From NCBI RefSeq assembly GCF_040796495.1, contig NZ_JBFNQN010000005.1, positions 124,001 through 188,000 of the forward strand: DNA of 64,000 nucleotides, in the 5' to 3' direction. Origin of the DNA: Kineococcus endophyticus. GTDB lineage: Bacteria; Actinomycetota; Actinomycetes; Actinomycetales; Kineococcaceae. The position numbers were made by a program, and so were the translations under genes. Shown one piece after another: positions 1 to 64,000 of this stretch (position 1 is the stretch's first letter; each line of letters starts with the position of its first letter). Under the pieces are notes generated by a model. That model was not told where the DNA came from. It saw only the letters and a program-made list of their open reading frames with translations, and did not search any database.

Positions 1-20
1 GAAGTGATCGGGGGGGTCCG

Positions 21-542
21 TCAGGCCGCCGGGATCAGACGGCGGCGCACGATGAGCTCGAGCTCGGCCGGGAGGCCCTCGAGCTCGACGGAGAACTCGC
101 GGCTCGGCACCTCGCCGAGGGCGGAGCCGATGGCGTGGTCGACGACCGAGTCCACGGCCTGCTCGACGATGGCGTCGAGGTCGGTGTCCAGGTCCTCGGG
201 CAGGTCCCCCACCGCCTCGGCGGGGTCGACGACCTCGGGGGCGGCGGGCCGGGGCGCCGGCGCGGGGACGATGCCCTCGGCGGCGTAGCGGCGACGGGTC
301 CCGACACCCTCCTCGTCGGCGATGCGGCGGGTCACCTCGCCGAGGACCTCCGAGAGCGGGACGTCGAGGGCGGTGCAGATGGAGGCCAGCAGTTCGCTGG
401 ACGCCTCCTTCTGCCCGCGTTCGACCTCGCTGAGGTACCCGAGGGACACACGGGCCGTCGAGGAGACCTCGCGCAACGTCCGCTGCTGTCCGCGCCGTTC
501 ATCGCGCAGCACGTCACCGATCGTCCGGCGGAGCACGACCAT
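21..542 (-). CDS. clgR: XRE-family transcriptional regulator, ClgR-like
   Basis: A 173-aa protein with an N-terminal Xre/Cro helix-turn-helix (about residues 5-65, including [17 protein letters not shown]) and an acidic C-terminal half ending in RRRLIPAA. ClgR activators of clp protease genes in actinobacteria have this size and fold, and their genes usually sit beside pgsA and cinA, as here. The ATG at 542 was chosen because it opens the HTH region and is preceded on the coding strand by a GGGAGG ribosome binding site; the longer upstream frame runs antisense through cinA. The Ala-Ala C-terminus resembles the Clp degron reported for PopR/ClgR. Function is assigned from family and neighbours. 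Confidence 0.85.
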
Positions 543-693
543 GCGGCGGCCTCCCTCAGGGAGTCGAGGTGGCAGTCCGCGCAACGCCGGTCGTCCGTCC
601 GGACCTGCTCGGTGGCTGCCTGTAGTGGAACCACCACCGTACCCCGGACGGGGCGCGGAGGTAGCGGTGGGAGCAGAGTTGCGCACGTCTGGC

Positions 694-1236
694 TCAACTC
701 CCCGCAACGGCATCCTGTTCCGCGGCCCCGTCGCGGTCCTCCCCCTGCGCCTCCAGCAGTGCCGCGAGGTGGGTGAGGGCCGCCTGGACCGTCGCGCGCC
801 GGACCTCGGGCCGGTCCCCCGGCACGTCGAGCCGCACGTGCCGGGCACCCCCGGGCAGCACGTCGGCCGCGATCCCGATGAAGACGGTCCCCGCGGGGAA
901 GCCGTCCGCGGGACCGGGACCGGCGACGCCGGTGGTGGCCAGACCCACGTCGGCGCCCAGGACCCGGCGGGCTCCCCGGGCCATCTGCTCGGCCACCGCC
1001 CCGTCGACGGGTCCGGTGCGGGCGAGGGCGTCGGCGTCCACCCCGAGGACGTCGGCCTTGAGCTCGGTGGCGTACGCGACGACTCCGCCGCGCACAACGG
1101 CCGAGGCGCCCGGGACGTCGACGAGGGTCGCGCACAGGAGTCCGCCGGTCAGCGACTCCGCGGTGGCGACGGTCAGGCCGGCCGCCACCAGGGCGGCGAC
1201 GACGGGACGCGCGTCGAGGGCCCCCGGGTCGCTCAC
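694..1236 (-). CDS. cinA: CinA C-terminal family protein (nicotinamide-nucleotide amidase type)
   Basis: A 180-aa protein consisting only of the CinA C-terminal (PncC-like) domain: [11 protein letters not shown] near residue 25, a [10 protein letters not shown] segment, and [19 protein letters not shown] in the centre. This family deamidates nicotinamide mononucleotide to nicotinic acid mononucleotide in pyridine nucleotide recycling. The N-terminal molybdopterin-binding-like domain of long CinA proteins is absent, as is common in actinobacteria. The GTG start at 1236 overlaps the pgsA stop by four bases (GTGA), so it is probably translationally coupled to pgsA. Confidence 0.9.
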
Positions 1237-1805
1237 GGGCGCAGGAGCTTCGCCCCGGCGACGAAGTACGCCCACGCGCTCCAGATCGTCAGGACGACCG
1301 CGACCGCCATCACCGCCAGGCACAGCGGGTCCAGCACGACGGGCAGCGGCAGGACGAACAGCCCGACGGCGACGGTCTGGACGACCGTCTTGATCTTGCC
1401 GCCCTTGGCCGCGGGGATGACACCGCGACGGATGACGATGAAGCGCAGCAGGGTGACGAGCAGCTCGCGCGCGAGGATGACGACGGTCATCCACCACCAC
1501 ACGCGGCCCTGCAGGGACAGGACGACGAGACCGGCGCCGATGAGCGCCTTGTCGGCGATGGGGTCGGCGATCTTGCCGAAGTCGGAGACGACCTCCCAGC
1601 GGCGGGCGAGGTGGCCGTCGTAGCGGTCGGTGATGCTGGCCGCGATGAAGACGACCGCCGCGGCGAGCCGCCACCTCCAGTTCGTCCCGCCGTCGGCGGC
1701 GAGGAACCAGACGAACAGCGGGACGAAGACGATGCGCAGCACCGTCAGCGCGTTCGGCAGGTGCACCCGGTGCGTGTTCCAGTGCAGACCCGCCTTGGTG
1801 CTCAT
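1233..1805 (-). CDS. pgsA: CDP-diacylglycerol--glycerol-3-phosphate 3-phosphatidyltransferase
   Basis: A 190-aa integral membrane enzyme of the CDP-alcohol phosphatidyltransferase family, making phosphatidylglycerophosphate from CDP-diacylglycerol and glycerol 3-phosphate. The signature DG-x2-AR-x8-G-x3-D-x3-D is complete at about residues 63-85 (DGHLARR...[12 protein letters not shown]), and several hydrophobic helices follow. The ATG overlaps the rimO stop by four bases (ATGA), and the 3' end overlaps cinA in the same way, so rimO-pgsA-cinA read as one operon. Phosphatidylglycerophosphate synthase is the likeliest specificity given this conserved neighbourhood, but a related CDP-alcohol transferase is possible. 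Confidence 0.92.
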
Positions 1806-3274
1806 GCCTCGACCGTAGTCCCCACCAGCGGTTCCGCGAGCAGGTCGGCACCGGCCACCCCCGTGACGCGGGCGCGGACGAGGTCACCCACCGCGACGGT
1901 CACGCCCGGGGGCAGGTCGAGCTCGGTCTCGCCGTCGACGTCGGGGCCCTGGTGCGCGGCGCGGCCGACGACGTGCGGGTCGCCGTCCTCGTCGACGACG
2001 GACTCGACGAGGACCTCCACCACCTCACCGAGACGTTCCTCGGCGCGCTGGGCGACGAGCTCCTCCACCAGCCGGCTGACGCGGTCGGCCCGGGCGGCGA
2101 CGACGTCCTCGGGCAGCTTGCCGTCCAGGGTCGCGGCCTCGGTGCCGTCCTCGTCGGAGTAGCCGAAGATCCCGACGACGTCGAGCCGGGCGCGCTCGAG
2201 GAAGGAGCACAGCTCGTCCACGTCGGCCTCGGTCTCCCCGGGGAACCCGACGATGACGTTGGAGCGGACGCCGGCGGTCGGGAACCGTTCGCGCACCTGG
2301 TCCAGCAGGGCGAGGAAGGCGTCGGTGCTGCCGAAGCGGCGCATGCGGCGCAGCACGTTGGGCGCGGAGTGCTGGAACGACAGGTCGAAGTAGGGCACGA
2401 CACCGGGCGTGGAGGTGAGGGCGTCCAGCAGGCCGGGACGGACCTCGGCCGGCTGCAGGTACGAGACGCGGACGCGCTCGATGCCCTCGACGGCGGCGAC
2501 CTGCGGCAGCAGCGCCTCCAGGGCCCGCAGGTCCCCGAGGTCCTTGCCGTAGGAGGTGGTGTTCTCGCTGACGAGGAACACCTCCTTGACGCCCTGCTCG
2601 GCCAGCCACCGCGTCTCGGCGAGGACCTCGTCGGCGGGCCGGGAGACGAAGGACCCGCGGAAGGCGGGGATGGCGCAGAACGAGCAGCGGCGGTCGCAGC
2701 CGGCTGCGATCTTCACCGGAGCCCACGGCCCGGAGCCCAGGCGGCGGCGCACGACCCGGGGGCCGCTCGCGGGGGCGAGGCCCTCCGGCAGGTCGGGTTC
2801 GGCGAGGGTGACGGCGCGAGCCGCCTGGCGCTGGGCCTGGCGGTCGGCCGGAGCCAGCGGCAGCAGCGTCCGGCGGTCCCGCGGGACGTGGGACTCCCGC
2901 TTCTCCCCGTGCAGGATCGCCTCGAGGTGGCTGGAAAGGTCCCCGTAGGAGTCGAACCCGAGCACGGCGTCGGCCTCGGGCAGCGACTCGGCGAGGTCCT
3001 TGCCGTAGCGCTCGGCCATGCAGCCGACCGCGACGACCGCCTTGGTCCGCCCCGCCTCCTTGAGGTCGGCGGCGGCCAGGACCGTGTCGATGGAGTCCTT
3101 CTTGGCCTGCTCCACGAACCCGCAGGTGTTGACGACCGCCACGTCGGCGCCGTCCGCGTCGTCGACCAGCGTCCAGCCGGCGTCGGCCAGACGGCCGGCG
3201 AGCTCCTCGGAGTCGACGTCGTTGCGGGCGCAGCCGAGGGTCACGAGGGCGACGGAACGAGTGGTGGCGGGCAC
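1802..3274 (-). CDS. rimO: Ribosomal protein S12 methylthiotransferase
   Basis: A 490-aa radical SAM enzyme. It has an N-terminal UPF0004 domain beginning [18 protein letters not shown], the radical-SAM cluster motif [11 protein letters not shown] near residue 192 followed by FRGSFVSR, and a C-terminal TRAM domain. The motif context and length favour RimO, which methylthiolates an aspartate of ribosomal protein S12, over the tRNA enzyme MiaB. The GTG at 3274 was chosen because it immediately precedes the conserved N-terminus and lies six bases after a TACCCT -10-like box; the longer frame upstream is antisense noise. It is the first gene of the rimO-pgsA-cinA operon. Confidence 0.93.
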
Positions 3275-3280
3275 GGTTCC

Positions 3281-3286
3281 AGGGTA
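3281..3286 (-). promoter_or_regulatory. -10-like box TACCCT of rimO
   Basis: TACCCT on the coding strand followed by exactly six bases and the GTG start, with no Shine-Dalgarno sequence between them. This is the arrangement expected of a leaderless mRNA. Confidence 0.5.
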
Positions 3287-3354
3287 CGTGGCCCGAGGAC
3301 CCCGTCCGGTCGTCGCCGAGCCCCGCAGGATCGGGGAGCGGGAGACGGGGAGGG

Positions 3355-4209
3355 TCAGGCCGTGCGGGCGCGCGGGGTCTGGGGGGCGGGGACGCGACCG
3401 ACCTCGCCGACGTCCGGGGCGGCCGGGGCGGGCGCGTCCTCGGTGTGCGGCGCGGCCGCGGGAGCACTGCCGTGCAACGGGTCCACCTCCCGCGGCGCGG
3501 CGGGGGCGTGCTGGTGCGGGTGGTCCAGCGGGGCACCCTCGTCGAGGAGGGCGCGCATGGGCCGCGTGGGGCGGAACCACCCGCCGTCCGGCGGCAGGGC
3601 CGTGAGCCGGGTGCGGCCGAGGGAGACCTGGAACGCGCCCGGCACGTCCTCGAGGTCGACGAACTCGATGAGCGGGGACTCCTGCGCGTACCCCGCGACC
3701 TCGGCGAAGGACAGGACGACGACCCGGACCCCGGCGCGGTGCAGTTCCTCCAGGGGCGCGAGGAAGTTCCGGCCGTCCCCGCTGGCGACGACGACGCGGC
3801 GCAACCGGTGGCTGGCCTGGCGGGAGGCGATGTGCTGCAGCATCGCGTCGTCGACGTCGTCCTCGGGGTGGACCTTCGGCCGCGCGAACACGGCGTACCC
3901 GAAGTTGCGCAACGCCTCGATCCAACCCCGCAACGAGACCGCGCTCGTCGGGTGGACGTTGGTGAACACGCACCCCTCGACCTCGTGGTCGGCGGCCTCT
4001 GCGAGGAACCACCGGGCGATCGCGTCGAACCGCGGGCGGTCCGAGGACGCCGGTCGCGACCCCAGGATCGAGGACAGCGTCATGTCGATGTTCGGTGCGT
4101 CCCAGACCAGGAGGTCGAGGTCGCGGCGCTCGGTGTCGCGGCGTTCACTCCGGTCGCCGGGCCGGTCGGCGGACTGCCGGACGGGCTCGGGGGGTCGGGG
4201 CGCGTCCAT
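3355..4209 (-). CDS. NYN-domain (PIN-like) RNase family protein
   Basis: A 284-aa protein with a NYN domain at about residues 30-185: [13 protein letters not shown] supplies the first acidic residues, [13 protein letters not shown] the middle ones and [12 protein letters not shown] the last acidic motif. NYN domains share the PIN nuclease fold, and several members are ribonucleases, although no substrate can be inferred here. The last 90 residues are a Pro/Ala/His-rich tail of low complexity. The ATG lies six bases after a TAACTT box. It sits alone between ftsK and rimO, with a strong hairpin upstream at 4287-4335. Confidence 0.8.
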
Positions 4210-4215
4210 GGCTCA

Positions 4216-4221
4216 AAGTTA
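4216..4221 (-). promoter_or_regulatory. -10-like box TAACTT of the NYN gene
   Basis: TAACTT, then six bases, then ATG on the minus strand; no Shine-Dalgarno sequence is visible. It fits a leaderless promoter. Confidence 0.5.
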
Positions 4222-4286
4222 CACGGAGAGTCACCGTTCGGCGATGCATTGCTCGCTCTCCGTGACGTGTCGTGCGCGCGGGTTCG

Positions 4287-4335
4287 GATCGTCGGAGCGG
4301 AGGGCCGAACCTACCGGCCCTCCGCTCCGACGGTC
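4287..4335 (-). terminator. 20-bp stem hairpin downstream of ftsK
   Basis: Arms 4287-4306 and 4316-4335 pair over 20 positions with one G-U wobble; the loop is nine bases. It lies about 90 bases beyond the ftsK stop, between ftsK and the NYN gene, and is the best candidate for the ftsK terminator. No T tract follows, as is usual in GC-rich actinobacteria. Confidence 0.6.
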
Positions 4336-4353
4336 CCGCCCCCGGGGGCGGGA
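4334..4353. repeat. Perfect 20-bp GC palindrome
   Basis: TCCCGCCCCCGGGGGCGGGA is its own reverse complement. It abuts and slightly overlaps the right arm of the larger hairpin, so the two structures cannot both form fully. It may contribute to termination after ftsK. Confidence 0.5.
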
Positions 4354-4426
4354 TCGTCGACGCAGCCGGCTCACCCTGTGAGCACGACGCGTCGACGAGC
4401 CCACCCCCGGAGGGCGCGAGCGGGGT

Positions 4427-7273
4427 TCAGCGACGGTCGAGCAGTTCCCAGGCGTCCTCGGACCCGTCGCTGCCGTCGAGGTCGATGACCTCCGGCTCGC
4501 CGGTGGGTTCCATGGCCGTCGGGGGTTCCTCACCGCGCATGAGCGCCAGGGTGCCGGGCAGGTCGTCCGGGCGGACCAGCACGTCGCGAGCCTTGGACCC
4601 CTCGCTGGGGCCGACGACGCCGCGGGACTCCAGGAGGTCCATGAGGCGACCGGCCTTGGCGAACCCGACGCGCAGCTTGCGCTGCAGCATCGACGTCGAC
4701 CCGAACTGCGTCGTCACGACGAGCTCGGTCGCCTGCAGCAGGACGTCGAGGTCGTCGCCGATCTCCTCGTCGACCTGCTTCTTCTGCGTCGTCACCACGA
4801 CGTCGTCGCGGTACACGGGCCGCAGCTGCGCCTTGACGTGCGAGACGACGGCCTCGACCTCGCTCTCGGTGACCCAGGCCCCCTGCACGCGCATGGGCTT
4901 GGAGGCCCCCATGGGCAGGAAGAGCGCGTCGCCCTGCCCGACGAGCTTCTCGGCGCCGGGCTGGTCGAGGACGACGCGGGAGTCGGCGAGCGAACTCGTC
5001 GCGAAGGCCAGCCGCGAGGGCACGTTGGCCTTGATGATCCCGGTGACGACGTCGACGGAGGGGCGCTGCGTCGCCAGCACGAGGTGGATCCCGGCGGCGC
5101 GGGCGAGCTGGGTGATGCGCTGGATCGAGGCCTCGACGTCGCGCGGCGCGACCATCATGAGGTCGGCCAGCTCGTCGACGATCACCAGCAGGTACGGGTA
5201 GGGGTGCAGCACCCGCTGCGAGCCCTCCGGCACCTGGACCTTGCCGGCCTTGACGGCCTTGTTGAAGTCGTCGACGTGCTTGAACCCGAACGCGGCGAGG
5301 TCGTCGTAGCGGACGTCCATCTCGCGCACGACCCACTCCAGGGCCTCGGCGGCCTTCTTGGGGTTCGTGATGATCGGGGTGATGAGGTGCGGGATGCCCT
5401 CGTAGATCGTCAGCTCGACGCGCTTGGGGTCGACGAGCACCATGCGCACCTCGTCCGGCGTGGACCGCATGAGGATCGAGGTGATCATCGAGTTCACGAA
5501 GCTCGACTTCCCGGCGCCGGTGGCACCGGCGACGAGCAGGTGCGGCATCTTCGCCAGGTTCGCCACGACGAACCCGCCCTCGACGTCCTTGCCGACGCCC
5601 ATGACCATCGGGTGCTCGGTCGAGGTCGCGGCGTGCGAGCGCAGGACGTCCCCGAGGGAGACCGTCTCGCGGTCGCTGTTGGGGATCTCGATGCCGATCG
5701 CGGACTTGCCGGGGATCGGCGACAGGATGCGGACGTCGGCGCTGGCGACGGCGTAGGCGATGTTCTTCGACAGCTGCGTGACCCGCTCGACCTTCGTCCC
5801 CGGCCCGAGCTCCACCTCGTACCGCGTGACCGTCGGGCCGCGGGAGAACCCGGTGACGCGGGCGTCGATGTCGAACTGGTCGAGCACGCCCGACAGCGCC
5901 TCCACGACGCGGTCGTTGGCGGCGCTGCGCTCCTTCGGCGGGGTCCCGGGCGTCAGTGCGGCGGCCTCGGGCAGCGTGTAGGTGACGTCGGGGGCGAGGG
6001 TGAGCTGCTCGATCCGCGGCGGCAGCGGGGTGGCCTCCGGCGGAGCGAGGTCCTTGGGCTTGCTGGCCGGGACGGACGCCCCGTCCACGACGGGCGGGAC
6101 GTCGCCCGCGGCCAGCGCCTCGCGCACCGACGGGACGTCGGAGGGCACCGCGCGCCTCTCGCCGGGACGGGGGCGACGCCCTGCGTCCCGGGCCGCTTCC
6201 TCGACGGCGGCGTCGGTGATGGCGGCCTGCTCGAACGCCTCGTCGCCGACGCGGGCCGCCTCCTCCGCCCGTGCCTCCGCGGCGGCCTTGCGACCCCGGC
6301 GGCGGGTCGGCGCGGCGTCCTCGTCGGCGTCCAGGGGACCGGCCTCGATCGCGCGTGCCGCCCGCTGGCGCGCCAGCGCGTTCGCCGGCAGGTCCCCGCG
6401 GGTGGAGCGCTCCTGCGGAGCGGGGCGGTGGGGGTGGTGCGTCAGGCGCTCGTAGGCCTCCCGGACGCGGGACGGGATGGCGTGCACCGGGGTGGCCGTG
6501 AGCACGAGGACGCCGAAGAACCCGAGCAGCAGGAGGATCGGGACGACGACCCACGCCGTCAGCGCCGTGGTGAGCGGTCCGGCGACGAGGAACCCGAGCA
6601 TCCCGCCGGAGTCCGTCACCACCCCGGCGCCCTCGGGCCCCGTCGGGGAGGGCGCACCGGTGGCCAGGTGCACGAGCCCGGCCGTGGCCAGGGTCAGCGC
6701 GATCGAGCCGACGACGGCGCGCGTGGTGGTCTGGGTGTGGTCGGGGTGGCGCAGCAGGTGCACCGACAACCCCACGATGACGACGGGCAGGGCGAGGCCG
6801 ACCTCGCCGAAGGTGCCGGCGACGACCGTGTGGATGACGGCCCCGGCGCGGCCCGGCAGCCCCCACCACTCGCGGGCGGCGACGACGATCGCCAGCGCGA
6901 GCAGCGCGAAACCGGCGCCGTCGCGGCGCAGTTCGGGGTCGAGGTCGCGGGCCCCGGTGCCGACGCGGCGGGCGGCACCCCCGACGAGGTGCGCGACGCC
7001 CATCCAGACGGCCGTGACGGCGCGCACGGGCCAGGACGGTCCGGTGCGGACCGGAGCCTTCTTGACGGGCGCCTTGCCGGACGTCTTGGCCGGGGCCCTG
7101 GACACGGACCGGTTGGCCGCGGGCCGGGCACCCCGGGTGCCGGACGACCGCGCGGGGGTCCTGCCCCCGGCCGACCCGGACTTCGTGCCACCTCGCGAAC
7201 CGGTCGCCACTGTCGAGGCCCCTCCCCTGCTGCTGCGCTCCGTCGTGCGCTGGGTCGTCCCCCGGGTGGCCAT
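4427..7273 (-). CDS. ftsK: DNA translocase FtsK/SpoIIIE family
   Basis: A 948-aa septal DNA translocase for chromosome segregation. A basic Ser/Thr/Gly-rich N-terminus of about 75 residues precedes four or so membrane helices (residues about 90-265), then a variable linker, then the RecA-like motor with Walker A GATGAGKSS near residue 583, Walker B LLVIVDELADLM, and the C-terminal winged-helix gamma domain (GSTSMLQRKLRVGFAKAGRL). The ATG at 7273 follows a TACCGT box by six bases. Reading frame continues upstream for 1.5 kb but only antisense to the neighbouring gene. It is transcribed toward the NYN/rimO group. Confidence 0.95.
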   Translation of the reverse strand: MATRGTTQRTTERSSRGGASTVATGSRGGTKSGSAGGRTPARSSGTRGARPAANRSVSRAPAKTSGKAPVKKAPVRTGPSWPVRAVTAVWMGVAHLVGGAARRVGTGARDLDPELRRDGAGFALLALAIVVAAREWWGLPGRAGAVIHTVVAGTFGEVGLALPVVIVGLSVHLLRHPDHTQTTTRAVVGSIALTLATAGLVHLATGAPSPTGPEGAGVVTDSGGMLGFLVAGPLTTALTAWVVVPILLLLGFFGVLVLTATPVHAIPSRVREAYERLTHHPHRPAPQERSTRGDLPANALARQRAARAIEAGPLDADEDAAPTRRRGRKAAAEARAEEAARVGDEAFEQAAITDAAVEEAARDAGRRPRPGERRAVPSDVPSVREALAAGDVPPVVDGASVPASKPKDLAPPEATPLPPRIEQLTLAPDVTYTLPEAAALTPGTPPKERSAANDRVVEALSGVLDQFDIDARVTGFSRGPTVTRYEVELGPGTKVERVTQLSKNIAYAVASADVRILSPIPGKSAIGIEIPNSDRETVSLGDVLRSHAATSTEHPMVMGVGKDVEGGFVVANLAKMPHLLVAGATGAGKSSFVNSMITSILMRSTPDEVRMVLVDPKRVELTIYEGIPHLITPIITNPKKAAEALEWVVREMDVRYDDLAAFGFKHVDDFNKAVKAGKVQVPEGSQRVLHPYPYLLVIVDELADLMMVAPRDVEASIQRITQLARAAGIHLVLATQRPSVDVVTGIIKANVPSRLAFATSSLADSRVVLDQPGAEKLVGQGDALFLPMGASKPMRVQGAWVTESEVEAVVSHVKAQLRPVYRDDVVVTTQKKQVDEEIGDDLDVLLQATELVVTTQFGSTSMLQRKLRVGFAKAGRLMDLLESRGVVGPSEGSKARDVLVRPDDLPGTLALMRGEEPPTAMEPTGEPEVIDLDGSDGSEDAWELLDRR

Positions 7274-7279
7274 GTGATC

Positions 7280-7285
7280 ACGGTA
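7280..7285 (-). promoter_or_regulatory. -10-like box TACCGT of ftsK
   Basis: TACCGT, six bases, then the ftsK ATG on the minus strand, without an intervening ribosome binding site. Confidence 0.45.
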
Positions 7286-7417
7286 CCGGCGCACGACTGC
7301 TCCGACCGGGCGAGCGCCCAGCCGGGTCCCAGGGTCTCCCGCGGGGCTGCGGGAGGGTCGCCGACACGCCGCGGGGCGCCCGACGGACCCGCCGGACCGG
7401 CCCGGCAGACTGGGCAG

Positions 7418-8584
7418 GTGCCGCTGCTCACCGCCGCCGACCGCGGTCGCCTCGTCGGGATCGACCTGGCCCGCGCCGTCGCCGTCGTGGGGATGATGGC
7501 CGTCCACGTGCTGCCCGGGGACGGGCCGGGGAGCGGGGCCGCAGGCGTCCTGTACTCCGTCGCGCACGGCCGGGCCTCCGGCCTGTTCGCCGTGCTCGCC
7601 GGCGTCTCGCTCGGCCTGGCGACCCGTCGCGGGGGTGCGGAGCGCGCGGCGGCCCGCACCTCCGTCGTGGTCCGGGGACTGCTCGTGGCGCTCGTCGGGC
7701 TGCTGCTCATCGACGTCGACAGCCGGGTCGCGGTGATCCTTCCCTACTACGGCGTCGCCTTCGTCGTCGTGCTGCCGTTCCTGTGGTGGCCCGCCCGCCG
7801 GTTGGCGGTGCTCGGGGTGACCTGGCTGGCGCTGGCGCCGGTGTTGTCCTCCGCCGTCCGGCGGGCGGCCGGGCTGCCCGCCCAGTTCGAGGAGCCGACG
7901 CTCGCCTGGCTGGCCCGGCCCGGGGACCTGCTGCAGACCCTGGCCCTCACCGGCTACTACCCCGTCGTCGGCTGGGCGGGGTACCTCGTGCTGGGCCTGG
8001 CCGTGTCGCGGGTCGACCTGCGGGCGAGCGCCGGCGCGCTGCGGCTGCTGGGGGCCGGGGCGGTGCTGGCGTCGGCCGCGTGGCTGGCCAGCGGTCTGCT
8101 GCTCGGACCCGGCGGCGGCCTGGCGGCCCTGCGGCCGCTGACCGGCGGCGCCGGGCTGGACGGCGTGGACTTCTACGGGACGGTGCCCACCGACTCGCCC
8201 TGGTTCCTGGCCGTCGTGACGGCGCACTCCGGGACGCCGTTCGACCTGCTGCACACCGCCGGGACGGCGCTGGCCGTCATCGGGGGCGCCTGCCTGCTGC
8301 CGGGCGCGGTGACGCGGTTCCTCGTGCCGGTGGCGGCCCTGGGCAGCATGCCGCTGACCGTCTACACCGGTCACGTGCTGGCCCTGGCCGGGACGGACGA
8401 GGAGTCGACGGGTCTGCTCGGCCTGCACGTCGTGGTCGCGCTCGTCGCCGCGACGCTCTGGCGGCTCGTCGTCGGCCGCGGGCCGCTGGAGACCGCGGTG
8501 GGGGCCGTGGCGTCGGCCGCGTCCGCCCCGCTGCGACGTCGGGCCGACCCCGCGCCGGCCGACCCGCCTACGCTGGCGCCGTGA
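7418..8584 (+). CDS. Polytopic membrane protein, DUF1624/acyltransferase-like
   Basis: A 388-aa protein with about ten hydrophobic segments. The N-terminus RLVGIDLARAVAVVGMMAVHV is the conserved start of the heparan-alpha-glucosaminide acetyltransferase-like/DUF1624-DUF418 group, which includes membrane acyltransferases; the conserved His follows in the first helix. The substrate cannot be told. The GTG at 7418 is preferred because it precedes this motif and lies six bases after a CAGACT box. Its stop overlaps the GTG of the AAA+ gene (GTGA), suggesting coupling. It is divergent from ftsK. Confidence 0.75.
   Translation: MPLLTAADRGRLVGIDLARAVAVVGMMAVHVLPGDGPGSGAAGVLYSVAHGRASGLFAVLAGVSLGLATRRGGAERAAARTSVVVRGLLVALVGLLLIDVDSRVAVILPYYGVAFVVVLPFLWWPARRLAVLGVTWLALAPVLSSAVRRAAGLPAQFEEPTLAWLARPGDLLQTLALTGYYPVVGWAGYLVLGLAVSRVDLRASAGALRLLGAGAVLASAAWLASGLLLGPGGGLAALRPLTGGAGLDGVDFYGTVPTDSPWFLAVVTAHSGTPFDLLHTAGTALAVIGGACLLPGAVTRFLVPVAALGSMPLTVYTGHVLALAGTDEESTGLLGLHVVVALVAATLWRLVVGRGPLETAVGAVASAASAPLRRRADPAPADPPTLAP
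8569..8574 (+). promoter_or_regulatory. -10-like box TACGCT before the AAA+ gene
   Basis: TACGCT, six bases, then GTG. It lies inside the end of the preceding gene, so the AAA+ gene may have its own leaderless transcript in addition to readthrough. Confidence 0.4.
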
Positions 8585-9855
8585 GCGCGTCGCCGTCGTC
8601 CCCGGGCTCGTCCGGTCCCCAGGACCCGCTGCTGCGCAGCCTGCTGGCCGCCCTCGACGCGAACCCGGCCGACGTGCCGCTGCGGCTGCACGTGGCCGGG
8701 CTCCTGCTCGCGGCCGGCGACGGGCAGGCGGCGCTCGCGCACGCCGCGCACGTCCTGGCCCTGGACCCGGCCTCGGACCAGGCGCGCGACCTCGTGCAGC
8801 GTGCGCTCGCCCCCGCTCCGCCCACCGCGGACCCGGGTGCGCCCGCGTCACCGGGCCCGGGCGGACCGCCCGCGTTCGACTGGGACCGCGCCGAGGCCGA
8901 CCTCGGTCCCCTCGACACGAGCCGGCTCGGGGCGCACGACGCCGAGGACGGCCCGCCGGACGCGACGACCGCCGACCTGACGCGCCCGGCCACGACGCTG
9001 GCCGACGTCGCCGGGATGACCGACGTCAAGGAGCGCCTCGACCTGGCCTTCCTCGGCCCGCTGCGCAACCCCGAGCTGCGCCGGATGTACGGCAAGAGCC
9101 TGCGCGGTGGGCTGCTGCTGTACGGCCCGCCCGGCTGCGGCAAGACGTTCCTCGCGCGCGCCCTCGCCGGTGAGGTGGGTGCGCAGTTCCTCTCCGTCGG
9201 TCTGGCCGACGTCCTGGACATGTGGATCGGGGGCAGCGAGAAGAACCTGCACGCCCTCTTCGAGCAGGCGCGGCGCAACGCCCCGTGCGTGCTGTTCTTC
9301 GACGAGGTGGACGGTCTGGGCATGTCCCGCAGCCAGACCCGGTCCTCGGGGATGCGCACGACCGTGCAGCAGCTGCTCGCCGAGCTCGACGGCGTGGCGA
9401 CGGGGGGCGCGGGCGGGAACGAGGGGGTGTTCGTGCTGGCCGCGACGAACGCGCCCTGGGACGTCGACCCGGCGCTGCGCCGTCCCGGCCGGCTGGACCG
9501 GACCGTCCTCGTGCTGCCGCCGGACGCCCCCGCGCGCCGCGCCGTGCTCGAGCACCACCTGGGCGACCGACCGACCGACCGGCTCGACCTCGCACCGCTC
9601 GTCGCCCGCACGGAGGACTACTCCGGCGCGGACCTCGCGCACATCGTCGAGACGGCGGCCGAACTGGCGATGCGGGACGCGCTGCGCACCGGCCGCGTCC
9701 GTCCCCTCACCGACCACGACCTGCACGCGGCGTGGCGCGAGGTGCGGCCCTCGACGGGAGCGTGGTTCGACACCGCCCGCAACGTGGCGACGTACGCGAA
9801 CTCCGACGGGTCGTGGGACGACCTCGTGCAGCACCTGCGCCGCCGCAAGCGCTGA
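8581..9855 (+). CDS. AAA+ ATPase with N-terminal TPR-like region
   Basis: A 424-aa protein. Residues about 15-75 look like one or two helical TPR-like repeats (AALDANPADVPLRLHVAGLLL...AHVLALDPASDQARDLV), then a Pro/Ala-rich linker, then a classical AAA+ domain: Walker A GPPGCGKT near residue 182, Walker B CVLFFDEVDG near 236, second region of homology with arginines in ALRRPGRLDR, and sensor-2 helical lid (YSGADLAHIVETAAELAM). It belongs to the FtsH/Cdc48/SpoVK branch but lacks a protease domain, so it is probably a remodelling ATPase. The target is unknown; the TPR membrane protein at 10817 is a possible partner. Confidence 0.85.
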   Translation: MSASPSSPGSSGPQDPLLRSLLAALDANPADVPLRLHVAGLLLAAGDGQAALAHAAHVLALDPASDQARDLVQRALAPAPPTADPGAPASPGPGGPPAFDWDRAEADLGPLDTSRLGAHDAEDGPPDATTADLTRPATTLADVAGMTDVKERLDLAFLGPLRNPELRRMYGKSLRGGLLLYGPPGCGKTFLARALAGEVGAQFLSVGLADVLDMWIGGSEKNLHALFEQARRNAPCVLFFDEVDGLGMSRSQTRSSGMRTTVQQLLAELDGVATGGAGGNEGVFVLAATNAPWDVDPALRRPGRLDRTVLVLPPDAPARRAVLEHHLGDRPTDRLDLAPLVARTEDYSGADLAHIVETAAELAMRDALRTGRVRPLTDHDLHAAWREVRPSTGAWFDTARNVATYANSDGSWDDLVQHLRRRKR

Positions 9856-9888
9856 CCGCTCCCGCGGGTCGGGCCCGGCGGCGGGGTG

Positions 9889-10740
9889 TCAGGACCCGGA
9901 GGGACCCGCGAGGTGCCGCGCGGCCCGGTCCACGACCGAGCCGAGGGACTGCTCCTGGGACGCGGGCGCGGCGGGCGTCTCCACCCGCACCTCGACCCGC
10001 ACCTCCCCCGGGGCCGGTGCGCTCACCTCGCCCGTCACGGTGACCGGGTCGGGCAACGGCAGCTGCACCGAGACCGACCCCGTGAGCGGGAGGTGGCCGG
10101 GCAGCGACCCGGGCAGGTTCGAGGGGAGGTCCACCGGCAGCTCGACCGATGCCGACAGCAGTTCCCGGGTGCCCTGCGCGGCCGGGGCCGGATCGACGGG
10201 CGTGACCGGCTGCGCGGCAGCGGTCGGCGCGGCAGAGGGGGCCGGGGCCACCGGATCGGCGGGCGGCGCGGCCGGGGTCGACGCGGCGGGCGCGGACCCG
10301 CGCGCCGTGGACCCTGCCGCCGTGGACCCTTCAGACGCGGACCCTGCCGGCGCGGACCCTGCCGGCGTGGACCCCGTGGACCCACCGGCCGACCCGTTCC
10401 CGTCCTGCGAGGTCCCGGCGACCGGCGGCGCGGAGGCCGCAGGAGCAGCCTCGGCCGACGACGACGACGCGAGCGGCGCCGCCACCGGGGTGCGCGGCGT
10501 CGCCGGGACCGCCAGGGACGGCGAGGACGGCGAGGACACGGCGGCGGTCGCGGGGGCCTCGGCGACGGGTCGCCCCGCGGGGGCGTCGGCCCGGTCGACG
10601 AGCACGGCCCCGCCGATGACGCCGAGGGAGAGCGTCAGCCCGGCGGCGACGACCCGGGCGGGCCGGCTGCCGAGGAACCCACCCGTGGAGTGCCGCGGGA
10701 GGTAGGTAGCCTCCGACCGGGTGCGGCGAGGCGTCTGCAC
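9889..10740 (-). CDS. Ser/Pro/Ala-rich membrane-anchored hypothetical protein
   Basis: A 283-aa protein of unrecognised family. A basic N-terminus (about 27 residues) precedes one membrane segment (ARVVAAGLTLSLGVIGGAVLV), giving a likely cytoplasm-in, outside-facing topology. Residues about 55-180 are low complexity (Ala/Pro/Ser/Thr/Gly), including five 5-residue repeats of the GSAPA type; the C-terminal 100 residues have repeated VELPVDLP and VRVEVRVE segments that look beta-rich. The GTG follows a TAGGTT box by six bases. It is convergent with the AAA+ gene and divergent from the TPR gene. Confidence 0.65.
   Translation of the reverse strand: MQTPRRTRSEATYLPRHSTGGFLGSRPARVVAAGLTLSLGVIGGAVLVDRADAPAGRPVAEAPATAAVSSPSSPSLAVPATPRTPVAAPLASSSSAEAAPAASAPPVAGTSQDGNGSAGGSTGSTPAGSAPAGSASEGSTAAGSTARGSAPAASTPAAPPADPVAPAPSAAPTAAAQPVTPVDPAPAAQGTRELLSASVELPVDLPSNLPGSLPGHLPLTGSVSVQLPLPDPVTVTGEVSAPAPGEVRVEVRVETPAAPASQEQSLGSVVDRAARHLAGPSGS
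10304..10378. repeat. Five tandem 15-bp repeats within the Ser/Pro-rich gene
   Basis: Five consecutive 15-mers close to GGCGTGGACCCTGCC encode the 5-residue repeats of the protein at 9889-10740. Units differ at one to several positions. They are short enough to expand or contract by slippage. Confidence 0.75.
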
Positions 10741-10746
10741 GGCGTG

Positions 10747-10752
10747 AACCTA
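10747..10752 (-). promoter_or_regulatory. -10-like box TAGGTT
   Basis: TAGGTT, six bases, then the GTG of the gene ending at 9889; no Shine-Dalgarno sequence. Confidence 0.5.
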
Positions 10753-10816
10753 GCATCCTTGGTCGCAGTCCGTAGTCCTTCGGACACGATCCCGCAGAGA
10801 CGAGGCAGGAGGCCCG

Positions 10817-11929
10817 GTGCCGACCCCACCCGACGGCCCGGGCCACCCGGCGAGCGTGCCGCCCTCCCCCACCGAGCTGGCGTTGCGCCGTGCGGAGGCC
10901 CTCGGGGACGCGGGACGGTGGGAGCAGTCGCTGCGCACCCTGCACGAGGTCCTGGCCGCGGAACCGCGCCACCCCGTCGCACTGCGGCTGGCGGCGGTCG
11001 CGGAGATCCAGCTGCAGCGCTGGCCGCAGGCGCTGCAGGCCGCCCAGGCCGCGGTCGCCGTCGACCCGGCCGCCGAGCACGGCCACCGGCTGGCGAGCGT
11101 GGCCCTCGAGCACCTCGGCCGCCACGGCGAGGCCGTGCGGGCCGCGCGGGAGGCCGTGCGCTGCGAACCCTCCGAGCCGTACGCGCTGGCCCGCCTGGCC
11201 TCCGTCCTCTCCACCCGGCGCGGCGGCCGCCGGGAGGCCCTGCACGCGGCGCACGCCGCCGTGGAGGCTGGGCCCGGCCTGACCAGTCCCCTGTTCGTGC
11301 TGGCCCTGGTCCAGCACCGGCGCGGACGCCGGCGCGCTGCGGTCGCGGCCTACGAGGCCGTCCTGCGCCTGGAACCCGGGCACGCCGACGCCCTCAACAA
11401 CCTGGGGGCGCTGGCGCTGAACTCCCACCGGCTCGGCCGGGGCGCGCGGTTGCTCGGCGACTCCCTCGCCGCGGACCCGCAGAGCGCGGTGGCCCGGCAC
11501 AACGTGGACGTCCTCGCGGTCGGCCTGGCCCGCCGGGTGTGGGTGGCCGGGCTGCTCACCGCGCTCGGCGTGGGCATCGCCGAGGCCGTCGAGAGCGGGG
11601 CCGGCGAGGGCGGCGCGGACGGGTCGGTCGTGCCGTGGCGCTGGATCGTGCTCGTGCTCGGGTGGGGTGTCCTCGCCGCGTGGTTCGTCCCGACGTGGCG
11701 GGCGGTGCCCCGGTCGCTGCAGCACGCGGTGGCCGAACGCTCGCGGCGCCGGCCCCTGCTCGTCGTGGCCTGGGTGACGGCGGTGCTGCTGCTGCTCGGC
11801 TCGCTCGTCGTGGCGGCGTTGCCCCGCTCGGCGGTCTCGCTGGAGGCGACGCTGGGCGCCGCGCGGGTCGTGCTGCTCGTGAACCTCGTCGTGTGGATCG
11901 CGCTGCGGCGCGGCCGCCCCCGCGAGTGA
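10817..11929 (+). CDS. Tetratricopeptide-repeat protein with C-terminal membrane helices
   Basis: A 370-aa protein. Residues about 20-220 form five or six TPR units (ELALRRAEALGDAGRWEQSL, AVAEIQLQRWPQALQAAQAAV, LEPGHADALNNLGALALNS), followed by three to four hydrophobic segments from about residue 235 to the end. TPRs are protein-docking surfaces, here tethered to the membrane. The GTG at 10817 has an AGGAGG ribosome binding site four bases upstream, so unlike its neighbours it looks leadered. The nearby AAA+ ATPase also has TPR-like repeats; a shared complex is an inference only. Confidence 0.8.
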   Translation: MPTPPDGPGHPASVPPSPTELALRRAEALGDAGRWEQSLRTLHEVLAAEPRHPVALRLAAVAEIQLQRWPQALQAAQAAVAVDPAAEHGHRLASVALEHLGRHGEAVRAAREAVRCEPSEPYALARLASVLSTRRGGRREALHAAHAAVEAGPGLTSPLFVLALVQHRRGRRRAAVAAYEAVLRLEPGHADALNNLGALALNSHRLGRGARLLGDSLAADPQSAVARHNVDVLAVGLARRVWVAGLLTALGVGIAEAVESGAGEGGADGSVVPWRWIVLVLGWGVLAAWFVPTWRAVPRSLQHAVAERSRRRPLLVVAWVTAVLLLLGSLVVAALPRSAVSLEATLGAARVVLLVNLVVWIALRRGRPRE

Positions 11930-11956
11930 GGGCGACCGCGAGCAGGTCCGCGCGGG

Positions 11957-13642
11957 TCAGGCGGTGACGACGACCGGCACGATCATCGGCCGGCGGCGGT
12001 GCGTCTGGGACACCCAGGTCCCCACGGTGCGCCGGACGATCTGCTGCAGCTGGTAGGTGTCCACCGGACCGGTGGACGCCTCGTTGAGCGCGTTCTCCAC
12101 GCGCTTTCGGACGGCGTTGAAGCGGTCGTCGCCGTCGCCGATGAACCCGCGGGCGTTGAACTCCGGGCCGGAGACGACCTTGCCGGTGACGGAGTCGACC
12201 GCGACGAAGATGGAGATGAAACCCTCCTCGCCGAGGATCCGCCGGTCCTTCAGGTCGGCCTCGGTGATCTCCCCGACGCTCGACCCGTCGACGTAGACGT
12301 AGCCGACGGGGACGGCCCCGACGATGCTGGCCTTCCCGTCGACGAGGTCGACGACCACGCCGTCCTCGGCGATGACGACGCGCTCGCGCGGGACGCCCGT
12401 CTTGACGGCCAGTTCCGCGTTGGCCAGCAGGTGCCGGATCTCCCCGTGCACGGGCATGACGTTGCGCGGTTTGAGGACGTTGTAGCAGTAGAGGAGCTCC
12501 CCGGCGCTGGCGTGTCCGGAGACGTGGATCTTCGCGCTCTGCTGGTGCACGACCGTGGCCCCGAGGCGGGCCAGGCCGTTGACGACGCGGTACACCGAGT
12601 TCTCGTTCCCCGGGATGAGGGAACTGGCGAGGATCACGGTGTCGCCCGCGTCGATCGCGATGCGGTGGTCGCGGTTGGCCATGCGCGACAGCGCCGCCAT
12701 GGGTTCGCCCTGCGACCCGGTGCACATGAGGACGACGCGGTCCTCGGGCAGGTCGTCGACCTGCTTGAGGTCGATGAGCAGGTTCTTCGGGACCGTCAGG
12801 TACCCCAGGTCCGCCGCGATGCCCATGTTGCGGACCATCGAGCGACCCACGAGGGCCACCTTGCGCCCGTGCGCGTCCGCGGCGTTCAGCACCTGCTGGA
12901 CGCGGTGCACGTGGGAGGCGAAGGAGGCGACGATGATGCGCTTCTCCGCGCGGCCGAACAACTGCTCGAGCACCGGGCCGATGTCCCGCTCGGGCGCGGT
13001 GAACCCGGGCACCTCGGCGTTGGTGGAGTCGACGCAGAACAGGTCGACGCCCTCGTCGCCCAGGCGGGCGAACGCGTTGAGGTCGGTGATCCGGTTGTCC
13101 AGCGGCAGCTGGTCCATCTTGAAGTCGCCCGTGTGCAGGACGAGCCCGGCCGCGGTGCGGATGGCGACGGCCAGGGCGTCGGGGATCGAGTGGTTCACGG
13201 CGATGAACTCGCACTCGAACGGGCCGAGCTGTTCCTTCTGGCCCTCGCGCACGGCGTGCGTGTAGGGCTTGATGCGGTGTTCCTTGAGCTTGGCCTCGAT
13301 GAGGGCCAGCGTCAGCTGGGACCCCAGCAGCGGGATGTCCGAGCGCAGCTTCAGCAGGTACGGCACGGCCCCGATGTGGTCCTCGTGCCCGTGCGTCAGG
13401 ACCAGGGCGACGATGTCGTCGAGGCGGTCGGCGATGGGCCCGAAGTCGGGGAGGATGAGGTCGACACCGGGTTGGTGGTCCTCGGGGAACAGCACGCCGC
13501 AGTCGACGACGAGCAGCTTGCCCTCGTGCTCCAGCACGGTCATGTTGCGCCCGACCTCGCCCAGACCGCCGAGGCCGTAGACGCGCAGGGCGCCCTTCGG
13601 CAGCGGCGGCGGGGACGTCAGTTCGGGGTGGGGGTGGCTCAT
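11957..13642 (-). CDS. rnj: Ribonuclease J
   Basis: A 561-aa metallo-beta-lactamase/beta-CASP nuclease acting as 5' exonuclease and endonuclease in RNA turnover. It has the metal motif HGHEDH at about residues 80-85, the beta-lactamase strand DCGVLFPEDHQPGVDLILPD, the phosphate-contact and later motifs (TGDFKMD; VHVSGHA region near residue 395) and a C-terminal domain. Length is typical. The ATG at 13642 is preceded by AGGAGGAG. It lies just downstream of dapA on the same strand, the standard actinobacterial order dapA-rnj. Confidence 0.95.
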   Translation of the reverse strand: MSHPHPELTSPPPLPKGALRVYGLGGLGEVGRNMTVLEHEGKLLVVDCGVLFPEDHQPGVDLILPDFGPIADRLDDIVALVLTHGHEDHIGAVPYLLKLRSDIPLLGSQLTLALIEAKLKEHRIKPYTHAVREGQKEQLGPFECEFIAVNHSIPDALAVAIRTAAGLVLHTGDFKMDQLPLDNRITDLNAFARLGDEGVDLFCVDSTNAEVPGFTAPERDIGPVLEQLFGRAEKRIIVASFASHVHRVQQVLNAADAHGRKVALVGRSMVRNMGIAADLGYLTVPKNLLIDLKQVDDLPEDRVVLMCTGSQGEPMAALSRMANRDHRIAIDAGDTVILASSLIPGNENSVYRVVNGLARLGATVVHQQSAKIHVSGHASAGELLYCYNVLKPRNVMPVHGEIRHLLANAELAVKTGVPRERVVIAEDGVVVDLVDGKASIVGAVPVGYVYVDGSSVGEITEADLKDRRILGEEGFISIFVAVDSVTGKVVSGPEFNARGFIGDGDDRFNAVRKRVENALNEASTGPVDTYQLQQIVRRTVGTWVSQTHRRRPMIVPVVVTA

Positions 13643-13705
13643 GCGGCTCCTCCTGCGGCCCGGGGGCCGCCACGGTCGGTACGGGTGTGACTGAGGTTCG
13701 GGGGG

Positions 13706-14626
13706 TCAGGCGGCGGGGGCCGCGAGGCCCGCGAGGGCCAGGTCGGCGCGGATCGCCTCGACCTCGGCGGGGGTCGCGGGCAGCAGGGGCTGGCGCACGG
13801 TGCGGCCGGGCAGGACGCCGGTCAGCTCGAGCGCGGCCTTCACGGCGACGGCACCCTGGGTGCGCGTCATGATGCCGCGGACGGCGGGCAGCAGCCGGGA
13901 GGCCACGGTGCGGGCGGTCACGAGGTCCCCCGCGTCGACCGCGGCGACCATGGCGGCGTGCTCGCGACCGGCGACGTGGCTGACGACGGAGACGACGCCG
14001 GACCCGCCGAGGGTCAGGAGCGGCAGGTTCAGCGCGTCCTCGCCGGAGTAGTACGCGAGGTCGGTGCGGGCCAGCACCTGGGCGGTGCCGTACAGGTCGC
14101 TCTTGGCGTCCTTGACCGCGACGATCCGGTCGTGCTCGGCCGCGCGGACGAGCGTCTCGGTCTCGATCGGCACACCCGCGCGGGCGGGGATGTCGTAGAG
14201 CATGACGGGCAGCCCGGTCGCGTCGGCGACCGTCTCGAAGTGCGCGAGGACGGCGACCTGCGGGGGCTTGTTGTAGTACGGGGTCACGACGAGCAGACCG
14301 TGCGCGCCGGCCTTCTCGGCGGCGCGGGCCAGCTCGACCGTGTGCCGGGTGTCGTTCGTGCCGACGCCGGCGACGACCGTGGCCCGGTCCCCGACCGCGT
14401 CCAGGACCGCGCGCAGCAGCGCGTCCTTCTCCTCGTCCGTCGTCGTGGGCGACTCCCCCGTCGTCCCGCTGACGACGAGGCCGTCGTGCCCGGTGGCGAC
14501 GAGGTGCTCGGCGAGGGAGCCGGCGGCGGCCAGGTCGAGGGACCCGTCCGGGCGGAAGGGGGTGACCATCGCGCTCAGCACCGTCCCGAACGGACGGGGA
14601 GGCTGTGCGGCGGTGGCGGTCGGCAT
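13706..14626 (-). CDS. dapA: 4-hydroxy-tetrahydrodipicolinate synthase
   Basis: A 306-aa class I aldolase fold enzyme that condenses pyruvate and aspartate semialdehyde in lysine/diaminopimelate synthesis. Family marks are SGTTGESPTT near residue 55, the Tyr of TPYYNKPPQ near 138 and the Schiff-base Lys in VAVKDAKSD near 168. The ATG at 14626 lies six bases after a TAACCT box. rnj follows about 60 bases downstream. dapB, the next enzyme, is 13 kb away in this window. Confidence 0.95.
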   Translation of the reverse strand: MPTATAAQPPRPFGTVLSAMVTPFRPDGSLDLAAAGSLAEHLVATGHDGLVVSGTTGESPTTTDEEKDALLRAVLDAVGDRATVVAGVGTNDTRHTVELARAAEKAGAHGLLVVTPYYNKPPQVAVLAHFETVADATGLPVMLYDIPARAGVPIETETLVRAAEHDRIVAVKDAKSDLYGTAQVLARTDLAYYSGEDALNLPLLTLGGSGVVSVVSHVAGREHAAMVAAVDAGDLVTARTVASRLLPAVRGIMTRTQGAVAVKAALELTGVLPGRTVRQPLLPATPAEVEAIRADLALAGLAAPAA

Positions 14627-14632
14627 GGGCCG

Positions 14633-14638
14633 AGGTTA
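14633..14638 (-). promoter_or_regulatory. -10-like box TAACCT of dapA
   Basis: TAACCT, six bases, then ATG on the minus strand. It is one of the closest matches in the window to the TANNNT-N6-start arrangement. Confidence 0.55.
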
Positions 14639-14736
14639 CCGCGAGGGGCCGTCCCCACCGCCCACCGCACGCGTCGCCCAGCGGGTCGTGCCCACGAGCC
14701 CCGAGCAGGGGCGCAGCGCGAGTCGTGCGAGGGGAG

Positions 14737-14778
14737 ACCCGGTCGCTGCCCGCTCGGGGGTCCGGGCAGCGACCGGGT
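14737..14778 (-). terminator. 15-bp perfect hairpin between the HAD gene and dapA
   Basis: Arms 14737-14751 and 14764-14778 are perfectly complementary (ACCCGGTCGCTGCCC and its complement) with a 12-base loop. It lies downstream of the HAD phosphatase gene and upstream of dapA, so it probably ends the HAD transcript. Confidence 0.6.
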
Positions 14779-14860
14779 TCCGGGTGGGTCATCGACCCGG
14801 CGCGCCCCGGCGTTACAGCTCGGGGCACCTCGGGGGGCCCCCCGGACGGGTCGGGACGGG

Positions 14861-15589
14861 TCAGCCGGCGGGGACGAGCCGCGGGCGCACCCCCTCCGGA
14901 CCGGCGTCCAGGCGCACCGCGGTCAGCAGGGCGACGACGAGGTCGGCGTCCAGCGGCCCGTCCGGGTGGGTCGTGCGCACGGCGAGCGTCGCGCACCCGG
15001 CGGCCCGCGCCGCGGCCAGACCGGCCGGGGCGTCCTCCACGACGAGGCAGTCGGCCGGGTCGACGCCGAGCCGCTGCGCGCCGAGGAGGAAGCAGTCCGG
15101 GGCGGGCTTGCCCCTGGCCACGTCGTCGAAGACCACGAGCACGTCGGGGTCGGGCAGCCCCGCGGCGTGCCGGCGGGCGTCGGCCAGCGGCGCCGAGCAG
15201 GAGGTGACGACCGCCCAGCGGTGGGCGGGCAGGCCGGACAGGAGCTCGGGCACCCCCGGCAGCTGGACGACGTCGTCGACGTCGGTGGTCTCGAGCTCGA
15301 GGATGCGGGCGGTGCCGGCGACGGCGGCCTCGGGCCCGACGAGGTCGGCGACGATCTCGGGGGCCGGACGCCCGTGGCCGGCGGCGTTGCGCAGTGCCTC
15401 GCCCGTGACGCCGTGCTCGACCGCCCACGTCGTCCAGGACCGTTCGATGGCGGCCGTGGAGTCCACGAGGGTGCCGTCCATGTCGAACAGGACGGCGGCG
15501 AACGTGCGGCCCAGGACGCGGTCGGGGTCGACCCCCTCGGGCCCGCGGGACGGTTCGCTGGACGGGGTGCTGACGGGTCGGGGTTCCAC
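14861..15589 (-). CDS. HAD-family sugar-phosphatase-like hydrolase
   Basis: A 242-aa haloacid dehalogenase-superfamily phosphatase. Motif I FDMDGTLVDS lies near residue 34, motif II is the SCS of VVTSCSAPLA, motif III the Lys of ARGKPAPD and motif IV VVEDAPAGLAAA. The cap between motifs I and II is the small helical type of the beta-phosphoglucomutase/sugar-phosphatase branch. Substrate unknown. The GTG lies six bases after TAGGGT, and the gene is divergent from the TIM-barrel/VOC gene. Confidence 0.85.
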   Translation of the reverse strand: MEPRPVSTPSSEPSRGPEGVDPDRVLGRTFAAVLFDMDGTLVDSTAAIERSWTTWAVEHGVTGEALRNAAGHGRPAPEIVADLVGPEAAVAGTARILELETTDVDDVVQLPGVPELLSGLPAHRWAVVTSCSAPLADARRHAAGLPDPDVLVVFDDVARGKPAPDCFLLGAQRLGVDPADCLVVEDAPAGLAAARAAGCATLAVRTTHPDGPLDADLVVALLTAVRLDAGPEGVRPRLVPAG

Positions 15590-15595
15590 CGCCGC

Positions 15596-15601
15596 ACCCT
15601 A
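15596..15601 (-). promoter_or_regulatory. -10-like box TAGGGT of the HAD gene
   Basis: TAGGGT, six bases, then GTG on the minus strand; no ribosome binding site. Confidence 0.5.
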
Positions 15602-15657
15602 CGAGGCCCTCCCGCAGCACCACCCCCGGGGACGTCCGGGGTGGCAGGGTGGTCACC

Positions 15658-17454
15658 GTGCGCACCTCCATCGCGACCGTGAGCCTGGCCGGGACCCTGC
15701 CGGAGAAGCTGCGCGCAGCGGCCGCCGCCGGCTTCGACGCGGTGGAGGTGTTCGAACCCGACCTCGTGACCTCCCCGCTGCGACCGGCGCAGGTCCGCTC
15801 CCTCGCCGCCGACCTCGGGGTGCGGATCGCGCTGTACCAGCCCTTCCGCGACCCCGACGACGTCGACCCGGCCCGCGCGGCGCGCGTCCGCGACCGCCTG
15901 CGGCGCAAGCTGGACGTCGTCCGCGAGCTCGGGTGCGACCTGGTCCTGGTGTGCTCCTCGGTGCACGCGGCCGCGGTGCGCGACGACGACGAGCTGGCGG
16001 CACAGCTGAGCGCGCTGGCCGACGACGCCTCCGCCGCGGGGGTGCGGCTGGCGTACGAGGCGCTCGCGTGGGGGGCCCACGTCTCCGACTACCGGCACGG
16101 GGCGCGCGTCGTGGCGCTCGCCGACCACCCCGCCCTGGGGACGTGCGTGGACTCCTTCCACGTCCTGTCCCGCGGCGACGACCCCGACGGGATCGCGGAC
16201 CTGGAGAAGGTGTTCTTCTGCCAGGTCGCCGACGCGCCGCTGCTCGGCATGGACGTCCTGCCCTGGAGCCGGCACCACCGACTGTTCCCCGGCCAGGGGG
16301 GTTTCGACCTCGCCCGGTTCCAGCGGGCCGTCCTGGCCGCGGGGTACGACGGGCCGGTGTCCCTGGAGGTGTTCAACGACCTCTACCGCCAGGCCGACCC
16401 GGGCCGCACGGCCGTGGACGCGCTGCGCTCGCTGCGATACCTCGCCGACCGGACCGTCCCCGGGACGCTGCCGGCCGCCCCCGTCCCGCGCGACTGGGCC
16501 TTCGTCGAGGTCGCCGCCTCGGGCGCGGGGCTGCCGGCCGTGGAGTCGCTGCTGACGGCGTTCGGCCTGCGGCGCACCGGGGTGCACCGCCGCGGCGAGG
16601 TCGACCTGTGGACCCGCGGGCCGGTGCGGGTCGTGGTGAACCAGCGGTCGGCCCAGGACCGGGCGCGGCTGTCCTCCCTGGGGTTGGAGGTGGACCAGCC
16701 GCACGCCCTGGCCGAGCGCGCGCGGGACCTGCTCGCCCCGCTCGTGCACCGACCCGTGGGCCCGGGCGAGGCGGAGATCCCCTCCCTCGTCGCGCCGGAC
16801 GGCACGTGGGTGCAGTTCTGCAGCACGGCACCGGAGTGGCGCGACGACTTCGTCCCCGTGCCCGCCCCGGCGGACGTCGCCCCGCAGGGCGGGTTCACGG
16901 GCATCGACCACGTGACGCTGCCCCAGCCGTTCGCGGGGTTCGACGCCGCGGGCCTGTTCCTCACCGCGGTGCTGGGCCTGCAGGCCGGGGAACTGTCGGA
17001 GATCCCGGCCCCGGACGGGTTGGTGCGCTCCCGGCCGCACACCTCACCGCGCTCCCCGGTCCGCATCGCGCTCAACGTGGGCCCCACGTCGGCGACGTTG
17101 CGGGGGCGGCCGCTGACGGGTGGGCACGTGGCGTTCGCGACAAACGACCTGGTGGCCGTCGTCGACGGGTTCCTCGCCGCGGGCGGGCGCGCACTGCCGG
17201 TGCCCGGGAACTACCACGACGACCTCGCGGCCCGGTTCGACCTCGACGAGGAGTTCTGCGAGTCGTTGCGGCGCCGCGGGATCCTCTACGACCGCGACGA
17301 ACGGGGTGGGGAGTTCCTGCAGTTCTTCGCGCGCTCGGTGAGCCGGGAGTTCTTCGTCGAGGTCGTCGAACGCCGCGGCGGGTACGCCGGGTTCGGGGCC
17401 GGGAACACCGCCGTCCGGCTGGCCGCGCAGCGGGTCGCCCCCGAGGAGGACTGA
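15658..17454 (+). CDS. TIM-barrel/VOC fusion, 3-dehydroshikimate dehydratase type
   Basis: A 598-aa two-domain protein. Residues 1 to about 270 are a xylose-isomerase-like TIM barrel with metal-binding acids (YEALAW near 127, CVDSFH near 165, SLEVFND near 240). Residues about 280-590 are a glyoxalase/4-hydroxyphenylpyruvate-dioxygenase-like VOC region with FTGIDHVTLPQ, GGHVAFATND and GEFLQFF supplying the likely metal His/Glu set. This is the architecture of bacterial 3-dehydroshikimate dehydratases (QuiC/AsbF-like plus VOC) that make protocatechuate. An in-frame GTG at 15649 is possible; 15658 was chosen because it lies seven bases after a CAGGGT box. No other quinate or protocatechuate genes are nearby. 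Confidence 0.82.
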   Translation: MRTSIATVSLAGTLPEKLRAAAAAGFDAVEVFEPDLVTSPLRPAQVRSLAADLGVRIALYQPFRDPDDVDPARAARVRDRLRRKLDVVRELGCDLVLVCSSVHAAAVRDDDELAAQLSALADDASAAGVRLAYEALAWGAHVSDYRHGARVVALADHPALGTCVDSFHVLSRGDDPDGIADLEKVFFCQVADAPLLGMDVLPWSRHHRLFPGQGGFDLARFQRAVLAAGYDGPVSLEVFNDLYRQADPGRTAVDALRSLRYLADRTVPGTLPAAPVPRDWAFVEVAASGAGLPAVESLLTAFGLRRTGVHRRGEVDLWTRGPVRVVVNQRSAQDRARLSSLGLEVDQPHALAERARDLLAPLVHRPVGPGEAEIPSLVAPDGTWVQFCSTAPEWRDDFVPVPAPADVAPQGGFTGIDHVTLPQPFAGFDAAGLFLTAVLGLQAGELSEIPAPDGLVRSRPHTSPRSPVRIALNVGPTSATLRGRPLTGGHVAFATNDLVAVVDGFLAAGGRALPVPGNYHDDLAARFDLDEEFCESLRRRGILYDRDERGGEFLQFFARSVSREFFVEVVERRGGYAGFGAGNTAVRLAAQRVAPEED

Positions 17455-17489
17455 ACCCGCCGGCGGCCCCACCGGTTCCTGCCGGGCGG

Positions 17490-18398
17490 TCAGGGCAGGA
17501 GGACGATCCGGCCCCGTCGGTGCGGGCGCTCGGCCGTGGCGAACGCCTCGACGACGTCGTCCAGCGCGAACGCCCCCGCGATGGGCACGTGCAACCGGTC
17601 CTGGGCGACGAGGTCCACGAGTTCGGCCAGGACCTCCGCGCGTCGGGGCGCGGCGGGACCGAACTCCAGGTCGGCCTCGAGCGGCAGCGTCGCGACGCAC
17701 CGGGAGGCCGGGACCCCCAGGGCCTCGGCCAGGTGGTCGACGTCCGCGCCCGTGGTGTCCACCACGACGTCGACGCGACCGGCGCGCCCGTGCACGACCC
17801 GGGCCAGCGCCCCGGCGTCGGCCGGTTCGACGGCGTCCGCGCCGTGCGCGTGCAACCAGTCGTGGTGGGTGGCCTCGGCCACGCCGACGACCCCGGCCCC
17901 GCAGAGGCGGGCCAGCTGGACCACGAGGGTGCCGACGTCCGAGGCCGCGCCGACGACGAGCACGACGTCCCCGTCCCCCACCCCGGTGGACTCCACGCAC
18001 GTCCACGCCGTCACGCCCGCCACGTAGAGGGCGCCCGCGACCTCCCAGGACACGGCGGCGGGTTTGCGGACGAGGGCACCTTCCGGGACGACGACGACGT
18101 CGGCGTGACCGCCCTGCTCCGGGCTCCAGCCGAGCACCTCGTCGCCGACGGCGAACCGGCGCGCGCGGGACCCGACGTCGGTGACGACCCCGGCGAACTC
18201 CGAACCCGTGGCGGCCGGGAAGGCCCGCGGGTACAGCTCGGCCAGGGCCCCCTCGCGGGCGGCGGACTCCCCCGCCGTCACCCCCGAGGCGCGGACGGTG
18301 ACCTGGACCTCGGCGGGTCCGGGGCGGCGGGCGGGGACCTCGACGACGCGCAGGACGTCCGGGCCGCCCCACCGCTCGAAGCGGACGACTCTGCTCAC
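17490..18398 (-). CDS. Zinc-independent quinone oxidoreductase-like dehydrogenase
   Basis: A 302-aa medium-chain dehydrogenase/reductase. The N-terminal GroES-like domain starts MSRVVRFERWGGPDVL and lacks the zinc-binding cysteines; the nucleotide-binding motif VVGAASDVGTLVVQLARLCGA matches the AAxxGxxxxQ pattern of NADPH:quinone reductases. The substrate is unknown. It is convergent with the TIM-barrel/VOC gene and divergent from the Dabb gene. A CAGGCT box lies six bases before the GTG. Confidence 0.85.
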   Translation of the reverse strand: MSRVVRFERWGGPDVLRVVEVPARRPGPAEVQVTVRASGVTAGESAAREGALAELYPRAFPAATGSEFAGVVTDVGSRARRFAVGDEVLGWSPEQGGHADVVVVPEGALVRKPAAVSWEVAGALYVAGVTAWTCVESTGVGDGDVVLVVGAASDVGTLVVQLARLCGAGVVGVAEATHHDWLHAHGADAVEPADAGALARVVHGRAGRVDVVVDTTGADVDHLAEALGVPASRCVATLPLEADLEFGPAAPRRAEVLAELVDLVAQDRLHVPIAGAFALDDVVEAFATAERPHRRGRIVLLP

Positions 18399-18453
18399 GG
18401 GCGCAGCCTGTCCCGAACGACCGGGCGGGGCAAGCCTGTGCTGTGCTGGCCGG

Positions 18454-18768
18454 GTGATCAGGAACGTCGTCGTCGGCCGTCTGCACCCCGGAGCCGACCG
18501 CAGCGTGCTGGACCGGGCACTGCGCGCGATCGTCGCGCTCGACCCGCCGGGCCTGCTGGCCGTGCACGTCGGGACCGACGCCGGGCTGCGCCCGGGGAAC
18601 TGGGACTGGGCCCTGACCCTGGACTTCGCCGACGCCGACGCCTACCGGGCGTACGACGCCGACGTCGAGCACAACAGGGTCCGCGCCGAGCTGTTCGGTC
18701 CGCTGTGCCGCGACATCGCGCGCGTGCAGTTCGAGGTGCCGGACCCGCGGGCACCCGCCGACGACTGA
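18454..18768 (+). CDS. Dabb (stress-responsive alpha/beta barrel) domain protein
   Basis: A 104-aa protein that is a single dimeric alpha+beta barrel domain: strand VIRNVVVGRLHPG, central helix SVLDRALRAIVAL, WDWALTLDFADADAYRAYDADVEHNRV and the final strand VQFEV. Dabb proteins have varied or unknown roles. The GTG at 18454 follows TGTGCT by six bases and matches the usual domain start; upstream reading frame is antisense to the oxidoreductase. Confidence 0.75.
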   Translation: MIRNVVVGRLHPGADRSVLDRALRAIVALDPPGLLAVHVGTDAGLRPGNWDWALTLDFADADAYRAYDADVEHNRVRAELFGPLCRDIARVQFEVPDPRAPADD

Positions 18769-18816
18769 CCCGGACGGGGGATCCTCCCCGCCGGTGCCTG
18801 CGCGATCGGGGTCGCC

Positions 18817-21486
18817 GTGCCGATGGTCCCCCGTCACCTGCAGCCGGCCGGGTGCCTCTTCTCCGACCGGAAGTGGTGCCCCCATGGCCGACCGCGCCCG
18901 CCCCCACGAGCGCGAGCGACGACCGTCCGTCCCGGCCCGCGCCCCACGGCTCGTGGTCGTGGCCGGGCCCGTGGCGCTCCTCGCCCTCGCCCTCGCCGTC
19001 GCCTCGCCGTCGCCCTCGCCGCCGCCGCCGTCGCCGTGCTGTGGCCGGCGCAGGCCGAACCCGTGCTGCGGACCGGGGCCGGAGCCCTGTCGCTGGCGCT
19101 GCTGCACGACCGCGTCCGGCGGGTGGAGGCGGAGCGGGAGGTCTGGCGGTGGTTCCGCTCCGCCGCGCTCGTCGCGACGGCCGGGTCCGCGGTCGACCTC
19201 CTGGGCGGGGCCCCCGCCGTCCTGACGGCCGCCGGACTCGTCGGCTGCGCCCTGCTGTACCGCGGGCTCATCGTGTGGAACCGCACGAGCACGCGCACGA
19301 CCGACCCCGGCGACTGGCTCAACGGCATCAGCGCGATCTTCGCCGTCGTGGCCGTCGCCGACCTGGCGCTGGCCGCTGCGGGGTGGACGCTGCCCGACGT
19401 GGTCGGTCTGCAGCAGCGGCTGGTCGGCGGGGCCGCGCTCTTCGTCGTCCTCGGCACGACGCTGACGGTCGCGAGCATGGCGGCCCTGCTGACCGACCTG
19501 CGGCCGTGGCTCATGAGCGCGGGTGCCGCCTCGGCGCTCGCGGGGCAGGTGCTCGCCGCGACCGGGCGGCCCGGGTTCGCCGTGCCCGGGGCGGCCGCGC
19601 TCGCCCTGGGCGTGGGGCTCGCCGCACGGATGCCCGCCCGGCCGGCCCGGCCCCAGCCCGCGACGACGCAGTCGCTGACGATCGGCGCGTTCGTCGTGCT
19701 GCTGGCCGGGGTGTCGGTGCTCGCCGGGGCCACCCGTCTGCCCCCCGACGTGACGACCCTCGCCGTCGTGTGGGCCTCGGCCGCCGTCGTCGGCGTGAGC
19801 TTCCGCGTCGTCCGCCTCATCCGCGACCTGGCCTCCCTCGCGGCCCGCCGGCAGGAGGCCCTGACGGACGAGCTCACCGGGCTCGCCAACCGCCGGGCCT
19901 TCGACCAGGCGCTCGCCGTGCCCGCCGAGGGGCGCGCGCTGCTCGTGCTCGACGTCGACCGGTTCAAGGAGGTCAACGACCGCTTCGGCCACCACGCGGG
20001 CGACCGGCTCCTCGCCGCGGTCGCCGGCCGGCTCGCCGACGTCGTCCCGCCCGAGGCCCTCCTGTGCCGGCTCGGCGGGGACGAGTTCGCCGTCCTCGCG
20101 CCCGGCGCCGACGAACCGGCGGCCGCCGCGCTCGGTCACCTCCTGCTGGGGGCCGCCGCCGAGGACGAGCGGCGGACCAGCGTGAGCATCGGCGTGGCCA
20201 CCGGCGGGCAGCGGGGCGAGGAGCTGTTCCGGCAGGCCGACACGGCCATGTACCAGGCCAAGGCGAGCCGTTGCGGCGTGCGGCTGTACGACGCCGACCT
20301 CGACGCGGCCGCGCGCCGTCGGGCCGGGCTCGCGGACGACCTGCGAGCGCTGTGGCGGGACGGTGAGGTCGCGCAGCTCGAGGTCTTCTACCAACCGCAG
20401 GTGGGGCTCGCGGACGGCCGGGTCCGGGGCGTGGAGGCCCTGGTGCGCTGGCGGCACCCGCTGCTCGGGCTGCTGTCCCCGGGGGCCTTCCTCGACGTCG
20501 TCGAGGACGAGGGCCTGACGGGAGCGCTCACCGTCCACGTCCTGCGGACGGCGGCGCACGACGCGACCCGGTGGCGCGCGGACGGGTGGCCGGACCTGTC
20601 GGTCGCGGTCAACCTGTCGGCGACCGACCTGTCCGATCCCGCGCTGCTGCCGGTGCTGGAGGACCTGCTGGCCGCCGGCCTGGACGCGTCCGCGCTCGTC
20701 CTGGAGGTCACCGAGACGGCGCTCGTGCAGGACGGCGACGCCGGGCTCGACCTGTGCCACGCGGTGCGGCGCAGGGGGTTCGGGCTGAGCATCGACGACT
20801 ACGGGACGGGCTTCTCCTCGCTGGCGCACCTGAGCGACCTGCCGGCCACCGAGCTGAAGGTGGACCGCTCCTTCACGCAGCGGGTCCTGGGGGACGCCGG
20901 CGTGCACGCCATCGTGGCCGCGACCGTGGGCCTGGCCCACCAGCTCGGCCTGCGGGTCGTCGCGGAGGGGGCCGAGGACGTCCCGACCGTCGACGCGCTG
21001 CGCGCGCTGGGCTGCGACGAGGTGCAGGGGTTCGTGCACGCGCGCCCGATGCCGGTGGGCGACCTGGGGTCGTGGCTGGGGTCGTGGGCCGCACAGCGGA
21101 CGGCGAGGCGACTGCGGTGCGAGCGGAACCGTCAGGTGACCTGCGCGGCGGCGAACCCGCAGCGGAACCACGTGACCTTGCCGGTCCCCTCGGGCGCCGG
21201 CCGGGATCCCCACTCGTCGGCCATGACGTCGACGAGCGCCACCCCACGGCCGCCGGTGCTCTCCAGGTCCCGCGCCCGCAGGTGGGGCGGCTCGGCGCTG
21301 CCGTCGTGGACGGCCACGGTGACGTGGTCGGGGCCGCACTCGACCTCCAGCCGCACCGGCGGCGCGCCGTGGACGACGGCGTTGGCGACCACCTCCGACG
21401 TCAGCAGTTCGACCACGTCGAGGACCTCGTCGAGGACGTCGAGGGGGACCGCGTCCCAGCCGGGCCCGTCGTCCCCCAGCTCCTGA
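18817..21486 (+). CDS. Membrane GGDEF-EAL cyclic-di-GMP protein, apparent N-terminal frameshift
   Basis: The open frame encodes a membrane region, a GGDEF domain and an EAL domain. GGDEF begins DELTGLANRRAFD, with an intact RLGGDEFAV and no RxxD inhibitory site five residues before it. EAL has QPQVGL, GVEALVRWRHP, NLSATDL, EVTETA, IDDYGTG, LKVDRSF and AEGAEDV, so both activities are plausible. The frame's first 65 residues are Arg/Pro-rich and unlike a membrane protein. The other frame from ATG 18884 (GGAAG upstream) gives MADRARPHERERRPS and a hydrophobic run; one extra C near 19003 would join it to this frame as a continuous membrane helix. The frame also runs about 355 bases antisense into the next gene. 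Confidence 0.8.
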   Translation: MPMVPRHLQPAGCLFSDRKWCPHGRPRPPPRARATTVRPGPRPTARGRGRARGAPRPRPRRRLAVALAAAAVAVLWPAQAEPVLRTGAGALSLALLHDRVRRVEAEREVWRWFRSAALVATAGSAVDLLGGAPAVLTAAGLVGCALLYRGLIVWNRTSTRTTDPGDWLNGISAIFAVVAVADLALAAAGWTLPDVVGLQQRLVGGAALFVVLGTTLTVASMAALLTDLRPWLMSAGAASALAGQVLAATGRPGFAVPGAAALALGVGLAARMPARPARPQPATTQSLTIGAFVVLLAGVSVLAGATRLPPDVTTLAVVWASAAVVGVSFRVVRLIRDLASLAARRQEALTDELTGLANRRAFDQALAVPAEGRALLVLDVDRFKEVNDRFGHHAGDRLLAAVAGRLADVVPPEALLCRLGGDEFAVLAPGADEPAAAALGHLLLGAAAEDERRTSVSIGVATGGQRGEELFRQADTAMYQAKASRCGVRLYDADLDAAARRRAGLADDLRALWRDGEVAQLEVFYQPQVGLADGRVRGVEALVRWRHPLLGLLSPGAFLDVVEDEGLTGALTVHVLRTAAHDATRWRADGWPDLSVAVNLSATDLSDPALLPVLEDLLAAGLDASALVLEVTETALVQDGDAGLDLCHAVRRRGFGLSIDDYGTGFSSLAHLSDLPATELKVDRSFTQRVLGDAGVHAIVAATVGLAHQLGLRVVAEGAEDVPTVDALRALGCDEVQGFVHARPMPVGDLGSWLGSWAAQRTARRLRCERNRQVTCAAANPQRNHVTLPVPSGAGRDPHSSAMTSTSATPRPPVLSRSRARRWGGSALPSWTATVTWSGPHSTSSRTGGAPWTTALATTSDVSSSTTSRTSSRTSRGTASQPGPSSPSS

Positions 21487-21566
21487 CGGCAGCGGTCGAC
21501 GGCCCAGCGCCGCGCCACGGCGACCGCTCCGGGGTCTGAGGGCAGGGTGAGGCGGGCCGACGGCAA
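21132..21566 (-). CDS. Anti-sigma-factor-type serine kinase (HATPase_c_2)
   Basis: A 144-aa single-domain GHKL ATPase of the RsbW/SpoIIAB-like group common in actinobacteria. The N box is TSEVVANAVVHG and the G1 region DLESTGGRGVALVDVMADEWG; the C-terminal strand is GKVTWFRCGF. Such proteins bind a sigma factor or phosphorylate an anti-sigma antagonist; no partner gene is adjacent. The TTG at 21566 was chosen because GAGGAG lies eight bases upstream and it gives the family length; no ATG or GTG fits. Confidence 0.8.
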   Translation of the reverse strand: MPSARLTLPSDPGAVAVARRWAVDRCRQELGDDGPGWDAVPLDVLDEVLDVVELLTSEVVANAVVHGAPPVRLEVECGPDHVTVAVHDGSAEPPHLRARDLESTGGRGVALVDVMADEWGSRPAPEGTGKVTWFRCGFAAAQVT

Positions 21567-21712
21567 CGGGGGATCTCCTCGGTCGTCTGCGGCGCGCCGA
21601 CTGGTTGCAGCGCGTGCCGACGACAGCCACGGAGCCCGGCGACGACCCCGCTCACTCTGCCTCACCCGGGGTGACCGGGCAATCACGATGGGCGGAACGC
21701 CCGGCGCCCGCC

Positions 21713-21718
21713 CAGAGT
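21713..21718 (+). promoter_or_regulatory. -10-like box CAGAGT
   Basis: CAGAGT, six bases, then the ATG of the small acidic gene. It follows the leaderless spacing seen elsewhere in the window and supports that small ORF. Confidence 0.35.
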
Positions 21719-21724
21719 GGGTGC

Positions 21725-21940
21725 ATGAGCGAACCACATGAGCAGGACCCGGCGCAGGACCCGACGCCCGACCCCGACGCCGATCCCGGGCAGCTGAACC
21801 CCCGCGACACGCGCGGCACGAGCACCGGCGACGGCGCCCGGAGCGGTGGTGACGCGGACCCCGACGCAGACCCCGACGCGGACCCTGACGCGCTCAACCC
21901 CCGGTCCGAGGACGGCGAGGACGGGCAGCCTCACTCGTAG
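21725..21940 (+). CDS. Small acidic Asp/Pro-repeat protein (71 aa)
   Basis: A 71-aa hypothetical protein. It is highly acidic, with Asp-Pro repeats in two clusters (DPTPDPDADPGQLNPRD and DPDADPDADPDALNPR) and two copies of an xLNPR motif, one ending each cluster. It has no hydrophobic segment, Cys or Trp and is probably disordered. The ATG follows a CAGAGT box by six bases. The last ten bases overlap the end of the convergent antiporter gene. No known family is recognised. Confidence 0.5.
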   Translation: MSEPHEQDPAQDPTPDPDADPGQLNPRDTRGTSTGDGARSGGDADPDADPDADPDALNPRSEDGEDGQPHS

Positions 21941-23490
21941 CGGGCGGCGCGCGCCTCGACGTCGAGCAGGAGCCGGTCGGCGACGGCCGGGCTCACCTCG
22001 CCGTCGCGGCGCGCCTGCTGCACGCGGTCGCGTTCGGCGTCGGTGGCCACCACCATGAGCCGGCCGAGCTCCTCGACGGCCTCCGGTTCCTCCTCGCCCT
22101 CGTCGAACAGGCCCACGATGCGGTCCTGGTGCTCCCACCGGGCCCGGTACCGGGTCGTGACGGTGGACCGCGCGCGTTCGCCGACGTCCGAGGCTCCCGC
22201 GACGGCCCGCAGCGCCGCTCGCGTGGCGTCCCGCCGCAGCCGTCGGGCGTCCTCGTCGGCGGACTCCGCCGTCCCCACCCCGAGCCGCCGGACGAGCGGC
22301 GCGAGGGTCAGGCCCTGCGCGACGAGCGTCACCAGCACGGTGAGGAGGGCGACGAGCACGACCTCGGACCGGTGGGGGAACGGGCCGTCCTCCCCCGTCA
22401 GCGGCAGGGCCAGCGCGGTCGCGACCGTCACCACCCCGCGCATGCCCGCCCACGAGGCCACGGTCGCCTCCCGCCACCCCGCCGGCGTCGCCGATCCCCG
22501 CCGCCGCGCGCGCCGGCCCGCGAGCGCCGACGCGCCGTGGACGACGGCGAAGCGCACGACGACGAGGACCCCGATGACCGCGGCCGCCAGGCCCAGCGCG
22601 TGACCGTCCCCGAGGCGGGAGGTGTCCTCCAGCGCCGAGGTGAGCTCCAGGCCGAGGAACCCGAAGAGCAGTCCGGTGACGAGGAAGTCGACGTAGCGCC
22701 AGACCGACCGACCCAGCACCCACCCCGCCGACGTCGAGGCCCGGTGGCCGCGCGAGCGCAGGAAGTACCCGGCGGCCAGGACGGCCAGCACGCCCGAGGA
22801 CTCCACGGCGTCCGCGAGCAGGTACACCGCGAAGGGCAGCGCCAGCGTGATCGTCGTCTCCACGGAGGCGTCGGCCAGGCGGGACAGCGCCGCCCGGGCG
22901 GCCACTCCGCCCGCGAGCCCGACGAGGACGCCGCTGACCACCTGCAGCGCGAGCCGCCACCCGACCTCCCCCAGTCCGATCCCACCGGCCACGACGGCGA
23001 TGAGCCCGACCTGGTAGGTGGTCAGGGCGGTGGCGTCGTTGAACTGGCCCTCCCCCTCCAGGACCGTGACGAGCCGCGGCGGCAGCCGGAGCGTGCGGGC
23101 CACGGCCGTCGCGGCCACCGGGTCCGGCGGGGCGACGACCGCGCCGAGCACGACGGCGACCGCCCACGGCAGCCCGAGCAGGTGACCCACGACCGCCACG
23201 GCGGCCGCGCTGGCCGCCGTGAGACCGACGGCGAGGACCGTCACGGCGCGGGCGTCGGCGCGCAGTTCACGCACGGAGCCGCGCAGCGTCTGGGCGAACA
23301 GCAGCGGCGGCAGGACGAGCGGGAGGATGACGTCCGGCGGCACCCGCGGGGTCGGCACGACCGGGACGAGCGCGAGCAGGAGGCCGTACAGGGTCAGCGC
23401 GATCGGCTGCGGGACCCCCACCCGCCCGGCGAGCGGGGTGAGGACGACGATCCCCAGGAGGAGCAGGCCGAGCAGCGCGACGACGTCCAC
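21931..23490 (-). CDS. CPA1-family Na+/H+ antiporter
   Basis: A 519-aa cation/proton antiporter with about twelve membrane helices. Family motifs are [11 protein letters not shown] (family form APxDPVxA), [12 protein letters not shown] with the conserved Asp, and [18 protein letters not shown]. The last 110 residues form a charged cytoplasmic region. The GTG at 23490 opens the first helix ([20 protein letters not shown]) and follows a weak GAGG. Ion specificity cannot be read from sequence. It is divergent from the beta-phosphoglucomutase gene. Confidence 0.9.
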
Positions 23491-23568
23491 CCCGCGATCC
23501 TCACCCCGGTACCGGAGCGGCGCCGGGTGGAGGGTCCGCGCCGACCTGCGGGCCGGGGGCGGCCCTCC

Positions 23569-23574
23569 TAGGGT
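23569..23574 (+). promoter_or_regulatory. -10-like box TAGGGT of the phosphoglucomutase/GH65 pair
   Basis: TAGGGT, seven bases, then the chosen GTG at 23582. It would drive the two-gene operon. Confidence 0.45.
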
Positions 23575-23581
23575 GCGGAGC

Positions 23582-24340
23582 GTGCTGGGACTGCCTGACC
23601 ACGTGACCGCGCTCCTGTTCGACCTCGACGGGGTGCTCACCGACACGGCCGCCGTCCACGACCGCGCGTGGACGGCGACGTTCGACGCGTTCCTGCGCGC
23701 GCACGCCGAGCACACCGGGGAGGAGTTCCGCGCCTTCGACCCCGAGGGCGACTACGCGGCCTTCGTCGACGGCAAACCCCGCGCCGACGGGGTGCGCGAC
23801 TTCCTCACCTCCCGGGGGATCACACTGCCGGAGGGTTCGGCGGACGACCCCGCCGACCAGGCCTACGAGGACACGACGGTCGCGGGGCTGGGGAACCGGA
23901 AGAACGCCGACCTGCTGCGGCGCATCGACTCCGACGGCGTGGCGGTGTACGAGGGGTCCCGGCGCTACCTGCAGGCCGCCCGGGAGGCGGGCCTGCGGCG
24001 GGCGGTGGTGTCCTCCAGCGCGAACACCCGGCAGGTGCTCGAGGTGACGGGGCTGGCCGAGTTCGTGGAGGAGCGCGTCGACGGGGTCACGTTGGCCGAG
24101 CGGCACATCGCCGGCAAACCCGCCCCCGACAGCTACCTCGCCGGCGCCCGTGCGCTGGGCGTCGAGCCCGAGCACGCCGCCGTGTTCGAGGACGCGCTGT
24201 CAGGGGTCGCCGCGGGACGGGCCGGGGGTTTCGGAGCCGTCGTCGGGGTGGACCGCAAGGGTCGTGCCGACGCGTTGCACGAGCACGGGGCGACGCTCGT
24301 CGTGGGCGACCTCGCCGACCTGCTGGGACCGGCGTCGTGA
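23582..24340 (+). CDS. pgmB: Beta-phosphoglucomutase family HAD enzyme
   Basis: A 252-aa HAD enzyme. Motif [21 protein letters not shown] contains the nucleophile Asp, the acid/base Asp and the conserved T-x-x-x-HxxAW of beta-phosphoglucomutases; SSSANT is motif [11 protein letters not shown] motif III and [12 protein letters not shown] motif IV. Its stop overlaps the GTG of a GH65 phosphorylase, the usual pairing: the phosphorylase releases beta-glucose 1-phosphate, which this enzyme converts to glucose 6-phosphate. An alternative in-frame GTG lies at 23573. Confidence 0.88.
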
Positions 24341-26691
24341 TCGCGCAGGACACCTTCCCGGTCGACCCGTGGCTGGTGCGGGAGACGCAGCTCGTGCTGG
24401 ACCTGCTCGGCTCGTCCGAGTCCGTCTTCGCGCTGTCCAACGGGCACATCGGGTTCCGCGGGAACCTCGACGAGGGCGAACCGCACGGCCTGCCCGGGAC
24501 GTACCTGAACTCCTTCCACGAGGAGCGTCCGCTGCCGTACGCCGAGGCCGGCTACGGCTACCCCGAGGTCGGGCAGACGGTCGTCAACGTCACCGACGGC
24601 AAGCTCGTCCGGCTGTTCGTCGACGACGAACCCTTCGACGTGCGGTACGGGACGCTGACGTCGCACGAACGCGTGCTGGACCTGCGGGCCGGGACGCTGG
24701 TGCGGACGGCGGAGTGGACCTCCCCGGCGGGCAAGCGCATCCGGGTGCGGTCCACGCGCCTGGTCTCGTTCGTGCAGCGCGCCTGCGCCGCGGTCGAGTA
24801 CGTCGTGGAGGCGGTCGACCAGCCGATCCGCGTCACGCTGCAGTCCGAGCTCGTCGCCAACGCCGCCATGCCCGAGCAGTCCGACGACCCGCGGGTGGCG
24901 GCCGTCCTGAGCTCACCGCTGCAGGCCGTCGAGGGCGACTCCGGGAGGGCCGGGGCCACGCTCGTGCACCGCACGCGGGTCAGCGGGCTGCAGATGGCCG
25001 CGGGCATGGAGAACCACGTGGCCGCGCCGGGCCGGGTGGACGTCGAGACCCACGACGCGCCGGACTGGGCCCGCACCACGGTCGTGTCGTCCCTGGACCC
25101 CGGTCAGGAGCTGCGGCTGACGAAGTTCGTCGCCTACGGCTGGTCGGCGCTGCGGTCGACGCCGGCGCTGCGCGACCAGGTGGCGGGGGCGTTGTCGGGG
25201 GCGCGGTTCACGGGTTTCGAGGGGATGCTCGCCGAGCAGCGGGAGTACCTCGAGGAGTTCTGGGACGCCGCGGACGTCGAGGTCGAGGGCGACGCCGAGG
25301 TGCAGCAGGCCGTGCGGTTCGCGCTGTTCCACGTCCTGCAGGCCGGGGCGCGCGCCGAGCAGCGCGGCATCGCCGCCAAGGGCCTGACGGGGCCCGGGTA
25401 CGACGGGCACACGTTCTGGGACACCGAGGCGTACGTCCTGCCCGTCCTGACGTACACCGCCCCGCAGGCGGCGGCCGACGCGCTGCGCTGGCGGGCCCGC
25501 ACGGTCGACCCCGCGCGGCAGCGCGCCACCGAGCTCGGTCTGCGCGGCGCGGCCTTCCCGTGGCGCACGATCCGCGGCCAGGAGTCCAGCGGGTACTGGC
25601 CGGCGGGGACCGCGGCGTTCCACGTCAACGCCGACATCGCCGCCGCGGTCGAGCGGTACCGGGTCGCGACGGGCAGCGAGGACCTGGAGACCGACGGGGG
25701 CCTCGTCGTCCTCGTCGAGACGGCGCGGCTGTGGATGTCGCTGGGCCACCACGACGCCCGCGGCGGCTGGCACGTCGCCGGGGTCACGGGTCCGGACGAG
25801 TACACGGCCGTCGTGGTCGACAACGTCTTCACGAACCTCGCGGCGGCGCAGAACCTCCGGGTGGCCGCGGACGCCTGCGCCCGCCAGCCCGACCTGGCCC
25901 GGTCCCTCGGTGTCGACCTGGAGGAGCAGGCGACGTGGCGGGACGCGGCCGCCGCCGTCGTCGTCCCCTACGACGAGGACCTGCGCGTCCACCAGCAGTG
26001 CGAGGGGTTCACGCGGCGGCCCGAGTGGGACTTCGAGGCGCACCGGGAGTACCCGCTGCTGCTGCACTCGCCGTACTTCGACCTGTACCGCCGGCAGGTG
26101 GTCAAGCAGGCCGACCTGCAGATGGCGCTGTTCTGGTTCCCCGACGCCTTCAGCGCGCAGGACAAGGCGCGCGCCGTCGACTACTACGAACGCCGCACGG
26201 TGCGGGACTCGTCGTTGTCGGCTGCGGTGCAGGCGATCACGGCCGCCGAGGTGGGGCACCTCGAACTGGCCCACGACTACGTCTACGAGGCGGCGACCGT
26301 CGACCTGCGCGACCTGCACCACAACACCGGCGACGGCCTGCACATGGCCTCCCTCGCCGGGACGTGGCTGGCCCTGGTCCACGGGTTCGGCGGGATGCGC
26401 GACACCGGCGGCGCGCTGAGGTTCGACCCGCACCTGCCCTCGGGGATGTCCCGGCTGCGGTTCACGATCCGGTGGCGGCAGGCGAAGCTGTGCGTCGACG
26501 TCCGCCCCGACGCCGTGACCTACACCGTCCGCGACCACGGCTCGAGCATCGACCTGCGCCACGGGGACGAGGAGCTCACCGTGCACTCCGGCGAGCCGGT
26601 GACGCGGCCCCTCACGACCCTCGTGCCGCTGCTCCCCCGCCCCGTCCAGCCGCCCGGCCGCGCGCCGCACCACCGGGACCTCCCCAGCTGA
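24337..26691 (+). CDS. Glycoside hydrolase family 65 alpha-glucoside phosphorylase
   Basis: A 784-aa GH65 protein. The N-terminal beta-sandwich domain includes [31 protein letters not shown]; the (alpha/alpha)6 barrel has [30 protein letters not shown] and VTGPDEYT, with the general-acid Glu near residue 488, plus [11 protein letters not shown] and [16 protein letters not shown] near the C-terminal phosphate-site region. Members phosphorolyse maltose, trehalose, kojibiose or nigerose; specificity is not decided here. The GTG start overlaps the preceding stop (GTGA), so the two genes form one operon for disaccharide use. Confidence 0.93.
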
Positions 26692-26782
26692 CCGCCCGTT
26701 CCCGCGTGGAAAACACTCTTTCCGCCCTTCGAGAGCGCTCTCGAGGGGCGGAAAGAGTGTTTTCCGCGCAGGAACGGGCGGT
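26691..26782. terminator. Very long bidirectional hairpin, repeat-family copy 1
   Basis: Imperfect 46-bp arms meet with no spacer. The central 58 bases (26708-26765) form a 29-bp stem whose only non-Watson-Crick pair is U-G; the flanks (ACCGCCCGTTCC and its complement) add about 17 more positions with two mismatches. It sits between two converging genes, so it probably terminates both. The GGAAAACACTCTTTCCGCCC arm closely resembles the hairpin at 47771-47842. Confidence 0.8.
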
Positions 26783-26790
26783 GCGAGCGG

Positions 26791-27240
26791 TCAGGCGCGC
26801 GTGAAGGTGGCCGTCATGGCGGTGTGGCGCTCGCCGTCGGCGAGGGGGACGTTGTCCATGCGCAGGGCGAGGGCATCGGCGTCGGAGGCCAGGGCCACCT
26901 CCCAGCGCCACCGACCCTCGGCGTAGTCGTAGGCCACGACGACGGTGCCGTCCTCGTGGACCCGGCCGGTGAGGACGCGGGCCTCGGGAGCCTGGTGCCA
27001 GGAGTCGCCCCAGAGCGCGACGACCGGGCCGGCGTCCGGGGTGCCGTCGGCGGGCCCGAGGGCGAGCAGTCCCGCCTGGGGGCCGTCGTCCGGGTGCTCC
27101 CAAGTGTAGGCGACCGTCGTCATGGCCCCGCTCACCTGCACGACGGCCGTGGCCGGCGCGGGGTGCGGGGCGTCGTCGGCCAGCAGTCGGAAGGCGTTCT
27201 CGCCGGTCCAGGTCCCGGCGCGGTCCGCGGAGGAGGACAT
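26791..27240 (-). CDS. Conserved hypothetical protein (149 aa)
   Basis: A 149-aa protein of unrecognised family. Alternating polar/hydrophobic strands (TAVVQVSGAMTTVAYTWEH, GLLALGP, GPVVALWGDSWHQ, RWRWEVALASDADALALRMDNV) suggest a single beta-barrel domain of the DUF1579 or calycin-like sort. No membrane segment is visible. The ATG at 27240 lies six bases after TACGCT. Convergent with the GH65 gene. Confidence 0.7.
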   Translation of the reverse strand: MSSSADRAGTWTGENAFRLLADDAPHPAPATAVVQVSGAMTTVAYTWEHPDDGPQAGLLALGPADGTPDAGPVVALWGDSWHQAPEARVLTGRVHEDGTVVVAYDYAEGRWRWEVALASDADALALRMDNVPLADGERHTAMTATFTRA

Positions 27241-27246
27241 GCACCG

Positions 27247-27252
27247 AGCGTA
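27247..27252 (-). promoter_or_regulatory. -10-like box TACGCT
   Basis: TACGCT, six bases, then ATG of the 149-aa gene on the minus strand; no ribosome binding site. Confidence 0.5.
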
Positions 27253-27271
27253 GCCATCGACGCTCAGGACG

Positions 27272-27724
27272 TCAGGACGGCGAGCGGTGCAACTTGACGG
27301 CGTGGCGGGCGGCGGCCCGGCCGCGACGGCGGTCACCGGCGGCGTCGTAGGCGATGGCCAGGCGGTACCAGGCGCCGGCGTCCTGCGGGGTCGCCTCCAC
27401 CTCGGCCTTGGCCTGCTCCCACTCGCGGGCCCCGGCGGCCCGGTCGATGCGCCCGGCCGCGGTGCGTTCGAGGTCGTCCGCGGGCAGCTCACCGCGCTCG
27501 GCGAGCTCGCGGCCCAGCCGCTCGGTGGCCAGGCCGAAGAGGAGCTCGCGGACCACGGCCCACAGCCCCACGACGGGCAGCAGGAACAAGGCGATGCCCA
27601 GGAGGACCCCCGCCCACTCGCCGGTGCGGACGAGCTGCACCCCGAGGTTCCCGAGGAAGACGAAGTAGAACAGCAGCGCGGCCACGCTGACCGCGATGAC
27701 GACCTTGGTGCGCACGCCCGCCAC
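27272..27724 (-). CDS. Small membrane protein with C-terminal TPR-like region
   Basis: A 150-aa protein with two membrane helices (VVIAVSVAALLFYFVFLGNLG and WAGVLLGIALFLLPVVGLWAV) and a helical cytoplasmic tail whose end (DAGAWYRLAIAYDAAGDRRRGRAAARHAVKLH) reads as a TPR unit. A GGAG lies just before the GTG. It follows dapB by ten bases on the same strand, so it is probably the last gene of the pnp-dapB operon. Function unknown. Confidence 0.75.
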   Translation of the reverse strand: MAGVRTKVVIAVSVAALLFYFVFLGNLGVQLVRTGEWAGVLLGIALFLLPVVGLWAVVRELLFGLATERLGRELAERGELPADDLERTAAGRIDRAAGAREWEQAKAEVEATPQDAGAWYRLAIAYDAAGDRRRGRAAARHAVKLHRSPS

Positions 27725-27734
27725 TGCTCCGTCC

Positions 27735-28472
27735 TCAGTCCAGGTCGAGGTAGTGCTCGAGGCCGACCGTCACGCCCGGGCGGGACGCGACCTGTCGCAC
27801 GCCGACGAGCAGACCGGGCATGTACGCGGACCGGTCGTAGGTGTCGTCGCGCAGGGTCATGGTCTCCCCCGGCCCACCTAGCACGACCTCCTGGTGGGCG
27901 GTCATCCCGCGCATCCGGACGGCGTGGACGTGGATGCCGTCGACGACCGCCCCGCGCGCGCCGGGCAGCTCGGTGGTCGTGGCGTCCGGCACGTCGCCGA
28001 GCCCGGCGTCCGCGCGGGCGGTCGCGATGAGCTTGGCGGTGCGGATGGCCGACCCGCTGGGGGCGTCGACCTTGTCCGGGTGGTGCAGTTCGACGACCTC
28101 CACGGACTCGAAGAACGGGGCGGCCTTCGCCGCGAGCTGCATGACCAGCACCGCCCCGATGCCGAAGTTCGTCGCGATGAGCACGTGGCGGTCGGCGGCC
28201 TGCGCCCACGCCGTCACCTGCTCGACGCGGTCGGCGGTGAAGCCCGTGGTGCCGGTGACGACGTGCATCCCCTGACCCAGGGCCCACTCGACGTTGGCCA
28301 TGACCTGGTCGGGCACGGTGAGGTCGACGAAGACGTCGCTGCCCACCGCCGCGGCGAGGTCGTCACCGCGGCCGAGGGCGGCCACCAGTTCGAGGTCCGG
28401 CGCGGCCTGCACGGCGGCGACGGCGAGCGACCCCATCCGCCCGCGCGCCCCCGCCACGGAGACCCTCGTCAC
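27735..28472 (-). CDS. dapB: 4-hydroxy-tetrahydrodipicolinate reductase
   Basis: A 245-aa NAD(P)H-dependent reductase of the lysine/diaminopimelate pathway. The nucleotide-binding start VSVAGARGRMG, the TGTTGF segment and the catalytic/substrate motif ELHHPDKVDAPSGSA are all present. The GTG at 28472 overlaps the M16 peptidase stop by four bases (GTGA), so translation is probably coupled. The partner dapA is at 13706 on the same strand, separated by an accessory block. Confidence 0.95.
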   Translation of the reverse strand: MTRVSVAGARGRMGSLAVAAVQAAPDLELVAALGRGDDLAAAVGSDVFVDLTVPDQVMANVEWALGQGMHVVTGTTGFTADRVEQVTAWAQAADRHVLIATNFGIGAVLVMQLAAKAAPFFESVEVVELHHPDKVDAPSGSAIRTAKLIATARADAGLGDVPDATTTELPGARGAVVDGIHVHAVRMRGMTAHQEVVLGGPGETMTLRDDTYDRSAYMPGLLVGVRQVASRPGVTVGLEHYLDLD

Positions 28473-29842
28473 TGCACGACCCCGGTGAAGCCCGTGTCGT
28501 CGCCGAACGGGCCGACGACGGTCACGGACCGCGGACGTGCGAGCAGGTCGGCCGCCATGGCCTGGACCTCCTCGGCCGTCACGGACCGGATCCGCGACAG
28601 CACCGCGTCGACGTCGAGGAACTGCCCGTGGGTCAGCTCGGACTTGCCGAGGCGGTTCATGCGCGAGCCGGAGTCCTCCAGGCCCAGCACGAGACCACCG
28701 GTGAGCTGGCCGATGCCACGGGCCAGCTCCTCGCTCTCCAGCGGCGCGTCGCCGAGCTTCGCGAGCTCGGCGAGCATGAGGTCGCTGACCTGCGCGGCCT
28801 TCGCCGGGGAGCACCCGGCGTACAGGCCGACGTAGCCGGAGTCGGCGTAGTTCGCGTTGAACGAGTACACCGAGTACGCCAGGCCCCGCTTCTCGCGGAC
28901 CTCCTGGAACAGCCGCGAGCTCATCCCGCCGCCGAGGACGGCGTTGAGCACCGAGAGCGTGAACCGGCGCGGGTCGGTCGCGGTGATGCCCGTCATGCCC
29001 AGCAGGACGTGCGCCTGCTCGGTCTGCCGGTCCACCACGAGGGCGCGGCCGCGGTCCAGACCGCCGGCCACCTCGCCGCTGACCCGGCGGGCCCGCGGGG
29101 CGGCCTGGCCGAGGTCACCGGCGGCGCGGTCCAGCTCGCGCTGCACCGTGGCGACGACCTCGTCGTGGTCGAGCCCGCCCGCGGCCGTGAAGACCAGCGT
29201 GGAGGGCTGGTAGTGCTCGCGGTAGTGCGCCCAGACGTCGTCGCGGCCGACGGCCCGGATGGTGTCGGGGGTGCCCCCGATGGGCCGGGCCAGCGGGTGC
29301 TCGCCCAGGACCAGCTCGGCGAAGCGCTCGTGCGCCACGTCGCCCGGGTCGTCGTCGTTCATCGCCAGCTCCTCGAGGATGACCTCGCGCTCGCTGGTGA
29401 AGTCGTCGTCGTCGAGGACGGCGGAGGTGACCATGTCGGTCACGACGTCGATCGCCATCGGCAGGTCGGAGTCCAGGACCCGTGCGTAGTAGGTCGTGTG
29501 CTCCTTGCCGGTGGCCGCGTTGGCCTCCCCGCCCACGGCGTCGAACGCCGAGGCGATGTCCATCGCGTCACGCCGCTCGGTGCCCTTGAACAGCAGGTGC
29601 TCGAGGAAGTGCGTGGAGCCGAAGTGGCCCTTCGTCTCGTCGCGCGAACCGACGCCGACCCAGCAGCCGATGCTCGCCGAGCGCTGCCCCGGCATGGCCT
29701 CGGTCAGCACGCGGGCCCCGCACGGCAGCACCGTGCGGGTGACGACGGCCCCGTCGACGTCCGACAGGACGGTGGTAGCGGGAACCCCGCCGGCCGCCAC
29801 GGTGGGCAGCTCGACGGGGTTCCCGGTCGGGTTCGACGTCAC
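28469..29842 (-). CDS. M16-family zinc metallopeptidase
   Basis: A 457-aa insulinase/pitrilysin-type protease with the inverted zinc motif HxxEH (HFLEHLLFKG near residue 75) and the downstream Glu region DDFTSEREVILEEL; the C-terminal half contains the R/Y motif region REKRGLAYSVYSF. Related to the processing-protease-like gene always found between pnp and dapB in actinobacteria; the natural substrate is not known. The GTG at 29842 begins directly after the pnp stop. Confidence 0.92.
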   Translation of the reverse strand: MTSNPTGNPVELPTVAAGGVPATTVLSDVDGAVVTRTVLPCGARVLTEAMPGQRSASIGCWVGVGSRDETKGHFGSTHFLEHLLFKGTERRDAMDIASAFDAVGGEANAATGKEHTTYYARVLDSDLPMAIDVVTDMVTSAVLDDDDFTSEREVILEELAMNDDDPGDVAHERFAELVLGEHPLARPIGGTPDTIRAVGRDDVWAHYREHYQPSTLVFTAAGGLDHDEVVATVQRELDRAAGDLGQAAPRARRVSGEVAGGLDRGRALVVDRQTEQAHVLLGMTGITATDPRRFTLSVLNAVLGGGMSSRLFQEVREKRGLAYSVYSFNANYADSGYVGLYAGCSPAKAAQVSDLMLAELAKLGDAPLESEELARGIGQLTGGLVLGLEDSGSRMNRLGKSELTHGQFLDVDAVLSRIRSVTAEEVQAMAADLLARPRSVTVVGPFGDDTGFTGVVQ

Positions 29843-29843
29843 G

Positions 29844-32090
29844 TCAGGCGTCGGCCGTCTCGGCGGCGTCGGCGGAACCCTCGGCCGCGGCCTCCTCGGC
29901 GACGACCGGCACGAGCGACAGCTTGCCGCGCGGGTCGATCTCGGCGATCTCGACCTGGACCTTCTGGCCCACCGAGACGACGTCCTCGACGTTGTCCACG
30001 CGCTTGCCACCGGACAGCTTGCGCAGCTGCGAGATGTGCAGCAGGCCGTCCTTGCCGGGCATGAGCGAGACGAACGCGCCGAAGGTCGTCGTCTTGACGA
30101 CGGTGCCGAGGTAGCGCTCGCCGACCTCGGGCATCGTCGGGTTGGCGATGGCGTTGACCGCTGCGCGGGCCGCCTCCGCCGAGGGACCGTCGACGGCCCC
30201 GATGAACACCGTGCCGTCGTCCTCGATGGAGATGTCGGCGCCGGTGTCCTCCTGGATCTGGTTGATCATCTTGCCCTTGGGCCCGATGACCTCGCCGATC
30301 TTGTCCACGGGGACCTTGACGGTGATGATGCGTGGCGCGGTCGGCGACATCTCGTCCGGGGTGTCGATGGCCTCGGCCATGACGTCCAGGATGTACAGGC
30401 GCGCGTCGCGGGCCTGGGTCAGCGCACCGGCCAGGACCGAGGCCGGGATCCCGTCGAGCTTGGTGTCGAGCTGGATCGCGGTGACGAACTCCTTGGTCCC
30501 GGCGACCTTGAAGTCCATGTCCCCGAACGCGTCCTCGGCACCGAGGATGTCGGTCAGCGCCGCATAGCGGGTCTCGCCGTCGACGGTGTCGGAGATGAGG
30601 CCCATGGCGATGCCGGCGACGGCCGCGCGCAGCGGGACACCCGCGTTGAGCAGCGACAGCGTCGAGGCGCAGACGGAGCCCATCGAGGTGGACCCGTTGG
30701 AGCCCAGCGCCTCGGAGACCTGGCGGATCGCGTAGGGGAACTCCTCGCGGGCCGGCAGGACGGGGACGAGGGCGCGCTCGGCGAGGGCGCCGTGCCCGAT
30801 CTCGCGCCGCTTGGGCGAGCCCACGCGACCGGTCTCACCGGTCGAGTACGGCGGGAAGTTGTAGTTGTGCATGTAGCGCTTGCGCGTCACCGGGGACAGC
30901 GTGTCGAGCTGCTGCTCCATGCGGAGCATGTTGAGCGTCGTGACCCCGAGGATCTGGGTCTCGCCGCGCTCGAACAGCGCCGAACCGTGCACGCGGGGCA
31001 GGACCTCGACCTCGGCGGACAGCGTCCGGATGTCGGCCAGGCCACGACCGTCGATGCGCACGCCGTCCTTCAGGACGCGCTGGCGGATCAGGGTCTTCTG
31101 CACCGAGCGGTACGCGGCGGAGATCTCCTTCTCGCGGCCCGCGTAGGCCTCGGCGAGCTCGCCCTTGACGCGGTCCTTGATCTCGTCGATCCGGGTCTCG
31201 CGCTCCTGCTTGCCGGCGATGGCCAGCGCGGCGGCCAGCTCGGTCGCGGACGCGTCGAAGACGGCCTGGTAGGTGTCGTCGGCGTAGTCCGGGAACGTCG
31301 GGAAGGCGGCGGTCGGCTTGGCGGCCGTGGCGGCCACCTCGGCCTGCGCGCGGACCAGCTCGGCGATGAACGGCTTGGCCGCCTCGAGACCGGCGGCCAC
31401 GACCTCCTCGGTCGGGGCGGTGGCGCCCTGGTCCTTGATGAGGTTCCAGGAACCCTCGGTCGCCTCGGCCTCGACCATCATGATCGCGACGTCCTGCGAC
31501 CCGTCCGCGGCGGTCACGACGCGGCCGGCGACGACCATGTCGAAGACGGCGCGCTCGAGCTCGGAGTGGCGCGGGAACGCGACCCACTGGCCGTCGATGA
31601 GCGCGACGCGCACGCCACCGATCGGGCCGGAGAACGGCAGGCCCGAGAGCTGGGTGGACAGGGAGGCGGCGTTGATGGCCACGACGTCGTAGGCGTCGTC
31701 GGGGTGGATCGCCATGACGGACACGACGACCTGGACCTCGTTGCGCAGACCCTTGACGAAGCTCGGGCGCAGCGGGCGGTCGATGAGGCGGCAGGCCAGG
31801 ATCGCCTCGGTGGAGGGGCGGCCCTCGCGTCGGAAGAACGAGCCGGGGATCTTGCCCGCGGCGTAGCTGCGCTCCTCGACGTCGATCGTCAGGGGGAAGA
31901 AGTCGAACTGCTCCTTCGGCGACTTGCCGGCGGTCGTGGCGCTCAGCAGGAACGTCTCGCCGTCGAGGTAGACGCTCGCGGAACCGGCGGCCTGCTTGGC
32001 GAGGCGGCCGGTCTCGAAGCGGACGGTGCGGGTGCCGAACGAGCCGTTGTCGATGACGGCTTCGGCGGCGGTGATCTCAGGACCCTCCAA
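29844..32090 (-). CDS. pnp: Polyribonucleotide nucleotidyltransferase (PNPase)
   Basis: A 748-aa phosphorolytic 3'-5' exoribonuclease/polymerase with two RNase PH domains ([14 protein letters not shown] starts the second), a KH domain ([20 protein letters not shown]) and an S1 domain ([30 protein letters not shown]). The TTG at 32090 was chosen because GGAGGAGG lies six bases upstream and the protein then begins [16 protein letters not shown], the family N-terminus. The 250-base leader to rpsO contains two hairpins. Co-transcription with rpsO is usual in actinobacteria. Confidence 0.95.
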
Positions 32091-32231
32091 GGGGTTCCTC
32101 CTCCGGGTTGGCGCGGCACCCGCGCGCCCCGGCCTTCGATCGAGACCCACGGAGGGCCCAGCTGGGCTGGGACGTCCGGAGGCCACTACCGAGGACCGGT
32201 GCGACGCTGCGCGGTACCGCTGGGTGTGCTG

Positions 32232-32254
32232 CTCGCAGGTGGTGCACCTGCGAG
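32232..32254 (-). ncRNA. Leader hairpin upstream of pnp
   Basis: A perfect 10-bp stem (CTCGCAGGTG and its complement) with a three-base loop, about 140 bases before the pnp start. In streptomycetes the rpsO-pnp intergenic hairpin is cut by RNase III; this structure or the one at 32283 could be the counterpart. Confidence 0.4.
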
Positions 32255-32282
32255 TCTGCCGCGAGTGCGGCACGGACGCGCA

Positions 32283-32317
32283 ACAGGGGTGGCCCCGAGA
32301 AGCGGGACCACCCCTGT
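32283..32317 (-). terminator. Hairpin between rpsO and pnp
   Basis: Arms 32283-32296 and 32304-32317 pair at 13 of 14 positions around a seven-base loop. It begins about 25 bases beyond the rpsO stop and could attenuate transcription into pnp or be an RNase processing site. Confidence 0.55.
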
Positions 32318-32341
32318 CGCGTCAGGTCCCTGACCGGTGGG

Positions 32342-32611
32342 TCAGCGACGGATGCCCAGTCGCTCGATGATCGAGCGGTAGCGGTTGATGTCCTTCTTGG
32401 CCATGTACTTGAGCAGGTTGCGACGCTGGCCGACCAGCAGCAGCAGCCCGCGGCGGCTGTGGTGGTCGTGCTGGTGCGTCTTGAGGTGCTCCGTCAGGTC
32501 GCGGATGCGCTGGGTCAGCATCGCGACCTGGACCTCCGGCGAGCCGGTGTCGCCCTCGGTGGTGGCGTACTCGGCCATGATCTTCTGCTTCGTGGCGGCG
32601 TCGAGGGGCAC
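32342..32611 (-). CDS. rpsO: 30S ribosomal protein S15
   Basis: An 89-aa protein of standard length with the S15 pattern throughout: [39 protein letters not shown] and [16 protein letters not shown], ending [13 protein letters not shown]. It binds 16S rRNA in the platform of the small subunit. It lies between ribF and pnp, the standard order. Confidence 0.98.
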
Positions 32612-32744
32612 TCGTCTCTCCTTGCACTCGTTGCGCGGTGCCTCGGGGCTGATCCACCCGGGCGCTCTGGGTCCGCGGCCGATCGAACGGCAGTGACCAG
32701 GCTACCAGCGGGCCACCCGGGCCAGGACCAGGGGTGCGCCGGCC

Positions 32745-33710
32745 TCAGCCGAGCAGCAGAGCGCGGCAGCGCGCGACGTCGCGCTCCATCTGCTCCACGA
32801 GCGGGCCGATCCCCTCGAAGCGCAGCGTCGGGCGCAGGTGGGCCACGAAGTCCAGGTCCACGCGCTCGCCGTAGAGGTCCAGGACGTCGTCCGGTCCGGC
32901 CCCGGGCTGGCCGGGCAGGCAGTACGCCTCGACCTGGCGGCGCAGGCCGTCGAACGTCGGGTTGGTGCCGATGGACACGGCCGCGGCCAGGCGCACGCCC
33001 GAGGGCCGGGTGAGCCAGCCCGCGTAGACGCCGTCGGCCGGCACGAGCCCCACGGCGCCGTCGGTGTCGAGGTTGGCCGTGGGGTAGCCGAGCTCGCGGC
33101 CGCGGTGGTCGCCGTGCACGACGGTCGAGCTCACGCGGTGCGGGTGCCCCAGCATGTGGTCGGCGCGCTCGACGTCCCCGGCGGCCAGCGCCTCGCGGAC
33201 GGCGGTCGAGCTGACCCGGTGCTCACCCGTCCCCGGGTCGCCCAGGTCGTCGAGCACGACCACCTCGAAGCCGTGCCGGCGGCCGAGCTCCTGCATGGTC
33301 GCCAGGTCCCCGGAGTTGGCGCGGCCGAACCGCACGTCGTGGCCGACGACGACGACCTGCGCCCGCAGCGCGGTGACGAAGACGTCCTCGACGAAGCGCT
33401 CGGGGCTCCAGGCGGCGAGCTCGCGCGTGAACCGCATGACGAGCACGGCGTCCAGCCCGGTGCGCTCGAGCAGGTCGAGGCGGTGGTCGAGCCCGGTCAG
33501 CAGCCCGGGGGCCCGGTCGGGGTCGAGGACCTGCAGCGGGTGCGGGTCGAAGGTGACGGCGACCGACCCGAGACCGCGCGAGCGGGCGAGGTCGGCGACC
33601 CGTCCCAGGACGGCGGCGTGACCGCGGTGGACCCCGTCGAAGTTGCCGATGGTGACGACCGACCGGCCGAACCCGGGTTCGACGTCTGACAGGTCTTCCC
33701 ACCGCTGCAC
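32745..33710 (-). CDS. ribF: Bifunctional riboflavin kinase/FMN adenylyltransferase
   Basis: A 321-aa enzyme making FMN and FAD. The adenylyltransferase domain opens with VVTIGNFDGVHRGH and includes the ISSTxVR-like RVSSTAVREAL; the kinase domain holds RGRELGYPTANLDTDG and SIGTNPTFDG. The GTG at 33710 gives the family N-terminus (VQRWEDLSDVE). truB, which normally precedes ribF, is displaced to 46865 by an accessory block. Confidence 0.95.
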   Translation of the reverse strand: MQRWEDLSDVEPGFGRSVVTIGNFDGVHRGHAAVLGRVADLARSRGLGSVAVTFDPHPLQVLDPDRAPGLLTGLDHRLDLLERTGLDAVLVMRFTRELAAWSPERFVEDVFVTALRAQVVVVGHDVRFGRANSGDLATMQELGRRHGFEVVVLDDLGDPGTGEHRVSSTAVREALAAGDVERADHMLGHPHRVSSTVVHGDHRGRELGYPTANLDTDGAVGLVPADGVYAGWLTRPSGVRLAAAVSIGTNPTFDGLRRQVEAYCLPGQPGAGPDDVLDLYGERVDLDFVAHLRPTLRFEGIGPLVEQMERDVARCRALLLG

Positions 33711-33844
33711 GCTGACACTGTGCCAGCAGCCGGTCGCGCACCCCGAACGCGGGCTGGCTAGCGTCGTGGGCGGGACCCACCGTCGTGGACCGACGCAGCA
33801 GACTCGCCGAGCCCGTCCGCGGGCCGCAGCACAGGAGGACACAG

Positions 33845-35551
33845 ATGACCGAGGACCACGTGAAGGGGCCCGTCGACCCGACCACCACGGCGGCCTGGTC
33901 GACGCTGACCGACCACCGCGAGGCCACCACCCCGGACCTCGCCGGCTGGTTCGCCGCCGACCCCGAGCGCGCCCGGCGGCTGAGCTTCGGCGTGGCCGAC
34001 CTCTTCGTCGACCTCTCGAAGAACCTCGTCACCGACGACACGGTCGCGGCCCTGCTGCAGCTCGCCGAGCAGACCGGCGTCCTCGCCCGTCGCGACGCGA
34101 TGTTCGCCGGCGAGCACATCAACGTCACCGAGGACCGCGCCGTCCTGCACACCGCGCTGCGCCGTCCGCCGGGTTCGGCCCCCGCCCTCGTCGTCGACGG
34201 CCAGGACGTCGACGCCGACGTGCAGGCCGAGCTGACCAAGGTGTTCGCCTTCGCCGACGCCGTCCGCAGCGGGCAGTGGAAGGGCGTCACCGGCAAGGCC
34301 ATCACGCACGTCGTCAACATCGGCATCGGCGGGTCCGACCTCGGCCCGGTCATGGCCTACGAGGCCCTGAAGCCGTACGTGCAGGCCGGGCTGGAGTGCC
34401 GGTTCGTCTCCAACATCGACCCGACCGACGTCGCCGAGACGACGAAGGACCTCGACCCCGAGACGACGCTGTTCATCGTGGCCTCCAAGACGTTCGGCAC
34501 GCTGGAGACCCTGACGAACGCCCGGCTGGCGCGCGCCTGGCTGTGGCGCGAGCTGGCGGCGGCCGGTGTCCTCGCCGACGACGACGCCGCCCGCAAGGAC
34601 GCCGTGGCCAAGCACTTCGTCGCCGTGTCGACCGCCCTGCAGAAGGTCGCCGACTTCGGCATCGACCCCGCGAACGCGTTCGGGTTCTGGGACTGGGTGG
34701 GCGGCCGGTACTCCGTCGACTCCGCGATCGGCACGTCGCTGGCCGTCGCCGTCGGCCCGGAGAACTTCCGCGAGTTCCTCGCCGGGTTCCACGCCGTCGA
34801 CGAGCACTTCCGCACCACCGAGCCGGCGCAGAACGTCCCGCTGCTCATGGGCCTGCTCAACGTCTGGTACGTGAACTTCCTGGGCGCGCACACCCACGCG
34901 GTGCTGCCCTACTCGCAGTACCTGCACCGGTTCGCGGCCTACCTGCAGCAGCTCACGATGGAGTCGAACGGGAAGTCCGTCCGCTACGACGGCGAACCCG
35001 TCACGACCGACACCGGCGAGGTCTTCTGGGGCGAACCCGGCACCAACGGCCAGCACGCGTTCTACCAGCTCATCCACCAGGGGACCCGGGTCATCCCGGC
35101 CGACTTCATCGCGTTCGCGACGCCCGCCCACCCCCTCGTGGACGAGGCCGCCGACGGGGCCGACGTCCACGCGCTGTTCATGGCGAACTTCTTCGCCCAG
35201 ACCAAGGCGCTGGCGTTCGGCAAGTCCGCCGAGGAGGTCCGCGCCGAGGGCACGGCCGAGGACGTCGTCCCCGCGCGGGTGTTCTCGGGGAACCGGCCGA
35301 CCACGTCCATCATGGCGCCGTCCCTGACGCCGTCGGTGCTCGGTCAGCTCATCGCGCTGTACGAGCACATCACGTTCGTCGAGGGCGCTGTGTGGGGCAT
35401 CGACAGCTTCGACCAGTGGGGCGTGGAACTCGGCAAGAAGCTGGCGCTGGAGATCGCGCCCGCCCTGACCGGGGACTCCTCGGCGCTCGACGCGCAGGAC
35501 CCCTCGACGGGGTCGCTCATCCGGTACTACCTGGAGCACCGCGCGAACTGA
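33845..35551 (+). CDS. pgi: Glucose-6-phosphate isomerase
   Basis: A 568-aa glycolytic isomerase. Substrate and catalytic regions are present: [45 protein letters not shown], the Glu in [11 protein letters not shown] and the C-terminal Lys region [10 protein letters not shown]. The ATG has AGGAGG upstream. It is a single plus-strand gene; a TAGCGT box about 80 bases upstream is a possible promoter. It ends at a perfect hairpin shared with the convergent arabinanase. Confidence 0.97.
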
Positions 35552-35563
35552 CCCCCGGGTGAC

Positions 35564-35607
35564 GTTGCGCCGCCGCGGGATCCGGCTGGATCCCGCGGCG
35601 GCGCAAC
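35564..35607. terminator. Perfect 20-bp bidirectional terminator hairpin
   Basis: Arms 35564-35583 and 35588-35607 (GTTGCGCCGCCGCGGGATCC and its exact complement) flank a four-base GGCT loop. It lies 12 bases after the pgi stop and just after the convergent arabinanase stop, and should terminate both. Confidence 0.85.
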
Positions 35608-35610
35608 GGG

Positions 35611-36693
35611 TCAGGCCGGCGGGGTCCCGTCGCCGGGACCGTAGGAGAACTCCGGCCAGCCGTCCGCCCACTCGACCTCGCGCACCTGCATGCGGATCGT
35701 CCCGCCGGTGCGCGCGTCGTAGTAGTGGTGCACGGCGTACGTGCGGCCGCGGTCCTCGAGCACGTCGAGCGCACCGGGTCCGACCTGGTTCCCTCGCGCG
35801 CGCAGCAGCGACGTCCCGCCCCCGTCGGCCATCGGCCGGCCGGTCCGGTCGACGAAGGGACCGGTGGGGCTGGTGGAGCGCCCCACCACCGTCTCGTAGG
35901 TGCTGTCGACACCGCGGCAGCAGGCCCCCCAACTCGCGGTGAGGTACCAGAACCCGCCGTGCCGGAACACCTGCGGGTTCTCGATCGCGTTCGGCGGGAC
36001 CTCGGGGTTGCTGGCCAGGTGCCGCACGGGCCCGACGGGGGTGTCCATGTGCCGCAGTTCCTGCACCTGGATCCCGCCCCAGAAGGAACCGAAGGCGATC
36101 CACCACCTCCCGCCGGCCTGGTAGACGTCGGGGTCGATCGCGTTCCAGTCGTCCTCCGCGTCCGAGGTCAGCACGGGCCCGTGGTCGACCCAGCTGTCCA
36201 GGTCGCCGGGCGTCCGCGTCGTGGCCAGCCCGATGGCGGACCGGTTCGTCCCGAAGCTGCTGGCGGCGTAGTAGAGGTGGAAGGTTCCGCCGCGTTCGAC
36301 GACGTGCGGGGCCCAGAGGTGGGCCACGCCGTAGTCCCGCGTCCAGGCCGGCAGGTCGATCGCGCCCAGGGAGACCCACGGGCCGGCCGGGGACCGGTCG
36401 GAGCGGCGCAGGAAGATCCCGCCCGGGTCGTCGGGGTTCGCGATCCCCGTCGAGGCGACGTAGTAGATGCCGCGGTCGGAGAACAGGGTCGGGTCGTGCA
36501 CCGGGTCGTCGATGACGCCCTCGACGTAGTCGCCGACGTCGCCCGTCATCACGAGCTTGCCGGTGGGGGGCGGGCCCTGGTGCCCGTTGGCCGATGCGGT
36601 GGCCGTGGCGGGGACGGACAGCGCCAGCACCGCGACGGTCGCGGCGAGGGTCCGGCGGCGGTGGGTGCGGTGGCTTCGGGTGGAGGCGTCCAC
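35611..36693 (-). CDS. Secreted GH43 endo-arabinanase-type glycoside hydrolase
   Basis: A 360-aa five-bladed propeller enzyme with an N-terminal signal peptide (HRRRTLAATVAVLALSVPATATASA). The GH43 catalytic triad is visible: base Asp in VHDPTLF, modulating Asp in NAIDPDVYQ and acid Glu in AIENPQVF. FGSFWGGIQ and the GACCRGVDSTYETVVGRS stretch are typical of arabinan endo-1,5-alpha-L-arabinosidases. It would cleave arabinan outside the cell. The GTG at 36693 opens the basic n-region. No arabinose catabolic genes are nearby. Confidence 0.88.
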   Translation of the reverse strand: MDASTRSHRTHRRRTLAATVAVLALSVPATATASANGHQGPPPTGKLVMTGDVGDYVEGVIDDPVHDPTLFSDRGIYYVASTGIANPDDPGGIFLRRSDRSPAGPWVSLGAIDLPAWTRDYGVAHLWAPHVVERGGTFHLYYAASSFGTNRSAIGLATTRTPGDLDSWVDHGPVLTSDAEDDWNAIDPDVYQAGGRWWIAFGSFWGGIQVQELRHMDTPVGPVRHLASNPEVPPNAIENPQVFRHGGFWYLTASWGACCRGVDSTYETVVGRSTSPTGPFVDRTGRPMADGGGTSLLRARGNQVGPGALDVLEDRGRTYAVHHYYDARTGGTIRMQVREVEWADGWPEFSYGPGDGTPPA

Positions 36694-36771
36694 GGCGTCG
36701 TCTCGCTCTCGTCGTCGAGGTCGGGTCGCCCCTACCCTGCCCGTCCCTTGCAGCGATGTGAAGGGGTCGGG

Positions 36772-38646
<1,875 letters not shown>

Positions 38647-38650
38647 CCCG

Positions 38651-38836
38651 TCAGACGCCGGGGAAGGGGAACCGCAGGACGGCCGCGCGGTTGGGGTCCT
38701 CGGACGGTCCGGGTTCGGGCACCGGGCCGACGTCGAGCTCGGCGACCGTGTCCTCCGGCCGGGTCCGCGGCGGGAGCGTGCGCCAGCGCGCCCTCGGGTC
38801 GGCCGACGTCCGTGCGTCCTGCGCCACCTCGTCCAC
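38651..38836 (-). CDS. 61-aa hypothetical protein preceding the thioredoxin/NHL gene
   Basis: A small acidic, Pro/Arg-containing ORF: it begins VDEVAQDARTSADPRARW and ends AAVLRFPFPGV. A strong GAGGAGG lies five bases before the GTG, and the stop abuts the next start, which is why it is reported. No membrane segment, Cys or known family. It is probably translated together with the downstream protein. Confidence 0.55.
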   Translation of the reverse strand: MDEVAQDARTSADPRARWRTLPPRTRPEDTVAELDVGPVPEPGPSEDPNRAAVLRFPFPGV

Positions 38837-38942
38837 GACTGCCTCCTCGGTCCGTCGAGCGCCACGTCCGCCGGCCCCACTGTCGCACCGGGCGACCGTC
38901 CCGGCCAGCCCCGCCGACGGCAGGGCCGTGACCACCGTCACA

Positions 38943-38955
38943 TCAGGAAACCTGA
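38943..38955. promoter_or_regulatory. Short inverted repeat between divergent genes
   Basis: TCAGG-AAA-CCTGA, a perfect 5-bp inverted repeat with a 3-base spacer, lies in the only intergenic space between the 61-aa ORF (minus) and the NTF2-like lipoprotein (plus). It could be a small operator; chance is not excluded. Confidence 0.25.
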
Positions 38956-38986
38956 ACGTCAGCGTGGCCCGCGGCGTGTCGGGGGC

Positions 38987-39805
38987 GTGAGATCCCGACT
39001 CCTCGTCCTGGCCGCCGCCGGCCTCGCCACCGCCGTCCTCGCCGGGTGCAGCGGATCCTCCGCCGCCGACCCCGCGCCGTCCCCGAGCTCGACCTCTCCC
39101 TCGACCTCCACCGCGTCCCCGGCAGGCGACGACCGCCTCGACCGGACGGCGGAACAGGCCAACCTCGCCGTGGTCGACCAGCTCTTCCGGACGGCCCCGC
39201 CCGGGCTGACGGCCGGGAACCGGGCCGTCGTGGCCCGCACCGCCGCCGACGGTCCGTACGTCGCGGTGCACTGGCACGACGCGCAGGACCCGTCCCAGGC
39301 GTGGTCCGGCACGGCGCGCGTGGACCTGTTCCGCCTCGACGCGGGCAAGGTCGTCCAGCACTGGGCCCTGTCCCAGGACGTCCCCGCCGCGGGCGCGAGC
39401 GGCCACACGATGTTCGACGACGCGTGGACCGGGACCCCCGCGACGCTGACCGAGGAGCAGGAGGAGCGCCAGCGTCAGTTCGCGGTCGGCGCCTACGACA
39501 CGTTGTTCCGCGACCAGGACGTGACCGTCCTCGACCGGTCCTTCGATCCCGACTACCGGCAGCACAACCCGCTGGTCCCCGACGGGACCGCCCCGCTGAA
39601 GCAGTTCTTCGCCGGCTCGTCGTTCCCACCCCAGGAGTCCGCGCTGTCGCTGTCCGACGGGGACGTCGTCTGGACGTTCTCCCGTCCCGTCGGCGGTGCG
39701 GCGCAGGACTTCACGGCCGCCGACCTGTTCCGCGTGGTCGACGGGAAGATCGTCGAGCACTGGGACGTCGTCCCGGTCGCCGCGGTGGGGCCGACCGCAG
39801 CCTGA
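38987..39805 (+). CDS. Lipoprotein with two SnoaL/NTF2-like domains
   Basis: A 272-aa predicted lipoprotein: signal RSRLLVLAAAGLATAVLAGC with lipobox LAGC, a Ser/Thr/Pro linker, then two related NTF2-like folds (around residues 55-145 and 160-265). Both end with the SnoaL-type strand pair, VDLFRLDAGKVVQHWAL and ADLFRVVDGKIVEHWDVV. Such domains occur in polyketide cyclases and in many uncharacterised binding proteins. It would be anchored outside the cytoplasmic membrane. Confidence 0.8.
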   Translation: MRSRLLVLAAAGLATAVLAGCSGSSAADPAPSPSSTSPSTSTASPAGDDRLDRTAEQANLAVVDQLFRTAPPGLTAGNRAVVARTAADGPYVAVHWHDAQDPSQAWSGTARVDLFRLDAGKVVQHWALSQDVPAAGASGHTMFDDAWTGTPATLTEEQEERQRQFAVGAYDTLFRDQDVTVLDRSFDPDYRQHNPLVPDGTAPLKQFFAGSSFPPQESALSLSDGDVVWTFSRPVGGAAQDFTAADLFRVVDGKIVEHWDVVPVAAVGPTAA

Positions 39806-39814
39806 GCCCTCGGA

Positions 39815-40627
39815 TCACCAGGGCCGCAGCACCTCCCGCAGCAGCAGCGCGCGGTGGCGCAGGATCCACCGCGCGCTGTCCGTGCGCCACGCCAGCGCCC
39901 ACAGCGGCTCGGGGTCGGTGCTCTCGGGCCGGACGTGCGCCTCGTCGGCCTGGGCGGCCGCGTCGGCCACGGCCACCTCGACGAGCAGCTCGACCAGCTC
40001 CTCCCGGCGGGCGAGCGGCAGCCCGTACCCGTCGAGCAACTGCCGCAGCTGCCGCGCCCGCTGGAGGGGACTCCCCAGCCCTTGCCGTTCGGCCACGACG
40101 TCGCCGACCAGCTGGCAGTTGAGCCAGCCCGCCTGGGCGAGCTCGACGAGCGGGTCGACGGGACCGGCCGCCTCCCAGTCGACGAGGGCCACCGGGAACC
40201 CGGCGCGGGACACCCAGTTCCACGGGCCCGTGTCGCCGTGCCCGACGACGCGCGGGCCGCGGCCGAGCTCGCGGACGAACCAGGGCTGCCACCGCGCGCC
40301 CGCCGGGGGCTCGAAGTCCGCGACCGCCCGGTGCAGCCCCCGCAGGGCGACACCGACACCGCCGACGGCCTCGTCCGCCCACGGCGCGGGGGCGAGGACC
40401 TCTCCCGGGACGAACTCCACGGCCTCCCGGCCGTCGGCCGCGAACCCCGTCCCCACCGGCCGCGGCGCCCCGGCGAACCCGCGCTCGGCGAGGTGGTGCA
40501 GCAGGGCGATCACGGCCTGCGACCACGGCGTGGCCGGGCGCAGGACGACGTCACCGCGCCGCGTCACGGCAGTCCGGCCACCACCGGTCAGCGCCACCTC
40601 GTCGTCGGGGTGGAGGTCGGGGTCCAC
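39815..40627 (-). CDS. Aminoglycoside-phosphotransferase-fold protein
   Basis: A 270-aa protein kinase-like enzyme. The Brenner motif VVGHGDTGPWNWV near residue 130 and the metal-binding VALVDWEAAGPVDPL near 147 are those of the APH/choline kinase family. The N-terminal lobe includes TRRGDVVLRPATPWSQAV. Substrate unknown; such proteins need not be resistance enzymes. The GTG start lies just upstream of the SorC regulator stop (3 bases apart), suggesting co-transcription. Confidence 0.8.
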   Translation of the reverse strand: MDPDLHPDDEVALTGGGRTAVTRRGDVVLRPATPWSQAVIALLHHLAERGFAGAPRPVGTGFAADGREAVEFVPGEVLAPAPWADEAVGGVGVALRGLHRAVADFEPPAGARWQPWFVRELGRGPRVVGHGDTGPWNWVSRAGFPVALVDWEAAGPVDPLVELAQAGWLNCQLVGDVVAERQGLGSPLQRARQLRQLLDGYGLPLARREELVELLVEVAVADAAAQADEAHVRPESTDPEPLWALAWRTDSARWILRHRALLLREVLRPW

Positions 40628-40630
40628 GCC

Positions 40631-41563
40631 TCACCCCTCCCGGCGCAGGAGCCGGCGCGCGAGGTGCACGTCGGTGACGACGGAGGACAGCAGACCCGAC
40701 CGCAGCAGCGCGTGGACGGCGTCCGTCTTGCCCCGTCCGCCTCCGACGCCGATGACGTCCGGGACCGCGCGCAGCTGCTCCTCCGAGATGCCGAGGCGGC
40801 GGTCGTCGAGCCCGGGGACGCGTCGGCCGTCGGCGTCGACCAGCAGCGCGCCGGTCTCGGCAACGACCCCCGCCGCGGCCAGCCGTGCGGTCTCCACCTC
40901 CCCCAGCAGCGCCGGGATCTGGGAGTGCTCGGGGGACCAGGCGCCGACCGCGACGACGGCGCGCGTCACCCGGGCGTGGGCCGCCAGGGTGGGGCGCAGG
41001 GCGCGGTGCGCGCGCAGCGTCGCTGCCGTCCGGGCGTCGCCGACGACGAGCGGGGCGAAGATCGAGAAGACCCGTCCGCCACTGGCCTCGCTGACCACGC
41101 GCGTGATGTCGGTCGCGGTGGCGCCCAGCTGACCGCCGAGGCCGGTGATCTGCACGACGTCGCACGCGGCGATGCCCTCGAGGTGGCCCGTCATGGCCCG
41201 CAGCGTGCGGCCGCAGTCGATGCCGAGCACGTCGTCGGCGGTGACGACCTCGCGCAGCAGGTCGGCGGCGACCTGGCCGAGGGGTTCGCGGACCCGGTCC
41301 TCGTCGGGCGTCTGCACCGCGAGCGCCCGCCGCAGTCCGTAGCGGGCCCGCAGCTCGTCGGAGACGGCGTAGTCGATGCCCGCGGGCGCCCGGACGTCGA
41401 TGCGCACGATGCCGGCGGCCCGCGCGGCCTGCAGGACCCGCCCGACCTTGAACCGGGAGAGCCCCCGCTCGGTGGCGATGTCCACGCGGGAGACCCCGTC
41501 GACGTAGTGCCGGCGCGCGATGGCGACCACCTCGGTCAGCTCCTCCGGACCCACGCGCCCCAT
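40631..41563 (-). CDS. SorC/DeoR-type sugar-responsive transcriptional regulator
   Basis: A 310-aa regulator. An N-terminal helix-turn-helix (residues about 8-50, VSRVDIATERGLSRFKVGRVLQAARAAG) precedes a SorC sugar-binding domain with GIDCGRTLRAM and VIGVGGGRGKTDAVHALLRSG, which bind sugar phosphate in this family. It is divergent from a polyol dehydrogenase cluster and a 16-bp palindrome lies between them, so it is the likely regulator of that cluster. Confidence 0.88.
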   Translation of the reverse strand: MGRVGPEELTEVVAIARRHYVDGVSRVDIATERGLSRFKVGRVLQAARAAGIVRIDVRAPAGIDYAVSDELRARYGLRRALAVQTPDEDRVREPLGQVAADLLREVVTADDVLGIDCGRTLRAMTGHLEGIAACDVVQITGLGGQLGATATDITRVVSEASGGRVFSIFAPLVVGDARTAATLRAHRALRPTLAAHARVTRAVVAVGAWSPEHSQIPALLGEVETARLAAAGVVAETGALLVDADGRRVPGLDDRRLGISEEQLRAVPDVIGVGGGRGKTDAVHALLRSGLLSSVVTDVHLARRLLRREG

Positions 41564-41595
41564 GCTCGCCGACGGCGGCTCGGAAGCGCAGCAGA

Positions 41596-41611
41596 CTGCT
41601 CACGTGAGCAG
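41596..41611. promoter_or_regulatory. Palindromic operator candidate
   Basis: CTGCTCACGTGAGCAG is a perfect 16-bp palindrome in the 90-base gap between the SorC regulator and the divergent SDR gene. It is the best candidate binding site for the regulator; dimer/tetramer SorC proteins bind such repeats. Confidence 0.6.
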
Positions 41612-41653
41612 ACCGGTTGACCGGGCCCGTCCGGCTGCCCAGCATTCGGTGCC

Positions 41654-42397
41654 GTGACCCCGGAGCACTCCCGCAGCGGCGCGGGCGACCGCGTGGCCCT
41701 CGTGACGGGCGGCGCCAGCGGCATCGGCGCGGCCGTCGTCGCCGCCTACGCGGCCGAAGGCACCCGGGTCGCCGTCCTGGACCGCGACGAGCGGGCCCTG
41801 ACGGGCGCCGGTGGCGACCTGCACGTCGCCGCGGACGTCACCGACCCCGTGGCCGTCGAGGAGGCCGTGGCGACTGTCGTGCGGGAGGCCGGCCGGCTCG
41901 ACGCCCTCGTCGGCTGCGCCGGGACGGCGACGATCGCGCCCGCCCTCGACATCGACCTCGCCGGATGGGCCCGCACGCTCGAGGTGAACCTGACCGGGAC
42001 CTTCGTCGTCGCGCGCGCCGTCGCGCGGCACCTGGCGGCGCACGGCGGCGGGCGCATCGTGACGATCGCCTCCCAGGCCGCGAGGGTCGGGCTGGAGGGG
42101 CACGTCGCCTACGCCGCCTCCAAGGCCGGACTGCTGGGCATGACCCGCACCCTCGCCCTGGAGTGGGGACCGCTGGGCATCACCGTGAACACCGTCTCCC
42201 CCACCGTCGTCCTCACGCCGCTGGCGCGGCCGAACTGGGAGAACGCGGCGGGTGAGGCGTTGCGCGCGCAGATCCCCGTGGGCCGGTTCGCCGAACCCGA
42301 GGAGGTCGCGGCCGCCGTGCTGTACCTGACGGGGCCGGGTGCGGCCATGGTCAGCGGGCACGACCTCGTCGTCGACGGCGGGTACACCGTCCGGTGA
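41654..42397 (+). CDS. Short-chain dehydrogenase/reductase
   Basis: A 247-aa classical SDR: cofactor motif VTGGASGIGAAV near residue 17, Asp of VLDRDE favouring NAD, GCAGTATI in place of the usual NNAG, catalytic Tyr/Lys in YAASKAG near 152, and the C-terminal VSGHDLVVDGGYTVR. Polyol and sugar dehydrogenases are common in this subfamily. It is the first gene of the plus-strand cluster after the operator. The substrate is inferred from its neighbours only. Confidence 0.88.
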   Translation: MTPEHSRSGAGDRVALVTGGASGIGAAVVAAYAAEGTRVAVLDRDERALTGAGGDLHVAADVTDPVAVEEAVATVVREAGRLDALVGCAGTATIAPALDIDLAGWARTLEVNLTGTFVVARAVARHLAAHGGGRIVTIASQAARVGLEGHVAYAASKAGLLGMTRTLALEWGPLGITVNTVSPTVVLTPLARPNWENAAGEALRAQIPVGRFAEPEEVAAAVLYLTGPGAAMVSGHDLVVDGGYTVR

Positions 42398-42475
42398 CGG
42401 GACGGGCCTGAGAGGCTCCCCCAGAGTTCCACCCGCAGTTCGACCTCTGCGTTCCACCTCGACGAGGAGAAGACC

Positions 42476-43525
42476 ATGACCGGGACCACCGTCCCCACCA
42501 CGATGCGCGCGAGCGTCCTGCTGAAGCAGGGCGTGGTCGAGATGCAGGAGCGTCCGGTGCCGACGCCCGGCGACGGCGAGGTCCTCGTCCGCGTCGGCTC
42601 CGTCGGCGTCTGCGGTTCCGACGTCCACTACTACAAGCACGGCCGCATCGGCGACATGGTCGTGACCGCCCCGATCGTGCTGGGGCACGAGGTGTCCGGC
42701 ACCGTCGTGTCCGTCGGCCGCGGGGTCGCCGAGTCCCGTGTCGGGGACCGCGTCGCGATCGACCCGCAGGTCCCCTGCCGCCAGTGCCGGCAGTGCAAGA
42801 CGGGCCGCTCGAACCTCTGCCCGTTCATGGAGTTCTACGCGACGCCGCCCTTCGACGGGACGTTCTGCGACTACGTCACCGCCCCCTCCGACCAGGCGTA
42901 CACCGTGCCGGACAGCCTGTCCGACGAGTCCGCCGCCCTGCTCGAACCGCTGAGCGTGGGGTTGTGGGCCGCGCACAAGGCCGACGTCGGCCCGGGCGAC
43001 CAGGTGCTCATCGCCGGCGCCGGCCCGATCGGCGCGATGTGCGCCCAGGCCGTGCGCGCCCGCGGGGCGACCGACGTCGTCGTCACCGACTTCGTCGACT
43101 CCCGCCGCGAGCGGATCACGTCGTTCGGTGCGACCCGCGCACTGCACCCGGTCGCCGACGCCGAGGAGATCGCCGCCCTGCGCGCCGACGCGTTCATCGA
43201 CTGCTCCGGCGCGACGCCGGCCGTGCTCTCGGGGATCGGCAGCACCCGTGGCGGCGGCACCGTCGTCCTCGTCGGGCTCGGCGCGGAGGAGATGCCCCTG
43301 CCCGTGCAGCTCATCGCCACGCGGGAGATCTCCGTCACCGGGGTGTTCCGCTACATCGACACCTGGCCGCGCGGCATCGCGCTGACCACCTCCGGCGCGG
43401 TGCACCTGGACGACATGGTCACCGCGCGGTACCCGCTGGAGCAGGTCGAGGACGCGCTCAACGCCGACTCCGACCCGCTGAGCATGAAGGCCGTCGTCGT
43501 CGTCAACGCACCCGAGGGGAACTGA
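42476..43525 (+). CDS. Zinc-dependent sorbitol/xylitol dehydrogenase family
   Basis: A 349-aa medium-chain dehydrogenase. Catalytic zinc ligands are Cys in GVCGSDVHYYKHG and the His-Glu of LGHEVSG; structural-zinc cysteines lie in PCRQCRQCKTGRSNLC near residue 100. The nucleotide motif is IAGAGPIGAMCAQA. The SDVHYYKHGRIG block is typical of L-iditol/xylitol 2-dehydrogenases, which oxidise polyols to ketoses. The ATG has GAGGAG six bases upstream. The SDR at 43529 follows three bases after its stop. Confidence 0.92.
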   Translation: MTGTTVPTTMRASVLLKQGVVEMQERPVPTPGDGEVLVRVGSVGVCGSDVHYYKHGRIGDMVVTAPIVLGHEVSGTVVSVGRGVAESRVGDRVAIDPQVPCRQCRQCKTGRSNLCPFMEFYATPPFDGTFCDYVTAPSDQAYTVPDSLSDESAALLEPLSVGLWAAHKADVGPGDQVLIAGAGPIGAMCAQAVRARGATDVVVTDFVDSRRERITSFGATRALHPVADAEEIAALRADAFIDCSGATPAVLSGIGSTRGGGTVVLVGLGAEEMPLPVQLIATREISVTGVFRYIDTWPRGIALTTSGAVHLDDMVTARYPLEQVEDALNADSDPLSMKAVVVVNAPEGN

Positions 43526-43528
43526 GAG

Positions 43529-44299
43529 ATGACCGTCCTGGACACGTTCTCGCTGCAGGGCAAGGTGGCCCTCGTCTCCGGCGGCTACCGCGGGCTGGGC
43601 CGCGCCTTCGCCCAGGCCGTCGCCGAGGCCGGCGCCGACGTCGTCGTGGCCGCCCGGAACGAGGAGGCGTCGGTGGCCGCGGCCGCCGAGATCGCGGCGA
43701 GCACCGGCCGCCGCGCGCTCGGGCTCCGCCTGGACGTCACCTCCCGCGCCGAGGTCGAGGCCGCGATCGCGCGCACGACCGAGGAGTTCGGGACGCTCGA
43801 CGTCCTGGTGAACAACGCCGGCACCTGCGTCCACCGCCCCGCGCTGGACGTGACCGACGAGGAGTACGACGACGTCATCACGACGAACCTCAAGGGCGTG
43901 TGGCTGCCGAGCACCGTCGCCGCGCGCTGGATGGCCGAGCACGGCGGCGGGAGCATCGTGAACATCGGCTCCATCAGCGCCTCCATCGTCAACCGCCCGC
44001 AGCTGCAGCCGGTCTACAACGCCTCCAAGGCCGCGGTGCACCAGCTGACGAAGTCGCTCGCCGCGGAGTGGGCGCCGCTGGGCATCCGCGTCAACGCCGT
44101 CGCGCCCGGCTACGTCAAGACGGAGATGGCGCCCGTCGACCGGCCCGAGTTCCGCCGGATGTGGATCGAGGACGCGCCGATGCAGCGGTACGCGAGCCCG
44201 GAGGAGATCGCCGCGACGGTCGTCTACCTCGCCTCGGACGCCTCGAGCTTCTCGACGGGGTCGGTCGTCGTGACCGACGGGGGCTACACGCTCTTCTGA
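43529..44299 (+). CDS. Short-chain dehydrogenase/reductase, polyol type
   Basis: A 256-aa classical SDR with VSGGYRGLGRAFAQAV near residue 16, AARN (Arg/Asn favouring NADP), DVLVNNAGTC, catalytic YNASKAAVHQL near 163 and VTDGGYTLF at the C-terminus. It resembles bacterial ketose/mannitol 2-dehydrogenase-like SDRs. Its start is three bases after the zinc dehydrogenase stop, so the two are one operon. A strong hairpin follows. Confidence 0.88.
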   Translation: MTVLDTFSLQGKVALVSGGYRGLGRAFAQAVAEAGADVVVAARNEEASVAAAAEIAASTGRRALGLRLDVTSRAEVEAAIARTTEEFGTLDVLVNNAGTCVHRPALDVTDEEYDDVITTNLKGVWLPSTVAARWMAEHGGGSIVNIGSISASIVNRPQLQPVYNASKAAVHQLTKSLAAEWAPLGIRVNAVAPGYVKTEMAPVDRPEFRRMWIEDAPMQRYASPEEIAATVVYLASDASSFSTGSVVVTDGGYTLF

Positions 44300-44324
44300 C
44301 CCTCCGCGCGCGCCGCCGGGGTCC

Positions 44325-44375
44325 GCATCGTTGGCACCTCGCTTCCGATCATCGGGAGCGAGGTGCCGACGATGC
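44325..44375 (+). terminator. 25-bp stem terminator after the polyol cluster
   Basis: A 51-base near-perfect inverted repeat centred on 44350 (GCATCGTTGGCACCTCGCT arm; two G-U type positions, single central base). It begins 25 bases after the SDR stop and separates that operon from the symporter gene. Confidence 0.8.
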
Positions 44376-44558
44376 TCCCCCGAGCGGAGCGAGAGGCGGC
44401 GGGAACAAGTGCGCCGGGGCCACGGTTCCCACCCTCGGCATGGACATGGCACAGGACTTCACCGAGCGGCTCCACATCGACCTCGGGCGGGCGCAGAGCG
44501 CCAGGTAGCGGGACGGCACACCACCGTTCCCGCCACCCCGTCGTCCCAGGAGTCCACC

Positions 44559-45863
44559 ATGCTCACCCGCCTGCGCCGCACGCCGTTCGGCGTGCAGGTC
44601 CTCATCGGTCTCGTCCTCGGCATCGCCCTGGGCGCGCTCGCCCGCTCGATGGGCGGCACCGACGAGGACCCCAACTGGCTCACCACGACCCTGACCACCA
44701 TCGGGTCCACCTTCGTGACGATGCTGCGGGTCCTGGTCCCGCCGCTCGTGGTCCTCGCCGTCCTCACTTCGATCGCCAACCTGCGGCAGGTGACCAACGC
44801 CGCCCGCCTGGCCTGGCAGACGCTGCTGTGGTTCGCGATCACCGCGCTCATCGCCGTCGGCATCGGCATCGCGATCGGCGTCCTCACCGACCCCGGCGAG
44901 CGGTCGTCCGTCGCGGCCAGCGCCGCGAAGGACCCGTCCTCGACGGGCTCCTGGCTGGACTTCCTGCAGGGCATCGTCCCGGGGAACACGTTCGGGCTGG
45001 AGGCGTCCGCTGCGAAGGACGGCAGCATCTCGCTGAACTTCAACGTGCTGCAGCTGCTCGTCATCGCCGTCGTCCTCGGCGTGGCGGTCCTCAAGGTCGG
45101 CGAGAAGGCCGAGCCGGTCCTGGCCTTCGCCCGCTCCGCGCTGGCCGTCGTCCAGACCGTCCTGTGGTGGGTCATCCGGCTCGCCCCCATCGGCACCGTC
45201 GGCCTGCTCGGCAAGGCCGTCGCGACGTACGGCTGGGACGCCCTGAGCCCACTGGGCGTGTTCGTCGTCGACGTCTACGCCGGGCTCGCGCTCGTCGTGC
45301 TCGTCGTCTACCCGCTGCTGCTGAAGGCCCACGGCCTGAGCGTGCGCAGCTTCGCGGCCGGGGTGTGGCCGGCGACCCAGCTGGGGTTCGTGTCGCGCTC
45401 GTCCATCGGCACGCTGCCGGTGACGCAGCGCGTGACCGAGGACCTGGGCGTCCCGCAGTCCTACGCCTCCTTCGCCGTGCCGCTGGGCGCCACCACGAAG
45501 ATGGACGGCTGCGCCGCGATCTACCCGGCCCTGGCCGCGATCTTCGTGGCCGGCTTCTTCGGGGTCGACCTGTCGATCACCGACTACCTGCTCATCGCGT
45601 TCGTGTCCGTCGTCGGCTCGGCCGCCACGGCCGGCCTCACCGGCGCCACCGTCATGCTCACGCTGACGCTGTCGACGCTGGGGCTGCCGCTGGCCGGCGT
45701 CGGGCTGCTGCTGGCCATCGACCCGATCCTCGACATGGGCCGCACGGCCGTGAACGTCACCGGGCAGGCGCTCGTCCCGACCATCGTCGCCAAGCGCGAG
45801 GGCCTGCTCGACCTGGCCCGCTTCCGCGACCGGCGCGGGGTGCGGGAGACCGTCTCCGCCTGA
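44559..45863 (+). CDS. Dicarboxylate/amino acid:cation symporter (DAACS)
   Basis: A 434-aa transporter with eight or so membrane helices and two re-entrant loops. Family motifs: SRSSIGTLPVTQRV (form of the SSSxTLP loop), GATTKMDGCAAIYPA (GATxNMDG-like, with Lys in place of Asn) and DPILDMGRTAVNVTGQ. Such proteins import C4-dicarboxylates, glutamate or aspartate with H+ or Na+. The ATG has AGGAG upstream. The gene stands alone between two terminator-like regions. Confidence 0.93.
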   Translation: MLTRLRRTPFGVQVLIGLVLGIALGALARSMGGTDEDPNWLTTTLTTIGSTFVTMLRVLVPPLVVLAVLTSIANLRQVTNAARLAWQTLLWFAITALIAVGIGIAIGVLTDPGERSSVAASAAKDPSSTGSWLDFLQGIVPGNTFGLEASAAKDGSISLNFNVLQLLVIAVVLGVAVLKVGEKAEPVLAFARSALAVVQTVLWWVIRLAPIGTVGLLGKAVATYGWDALSPLGVFVVDVYAGLALVVLVVYPLLLKAHGLSVRSFAAGVWPATQLGFVSRSSIGTLPVTQRVTEDLGVPQSYASFAVPLGATTKMDGCAAIYPALAAIFVAGFFGVDLSITDYLLIAFVSVVGSAATAGLTGATVMLTLTLSTLGLPLAGVGLLLAIDPILDMGRTAVNVTGQALVPTIVAKREGLLDLARFRDRRGVRETVSA

Positions 45864-45899
45864 CGGTCGCCCGGCCGTCGCCTGGCGGTCCAGGACCGT

Positions 45900-46853
45900 T
45901 CAGGACGTCGCGGCCACCGACACGACGAGGTCCGTGGCCGACCACCCGGTCTCGGCGCGCGTCGGCCACCCGTGCCCGGCCCCCGGCAGGCGGTACACCG
46001 TCACCGGGGCCGGGCCCGGCCACGTCGTGACCTGCACCGGACCCGTCAGCGAGGCCCCGCCCGGGAGCGTCCACCGCTCCGGGGCGGGGCCCGTCGCGTT
46101 CGCCCGGCGGAAGGCCGCCACCGTCTCGTCCACCGACGCCAGCGCCGGCAGCCACGCCGAGCGGGCGGCCCGGCCCGCCCACGGCTGCACCGGGTCCGCG
46201 TCCCCGTGGCTCACCCAGACCGGGGGGCCGGCCCCGCCGCGCACGGCGGCGGGCAGGGGGCGGGTCGCCCCGGGGCCGGCGAGCAGCTCACCGGAGACCG
46301 CGACGGCGCCCGCCCAGTCCAGCGGGTGCCGGGCCGCCAGGACCATCGCCATGCCGGCGCCGTTGGAGAACCCGCTCACGACGACGCGGCCGGGGTGCAC
46401 GGCGCCCTCGGCGACGAGCTGCGCCACGACGGCGCGGACGAAGGCGGCGTCGTCCGGTCCGTCCGGCCCGAGACGTCCGTCGTTCCAGGCCCGGCCCGCG
46501 GCCCGCGGCACGACGAGGGCGACCCCCGCCTCCGAGGCCGCGGCCGCCAGCCCGGTCCCGCGCGCGAAGGCTCCCGCCTCGCCGTCGAGGCCGTGCAGGG
46601 CCACCACGAGCGGCGCGCGTCCCGGGACCGGTGCCGGTTGCCAGAGGTAGCCGCGGGTCCCGCCCGCCGTCGCCAGCGAGCGTTCGACGAGCCGGGCGTC
46701 GGGCCTCGGGAGGTCGGGTGCCGCGACGTCGGGGGCCGCCACCACGGGCGTGGGGGGCGCCGGGGCCGCCTCCCGGACCCCGGCGCCACCGAGCAGCAGG
46801 ACGAGCGCGAGGGCCGGGACGAGGACGGCACCGTCCCTCCCCCGACCCCTCAC
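45900..46853 (-). CDS. Secreted alpha/beta-hydrolase, PHB-depolymerase-like esterase
   Basis: A 317-aa exported hydrolase. A signal segment (AVLVPALALVLLLGGAG) precedes an esterase domain: PLVVALHGLDG oxyanion region, nucleophile Ser in VVSGFSNGAGMAM near residue 158, Asp in WVSHGDADPVQPW and His in LPGAGHGWPT near the end. It resembles the poly(3-hydroxybutyrate) depolymerase/feruloyl esterase (LpqC-like) group; substrate unknown. The GTG lies eight bases after a TAGGGT box that overlaps the truB stop. Confidence 0.85.
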   Translation of the reverse strand: MRGRGRDGAVLVPALALVLLLGGAGVREAAPAPPTPVVAAPDVAAPDLPRPDARLVERSLATAGGTRGYLWQPAPVPGRAPLVVALHGLDGEAGAFARGTGLAAAASEAGVALVVPRAAGRAWNDGRLGPDGPDDAAFVRAVVAQLVAEGAVHPGRVVVSGFSNGAGMAMVLAARHPLDWAGAVAVSGELLAGPGATRPLPAAVRGGAGPPVWVSHGDADPVQPWAGRAARSAWLPALASVDETVAAFRRANATGPAPERWTLPGGASLTGPVQVTTWPGPAPVTVYRLPGAGHGWPTRAETGWSATDLVVSVAATS

Positions 46854-46864
46854 GGTGACCGACC

Positions 46865-47749
46865 CTAACCGCCCGTCACGAGGACGAGCAGGGGTTTGGC
46901 TCCACGCGGGGTGTCGCCGACGAGGGCCACGAGCGTCCCGTCGGGCGCGAACGCCCCGACGGGTCCCTCCAGCCCCGTCGCGGGGAGGAACCCGCCGTGC
47001 GCCAGGTTCCCCGCCTGGCGCTCGTCGACGTCCAGCACGGGGAACAGCCGCCGCGCCACCGCGGCGAGCGGCTCGACCCGCGGCTCGGTCTCCACCTGCT
47101 CCAACGTGCGCGCCTCGTCGAGCGTGAAGGGACCGGACCGGGTGCGGCGCAACGCCGTCAGGTGCCCGCCGACCCCGAGGGCCCGCCCGAGGTCGCGGGC
47201 CAGGGCCCGGACGTAGGTGCCGCTGGAGACCTCCACGACGACGTCGAGGTCCAGGAACGGGCCGTCGACGCGCCGGTCGAGGACGTCGAAGCGGGACACC
47301 GTCACCGGCCGCGGGGGCAGCTCGACGTCCTGCCCGCCGCGCACGCGGGCGTAGCTGCGCTGCCCGTCGACCTTGATGGCGGACACCGAGCTGGGGACCT
47401 GCTGGATCGGCCCCGTCAGCGCCCCGACGGCCGCGGCCAGCGCGTCGTCCGCCACCGCCGTCGCGTCCACCGGCTCGCCCAGCGGCTCCCCCTCGGCGTC
47501 GTCCGTGACCGTGGCGACCCCCAGCCGCACGGTGGCGGCGTAGGCCTTGTCGTGCGCGACGAGGTGGGTGAGGAACTTCGTGCCGCGGTTGGCGCCGAGG
47601 ACGAGCACCCCCGTCGCCGCCGGGTCCAGCGTGCCCGCGTGCCCGACGCGTCGCGTCGAGAGCAGGCGCCGGCAGCGGCCCACGACGTCGTGGCTCGTCC
47701 AGCCCGCCGGCTTGTCGACGACGAGGATGCCGTCCCCCACCCCGCTCAC
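46865..47749 (-). CDS. truB: tRNA pseudouridine(55) synthase
   Basis: A 294-aa enzyme making pseudouridine 55 in the T loop of tRNA. It starts GILVVDKPAGWTSHDVV, has the catalytic Asp in RVGHAGTLDPAATGVL near residue 41, PSSVSAIKVDGQRSYARVR and the RALARDLG motif. The C-terminal domain is the actinobacterial short type. Part of the rbfA-truB group; upstream lies a terminator-like repeat. Confidence 0.95.
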   Translation of the reverse strand: MSGVGDGILVVDKPAGWTSHDVVGRCRRLLSTRRVGHAGTLDPAATGVLVLGANRGTKFLTHLVAHDKAYAATVRLGVATVTDDAEGEPLGEPVDATAVADDALAAAVGALTGPIQQVPSSVSAIKVDGQRSYARVRGGQDVELPPRPVTVSRFDVLDRRVDGPFLDLDVVVEVSSGTYVRALARDLGRALGVGGHLTALRRTRSGPFTLDEARTLEQVETEPRVEPLAAVARRLFPVLDVDERQAGNLAHGGFLPATGLEGPVGAFAPDGTLVALVGDTPRGAKPLLVLVTGG

Positions 47750-47770
47750 GCCGCACCCCCGGCGGCGAGA

Positions 47771-47842
47771 CCCGCGCGGAAGACACTCTTCCCGCCCCTG
47801 GAACGGCCCCCGGCAGGGCGGAGGGAGTGTTCTCCACGCGGG
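47771..47842. terminator. Long hairpin, repeat-family copy 2
   Basis: Arms 47771-47797 and 47816-47842 match at 21 of 27 positions (three of the six differences are G-U pairs) around an 18-base loop. The arm GGAAGACACTCTTCCCGCCC differs from the copy at 26708 at two of 20 positions. It lies between the DUF3592 gene and truB, both minus strand. Confidence 0.65.
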
Positions 47843-47918
47843 AACGGGGCGGGAGCGGAGGGGACGGGAGGAGGGGGCAGCACGGGGAGCAGTGTGCCGT
47901 GCCGGGGACGGCGGCCCG

Positions 47919-48428
47919 TCAGGGGAACTGCTCGAACGCCGAGCGCGCGACGCCGAACATGACGGCGACCACGACGAGGAAGCCCACGCCGACGACCGCG
48001 ACGACGACGCCCGTGGGGAAGGTGCCCAGGAGAGACCCGCCCTCGGCGCGCACGTGGGCGCGGTCGGGGTCGGCGGGGTCGTAGACGACCTGGGCGGGGC
48101 GGCCGGTGACGAAGGACTTGTTCCACACCTGCTCGCCCACGACCGTGACCTCCCGACCGGCGGCCTCGAAGCGCACGACGGGCGAGAACGTCATGCGGTG
48201 CTCGTGGTGGCTGGTGATGCGGTTGTCGACGACGGTGCCCGTCGTGGTGACCCCCTCGCTGCCCAGGCGGACGGCGTCCTGGGAGCGCCGGCGGGCCCGC
48301 ACCGAGGTGCGGACACCGCCGAGCACGACCGCGACGCCGAACAGAGCCATCACCACGAAGACGACGACGAAGAACGGGGGCACGCCGCCGCCGCCACCGA
48401 GGTCGACGCCGGGGAACTGCGGATCCAT
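47919..48428 (-). CDS. DUF3592 membrane protein
   Basis: A 169-aa protein with membrane segments near both ends (PPFFVVVFVVMALFGVAVVLGG and TGVVVAVVGVGFLVVVAVMFG) and between them a beta-rich domain (TTTGTVVDNRITSHHEHRMTFSPVVRFEAAGREV ... PAQVVYDPADPDRAHV) typical of DUF3592. Function unknown. It sits between rbfA and truB, where some actinobacteria have other genes, so may be inserted there. Confidence 0.8.
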   Translation of the reverse strand: MDPQFPGVDLGGGGGVPPFFVVVFVVMALFGVAVVLGGVRTSVRARRRSQDAVRLGSEGVTTTGTVVDNRITSHHEHRMTFSPVVRFEAAGREVTVVGEQVWNKSFVTGRPAQVVYDPADPDRAHVRAEGGSLLGTFPTGVVVAVVGVGFLVVVAVMFGVARSAFEQFP

Positions 48429-48452
48429 GCTCCCCAGCGTGCCACCGGGACC

Positions 48453-48977
48453 TCAGCCGCGGGCGGCGTTCCCGTCCGCCGGGTCCGCGTCGGCGTCCCC
48501 GTCCGCGTCCGCGTCCGCGTCGGAGGCGTCGAGGTCGTCGTCCCACGCGTCGTCGTGCTCGGTGGGCTTCTTGTAGGGGTCGGCGTCGCCGGCGGGCTTG
48601 GCCCCCGCCGCCAGGGCCGCGACGCGCGCGTCCTGCTCGGCGGCCTTGGAGAGCAGGTCGGTGATCTGCTGCGCCGTCTCGGGCACCTCGTCGGCGGTGA
48701 AGGTCAGCGTCGGGGTGAGCCGGATGCCGGTGCGCTTGCCGACCTCCGAGCGGAGCACGCCCTTGGCCGACTCCAGCGCGGCCTTGGTGCCGAGCTTCTC
48801 CTCGTCGCTGCCGAAGACGGTGTAGTAGAGCGTCGCGTGCTGCAGGTCGTTCGTCACCCGGGCGTCGGTGATCGTGACGAACCCCAGACGGGGGTCCTTG
48901 ACGCGCTTCTCGAGGGCGTCGGCGACGACGACCTTGATGCGGTCGGCGAGCTTGCGGGCACGGGTGGGATCCGCCAC
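48453..48977 (-). CDS. rbfA: Ribosome-binding factor A
   Basis: A 174-aa cold-adaptation and 16S rRNA maturation factor. The KH-like domain (RARKLADRIKVVVADALEKRVKDPRLGFVTITDARVT) is normal; the last 40 residues form an acidic Asp/Ala repeat tail (DASDADADADGDADADPADG) that is longer than in many homologues. The tail is encoded by tandem hexamers near 48490-48530. GTG start with AGGAG upstream. Confidence 0.95.
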   Translation of the reverse strand: MADPTRARKLADRIKVVVADALEKRVKDPRLGFVTITDARVTNDLQHATLYYTVFGSDEEKLGTKAALESAKGVLRSEVGKRTGIRLTPTLTFTADEVPETAQQITDLLSKAAEQDARVAALAAGAKPAGDADPYKKPTEHDDAWDDDLDASDADADADGDADADPADGNAARG

Positions 48978-49022
48978 GGGGAACTCCTGCAGGGTCGGGA
49001 TCGGACGTCCGGCGAGGCGTCC

Positions 49023-49316
49023 TCAGTCCTGCGAGGACAGGGACTGGCGCCGGGCGGAGAGGATCTGGAACTCGGGGTGCGCCGCGACGAGGCGTTCGCA
49101 CCGGTCGAGCACGTCGGTGCAACGGGCGGCGTCGGCGGCCACCACGGCGACCGCGACCTCGGCCCGCCGGTGCAGGTCGAGGTGCCCGGTCTCGGCCGCG
49201 GCGACCTCGAAGGACCGGCGCAGTTCGGCGACGAGCGGTCGCACGAGGCTGCGCTTGCCCTTGAGGGAGTGGACGTCGCCGAGCAGCAGGTCGACGGTGA
49301 GCGTTGCTGTGAACAT
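49023..49316 (-). CDS. DUF503 (YlxP-like) protein
   Basis: A 97-aa protein between infB and rbfA, the standard place for YlxP/DUF503. It starts MFTATLTVDLLLGDVHSLKGKRSLVRPLV, the family signature, and continues FEVAAAETGHLDLHRRAEVAVAVVAAD. Linked to ribosome maturation in a few bacteria; not established here. Confidence 0.9.
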   Translation of the reverse strand: MFTATLTVDLLLGDVHSLKGKRSLVRPLVAELRRSFEVAAAETGHLDLHRRAEVAVAVVAADAARCTDVLDRCERLVAAHPEFQILSARRQSLSSQD

Positions 49317-49386
49317 GGGGTACCTGGGGGTGACAGCCGGGGCGGGGCCTCCGCGGGGCCCCCCCCGCGCCCGGGGTGAGCCCAGA

Positions 49387-52300
49387 TCAGCTCCGCGCCT
49401 TCTCCTGCATCTCGTACGTCTCGATGACGTCGTCGATCTGGAGGTCGTTGTACGACCCGAGGCCGATACCGCACTCGTAGCCCTCGCGGACCTCGGTGGC
49501 GTCGTCCTTGAACCGTCGCAGCGACTCGATGGTGAGGTTGTCCCCGTGCACGACACCGCGGCGCAGCACGCGCGCCTTGGTGTTGCGGCGGATGAGACCC
49601 GACCGGACGAGGCAACCGGCGATGTTGCCGAACTTCGACGAGCGGAAGATCTCGCGGACCTCCGCCGTGCCGAGCTGGACCTCTTCGTACTCGGGCTTCA
49701 GCATGCCCTTCAGGGACGCCTCGACGTCCTCGATGGCCGCGTAGATGACCGAGTAGAAGCGGATGTCGACGCCCTCGCGGTCGGCGTACTCCTTGGTCTG
49801 CTGCTCCGGGCGCACGTTGAACCCGATGATGATCGCGTTCGAGGCGACGGCGAGGTTGACGTTGTTCTTCGTCACCGCACCGACACCGCGGTCGATCACC
49901 CGCAGCTCGACCTCGTCGCCGACGTCGATCTTGTACAGCGCGTCCTCGAGGGCCTCGACCGAACCGGCGCCGTCACCCTTGAGGATGAGGTTGAGGCTCT
50001 CGACCTTGCCCTTCTGCAGCGCGGCGGTGAAGTCCTCCAGCGAGATGCGCTTGCGCGCCTTCGCCAGGGCCGCGTTGCGCTCCTGCGCCTCGCGCTTCTC
50101 CGCGATCTGCCGGGCCGTGCGGTCGTCGGGCGCCGCGAGGAACGTGTCCCCCGCACCCGGGACCGACGTCAGGCCCAGGACCTGCACCGGACGCGACGGG
50201 GTGGCCTCCTCGACCGTGTCCCCGTTCTCGTCGATCATCGCGCGGACGCGGCCGTAGCCGGTGCCCGCGACGATCGCGTCGCCGACGCGCAGCGTCCCGG
50301 ACTGCACCAGGACGGTGGCGACCGGACCGCGGCCCTTGTCGAGGTTGCCCTCGATGGCCACACCGCGAGCGTCCTTGTCCGGGTTCGCCCGCAGGTCCAG
50401 CGAGGCGTCGGCGGTGAGCAGGACGGCCTCGAGGAGGTCGTCCAGGCCCATGCCCTGCTTCGCGGACACGTTGACGAACATCGTGTCGCCGCCGTACTCC
50501 TCGGCCACCAGGTTGTACTCGGTGAGCTGCTGCCGGACCTTGTCCGGGTTCGCGCCCTCCTTGTCGACCTTGTTGACCGCGACGACGATCGGGACGTCGG
50601 CCGCCTGGGCGTGGTTGAGCGCCTCGATGGTCTGGGGCATCACACCGTCGTCGGCCGCCACCACGAGGATCGCGATGTCGGTGACCTTGGCACCACGGGC
50701 ACGCATGGCCGTGAAGGCCTCGTGACCCGGGGTGTCGATGAAGGTGATCGGCCGGTCGAAGCCCTCGTGCTCCTTGACGACCTGGTAGGCGCCGATGTGC
50801 TGGGTGATGCCACCGGCCTCCTTCGCCACGACGTCGGTGGACCGGATGGCGTCCAGGAGCTTGGTCTTCCCGTGGTCGACGTGACCCATGACGGTGACGA
50901 CCGGAGGACGCGCCTCGAGCTCCTCGTCGCCCTCGGCCTCGAGTTCGGCGTCGAGGTCGATGGAGAAGCCCGCGAGCAGCTCGCGCTCCTCGTCCTCGGG
51001 CGAGACGACCTCGATGACGTAGCCGAGCTCCTGGCCGAGCACCTGGAAGGTGTCCTCGTCCAGCGACGCGGTCGCGGTGACCATCTCCCCCAGGTGGAAG
51101 AGGATCGTCACCAGCGCCGCGGGGTCGGCGTCGATGCGCTCGGCGAAGTCGCTGACCGAGGCGCCGCGGCGGATGCGGATGACGGTCGTGCCGTCACCGC
51201 GCCGGACCGAGACACCGCCGACCGACGGCGCCGCCATCGCCTCGAACTCCTGGCGCTTGGCGCGCTTGGACTTGCGGCCCTTGGCCGGCTTGCCGCCGGC
51301 GCGACCGAACGCACCCTGGGTGCCGCCGCGGTTGCCCGGACGACCACCACCACCGGGACGACCGGCGAAACCGCCGCCGCCACCGGGACCACCGGGACGG
51401 CCGGCGTACCCGCCGCCGCCACCACGGCCACCACCGGGGCCACCGCGGCCCGGAGCACCGGGACGACCGGCACCCGCACCCGGACGGCCGACCGTCGGGC
51501 GCGCCGGCATCATGCCGGGGTTCGGGCGCGGACCACCGGGACGCGGACCACCGGGGCCGGGCGCACCGCCGGGACGGGGACCGCCCTGCGGACGCGGCAT
51601 GCCCTGGTTGGCCGCAAAGGGGTTGTTGCCCGGACGGGGGCCACCCTGCGGGCGCGGCATGCCCTGGCTCGTCGCGAACGGGTTGTTGCCCGGACGCGGC
51701 GCACCGCCACCGGGACGGGGCGCGCCACCGGGAGCACCGGCGCCGCCGGGACGGCCCTGGCGGTCGCCCTGCGGACGGTCGCCGCGGGGACGGTCGCCGC
51801 CGGGACGCTCGGGACGGTCACCGCGGTCCGGACGCGGACCGCGCGCACCCGGGCCACCGGGACCACCCTGACCGGGACCACCCGGACGGGCACCGGGACC
51901 ACCGGGGCCGGGACGGGCACCCGGACGCGGACCCTGGCCGGGACCACCGGAGGCCGGGGGCGTGGACGGACGGGCACCCGGGGTCGGGCGCTGTCCGGGC
52001 GTCGCCGGCCGCTGGGCGGCGGGACGCTCGGCGGGAGCGCTCGGGGGGGCCTGGAACGCCGGGCCGGACGCCGCCGCGGGTGCGGGGGCGGCCGGGGCCG
52101 ACGGGGCGGGAGCCGCAGCCGGCGCGGGGGCCGACGGGGCGGGAGCACCGGCCGACGGCTCCGGGCGCGTGGGCGCCGGAGCAGGGGCCGGGGTCGCCGA
52201 CGGACGCGGCGACGGAGCGGGGCCCGGACGGGCACCGCTCGGAACGCGCGGACCCGGCTTCGCCGCCGGACCCGGTCGGGCGGCGCTGGCGCCACCCTCG

Positions 52301-52455
52301 GTGGGGAACTTGTCCTTCAGCCGCCGGATGACCGGCGGTTCGACGGTCGAGCTCGCGGAACGCACGAACTCGCCCATCTCCTTGAGCGTGGCCAGCACGA
52401 CCTTGCTCTCGACTCCGAACTCCTTGGCGAGCTCGTAGACCCGGACCTTCGCCAC
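49387..52455 (-). CDS. infB: Translation initiation factor IF-2
   Basis: A 1022-aa GTPase that brings initiator tRNA to the small subunit. An N-terminal IF2_N domain ([28 protein letters not shown]) is followed by about 350 residues of Pro/Gly/Ala/Arg-rich sequence with a duplicated NNPFA-x2[13 protein letters not shown] unit and RPGGPG repeats, a second IF2_N domain, the G domain ([12 protein letters not shown] near 525) and domains II-IV. GTG start with AGGAG four bases upstream. The long disordered linker is usual in actinobacteria. Confidence 0.97.
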
Positions 52456-52546
52456 ATCTCTCCTGTCTCGGTCCGGGCTCGTCTCTACCGGGCGCGGACC
52501 GTCATCAGTCGGGGGGATTCATCGCTGGAGACTCATCGGGTGCTCA

Positions 52547-52846
52547 TCAGCTGTTCGACCCGCTCTCATCGGTGGTGGTGGACACGACGGCCTCGTGCGG
52601 GCACGAGTCCAGGAAGGACCGTACTCCCGAGGTGTCGAGGGGAGCCGTGCGGCGCAGCGCCCGGGACCAGGCCCGGCGCTTGTCCGCCAGCTCTAGGCAC
52701 GCGGTGCTCTGGTGCAACCACGCGCCCCTGCCCGGGAGACACCGACGCACGTCGACGAGGAGGACTCCCGCCTCGTCCGGTGCGACGACGACTCTCAGCA
52801 GCGACGACCGTTCGCCCCGGCGGCGGCACCCGACGCACGTGCGCAC
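52547..52846 (-). CDS. YlxR-family RNA-binding protein
   Basis: A 99-aa DUF448/YlxR protein with the signature RTCVGCRRRGERSSLLRVV and GRGAWLH, located between nusA and infB as in most bacteria. The family binds RNA or, in some species, a regulator; role unproved here. The GTG at 52846 places RTCVGCR at the N-terminus, as in homologues. Confidence 0.9.
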   Translation of the reverse strand: MRTCVGCRRRGERSSLLRVVVAPDEAGVLLVDVRRCLPGRGAWLHQSTACLELADKRRAWSRALRRTAPLDTSGVRSFLDSCPHEAVVSTTTDESGSNS

Positions 52847-52941
52847 CGGGCGAGCCGGGAGGCGCAGGGCGTGGTCGGACCGCCGGTCGGTGGGACCGGT
52901 CGCAGGCAGTGTAACGATGGGGAGAGTCTAGCCCTTCCCGC

Positions 52942-53991
52942 TCAGGCGCCGCCCGCCCGCTCACCGGCCCGGGTCTCGTCCCGGTCGGCGTCCCGGTCGG
53001 CGTCCCGGTCCTCGTCCTGGGTGTCGGGCCGGATGTCGATGCGCCAGCCCGTGAGCTTGGCCGCCAGGCGGGCGTTCTGGCCCTCCTTGCCGATGGCCAG
53101 GGACAGCTGGTAGTCCGGCACGACGACGCGGGCCGAGCGCGCGGCGAGGTCGACGACCTCCACCGACGTCACCCGCGCCGGCGACAGCGCGTTGGCCACG
53201 AAGCGGGCCGGGTCCTCGCTGAAGTCGACGATGTCGATCTTCTCCCCGCGCAGCTCCGACATCACCGCGCGCACCCGCGAGCCCATCGGGCCGATGCAGG
53301 CGCCCTTGGCGTTGATCCCCGGCCGCGTGGCGTGCACGGCCATCTTCGAGCGGTGGCCGGCCTCGCGGGACAGCGCCGTGATCTTCACGGTCCCGTCGGC
53401 GATCTCGGGCACCTCGAGCGCGAAGAGCTTGCGCACGAGCTGGGGGTGGGACCGGCTGAGGACGACCTGCGGGCCCTTCGGCCCCTTCTTGACGCTCACG
53501 ACGAAGCAGCGCAGGCGGGAGCCGTGCTCGTACTTCTCCCCCGGCACCTGCTCGGCCGGCGGCAGGACGCCCTCGAGGGTGCCGAGGTCGACCTGGACGA
53601 TGCGCGGGTCGCGGCCCTGCTGCACGACACCGGAGACGATCTCCCCCTCGGTGCCGGCGAACTCGCCGAGCACGGCGTCGTCCTCGGCGTCGCGCAGGCG
53701 CTGGAGGATGACCTGGCGGGCTGTCGTCGCCGCGATCCGGCCGAAGCCGCTCGGCGTGTCGTCGAACTCGCCGACCACGGTGCCCTCGTCGTCGCGCTCC
53801 TTGGCCAGCACGCGCACCTCACCGCTGCTGCGGTCGAGCTCGATCCGCGCGTCGGGGTGGGCCTTGTGGTCGGCGTGCTCGGTGCGGTGGTAGGCCACGA
53901 GCAGCGCCTGCTCGATCGCCCGCACGAGCGTCTCGAAGGGGATCTCGCGGTCCCGCTCCAGCATCCGCAGCGCGGCCATGTCGATGTTCAC
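52942..53991 (-). CDS. nusA: Transcription termination/antitermination factor NusA
   Basis: A 349-aa elongation factor: N-terminal RNA-polymerase-binding domain ([22 protein letters not shown]), S1 domain ([22 protein letters not shown]), KH1 ([23 protein letters not shown]) and KH2 ([24 protein letters not shown]). It ends in a [12 protein letters not shown] repeat tail. The GTG at 53991 overlaps the rimP stop by four bases, the usual rimP-nusA coupling. Confidence 0.96.
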
Positions 53992-54596
53992 TGCTCGTCC
54001 TCGGTCTCGTCGTCAGCGTCCAGGTCGTCCGCGTCGTCCGCGTCGTCCAGGTCGTCCAGGTCGTCCAGGTCGTCCGCGCGGCGGAACTCCACCTGCACCT
54101 CACCGCGGACCAGGTCGGCCCAGGGCAGGTCGTGCGGGGCGCCCACGTCCTTGGCCCGCGGCGGACGGCCCTTGACCATCTGCGGCTCGCCCGTCCCGTG
54201 CACGCCCTCGTCGTCGACGGACACGACGCGCAGCAGCAGGGAGGAGGAGTCGGCCAGGACGGCCCGCACGAGGCGGCCGCGGGCGCGGGCCCAGTGCCGC
54301 CGCGTGGTCAGGGGCCGGTCGACGCCGGGCGAGGTCACCTCGAGCGTGTAGGGCGCCTGCCCCAGCACGTCGGCGTCGTCGAGCGCCTGCGAGACGGCCG
54401 TCGAGGCCACCGCGACGGCGTCGAGGTCGATGTCGCCGGGTTCGTCACCGGCGCCGTCGACGACCACCCGCACGACGTGGCGGCGGCCGGCGCTGCTGAC
54501 GTCGACGTCGTCCAGCACGAGGGAGTCACCCACCTCGGAGCCGGGGGCGAAGACGGGAGCCAGCGCCCTCCGGACGGTCTCCTCCAGCGTCGACAC
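53988..54596 (-). CDS. rimP: Ribosome maturation factor RimP
   Basis: A 202-aa factor for 30S assembly. N-terminal domain [30 protein letters not shown], conserved central [26 protein letters not shown]-terminal SH3-like domain, then an acidic tail of about 28 residues ([19 protein letters not shown]...). GTG at 54596 with GGGAGGGG upstream. First gene of the nusA-infB operon. Confidence 0.94.
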
Positions 54597-54783
54597 GACC
54601 GCCCCTCCCTGCTCTCGAGTTGTCCTGACGGCCGCACCGGATCCCGGCGCGGGCACGACGGGACAGCTTAGACGCTGCGGCGCCCCGCTCCCGCCGCTCT
54701 CCGCCGTCCGGGGTGGACCGTCCGGGCGGCCCTCCGGGGTGCCGCCGTCCGGGACGTCCCCCCACCTGGCACGATCGTCGACC

Positions 54784-55947
54784 GTGCCACCCGTCCCGCC
54801 GTCCGTCCGGTCCACCGGTCGGGAGACCTCGGTCCGCCGACCCTCGCGCCGCGCGCTGCTGGGGACCCTGGCGCTGGCCGCGGCAGCACCGGCGCTGGCC
54901 GGCTGCGGGGTCCGCTGGGTCGTCGGCGACGAGCCGACCCCGACGGCCGAACGCGGCCCGGACGACGTGGCCCGCGAGGCCGCGGTCGACGACACCCTGA
55001 CCCTCCTGACCGTCCTGGACACCGCCGCCGGCGGACCGGCGCCCCTGCAGGCCGTCGCGGCGCAGGCCGCGCAGGTGTGCCGCGCCCACCTCACCGCCCT
55101 CGGCGCGCCCGCGCTCGCCACCTCGGCGGGCGCCGCGACCCCGAGCGGCACGACCCCGGACGCCCAGGTCGTCGCCGACCGGCTGACGCAGGCGTCGACC
55201 GCGGCGGTGACCGAGCTCGCGCCCGCCCAGGGCCGGGGGCCGGGGCCCGACACGGCCCGCTTGCTCGTCGCGGTCGCCGCCTCGCGCGCCGTGCTGGCCG
55301 ACGCGGTCGCCGTGGTGACGGGGGCCGTCGTGCGGCCCGCTCAGGACACCACCGCGGCGGAGGACGCCGCGCCCGGGACCGCCACCGCGGAGCCGACCTC
55401 CGCCGCCCCGACGGGCACCGCGGCGACCCCCTCCCCGACGGGCCCCTCCCCCACGGGCACCGCCGCCACGACCCGCGTCCGCGCCCTGCAGGCCGCCCTC
55501 GCCGGTGAGCACGCGGCCGTCTACGCCTACGCCCTCGTCGCCGGACGCCTCGCGGCACCGCGCCGGGACGAGGCGCTCGCGGACCTGGACGCCCACCGCG
55601 TCGCCCGCGACGACCTCGTCGACGAGCTGACCGCCGTGGGCGCCACCCCCGTCGAGGCGGCCGCCGGGTACGACGTCGCGGCCCCCACCGCCGCGGCCGC
55701 GACCGCGCTGGCGGCCGCCGTCGAGGAGCGCGTCACCGCCCTGCGCGCCGACGTCGTCGCCGGCGCGGGCACCGGACGCGCCGAGGCCGCCGCGACGGTG
55801 CTCACCGCGGCGCGGGCCGCGCGCCGGTGGGGTTCGACGGTCCTGGCGTTCCCCGGCCTGCCGTGGCTGGGGGAGGACGGTCGGGCCGTCCCGGGAGCCG
55901 CCACCGCCCCGTCCACCGACGGCCCGTCCACCGCGTCGACCCCCTGA
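54784..55947 (+). CDS. DUF4439 ferritin-like lipoprotein
   Basis: A 387-aa protein with a twin-arginine-like signal (VRRPSRRALLGTLALAAAAPALAGC) and lipobox LAGC. The C-terminal about 140 residues (VRALQAALAGEHAAVYAYALVAGRL...YDVAAPTAAAATALAAAVEERV) match the ferritin-like DUF4439 domain, which often neighbours rimP in actinobacteria. Middle Ala/Thr/Pro-rich linker. Function unknown. Divergent from rimP. Confidence 0.8.
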   Translation: MPPVPPSVRSTGRETSVRRPSRRALLGTLALAAAAPALAGCGVRWVVGDEPTPTAERGPDDVAREAAVDDTLTLLTVLDTAAGGPAPLQAVAAQAAQVCRAHLTALGAPALATSAGAATPSGTTPDAQVVADRLTQASTAAVTELAPAQGRGPGPDTARLLVAVAASRAVLADAVAVVTGAVVRPAQDTTAAEDAAPGTATAEPTSAAPTGTAATPSPTGPSPTGTAATTRVRALQAALAGEHAAVYAYALVAGRLAAPRRDEALADLDAHRVARDDLVDELTAVGATPVEAAAGYDVAAPTAAAATALAAAVEERVTALRADVVAGAGTGRAEAAATVLTAARAARRWGSTVLAFPGLPWLGEDGRAVPGAATAPSTDGPSTASTP

Positions 55948-55985
55948 GCCCGGCCCCGGGGAGCGGCTGGGAGACTGCGCCCGAG

Positions 55986-56882
55986 ATGAGCAGCGCACCC
56001 CCGCCCCCGCCGGCCGACCGGCGCCCGCGCGCAGCCGACGCGCCGTTGCGGATCATGACGTGGAACGTCTGGTGGCGCTTCGGCGACTGGCGCGCCCGCC
56101 GGGAGGCGATCCTCGCGGTCCTGCAGGACGAGCAGCCCGACGTCGTGGGGCTGCAGGAGGTCTGGGCCGACGACGACGAGAACCTCGCCGAGTGGCTCGC
56201 CGAGCGGCTCGGGATGCACGCGGCCTGGTCCCCCTCCCCCGCCCCCGAGCGCTGGCGGCGTCGGCTGGCCCGGCACGGGGACCCCTCGGCGGACTCCCTG
56301 CAGTTCGGCAACGCCGTGATCAGCCGCTGGCCGTTCCTCTCGACCGATGTCCTCGAGCTGCCCGCGGGCGGGCACGAGGACGAGGGCCGCACGGCGCTGC
56401 AGGTGCTCGTCGACGCGCCGCGACGGCCGCTGCCGTTCACGACGACGCACCTGAACTCCTCCCCGGCCGAGTCCGCGGTCCGGGTCGCCCAGGTGCGCGA
56501 GCTCGTGCCGTTCGTGGCGCGCACGCGCGTCAAGGGTGAGCACTACCCGCCCGTCCTGACGGGCGACTTCAACGCCGTCGCGGAGTCCGACGAGCTGCGG
56601 CTGTGCCAGGGCTACCTGACGGCGGGCCCGGTGCCCGGGTTCGTCCTCGTCGACTCCTGGCGCTTCGCCGACCCGGCCCACCCCGGGGTCACCTGGGACC
56701 GGCGCAACCCGTTCGTCGCGCGCATCCACCAGCCCGACGCGCGGATCGACCACGTGCTGGTCGGCCTGGCGCCCTTCACCGGCGAGGGCTCGGTGCGCGA
56801 CGTGCGGCGCGTGGCCGTCGACCCCGTCGACGGGGTGTGGGCCAGCGACCACACCGCGGTCCTGGTCGACCTGGAGCCCTGA
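55986..56882 (+). CDS. Endonuclease/exonuclease/phosphatase family hydrolase
   Basis: A 298-aa EEP-superfamily phosphoesterase. Motifs in order: RIMTWNVWWRF near 23, VVGLQEVW with the metal Glu near 57, TTTHLNSSPAES, VLTGDFNAVAESDEL near 193 and GVWASDHTAVLVDL with the catalytic Asp-His near 287. Substrates range from DNA to phospholipids; unknown here. No signal peptide is seen. It follows the DUF4439 gene by about 40 bases. Confidence 0.88.
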   Translation: MSSAPPPPPADRRPRAADAPLRIMTWNVWWRFGDWRARREAILAVLQDEQPDVVGLQEVWADDDENLAEWLAERLGMHAAWSPSPAPERWRRRLARHGDPSADSLQFGNAVISRWPFLSTDVLELPAGGHEDEGRTALQVLVDAPRRPLPFTTTHLNSSPAESAVRVAQVRELVPFVARTRVKGEHYPPVLTGDFNAVAESDELRLCQGYLTAGPVPGFVLVDSWRFADPAHPGVTWDRRNPFVARIHQPDARIDHVLVGLAPFTGEGSVRDVRRVAVDPVDGVWASDHTAVLVDLEP

Positions 56883-56885
56883 GCC

Positions 56886-58430
56886 TCACCCGCCCTGGAC
56901 GGCGCGGCACGCCAGGTGCAGCGCGAGCCGCTGGTCGCGGTCGGTGAGGTCGACCTCGAGGAGCTGCTGCACGCGCGCGACCCGGGCGGCGACCGTGTTC
57001 CGGTGCACGCCGAGGACCGCGGCCGTCTGGACGAGCGAGCTCTCCTGGTCCAGGTAGGCGGCCAGGGTCGTCACGAGGTCCGAGCCGGGCGGCCCGAGCG
57101 GTTCCAGGAGGCTGCGCGCGGCGGGCGGGAACGTGCCCGTTCGGGTCCACGCCAGGAGCGTCTGCGCGACGCCGAGCTGGTCGACGTGCAGGAAGCAACC
57201 CTGCTCGGTGCGGCCGGCGGCCAGGCCGGCCGCGTCGGTGGCCTCGGCCAGCGAGCGGGCGATGCCGCCGGGGCCGCCGTGGGGGCGGCCGACCCCCGTC
57301 CAGCTGCGCAGGTGCCGCCGCAGCGCCCGGTGCACCTGCCGCAGGTCCTCGGCCAGCTCGCGGACCGTCTCGGCGGCCGGGGGTCTCGGCAGGGTGATCC
57401 AGGCGCTCCACCCGTCGCCGTGCTCGACGACGACGGGGGCCAGCCCGCCGTCGGCGAAGGCGGCGGCCACCTCGTCGCGCGAACCGGCGGTGTCCGTCGT
57501 GGCGGGGGCCCCGATCCGGACGCCGACGTGCCAGCCGTCCAGCGCCCACCCGGCGGCGGCCGCGCGGCGGCGCAGCTCGGCGTCGGGGCCGTCGCCGCCC
57601 GCGAGCACGTCCGTCAGCAGCGACGCCCGGGCCCGGGCGTCGCGTTCGAGGCCGAGGCGGTCCACGCCCAGCCGGGCGGCCACCGTCGCCGCGGCGACGG
57701 CCAGGCAGTCGGCGACGGCCTCGACGTCGGCCCACCCGGGCGCGGCGGCGACGAACCAGCGCTGCGCCGCGCGGACCCCGGGGAGCAGGACGGGGTGCGC
57801 GAGCAGCGTCCCGCCCCCGTCGCCCGCCGGCAGGACCGTGCGCTGCGGGACGGGCTCCCCGCTGCGCAGTGCGGCCGTGGGCACGGGGTCGCTGCCCCGG
57901 TGCAGGACGGCGCCGCGGCCGTCGAGGAAGGCCACCGGCAGGTCGAGCGTGCGCTGCAGCAGGCGCACGAACCCGGCGCCGTCCTGGGCCGACGCGCCTG
58001 CGGCGCCCGACACCGCGCGCACGGCCCGCGCTCGCGCGACCTCCGGGGCGGCGAGCGCGACGGCCGCCTCCAGCGCCCGCTGCAGCACGGGCTCGTCGGC
58101 GACGAGCAGCGCCAGGCCCAGGCGCGAGCACAGGAGCCGGGTCGCCCCCGTGGGTTCGGCGGCCGCCGGCAGCAGGACGGCGACGACCCCGGCGTCGGCC
58201 GCCCGGCGCAGCTGCGCCTCGAGCCGCCACGCGTCGGCCGCGCCGGCGCCGACCGCCCCGGTCAGGCAGAGCAGCGTGCCCGGTCCCGCGCCGGGCACCA
58301 CGGTCGCGCCGCCCCCGTCGCCGAGGACCACGTCGCCGGGCGGCGGGCCGTCCAGCGGCCCGGCCACGTGCCGCACGGCCCCGCGCCAGCCCGGCAGGTG
58401 CAGCAGCGCGGCCAGGTCGGGGGTGCTCAC
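56886..58430 (-). CDS. PucR/CdaR-family transcriptional regulator
   Basis: A 514-aa regulator. Its N-terminal half (GWRGAVRHVAGPLDGPPPGDVVLGDGG...) is the PucR-type sensory region, the centre has a GAF- or GGDEF-like fold, and the C-terminal PucR helix-turn-helix is AAYLDQESSLVQTAAVLGVHRNTVAARVARVQQLL. PucR family members control purine, hydantoin and amino-acid catabolism. Its start overlaps the stop of the DUF917 gene by four bases, so it is the last gene of the operon and probably regulates it. Confidence 0.88.
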   Translation of the reverse strand: MSTPDLAALLHLPGWRGAVRHVAGPLDGPPPGDVVLGDGGGATVVPGAGPGTLLCLTGAVGAGAADAWRLEAQLRRAADAGVVAVLLPAAAEPTGATRLLCSRLGLALLVADEPVLQRALEAAVALAAPEVARARAVRAVSGAAGASAQDGAGFVRLLQRTLDLPVAFLDGRGAVLHRGSDPVPTAALRSGEPVPQRTVLPAGDGGGTLLAHPVLLPGVRAAQRWFVAAAPGWADVEAVADCLAVAAATVAARLGVDRLGLERDARARASLLTDVLAGGDGPDAELRRRAAAAGWALDGWHVGVRIGAPATTDTAGSRDEVAAAFADGGLAPVVVEHGDGWSAWITLPRPPAAETVRELAEDLRQVHRALRRHLRSWTGVGRPHGGPGGIARSLAEATDAAGLAAGRTEQGCFLHVDQLGVAQTLLAWTRTGTFPPAARSLLEPLGPPGSDLVTTLAAYLDQESSLVQTAAVLGVHRNTVAARVARVQQLLEVDLTDRDQRLALHLACRAVQGG

Positions 58431-59503
58431 GCGGGGACCCCCGGGAGGACGGGGTCGACGTCGTAGCCGAAGGCGCGCGGGCCGACGGCGTCGAGCCGGG
58501 CGGGCTCGTGCCAGAACCGCGGGGCGTCGAGCCGCAGCACGACGACGTCGTCCCCCCGGCGGACGCGGTCGCAGGACACCGGCCGCGCGGCGCGCCGGTC
58601 CAGGACGGCGAGGACGTCGGGCGTCGTGGCGACGACGTCGCCGTCGGCGAGGGCGAGCAGGTACTCGTTCTCCATCTCCAGGCGCAGCAACGCGCTCGTG
58701 GCGCGGTCGCGCACGACGAGGCTGCCGCGCCCGAACCCGCCCTCCCCCGCGCCGCGGTGGCGCACCACCTCCAGGACGCGTCCGGCGGCGAGCACCTGCC
58801 CGCCCGCGGCCGCGGCCACGGCGGCCGGGCCGGGCGCGTCGGGCAGGGCCAGGAGGCGGCGGCCCACCTCGAGCAGGCGTCGCGTCGTCCCGGCGAGCGC
58901 GTGGCGGCGCAGCTCGGCCAGGGGCCGGGGGCCGACCGCGATCGCGGCCCAGCCACCCCCGCCGGCCAGCACGCTGCGCACGCTCCGCTCGGTCGTCACG
59001 GCGTCCCCGCCGTCGACGACGACGACCTGACCACCGGGCAGGGCCAGGGCCAGCGGGGTGATGTCGGACCCCGCGACGGCGAGGGAGAACTGGTCCAGCC
59101 GGGGCAGGGCGCGGCCGCACAGGTCGAGGTCGACGACGGGCAGCGGGGACCCGGCGGCGGACAGCGCCGTGACGAGGGCCGTCGCGGCGTTGAGCCCGGC
59201 GGCCTCGACGCTCGCCACCGCCCCGGCCCGCACCCCCGTCCAGCGCTGGACGGCGTCCAGGGCGCGGGTGAACTCCCCGCCGCCCGGCAGCTGCTCGGTG
59301 AACACGACGGTCGCGCCGACCATGCCGACGGCGGAGACGAGCAGGCCCGGGTCGGACGCCTCGGGGTCGAGCAGGTCCACCGACCCGCCCCGCAGCAGCC
59401 GGGAGACGAGGATCCCGCCGGCCCGGGCGTCACCGCCGCCGCCGGAACCCAGCACCTCGGCCCCGCGCACGAGGGCCGGGACGTCGGCGGCGGTGAGCTC
59501 CAC
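58427..59503 (-). CDS. DUF917 family protein, divergent paralogue
   Basis: A 358-aa DUF917 protein with the family opening VRGAEVLGSGGGGDARAGGILV, then MVGATVVFTEQLPGG and GGGFGRGSLVVRD. It is more distant from the two paralogues upstream: the DADGMGRAFPELQM motif there is replaced by DLDLCGRALPRLDQFSL. Pfam's DUF917 is, as I recall, now described as an S-methyl-thiohydantoin desulfurase-type domain; that role is unproved here. The GTG at 59503 gives the aligned N-terminus. Last DUF917 gene before pucR. Confidence 0.85.
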   Translation of the reverse strand: MELTAADVPALVRGAEVLGSGGGGDARAGGILVSRLLRGGSVDLLDPEASDPGLLVSAVGMVGATVVFTEQLPGGGEFTRALDAVQRWTGVRAGAVASVEAAGLNAATALVTALSAAGSPLPVVDLDLCGRALPRLDQFSLAVAGSDITPLALALPGGQVVVVDGGDAVTTERSVRSVLAGGGGWAAIAVGPRPLAELRRHALAGTTRRLLEVGRRLLALPDAPGPAAVAAAAGGQVLAAGRVLEVVRHRGAGEGGFGRGSLVVRDRATSALLRLEMENEYLLALADGDVVATTPDVLAVLDRRAARPVSCDRVRRGDDVVVLRLDAPRFWHEPARLDAVGPRAFGYDVDPVLPGVPA

Positions 59504-59528
59504 GGCGGCGATCCTGCCGCACCCGCGG

Positions 59529-60653
59529 TCAGGCAGGTGCGAGCGAGGGTCCCGGCACGAGCTGCTCGACGGGCGTGAAGTCGCGGTCCACCCCGAACGC
59601 GCGGGGCCCGAACACCGCGAGGGCCTCGGGGGTGCGCATGATCGGCGGCGTCGAGATGGCGACGACGACGACCCGCTGGCCCCAGCGCATCCCCTCGGTC
59701 GTGATGGGTTCGCCCGTCTGCTCGTCCAGGACGCAGATGAGGTCGGGCACGACGCAGACGACTTCGCCGTCCAGGACGGCGACCAGGTGCTCGTTCTGGA
59801 ACGACAGGCGCAGGTGCGAGCCGTCGTGGCCGCGCAGGTCGGCGTGCCCCCGCGCGAAACCCCCCGTCGTGCGGCGTTCGACGTCGCCCACCTTGCCCGT
59901 GAACAACGTCCGGACGTTCTCGTAGACGGTCGTGGCGAAGAACTCGGTGAGGGCGTCGACGGGGTCGCTGTGGCTCTCGCGGGCCTCCCGGATCGCGCGG
60001 CCCGCGCCGAGGGACATCGACATGGTGTGCGGGATCGCCGTGCGGCGGACGTCCGCACCCGTCATCGAGTACTCGGCGATGAGGGCCGCGCCCCCGAACT
60101 GGATCGCGATGGCGCGCGAGCAGCGTTCCATGCGGACGTCGTCGGCTCCGGTGTCGATGAGCACGGTCTCCTCGCGGTCGCTCGCGACGACCATGGGGGA
60201 ACCGGAGACGCCGTAGACGCTGAACGTCTCCATCTGCAGTTCGGGGAACGCCCGGCCCATCCCGTCGGCGTCGACGACGGGCAGCCCGGTCCGCGCACCG
60301 ACGAGCAGCGGCATCATCGAGTTGATGCCTCCGCACTCGATGGGCATGGTCGCCTCGGCGCGGCGGCCGAGGTGGGCCTCGAGCCGGCGCAGCGCGACGA
60401 CGGCCTCGGTGCCGCGCGGGATCTTCTCGACCATCACCGTGGGCGCGCCCATCATGGCCGTCGGGACGACGAACGCCTCGTCGGGCAGTTCGGACTCCGC
60501 CTGCGGGTCCAGGACGGTGATGGGCCCGTTCTCGCGGATCGCCTGCTGGACGAGCAACCGGCCGATGTAGGGGTCACCGCCACCGCCGGTGCCGAGGAGC
60601 GCGGCACCGCGGGCCAGGTCGGGCAGGAGGGTCTCGTCGAGGATCCAGCTCAC
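59529..60653 (-). CDS. DUF917 family protein (second of three)
   Basis: A 374-aa DUF917 protein: LARGAALLGTGGGGDPYIGRLLV, AMMGAPTVMVEKIP, VDADGMGRAFPELQM, SMTGADVRRTAIPHTMSMSL and GGFARGHADL. Very similar in length and motifs to the next gene upstream, which points to tandem duplication. GTG start at 60653 overlaps the previous stop by four bases. Family members accompany hydantoinase/oxoprolinase subunits; the reaction is unproved. Confidence 0.88.
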   Translation of the reverse strand: MSWILDETLLPDLARGAALLGTGGGGDPYIGRLLVQQAIRENGPITVLDPQAESELPDEAFVVPTAMMGAPTVMVEKIPRGTEAVVALRRLEAHLGRRAEATMPIECGGINSMMPLLVGARTGLPVVDADGMGRAFPELQMETFSVYGVSGSPMVVASDREETVLIDTGADDVRMERCSRAIAIQFGGAALIAEYSMTGADVRRTAIPHTMSMSLGAGRAIREARESHSDPVDALTEFFATTVYENVRTLFTGKVGDVERRTTGGFARGHADLRGHDGSHLRLSFQNEHLVAVLDGEVVCVVPDLICVLDEQTGEPITTEGMRWGQRVVVVAISTPPIMRTPEALAVFGPRAFGVDRDFTPVEQLVPGPSLAPA

Positions 60654-61774
60654 GGGTGGGCCTCCGTCGGGGTGGGGACGTCGTGGGGGGTGGCGCGGAC
60701 GGGGTCGCTCTCGTAGCCGAACACGCGCGGTCCGGCGAGGGCGAGCCCGGCGGGGCTGTGCCAGCGTTCGTCGCACGGCGCGGCGAGGACGGTGATGCGG
60801 TGGCCGAACCGCAACCCCTCGGTGCGCACGGCCTCCCCGGTCTGGGTGTCGAGCGCGCAGATGAGGTCGGGCACGGTCGAGACGGTCCGGCCGTCGCGGA
60901 CGGCGACGAGGAACTCGTTCTGGAACTCCAGCAGCAGTTCGGACCCCGCGTCGGTCCCGGTGCCGTCCAGCCGCGCCTCGCCGCGGGCGAAACCCGTCGT
61001 GGTCCGGCGGGCGACGTCGGTGACCTTGCCGGTGAACAGGACGGTGCCGCCGAGCAGGTCGGCGACGGCACCCGCGGGGTCACCGCTGGTCCGGGCCGCG
61101 GTGAGGGTCCGGCCGATCCGGGCGGCCAGCGACAGGGTCCCCGGGACGAGCGCCCGGCGGGCCTGGGCGCCGGTCATCCAGTAGTTGCTGATCATCGCCG
61201 AACAGCCCATGTCGATCGTCACCGACCGCGCGAACCGCTCGGCCCACCGGTTGTCGACGGTGTCCAGGACGCCGGAGTTCCCCTTCTCGTCGACGATGGA
61301 CATGGGGGTCCCGCGGATGCCGTAGACGGTGGGCAGCACCATCTGCAGTTCCGGGAACGCCCGGCCCATGCCGTCGGCGTCGAGCAGGGGCAGACCGAGT
61401 TCGGCGGCCCCGACGAACGGGATGAGGGAGTTCACGCCGCCGGCCTCGATGCAGGCCAGGTGGGTGACCTCCAACCCGAGGTGGTCGGTGAGGACGCGGA
61501 TCGCGCGGCCGACCTGGTCGGCCGAGGGCAGCTTCTCCACCATGACGGTCGGCGCGCCCATCATCGCCACCGGCAGGACGACGGCGTCGTCCGGCAGGTC
61601 CTCCAGGGGTGCGAGGTCGACGGGCCCGTGCGCCCGCATCGCGGCCCCGGCCAGCAGCCCGCCGATGTGCGGGTCGCCGCCGCCGCCGGTGCCCAGGACC
61701 GCTGCGCCCCGGCCGATGTCGGCGAGGTCCGCCACCCCGACCCGGGTCCGCAGGGACGTGGCTGCCTCAGGCAT
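60650..61774 (-). CDS. DUF917 family protein (first of three)
   Basis: A 374-aa DUF917 protein: IGRGAAVLGTGGGGDPHIGGLL, AMMGAPTVMVEKLP, LDADGMGRAFPELQM, WMTGAQARRALVPGTLSL and TGFARGEARL. ATG at 61774 overlaps the HyuA stop by eight bases, so it is coupled to that gene. Glycine- and acid-rich motifs suggest a nucleotide- or metal-binding site, but no catalytic residue is established. Confidence 0.88.
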   Translation of the reverse strand: MPEAATSLRTRVGVADLADIGRGAAVLGTGGGGDPHIGGLLAGAAMRAHGPVDLAPLEDLPDDAVVLPVAMMGAPTVMVEKLPSADQVGRAIRVLTDHLGLEVTHLACIEAGGVNSLIPFVGAAELGLPLLDADGMGRAFPELQMVLPTVYGIRGTPMSIVDEKGNSGVLDTVDNRWAERFARSVTIDMGCSAMISNYWMTGAQARRALVPGTLSLAARIGRTLTAARTSGDPAGAVADLLGGTVLFTGKVTDVARRTTTGFARGEARLDGTGTDAGSELLLEFQNEFLVAVRDGRTVSTVPDLICALDTQTGEAVRTEGLRFGHRITVLAAPCDERWHSPAGLALAGPRVFGYESDPVRATPHDVPTPTEAHP

Positions 61775-63344
61775 GCACGGCCTCCCGGCGGGCGGGGGCG
61801 AGCTGCAGGTCCCCGACGGCCTTGACGCGGATGCGCGTCGCGCCACCGGGCAGGTAGGGCAACGGCACCTCGTCGACCTCGAGCACCTCGACCGTGCCGG
61901 GGTCCGCGCCCGCGGCGACGGCGCGTTCGGCGGCCTCGGCGCGGGCGGTGTCGAGCACCTCGGTGCGCTTGCCGGGTTCGATGGAGAACACGCGGTCGAC
62001 CTCGCCGCCGACCTGGGCGATGGCGGCGCCGATGGCGTTGGCCACGGCGAAGTTCTCCGGGCGCAGGACCTCGCCGGCTCCGGCGAGGCGGTCCGGCAGC
62101 AGCACCGACCCGCCGCCCACGGCCACGACGGGCAACGGCTGCGCCGAGGTGCGCATGCGGTCCACGGCGTCGGCCACGTCGACCGCGATCCGCTCCAGCG
62201 CCGCGCGGACGAACGCGGGGTCGAGGTGGGCGACGCGGGAGGCGTCGCCGATGTCCGCACGGCCCGCCGCGACGGCGATGTCCGTCGCCGTCAGCGTCGA
62301 CCCGCCGAAGACGAGCGCCTCCTCGACGAGCCGGAAACCCACCGACTCCGGCCCGACGCGCACGGCGGAACCCTCACCGCGCACGAGGGAACCACCGCCG
62401 ATGCCGATGGAGAGCACGTCCGGCATCCGGAAGTTCGTGCGGATCCCCGCGACGCTGACCTCGGTCGTGGCCTCGCGCGGGAAACCTCGCTGCAGGACAC
62501 CGACGTCGGAGGTGGTGCCGCCGACGTCGACGACCGCGCAGGTGTGGACGCCGGACAGGACCGCCGCCCCGCGCATGGAGTTCGTCGGCCCCGAGGCGAA
62601 CGTCGAGACCGGGTAGCGGCGGGCGTGCTCGACGTCCAGCAGGGTGCCGTCGTTGCTGCTGAGGTAGATCGGGGCGTCGATGCCGGCCCCGGCCACCGAG
62701 GCCCGCAACCCGTCGACGATGCCGCCGGCCAGTTCCCGCAGCGCCGCGTTGACGACCGTCGCGTTCTCCCGCTCCAGCAACCCGATGCGGCCGATCTCGT
62801 GCGACAGCGAGATGGCGACGTGGGGCAGTTCGGCGGCCAGCACCTCGGCGGCGCGCAGCTCGAACTCGGTGTTGACGGGCGAGAACACCGACGTGATGGC
62901 CACGCTGCGGACCCCGTGGGCCGCCATGTCCGCGGCGTGGCGGCGCAGTTCGTCCTCGTCGAGCGCGGAGATCGTCCGGCCGTCGAACTCGTGCCCGCCG
63001 TGGGCGAGGTAGGCGCGCCCGGAGACGGCCTGCACGAGGCGTTCGGGCCAGTCGACCATCGGCGGCAGCGAGGCCGTCGCCGGCAGCCCCAGGCGCAGGG
63101 CCGCGGTGGGGGCGAGCCGTCGGGCCTCGACGAGGGCGTTGATGAAGTGCGTCGTGCCGATCATCACGGCCCGCACCCCGGCCGGGTCGAACGCCCGGCG
63201 GTCCTGCAGACCCGACAGGGCCGCGACGATCCCGCCGGAGACGTCGGCGCTCGTGGAGCACTTGACGGCGGCCAGGACGGACCCGTCGTCGTCGAGCAGG
63301 ACCGCGTCCGTGTTGGTGCCGCCGACGTCGATGCCGATGCGCAT
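61767..63344 (-). CDS. Hydantoinase/oxoprolinase family protein (HyuA-like)
   Basis: A 525-aa protein of the ASKHA-fold hydantoinase A/oxoprolinase family: phosphate loops RIGIDVGGTNTDAVLLD at the N-terminus and CAVVDVGGTTSDVGVLQRG near residue 275, NALVEARR and SFG-type VLSIGIGGGSL. These enzymes ring-open hydantoin-like amides using ATP. It is a short, single-subunit form; no HyuB partner lies in the window, and DUF917 genes follow instead. ATG with GAGAGGA upstream. Confidence 0.9.
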   Translation of the reverse strand: MRIGIDVGGTNTDAVLLDDDGSVLAAVKCSTSADVSGGIVAALSGLQDRRAFDPAGVRAVMIGTTHFINALVEARRLAPTAALRLGLPATASLPPMVDWPERLVQAVSGRAYLAHGGHEFDGRTISALDEDELRRHAADMAAHGVRSVAITSVFSPVNTEFELRAAEVLAAELPHVAISLSHEIGRIGLLERENATVVNAALRELAGGIVDGLRASVAGAGIDAPIYLSSNDGTLLDVEHARRYPVSTFASGPTNSMRGAAVLSGVHTCAVVDVGGTTSDVGVLQRGFPREATTEVSVAGIRTNFRMPDVLSIGIGGGSLVRGEGSAVRVGPESVGFRLVEEALVFGGSTLTATDIAVAAGRADIGDASRVAHLDPAFVRAALERIAVDVADAVDRMRTSAQPLPVVAVGGGSVLLPDRLAGAGEVLRPENFAVANAIGAAIAQVGGEVDRVFSIEPGKRTEVLDTARAEAAERAVAAGADPGTVEVLEVDEVPLPYLPGGATRIRVKAVGDLQLAPARREAVHA

Positions 63345-63386
63345 GGGGTTTCCTCTCGGGTGGTGCGGGCGGTCGGACGGTGGCGG

Positions 63387-64000
63387 TCAGACGGTGGCGG
63401 TCGCGGTGCTGGCGGGTTCGACGACCTCGCCGTCGGTGGTCCGGCTCGTGCCGACCTCGCGCAGCAGACCAGCGCGCCCGGCGACGACGTACAGGACGAA
63501 GGAGATGACGAGCGAGTTCACCGACCCCAGCCCGACGTGGACGAAGTACCCGAACAGCGACGCCACGGCCCACACGACGAGCGTCGCGGGGACCCACGTC
63601 GGGGAGGTCTCGGGGACGGCGTCCCCGTCGGCGCGCGAGCTCTCCAGGACCCCGCGCCACTTCTTCACGACGAAGTACTCCGCGACCATGATCCCGGCGA
63701 TGGGCGGGAACACGACGCCGAGGACGATGAGGAACCCGGTGAGCTGACCGAGGATCCCGGCCGCGGCGAGCAGGCTCCCGACGACCCCGATGACGGCCGT
63801 CGTGGCGGCGCGGTTGACGCGGCGACCGGTGACGGTGCCGATGAAGTTCACGACCCCGAGACCGGAGGAGTAGAGGTTCCAGTCGTTGATCTTGACCGTG
63901 CCGAGCAGGACGACGAGGACCGCGACCCAGCCGACGGAGGACGTGAGGATCGTCGTGATCTCGCTGGAGCCGATGGCGTGGGCGAGCAGGACGCCCGACA
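63387..64000 (-). CDS. NCS1-type nucleobase/allantoin/hydantoin permease (partial)
   Basis: The 3' 204 codons of a membrane transporter whose start lies beyond the window. The visible part includes the helices GVLLAHAIG, WVAVLVVLLGTV and a typical cytosine-permease-like KINDWNLYSSGLGVVNF, then PPIAGIMVAEYFVVKKWRG and a short tail. NCS1 permeases import purines, allantoin, hydantoin or cytosine. As first gene of the operon it probably imports the substrate of the HyuA/DUF917 enzymes. Confidence 0.85.
   Translation of the reverse strand, partial: SGVLLAHAIGSSEITTILTSSVGWVAVLVVLLGTVKINDWNLYSSGLGVVNFIGTVTGRRVNRAATTAVIGVVGSLLAAAGILGQLTGFLIVLGVVFPPIAGIMVAEYFVVKKWRGVLESSRADGDAVPETSPTWVPATLVVWAVASLFGYFVHVGLGSVNSLVISFVLYVVAGRAGLLREVGTSRTTDGEVVEPASTATATV

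Follow-up and report, generated by a model that had tools for sequence, protein, structure and literature searches.

Known HyuA and DUF917 systems and the Kineococcus operon

The closest described systems are the HyuA/HyuB enzymes (CapAB, 5-oxoprolinase, and N-methylhydantoinase). CapB, the partner of CapA, is held to do the hydrolysis, and has an Asp-His-Asp-His metal site in the accessible part of the published account (PMC8453981). DUF917 proteins are represented by the thiohydantoin and S-methyl thiohydantoin desulfurases of ergothioneine breakdown, and were found enriched in cyclodipeptide-oxidase clusters and suggested to be hydantoinases (Nat Commun 2024, PMC11055893); the accessible part of that paper does not name a HyuB-replacing HyuA–DUF917 pairing or a regulator-linked DUF917 lineage. 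No experimental characterisation of the pairing was found in the open literature, most subscription papers being outside the reach of the search, and no functional paper on it was found through the open literature on thiohydantoin desulfurases or diketopiperazine hydrolases. The operon described here shares with the HyuA/HyuB family the HyuA fold and both phosphate-binding motifs, and ATP-driven opening of a cyclic amide would be expected of it; it differs in having a short HyuA without PF19278, no HyuB, and DUF917 in the neighbouring gene slot.

The window, meaning the whole 64,000-nucleotide stretch of Kineococcus endophyticus DNA that was analysed, carries the operon at its end (Table 1), in the order NCS1 permease, HyuA, D1, D2, D3 (the three DUF917 genes), and PucR. 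An earlier note had described six same-strand genes, most of them overlapping, with two DUF917 paralogues of 374 aa and a shorter third; genes, order, and lengths were confirmed, with overlaps at three of the five junctions (PucR/D3 4 nt, D2/D1 4 nt, D1/HyuA 8 nt) and gaps at the other two (D3/D2 25 nt, HyuA/NCS1 42 nt). PF06032 and PF20906, covering both halves of the S-Me-THD-like proteins, scored above the Pfam gathering score in D1, D2, and D3, as did the C-terminal HTH model PF13556 in the regulator. The whole permease gene scored above the PF02133 gathering score, the part inside the window giving 32.0 bits, and no NCS1 subfamily model scored above its cut-off against the window-cut part. 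D1, D2, and D3 were the only PF06032 matches in the genome (5.04 Mb, 46 contigs, rated 100% complete), and since all three sit here, their clustering is not due to chance. Upstream extension of the conserved operon to an APC permease, an alpha/beta hydrolase, and a GntR gene was rejected, as these had no match in two genus-mate stretches (L128, L129), both carrying the operon.

Table 1. Features of the operon (window positions unless prefixed L004)
Feature	Position	Strand	Remarks
NCS1-type permease	63387..64000, then beyond window end	(-)	PF02133 64.9 bits (cut-off 23.5) on L004:9388-10740
NCS1 permease start	~L004:10689-10743	(-)	window base 64000 = L004:10001
Short HyuA-type ASKHA ATPase, 525 aa	61767..63344	(-)	both DxGGTx[TS]D motifs; PF19278 absent
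D1, DUF917 (S-Me-THD-like), 374 aa, ATG at 61774	60650..61774	(-)	PF06032/PF20906 above cut-off; putative catalytic HyuA partner
D2, DUF917, 374 aa	59529..60653	(-)	PF06032/PF20906 above cut-off; putative second catalytic paralogue
D3, divergent DUF917, 358 aa, GTG at 59503	58427..59503	(-)	PF06032/PF20906 above cut-off; putative sensor/regulatory paralogue
PucR-type regulator, 514 aa, GGDEF-like + HTH_30 domains	56886..58430	(-)	PF13556 66.1 bits (cut-off 27), PF17853 60.4 bits, above cut-off

HyuA class, HyuB, and the spread of the pairing

The operon HyuA matched PF05378 (126.3 bits) and PF01968 (109.4 bits) with intact phosphate motifs, DVGGTNTD and DVGGTTSD (residues 6 and 273), and its structure model (pLDDT 84.8) gave the caprolactamase CapA (6yra) as best fold match (Z 29.1, rmsd 4.2, 504 aligned). 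PF19278, the HyuA C-terminal domain, was found neither in this protein nor in any of the three other short HyuAs scanned (L092 short, L087, L089), the long HyuA of L092 serving as a control that matched at 53.4 bits. Tree building with 43 short HyuAs and 7 long, HyuB-neighbouring HyuAs split the two classes with 100/100 support, the branch between them measuring 4.5 changes per column.

Profile search with PF02538 (HyuB) produced no match in this genome, with the control positive in 6 of 14, and no HyuB was found next to the operon beyond the window end, where its presence would have spoken against the earlier note; on this point its claim was not refuted. Among 32 other cluster-bearing genomes, PF02538 was absent from 6 and present somewhere in 26, and a shared HyuB is therefore possible in the latter.

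A set of 81 loci was retrieved with D1 as query (best 80 of 555). The search for neighbourhoods with adjacent DUF917 genes that the earlier note had proposed recovered all six genes in 53 of these 81, and D1–D3 do co-occur, as that note had supposed. HyuA lay directly before D1 (gap ≤130 nt) in 78/81, a linkage that is ascertained, because D1 itself found those loci; D2 was absent from 18/81, including L085, whose contig ends after D1. The less biased test was a phylum-wide draw of 296 genomes, 17 of them with PF06032, in which a short HyuA stood beside DUF917 in 18 of 20 stretches, from 16 genomes besides the operon's own. From the rows listed, 25 plasmid stretches were picked as a non-random sample, and in the first 22 a HyuA-like gene adjoined DUF917 in 20 (the copy in L093 being without ATP motifs); the exceptions, L104 and L105, have DUF917 and no HyuA within the stretch, so DUF917 can act without HyuA. 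The association of the short HyuA with DUF917 extended over Actinobacteria, Firmicutes, Proteobacteria, and the archaeon Haloferax, and HyuA–DUF917 pairs are widespread, occurring in soil actinobacteria, gut and food firmicutes, rhizobial plasmids, insect symbionts, and a halophilic archaeon.

Because the genome has no HyuB match, the HyuA is of the short class, and HyuA and DUF917 are adjacent, gene context supports DUF917 as a predicted stand-in for HyuB. The corresponding proposal of the earlier note, replacement of the HyuB subunit, is favoured by the absence of HyuB both beside the operon and genome-wide and by the tie of short HyuA to DUF917; the wider interpretation given there was only partly borne out.

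DUF917 lineages and the link of D3 to PucR

The D1 structure model (pLDDT 91.8) matched 2o3i (Z 40.1, rmsd 2.2, 335 aligned), which alone stood out; no HyuB-like fold was among the matches listed in the fold search, an absence that is no proof either way. The DUF917 tree, also proposed in the earlier note, was labelled with 90 D1, 71 D2, and 72 D3 rows; after the tree was viewed, two D2 labels were moved to the D1 set and nine outliers were set aside, leaving 89, 66, and 69. D1, D2, and D3 were resolved as old separate lineages, with D2 a separate clade (99 SH-aLRT), and recent tandem duplication within the operon was rejected (AU p 2.2e-9); on this test, D3 is no recent duplicate. Structure alignments of DUF917 had 55 and 22 rows. 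In a D1/D2-type set chosen by clade and neighbours (n = 167; 89 + 66, three of the nine outliers, and nine plasmid proteins), E80, E110, D134, E179, K250, and R256 were present at about 100%. The conserved DUF917 columns contained no histidine, and the Asp-His-Asp-His site of CapB, as given in the accessible part of its description, has no evident counterpart in them.

The DADGMGRAFPELQM motif, reported in the earlier note as lost from D3, was not simply lost: the aligned D3 stretch is DLDLCGRALPRLDQ, with the core kept. Across 69 D3 orthologues, both aspartates, the second G, and R were kept in 69/69 and P in 66/69, E142 was changed to R in 67/69 and M145 to Q in 69/69, and the acidic set was retained (E80 69/69, E110 68/69, and D132, D134, E179, and E287 each 69/69). 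D3 as a copy dead through motif loss was rejected on the retention of the motif aspartates, G, R, and acidic set, and because the acidic set is retained, D3 may still be catalytic.

D3 and PucR were adjacent in 71 of the 81 loci (best-80-of-555 set), 68 in line and 3 as inverted pairs (L055, L078, L082). Whole-genome search located the pair displaced 6 to 15 kb downline and still together in L022, L030, and L032, and found in L045 no PucR and no relative of D3 closer than D1/D2; four loci end at a contig edge (L048, L063, L081, L085), and two had neither D3 nor PucR within the stretch (L076, L080). At L074 and L083 the PucR-linked DUF917, in both cases outside the D3 clade, had moved upstream with the regulator. 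D3 travels with PucR rather than with HyuA. D3 and the DUF917s of other PucR-linked loci formed one clade with moderate support (83/75) and long branches, in a tree of 58 chosen rows; its regulator-linked rows were labelled from gene neighbours, and part of them had first been noticed as outliers in the D1–D3 tree. Some PucR-linked DUF917s lie beside HyuA copies without ATP motifs: among 142 distinct HyuA-like ORFs >900 nt (157 including repeats), five were without both motifs, and all five, which represent three lineages only, stand beside DUF917 and a regulator, of PucR type in L093, L096, and L160 and of sigma-54 type in L088 and L161.

We read D1 and D2 as probably catalytic and D3 as a candidate sensor working with PucR. 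The alternative that all three DUF917s are catalytic, either as one heteromer or as three paralogues differing in specificity, with D3 beside PucR by accident, is possible, if on the unlikely side. D3 retains the acidic residues common to D1/D2-type DUF917s, the gene overlaps suggest a single transcript, and Haloferax mediterranei has three DUF917 genes around one HyuA, but D3 and PucR are kept together when inverted, moved upstream, or displaced, L045 is without both, and D3 is the faster-evolving gene, with a mean identity of 56%, against 73% for D1 and 78% for D2, in a shared set of 56 loci. The heteromer of all three proposed in the earlier note was not supported as stated, given the loci missing D2 (18/81), the many genomes with one DUF917 per HyuA, and the tie of D3 to PucR. 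The core retention of D3, its non-recent origin, and its movement with PucR are new.

Proposed mechanism and candidate substrates

The overall explanation, held with middling confidence, combines import, ATP-driven ring opening, and sensing. The NCS1 permease would import a small cyclic amide, ureide, or imide; HyuA would phosphorylate the ring carbonyl for activation, as proposed for CapA and 5-oxoprolinase; D1 and D2, contacting HyuA in place of the HyuB subunit, would finish the hydrolysis; and D3, keeping the ligand pocket and having left catalysis, would act with PucR as inducer sensor. If true, ATP-driven hydrolysis of lactams would have a second solution, in which the partner is not HyuB; a large DUF would become an enzyme subunit open to testing, and an enzyme would here have turned into the sensor of the operon that encodes it. 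A broader joint reading is more speculative: duplication of HyuA–DUF917 enzymes may have given rise to ligand sensors (a divergent DUF917 either paired with an ATPase-dead HyuA or, as with D3, on its own), encoded with a PucR or, in another lineage, a sigma-54 regulator and reporting the ring substrate to it, and DUF917 may act on the HyuA phosphoimidate, an analogue of the S-methyl thioimidate attacked by the known DUF917 desulfurase, which would unite both activities as activated-imidate hydrolysis.

It is improbable that the DUF917s work alone as hydrolases or desulfurases, with HyuA on an earlier or later step of the same pathway and no HyuA–DUF917 enzyme. The true S-methyl thiohydantoin desulfurase of L105 (Agrobacterium pAt) has S-methyl thiourocanate hydratase and ErtE as neighbours, and its stretch contains no HyuA; a long HyuA/HyuB pair lies near a short HyuA–DUF917 pair in L110, L117, L118, L122, and L092. 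However, the short HyuAs make up a single subfamily whose tie to DUF917 reaches from Actinobacteria to Haloferax, and the six invariant charged residues of D1/D2-type DUF917s are absent from the desulfurase, which has L, H, A, S, T, and V in the same columns; this tie and these residues would not be expected if the two proteins merely served different steps of one pathway.

For the HyuA–DUF917 enzyme favoured here, cyclic dipeptides (diketopiperazines) as the specific substrate, opened to a linear dipeptide that peptidases then cleave, are similarly doubtful. A cyclodipeptide-oxidase-like gene stands beside D1–D2 at two loci from Chloroflexi, identified through Pfam in L076 and through similarity in L080, in line with the DUF917 enrichment described in the accessible part of PMC11055893; oligopeptide/dipeptide-type ABC proteins, the alpha/beta hydrolase upstream of this operon, and peptidase genes near some pairs (raw occurrence) may point the same way. 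Against this, the genus-mate stretches contain no match to that hydrolase or to the other two upstream genes (amino-acid permease and GntR), and NCS1 transporters and racemases point equally to hydantoin-like ureides.

Of the substrates suggested in the earlier note, thiohydantoin was weakened. D1–D3 resemble the desulfurases in carrying PF06032 and PF20906 and in matching both desulfurase models weakly, with NF058532/NF058529 scores of 107.6/78.4 bits for D1, 95.3/71.9 for D2, and 71.3/74.9 for D3, all below the cut-offs of 450/440; the positive control, L105, reached 555.1 bits, above 450, and this one locus passing the cut-off has no HyuA in the stretch. Action of D1/D2 on a thiohydantoin with release of sulfide is very unlikely given their 72–108 bits against 440–450 and the six conserved residues that differ in the true desulfurase, despite the reference activity of DUF917 and the cysteine-synthase-family and OsmC genes between the two DUF917 genes of L086, the one locus with such sulfur genes among the annotated loci examined.

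Gene content and conservation of the operon

The six minus-strand genes (NCS1 permease–HyuA–D1–D2–D3–PucR, D1 to D3 being DUF917 (PF06032) proteins) were confirmed at 56886–64000, where an earlier note had placed them. The NCS1 gene is cut by the window end; its remainder was found in the continuing genome (L004), followed by three further genes: one for a permease of the APC type, one for an alpha/beta hydrolase and, divergently oriented, one for a GntR-like protein, the last named by reading of the sequence. PF06032 had three matches in this genome, all within the operon. DUF917 was present in 3 of 11 genomes of the genus, with exactly three copies in each, so the cluster is patchy there; both DUF917-carrying genus mates retain the gene order from NCS1 to PucR, and their stretches gave no match to the APC, hydrolase and GntR genes. 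A TspO/MBR-family gene lies downstream of the GntR-like gene, and a relative directly follows the NCS1 gene in genus mate L128, so the three intervening genes were either inserted here or lost there.

Among 81 loci (the best 80 of 555 from a D1 search of GTDB genomes, plus our own), all six genes were present in 53 and HyuA lay ≤130 nt ahead of D1 in 78; 18 loci were without D2 and 7 without D3, part of them where the contig ends. As a less biased test, 296 genomes of the phylum were drawn, 17 of which held PF06032. Short HyuA adjoined DUF917 in 18 of 20 stretches from 16 drawn genomes, own excluded; the exceptions were L108, scoring best with S-methyl thiohydantoin desulfurase (187 bits), and L127, a contig of 6.8 kb. 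A HyuA-like gene stood beside DUF917 in 20 of 22 plasmid stretches chosen by us.

HyuA class and the candidate role of DUF917

HyuB (PF02538) had no match in the own genome; of 32 further cluster-bearing genomes, 6 had no match and 26 carried HyuB somewhere. HyuB occurred near DUF917 genes in seven stretches (L080, L092, L093, L110, L117, L118 and L122), adjoined there by a long HyuA, and L118 held an additional HyuB fragment with no visible partner. The C-terminal domain PF19278 was found in the long control HyuA and in none of the short HyuAs scanned, and the tree split 43 short from 7 long HyuAs (support 100/100, branch length 4.5). The window HyuA has both ATP motifs intact, and its model fits the caprolactamase subunit CapA (Z 29.1, rmsd 4.2, 504 residues). 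According to PMC8453981, lactam activation in CapAB is held to be the role of CapA, and hydrolysis that of CapB, via an Asp-His-Asp-His metal site. By analogy, the hydrolytic partner that HyuA lacks here would most naturally be DUF917. The earlier proposal that DUF917 replaces HyuB thus gains from the HyuB search and the short HyuA linkage, its hydrolytic role being what we infer; the note's interpretation as a whole is partly supported.

The D1 model (pLDDT 91.8) had a single fold match, the structural-genomics entry 2o3i, which has no named function (Z 40.1, rmsd 2.2, 335 residues; following row Z 4.9). Across 167 D1/D2-type DUF917s, E80, E110, D132, D134, E179, K250, R256 and E287 are ~100% conserved. 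The S-methyl thiohydantoin desulfurase of L105 (555 bits, cut-off 450) shares D132 and E287, whereas L, H, A, S, T and V replace E80, E110, D134, E179, K250 and R256. L105 is a good control for a reference-type desulfurase: its neighbours are S-methyl thiourocanate hydratase (976, cut-off 880) and ErtE (576, cut-off 520), with no HyuA in the stretch. The annotation of its cluster names no more than DUF917, a Zn-dependent hydrolase and a urocanate hydratase. In L104, whose DUF917 stands alone, E110, D134 and E179 are retained but not K250 and R256. Some charged residues thus track the presence of HyuA in these alignments. None of D1–D3 was identified as an S-methyl thiohydantoin desulfurase.

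D3, PucR and HyuA-like copies lacking ATP motifs

D1, D2 and D3 represent old lineages. Haloferax and Firmicute or Proteobacterial members fall within the clades of D1 and D2 (support 99 each), whereas in this sample that of D3 contains actinobacterial sequences. Grouping D3 with actinobacterial D1 and D2 in one clade was rejected (p 2.2e-9). Mean identity over 56 loci was 56% for D3 against 73% for D1 and 78% for D2, so D3 evolves faster. The putative E142/R326 pair of the D1/D2 lineages becomes R (67/69) and E or D (64/69) in D3, with the acidic set retained, and D3 is read from sequence as having kept a ligand pocket with altered coupling.

D3 adjoins PucR in 71 of the 81 loci (best 80 of 555 plus own). 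In L055, L078 and L082 the two genes are inverted together. Of the ten loci outside the 71, four (L048, L063, L081, L085) stop at a contig end; D3 and PucR were both absent genome-wide for L045 (D3 search matching its D1 and D2 only, PucR without match at 1e-10), and neither was found within the stretches of the Chloroflexi L076 and L080. In the last three of the ten, L022, L030 and L032 (genomes G314, G437, G438), D3 and PucR are still adjacent but lie 6 to 15 kb past D2, which looks like an insertion of other genes into the D2–D3 interval. L074 and L083 carry the pair upstream, with DUF917s outside the D3 clade. D3 and other PucR-linked DUF917s formed one clade (support 83/75), and adding a sigma-54-linked DUF917 pair to it was not rejected (p 0.21). 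We take the operon as a variation on the ATP-dependent amidohydrolases, one that may include a sensor derived from an enzyme.

Both ATP motifs were missing in 5 of 142 distinct HyuA-like ORFs (>900 nt), representing three lineages and not five independent cases. Three of the five accompany a PucR-type gene (HTH_30 over cut-off in 3/3), two of them on plasmids of Arthrobacter type and the third on a Rhodococcus plasmid whose record carries no annotation; the other two accompany a sigma-54 regulator on Geobacillus-type plasmids. DUF917 adjoins in all five. An intact HyuA–DUF917 pair is also present on both Geobacillus-type plasmids and the Rhodococcus plasmid.

Coordinates of features in the loci compared
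Feature	Coordinates	Context
HyuA-like, no ATP motifs	L093:5634-6830	beside DUF917 and PucR-type regulator
HyuA-like, no ATP motifs	L160:6878-8194	beside DUF917 and PucR-type regulator
HyuA-like, no ATP motifs	L096:4626-5999	beside DUF917 and PucR-type regulator
HyuA-like, no ATP motifs	L088:4029-5420	beside DUF917 and sigma-54 regulator
HyuA-like, no ATP motifs	L161:6779-8170	beside DUF917 and sigma-54 regulator
S-methyl ergothioneine type breakdown cluster	L105:6821-11488	Agrobacterium tumefaciens pAt; three genes over NCBIfam cut-offs
D1-D2 by cyclodipeptide-oxidase-like nitroreductase/DUF6092 protein	L076:7983-11799	Chloroflexi; long HyuA
D1-D2 by cyclodipeptide-oxidase-like nitroreductase/DUF6092 protein	L080:1586-8397	Chloroflexi; long HyuA and HyuB
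D-glutamate cyclase family gene (PF07286)	L006:11790-12602	opposite strand, between D2 and D3
OsmC and cysteine-synthase-family genes	L086:7949-9480	Streptomycetaceae plasmid; between two DUF917 genes
TspO/MBR-family gene	L004:14088-14927	

Substrate clues

Substrate clues from neighbouring genes contradict each other. The NCS1 permease and an Asp/Glu/hydantoin racemase, the latter in 9 of the 81 loci (best 80 of 555 plus own; by similarity, two confirmed by Pfam), suggest hydantoin-like rings, whereas genes resembling cyclodipeptide oxidase, assigned by a scan in L076 and by similarity in L080, and oligopeptide-type transporters suggest diketopiperazines. Between D2 and D3, a D-glutamate cyclase family gene occurs on the opposite strand in three loci (L006, L011, L014; one scanned) and an SDR gene in several Amycolatopsis-type loci (L007, L015, L031, L049; L007 confirmed by Pfam). 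The OsmC and cysteine-synthase-family genes of L086 are a possible link to sulfur. A Clostridioides difficile hcpR table in PMC12915319 gives permease, DUF917 and hydantoinase genes successive numbers (CDR20291_1615-1617) and positive values; from these table entries, they may form the same kind of operon.
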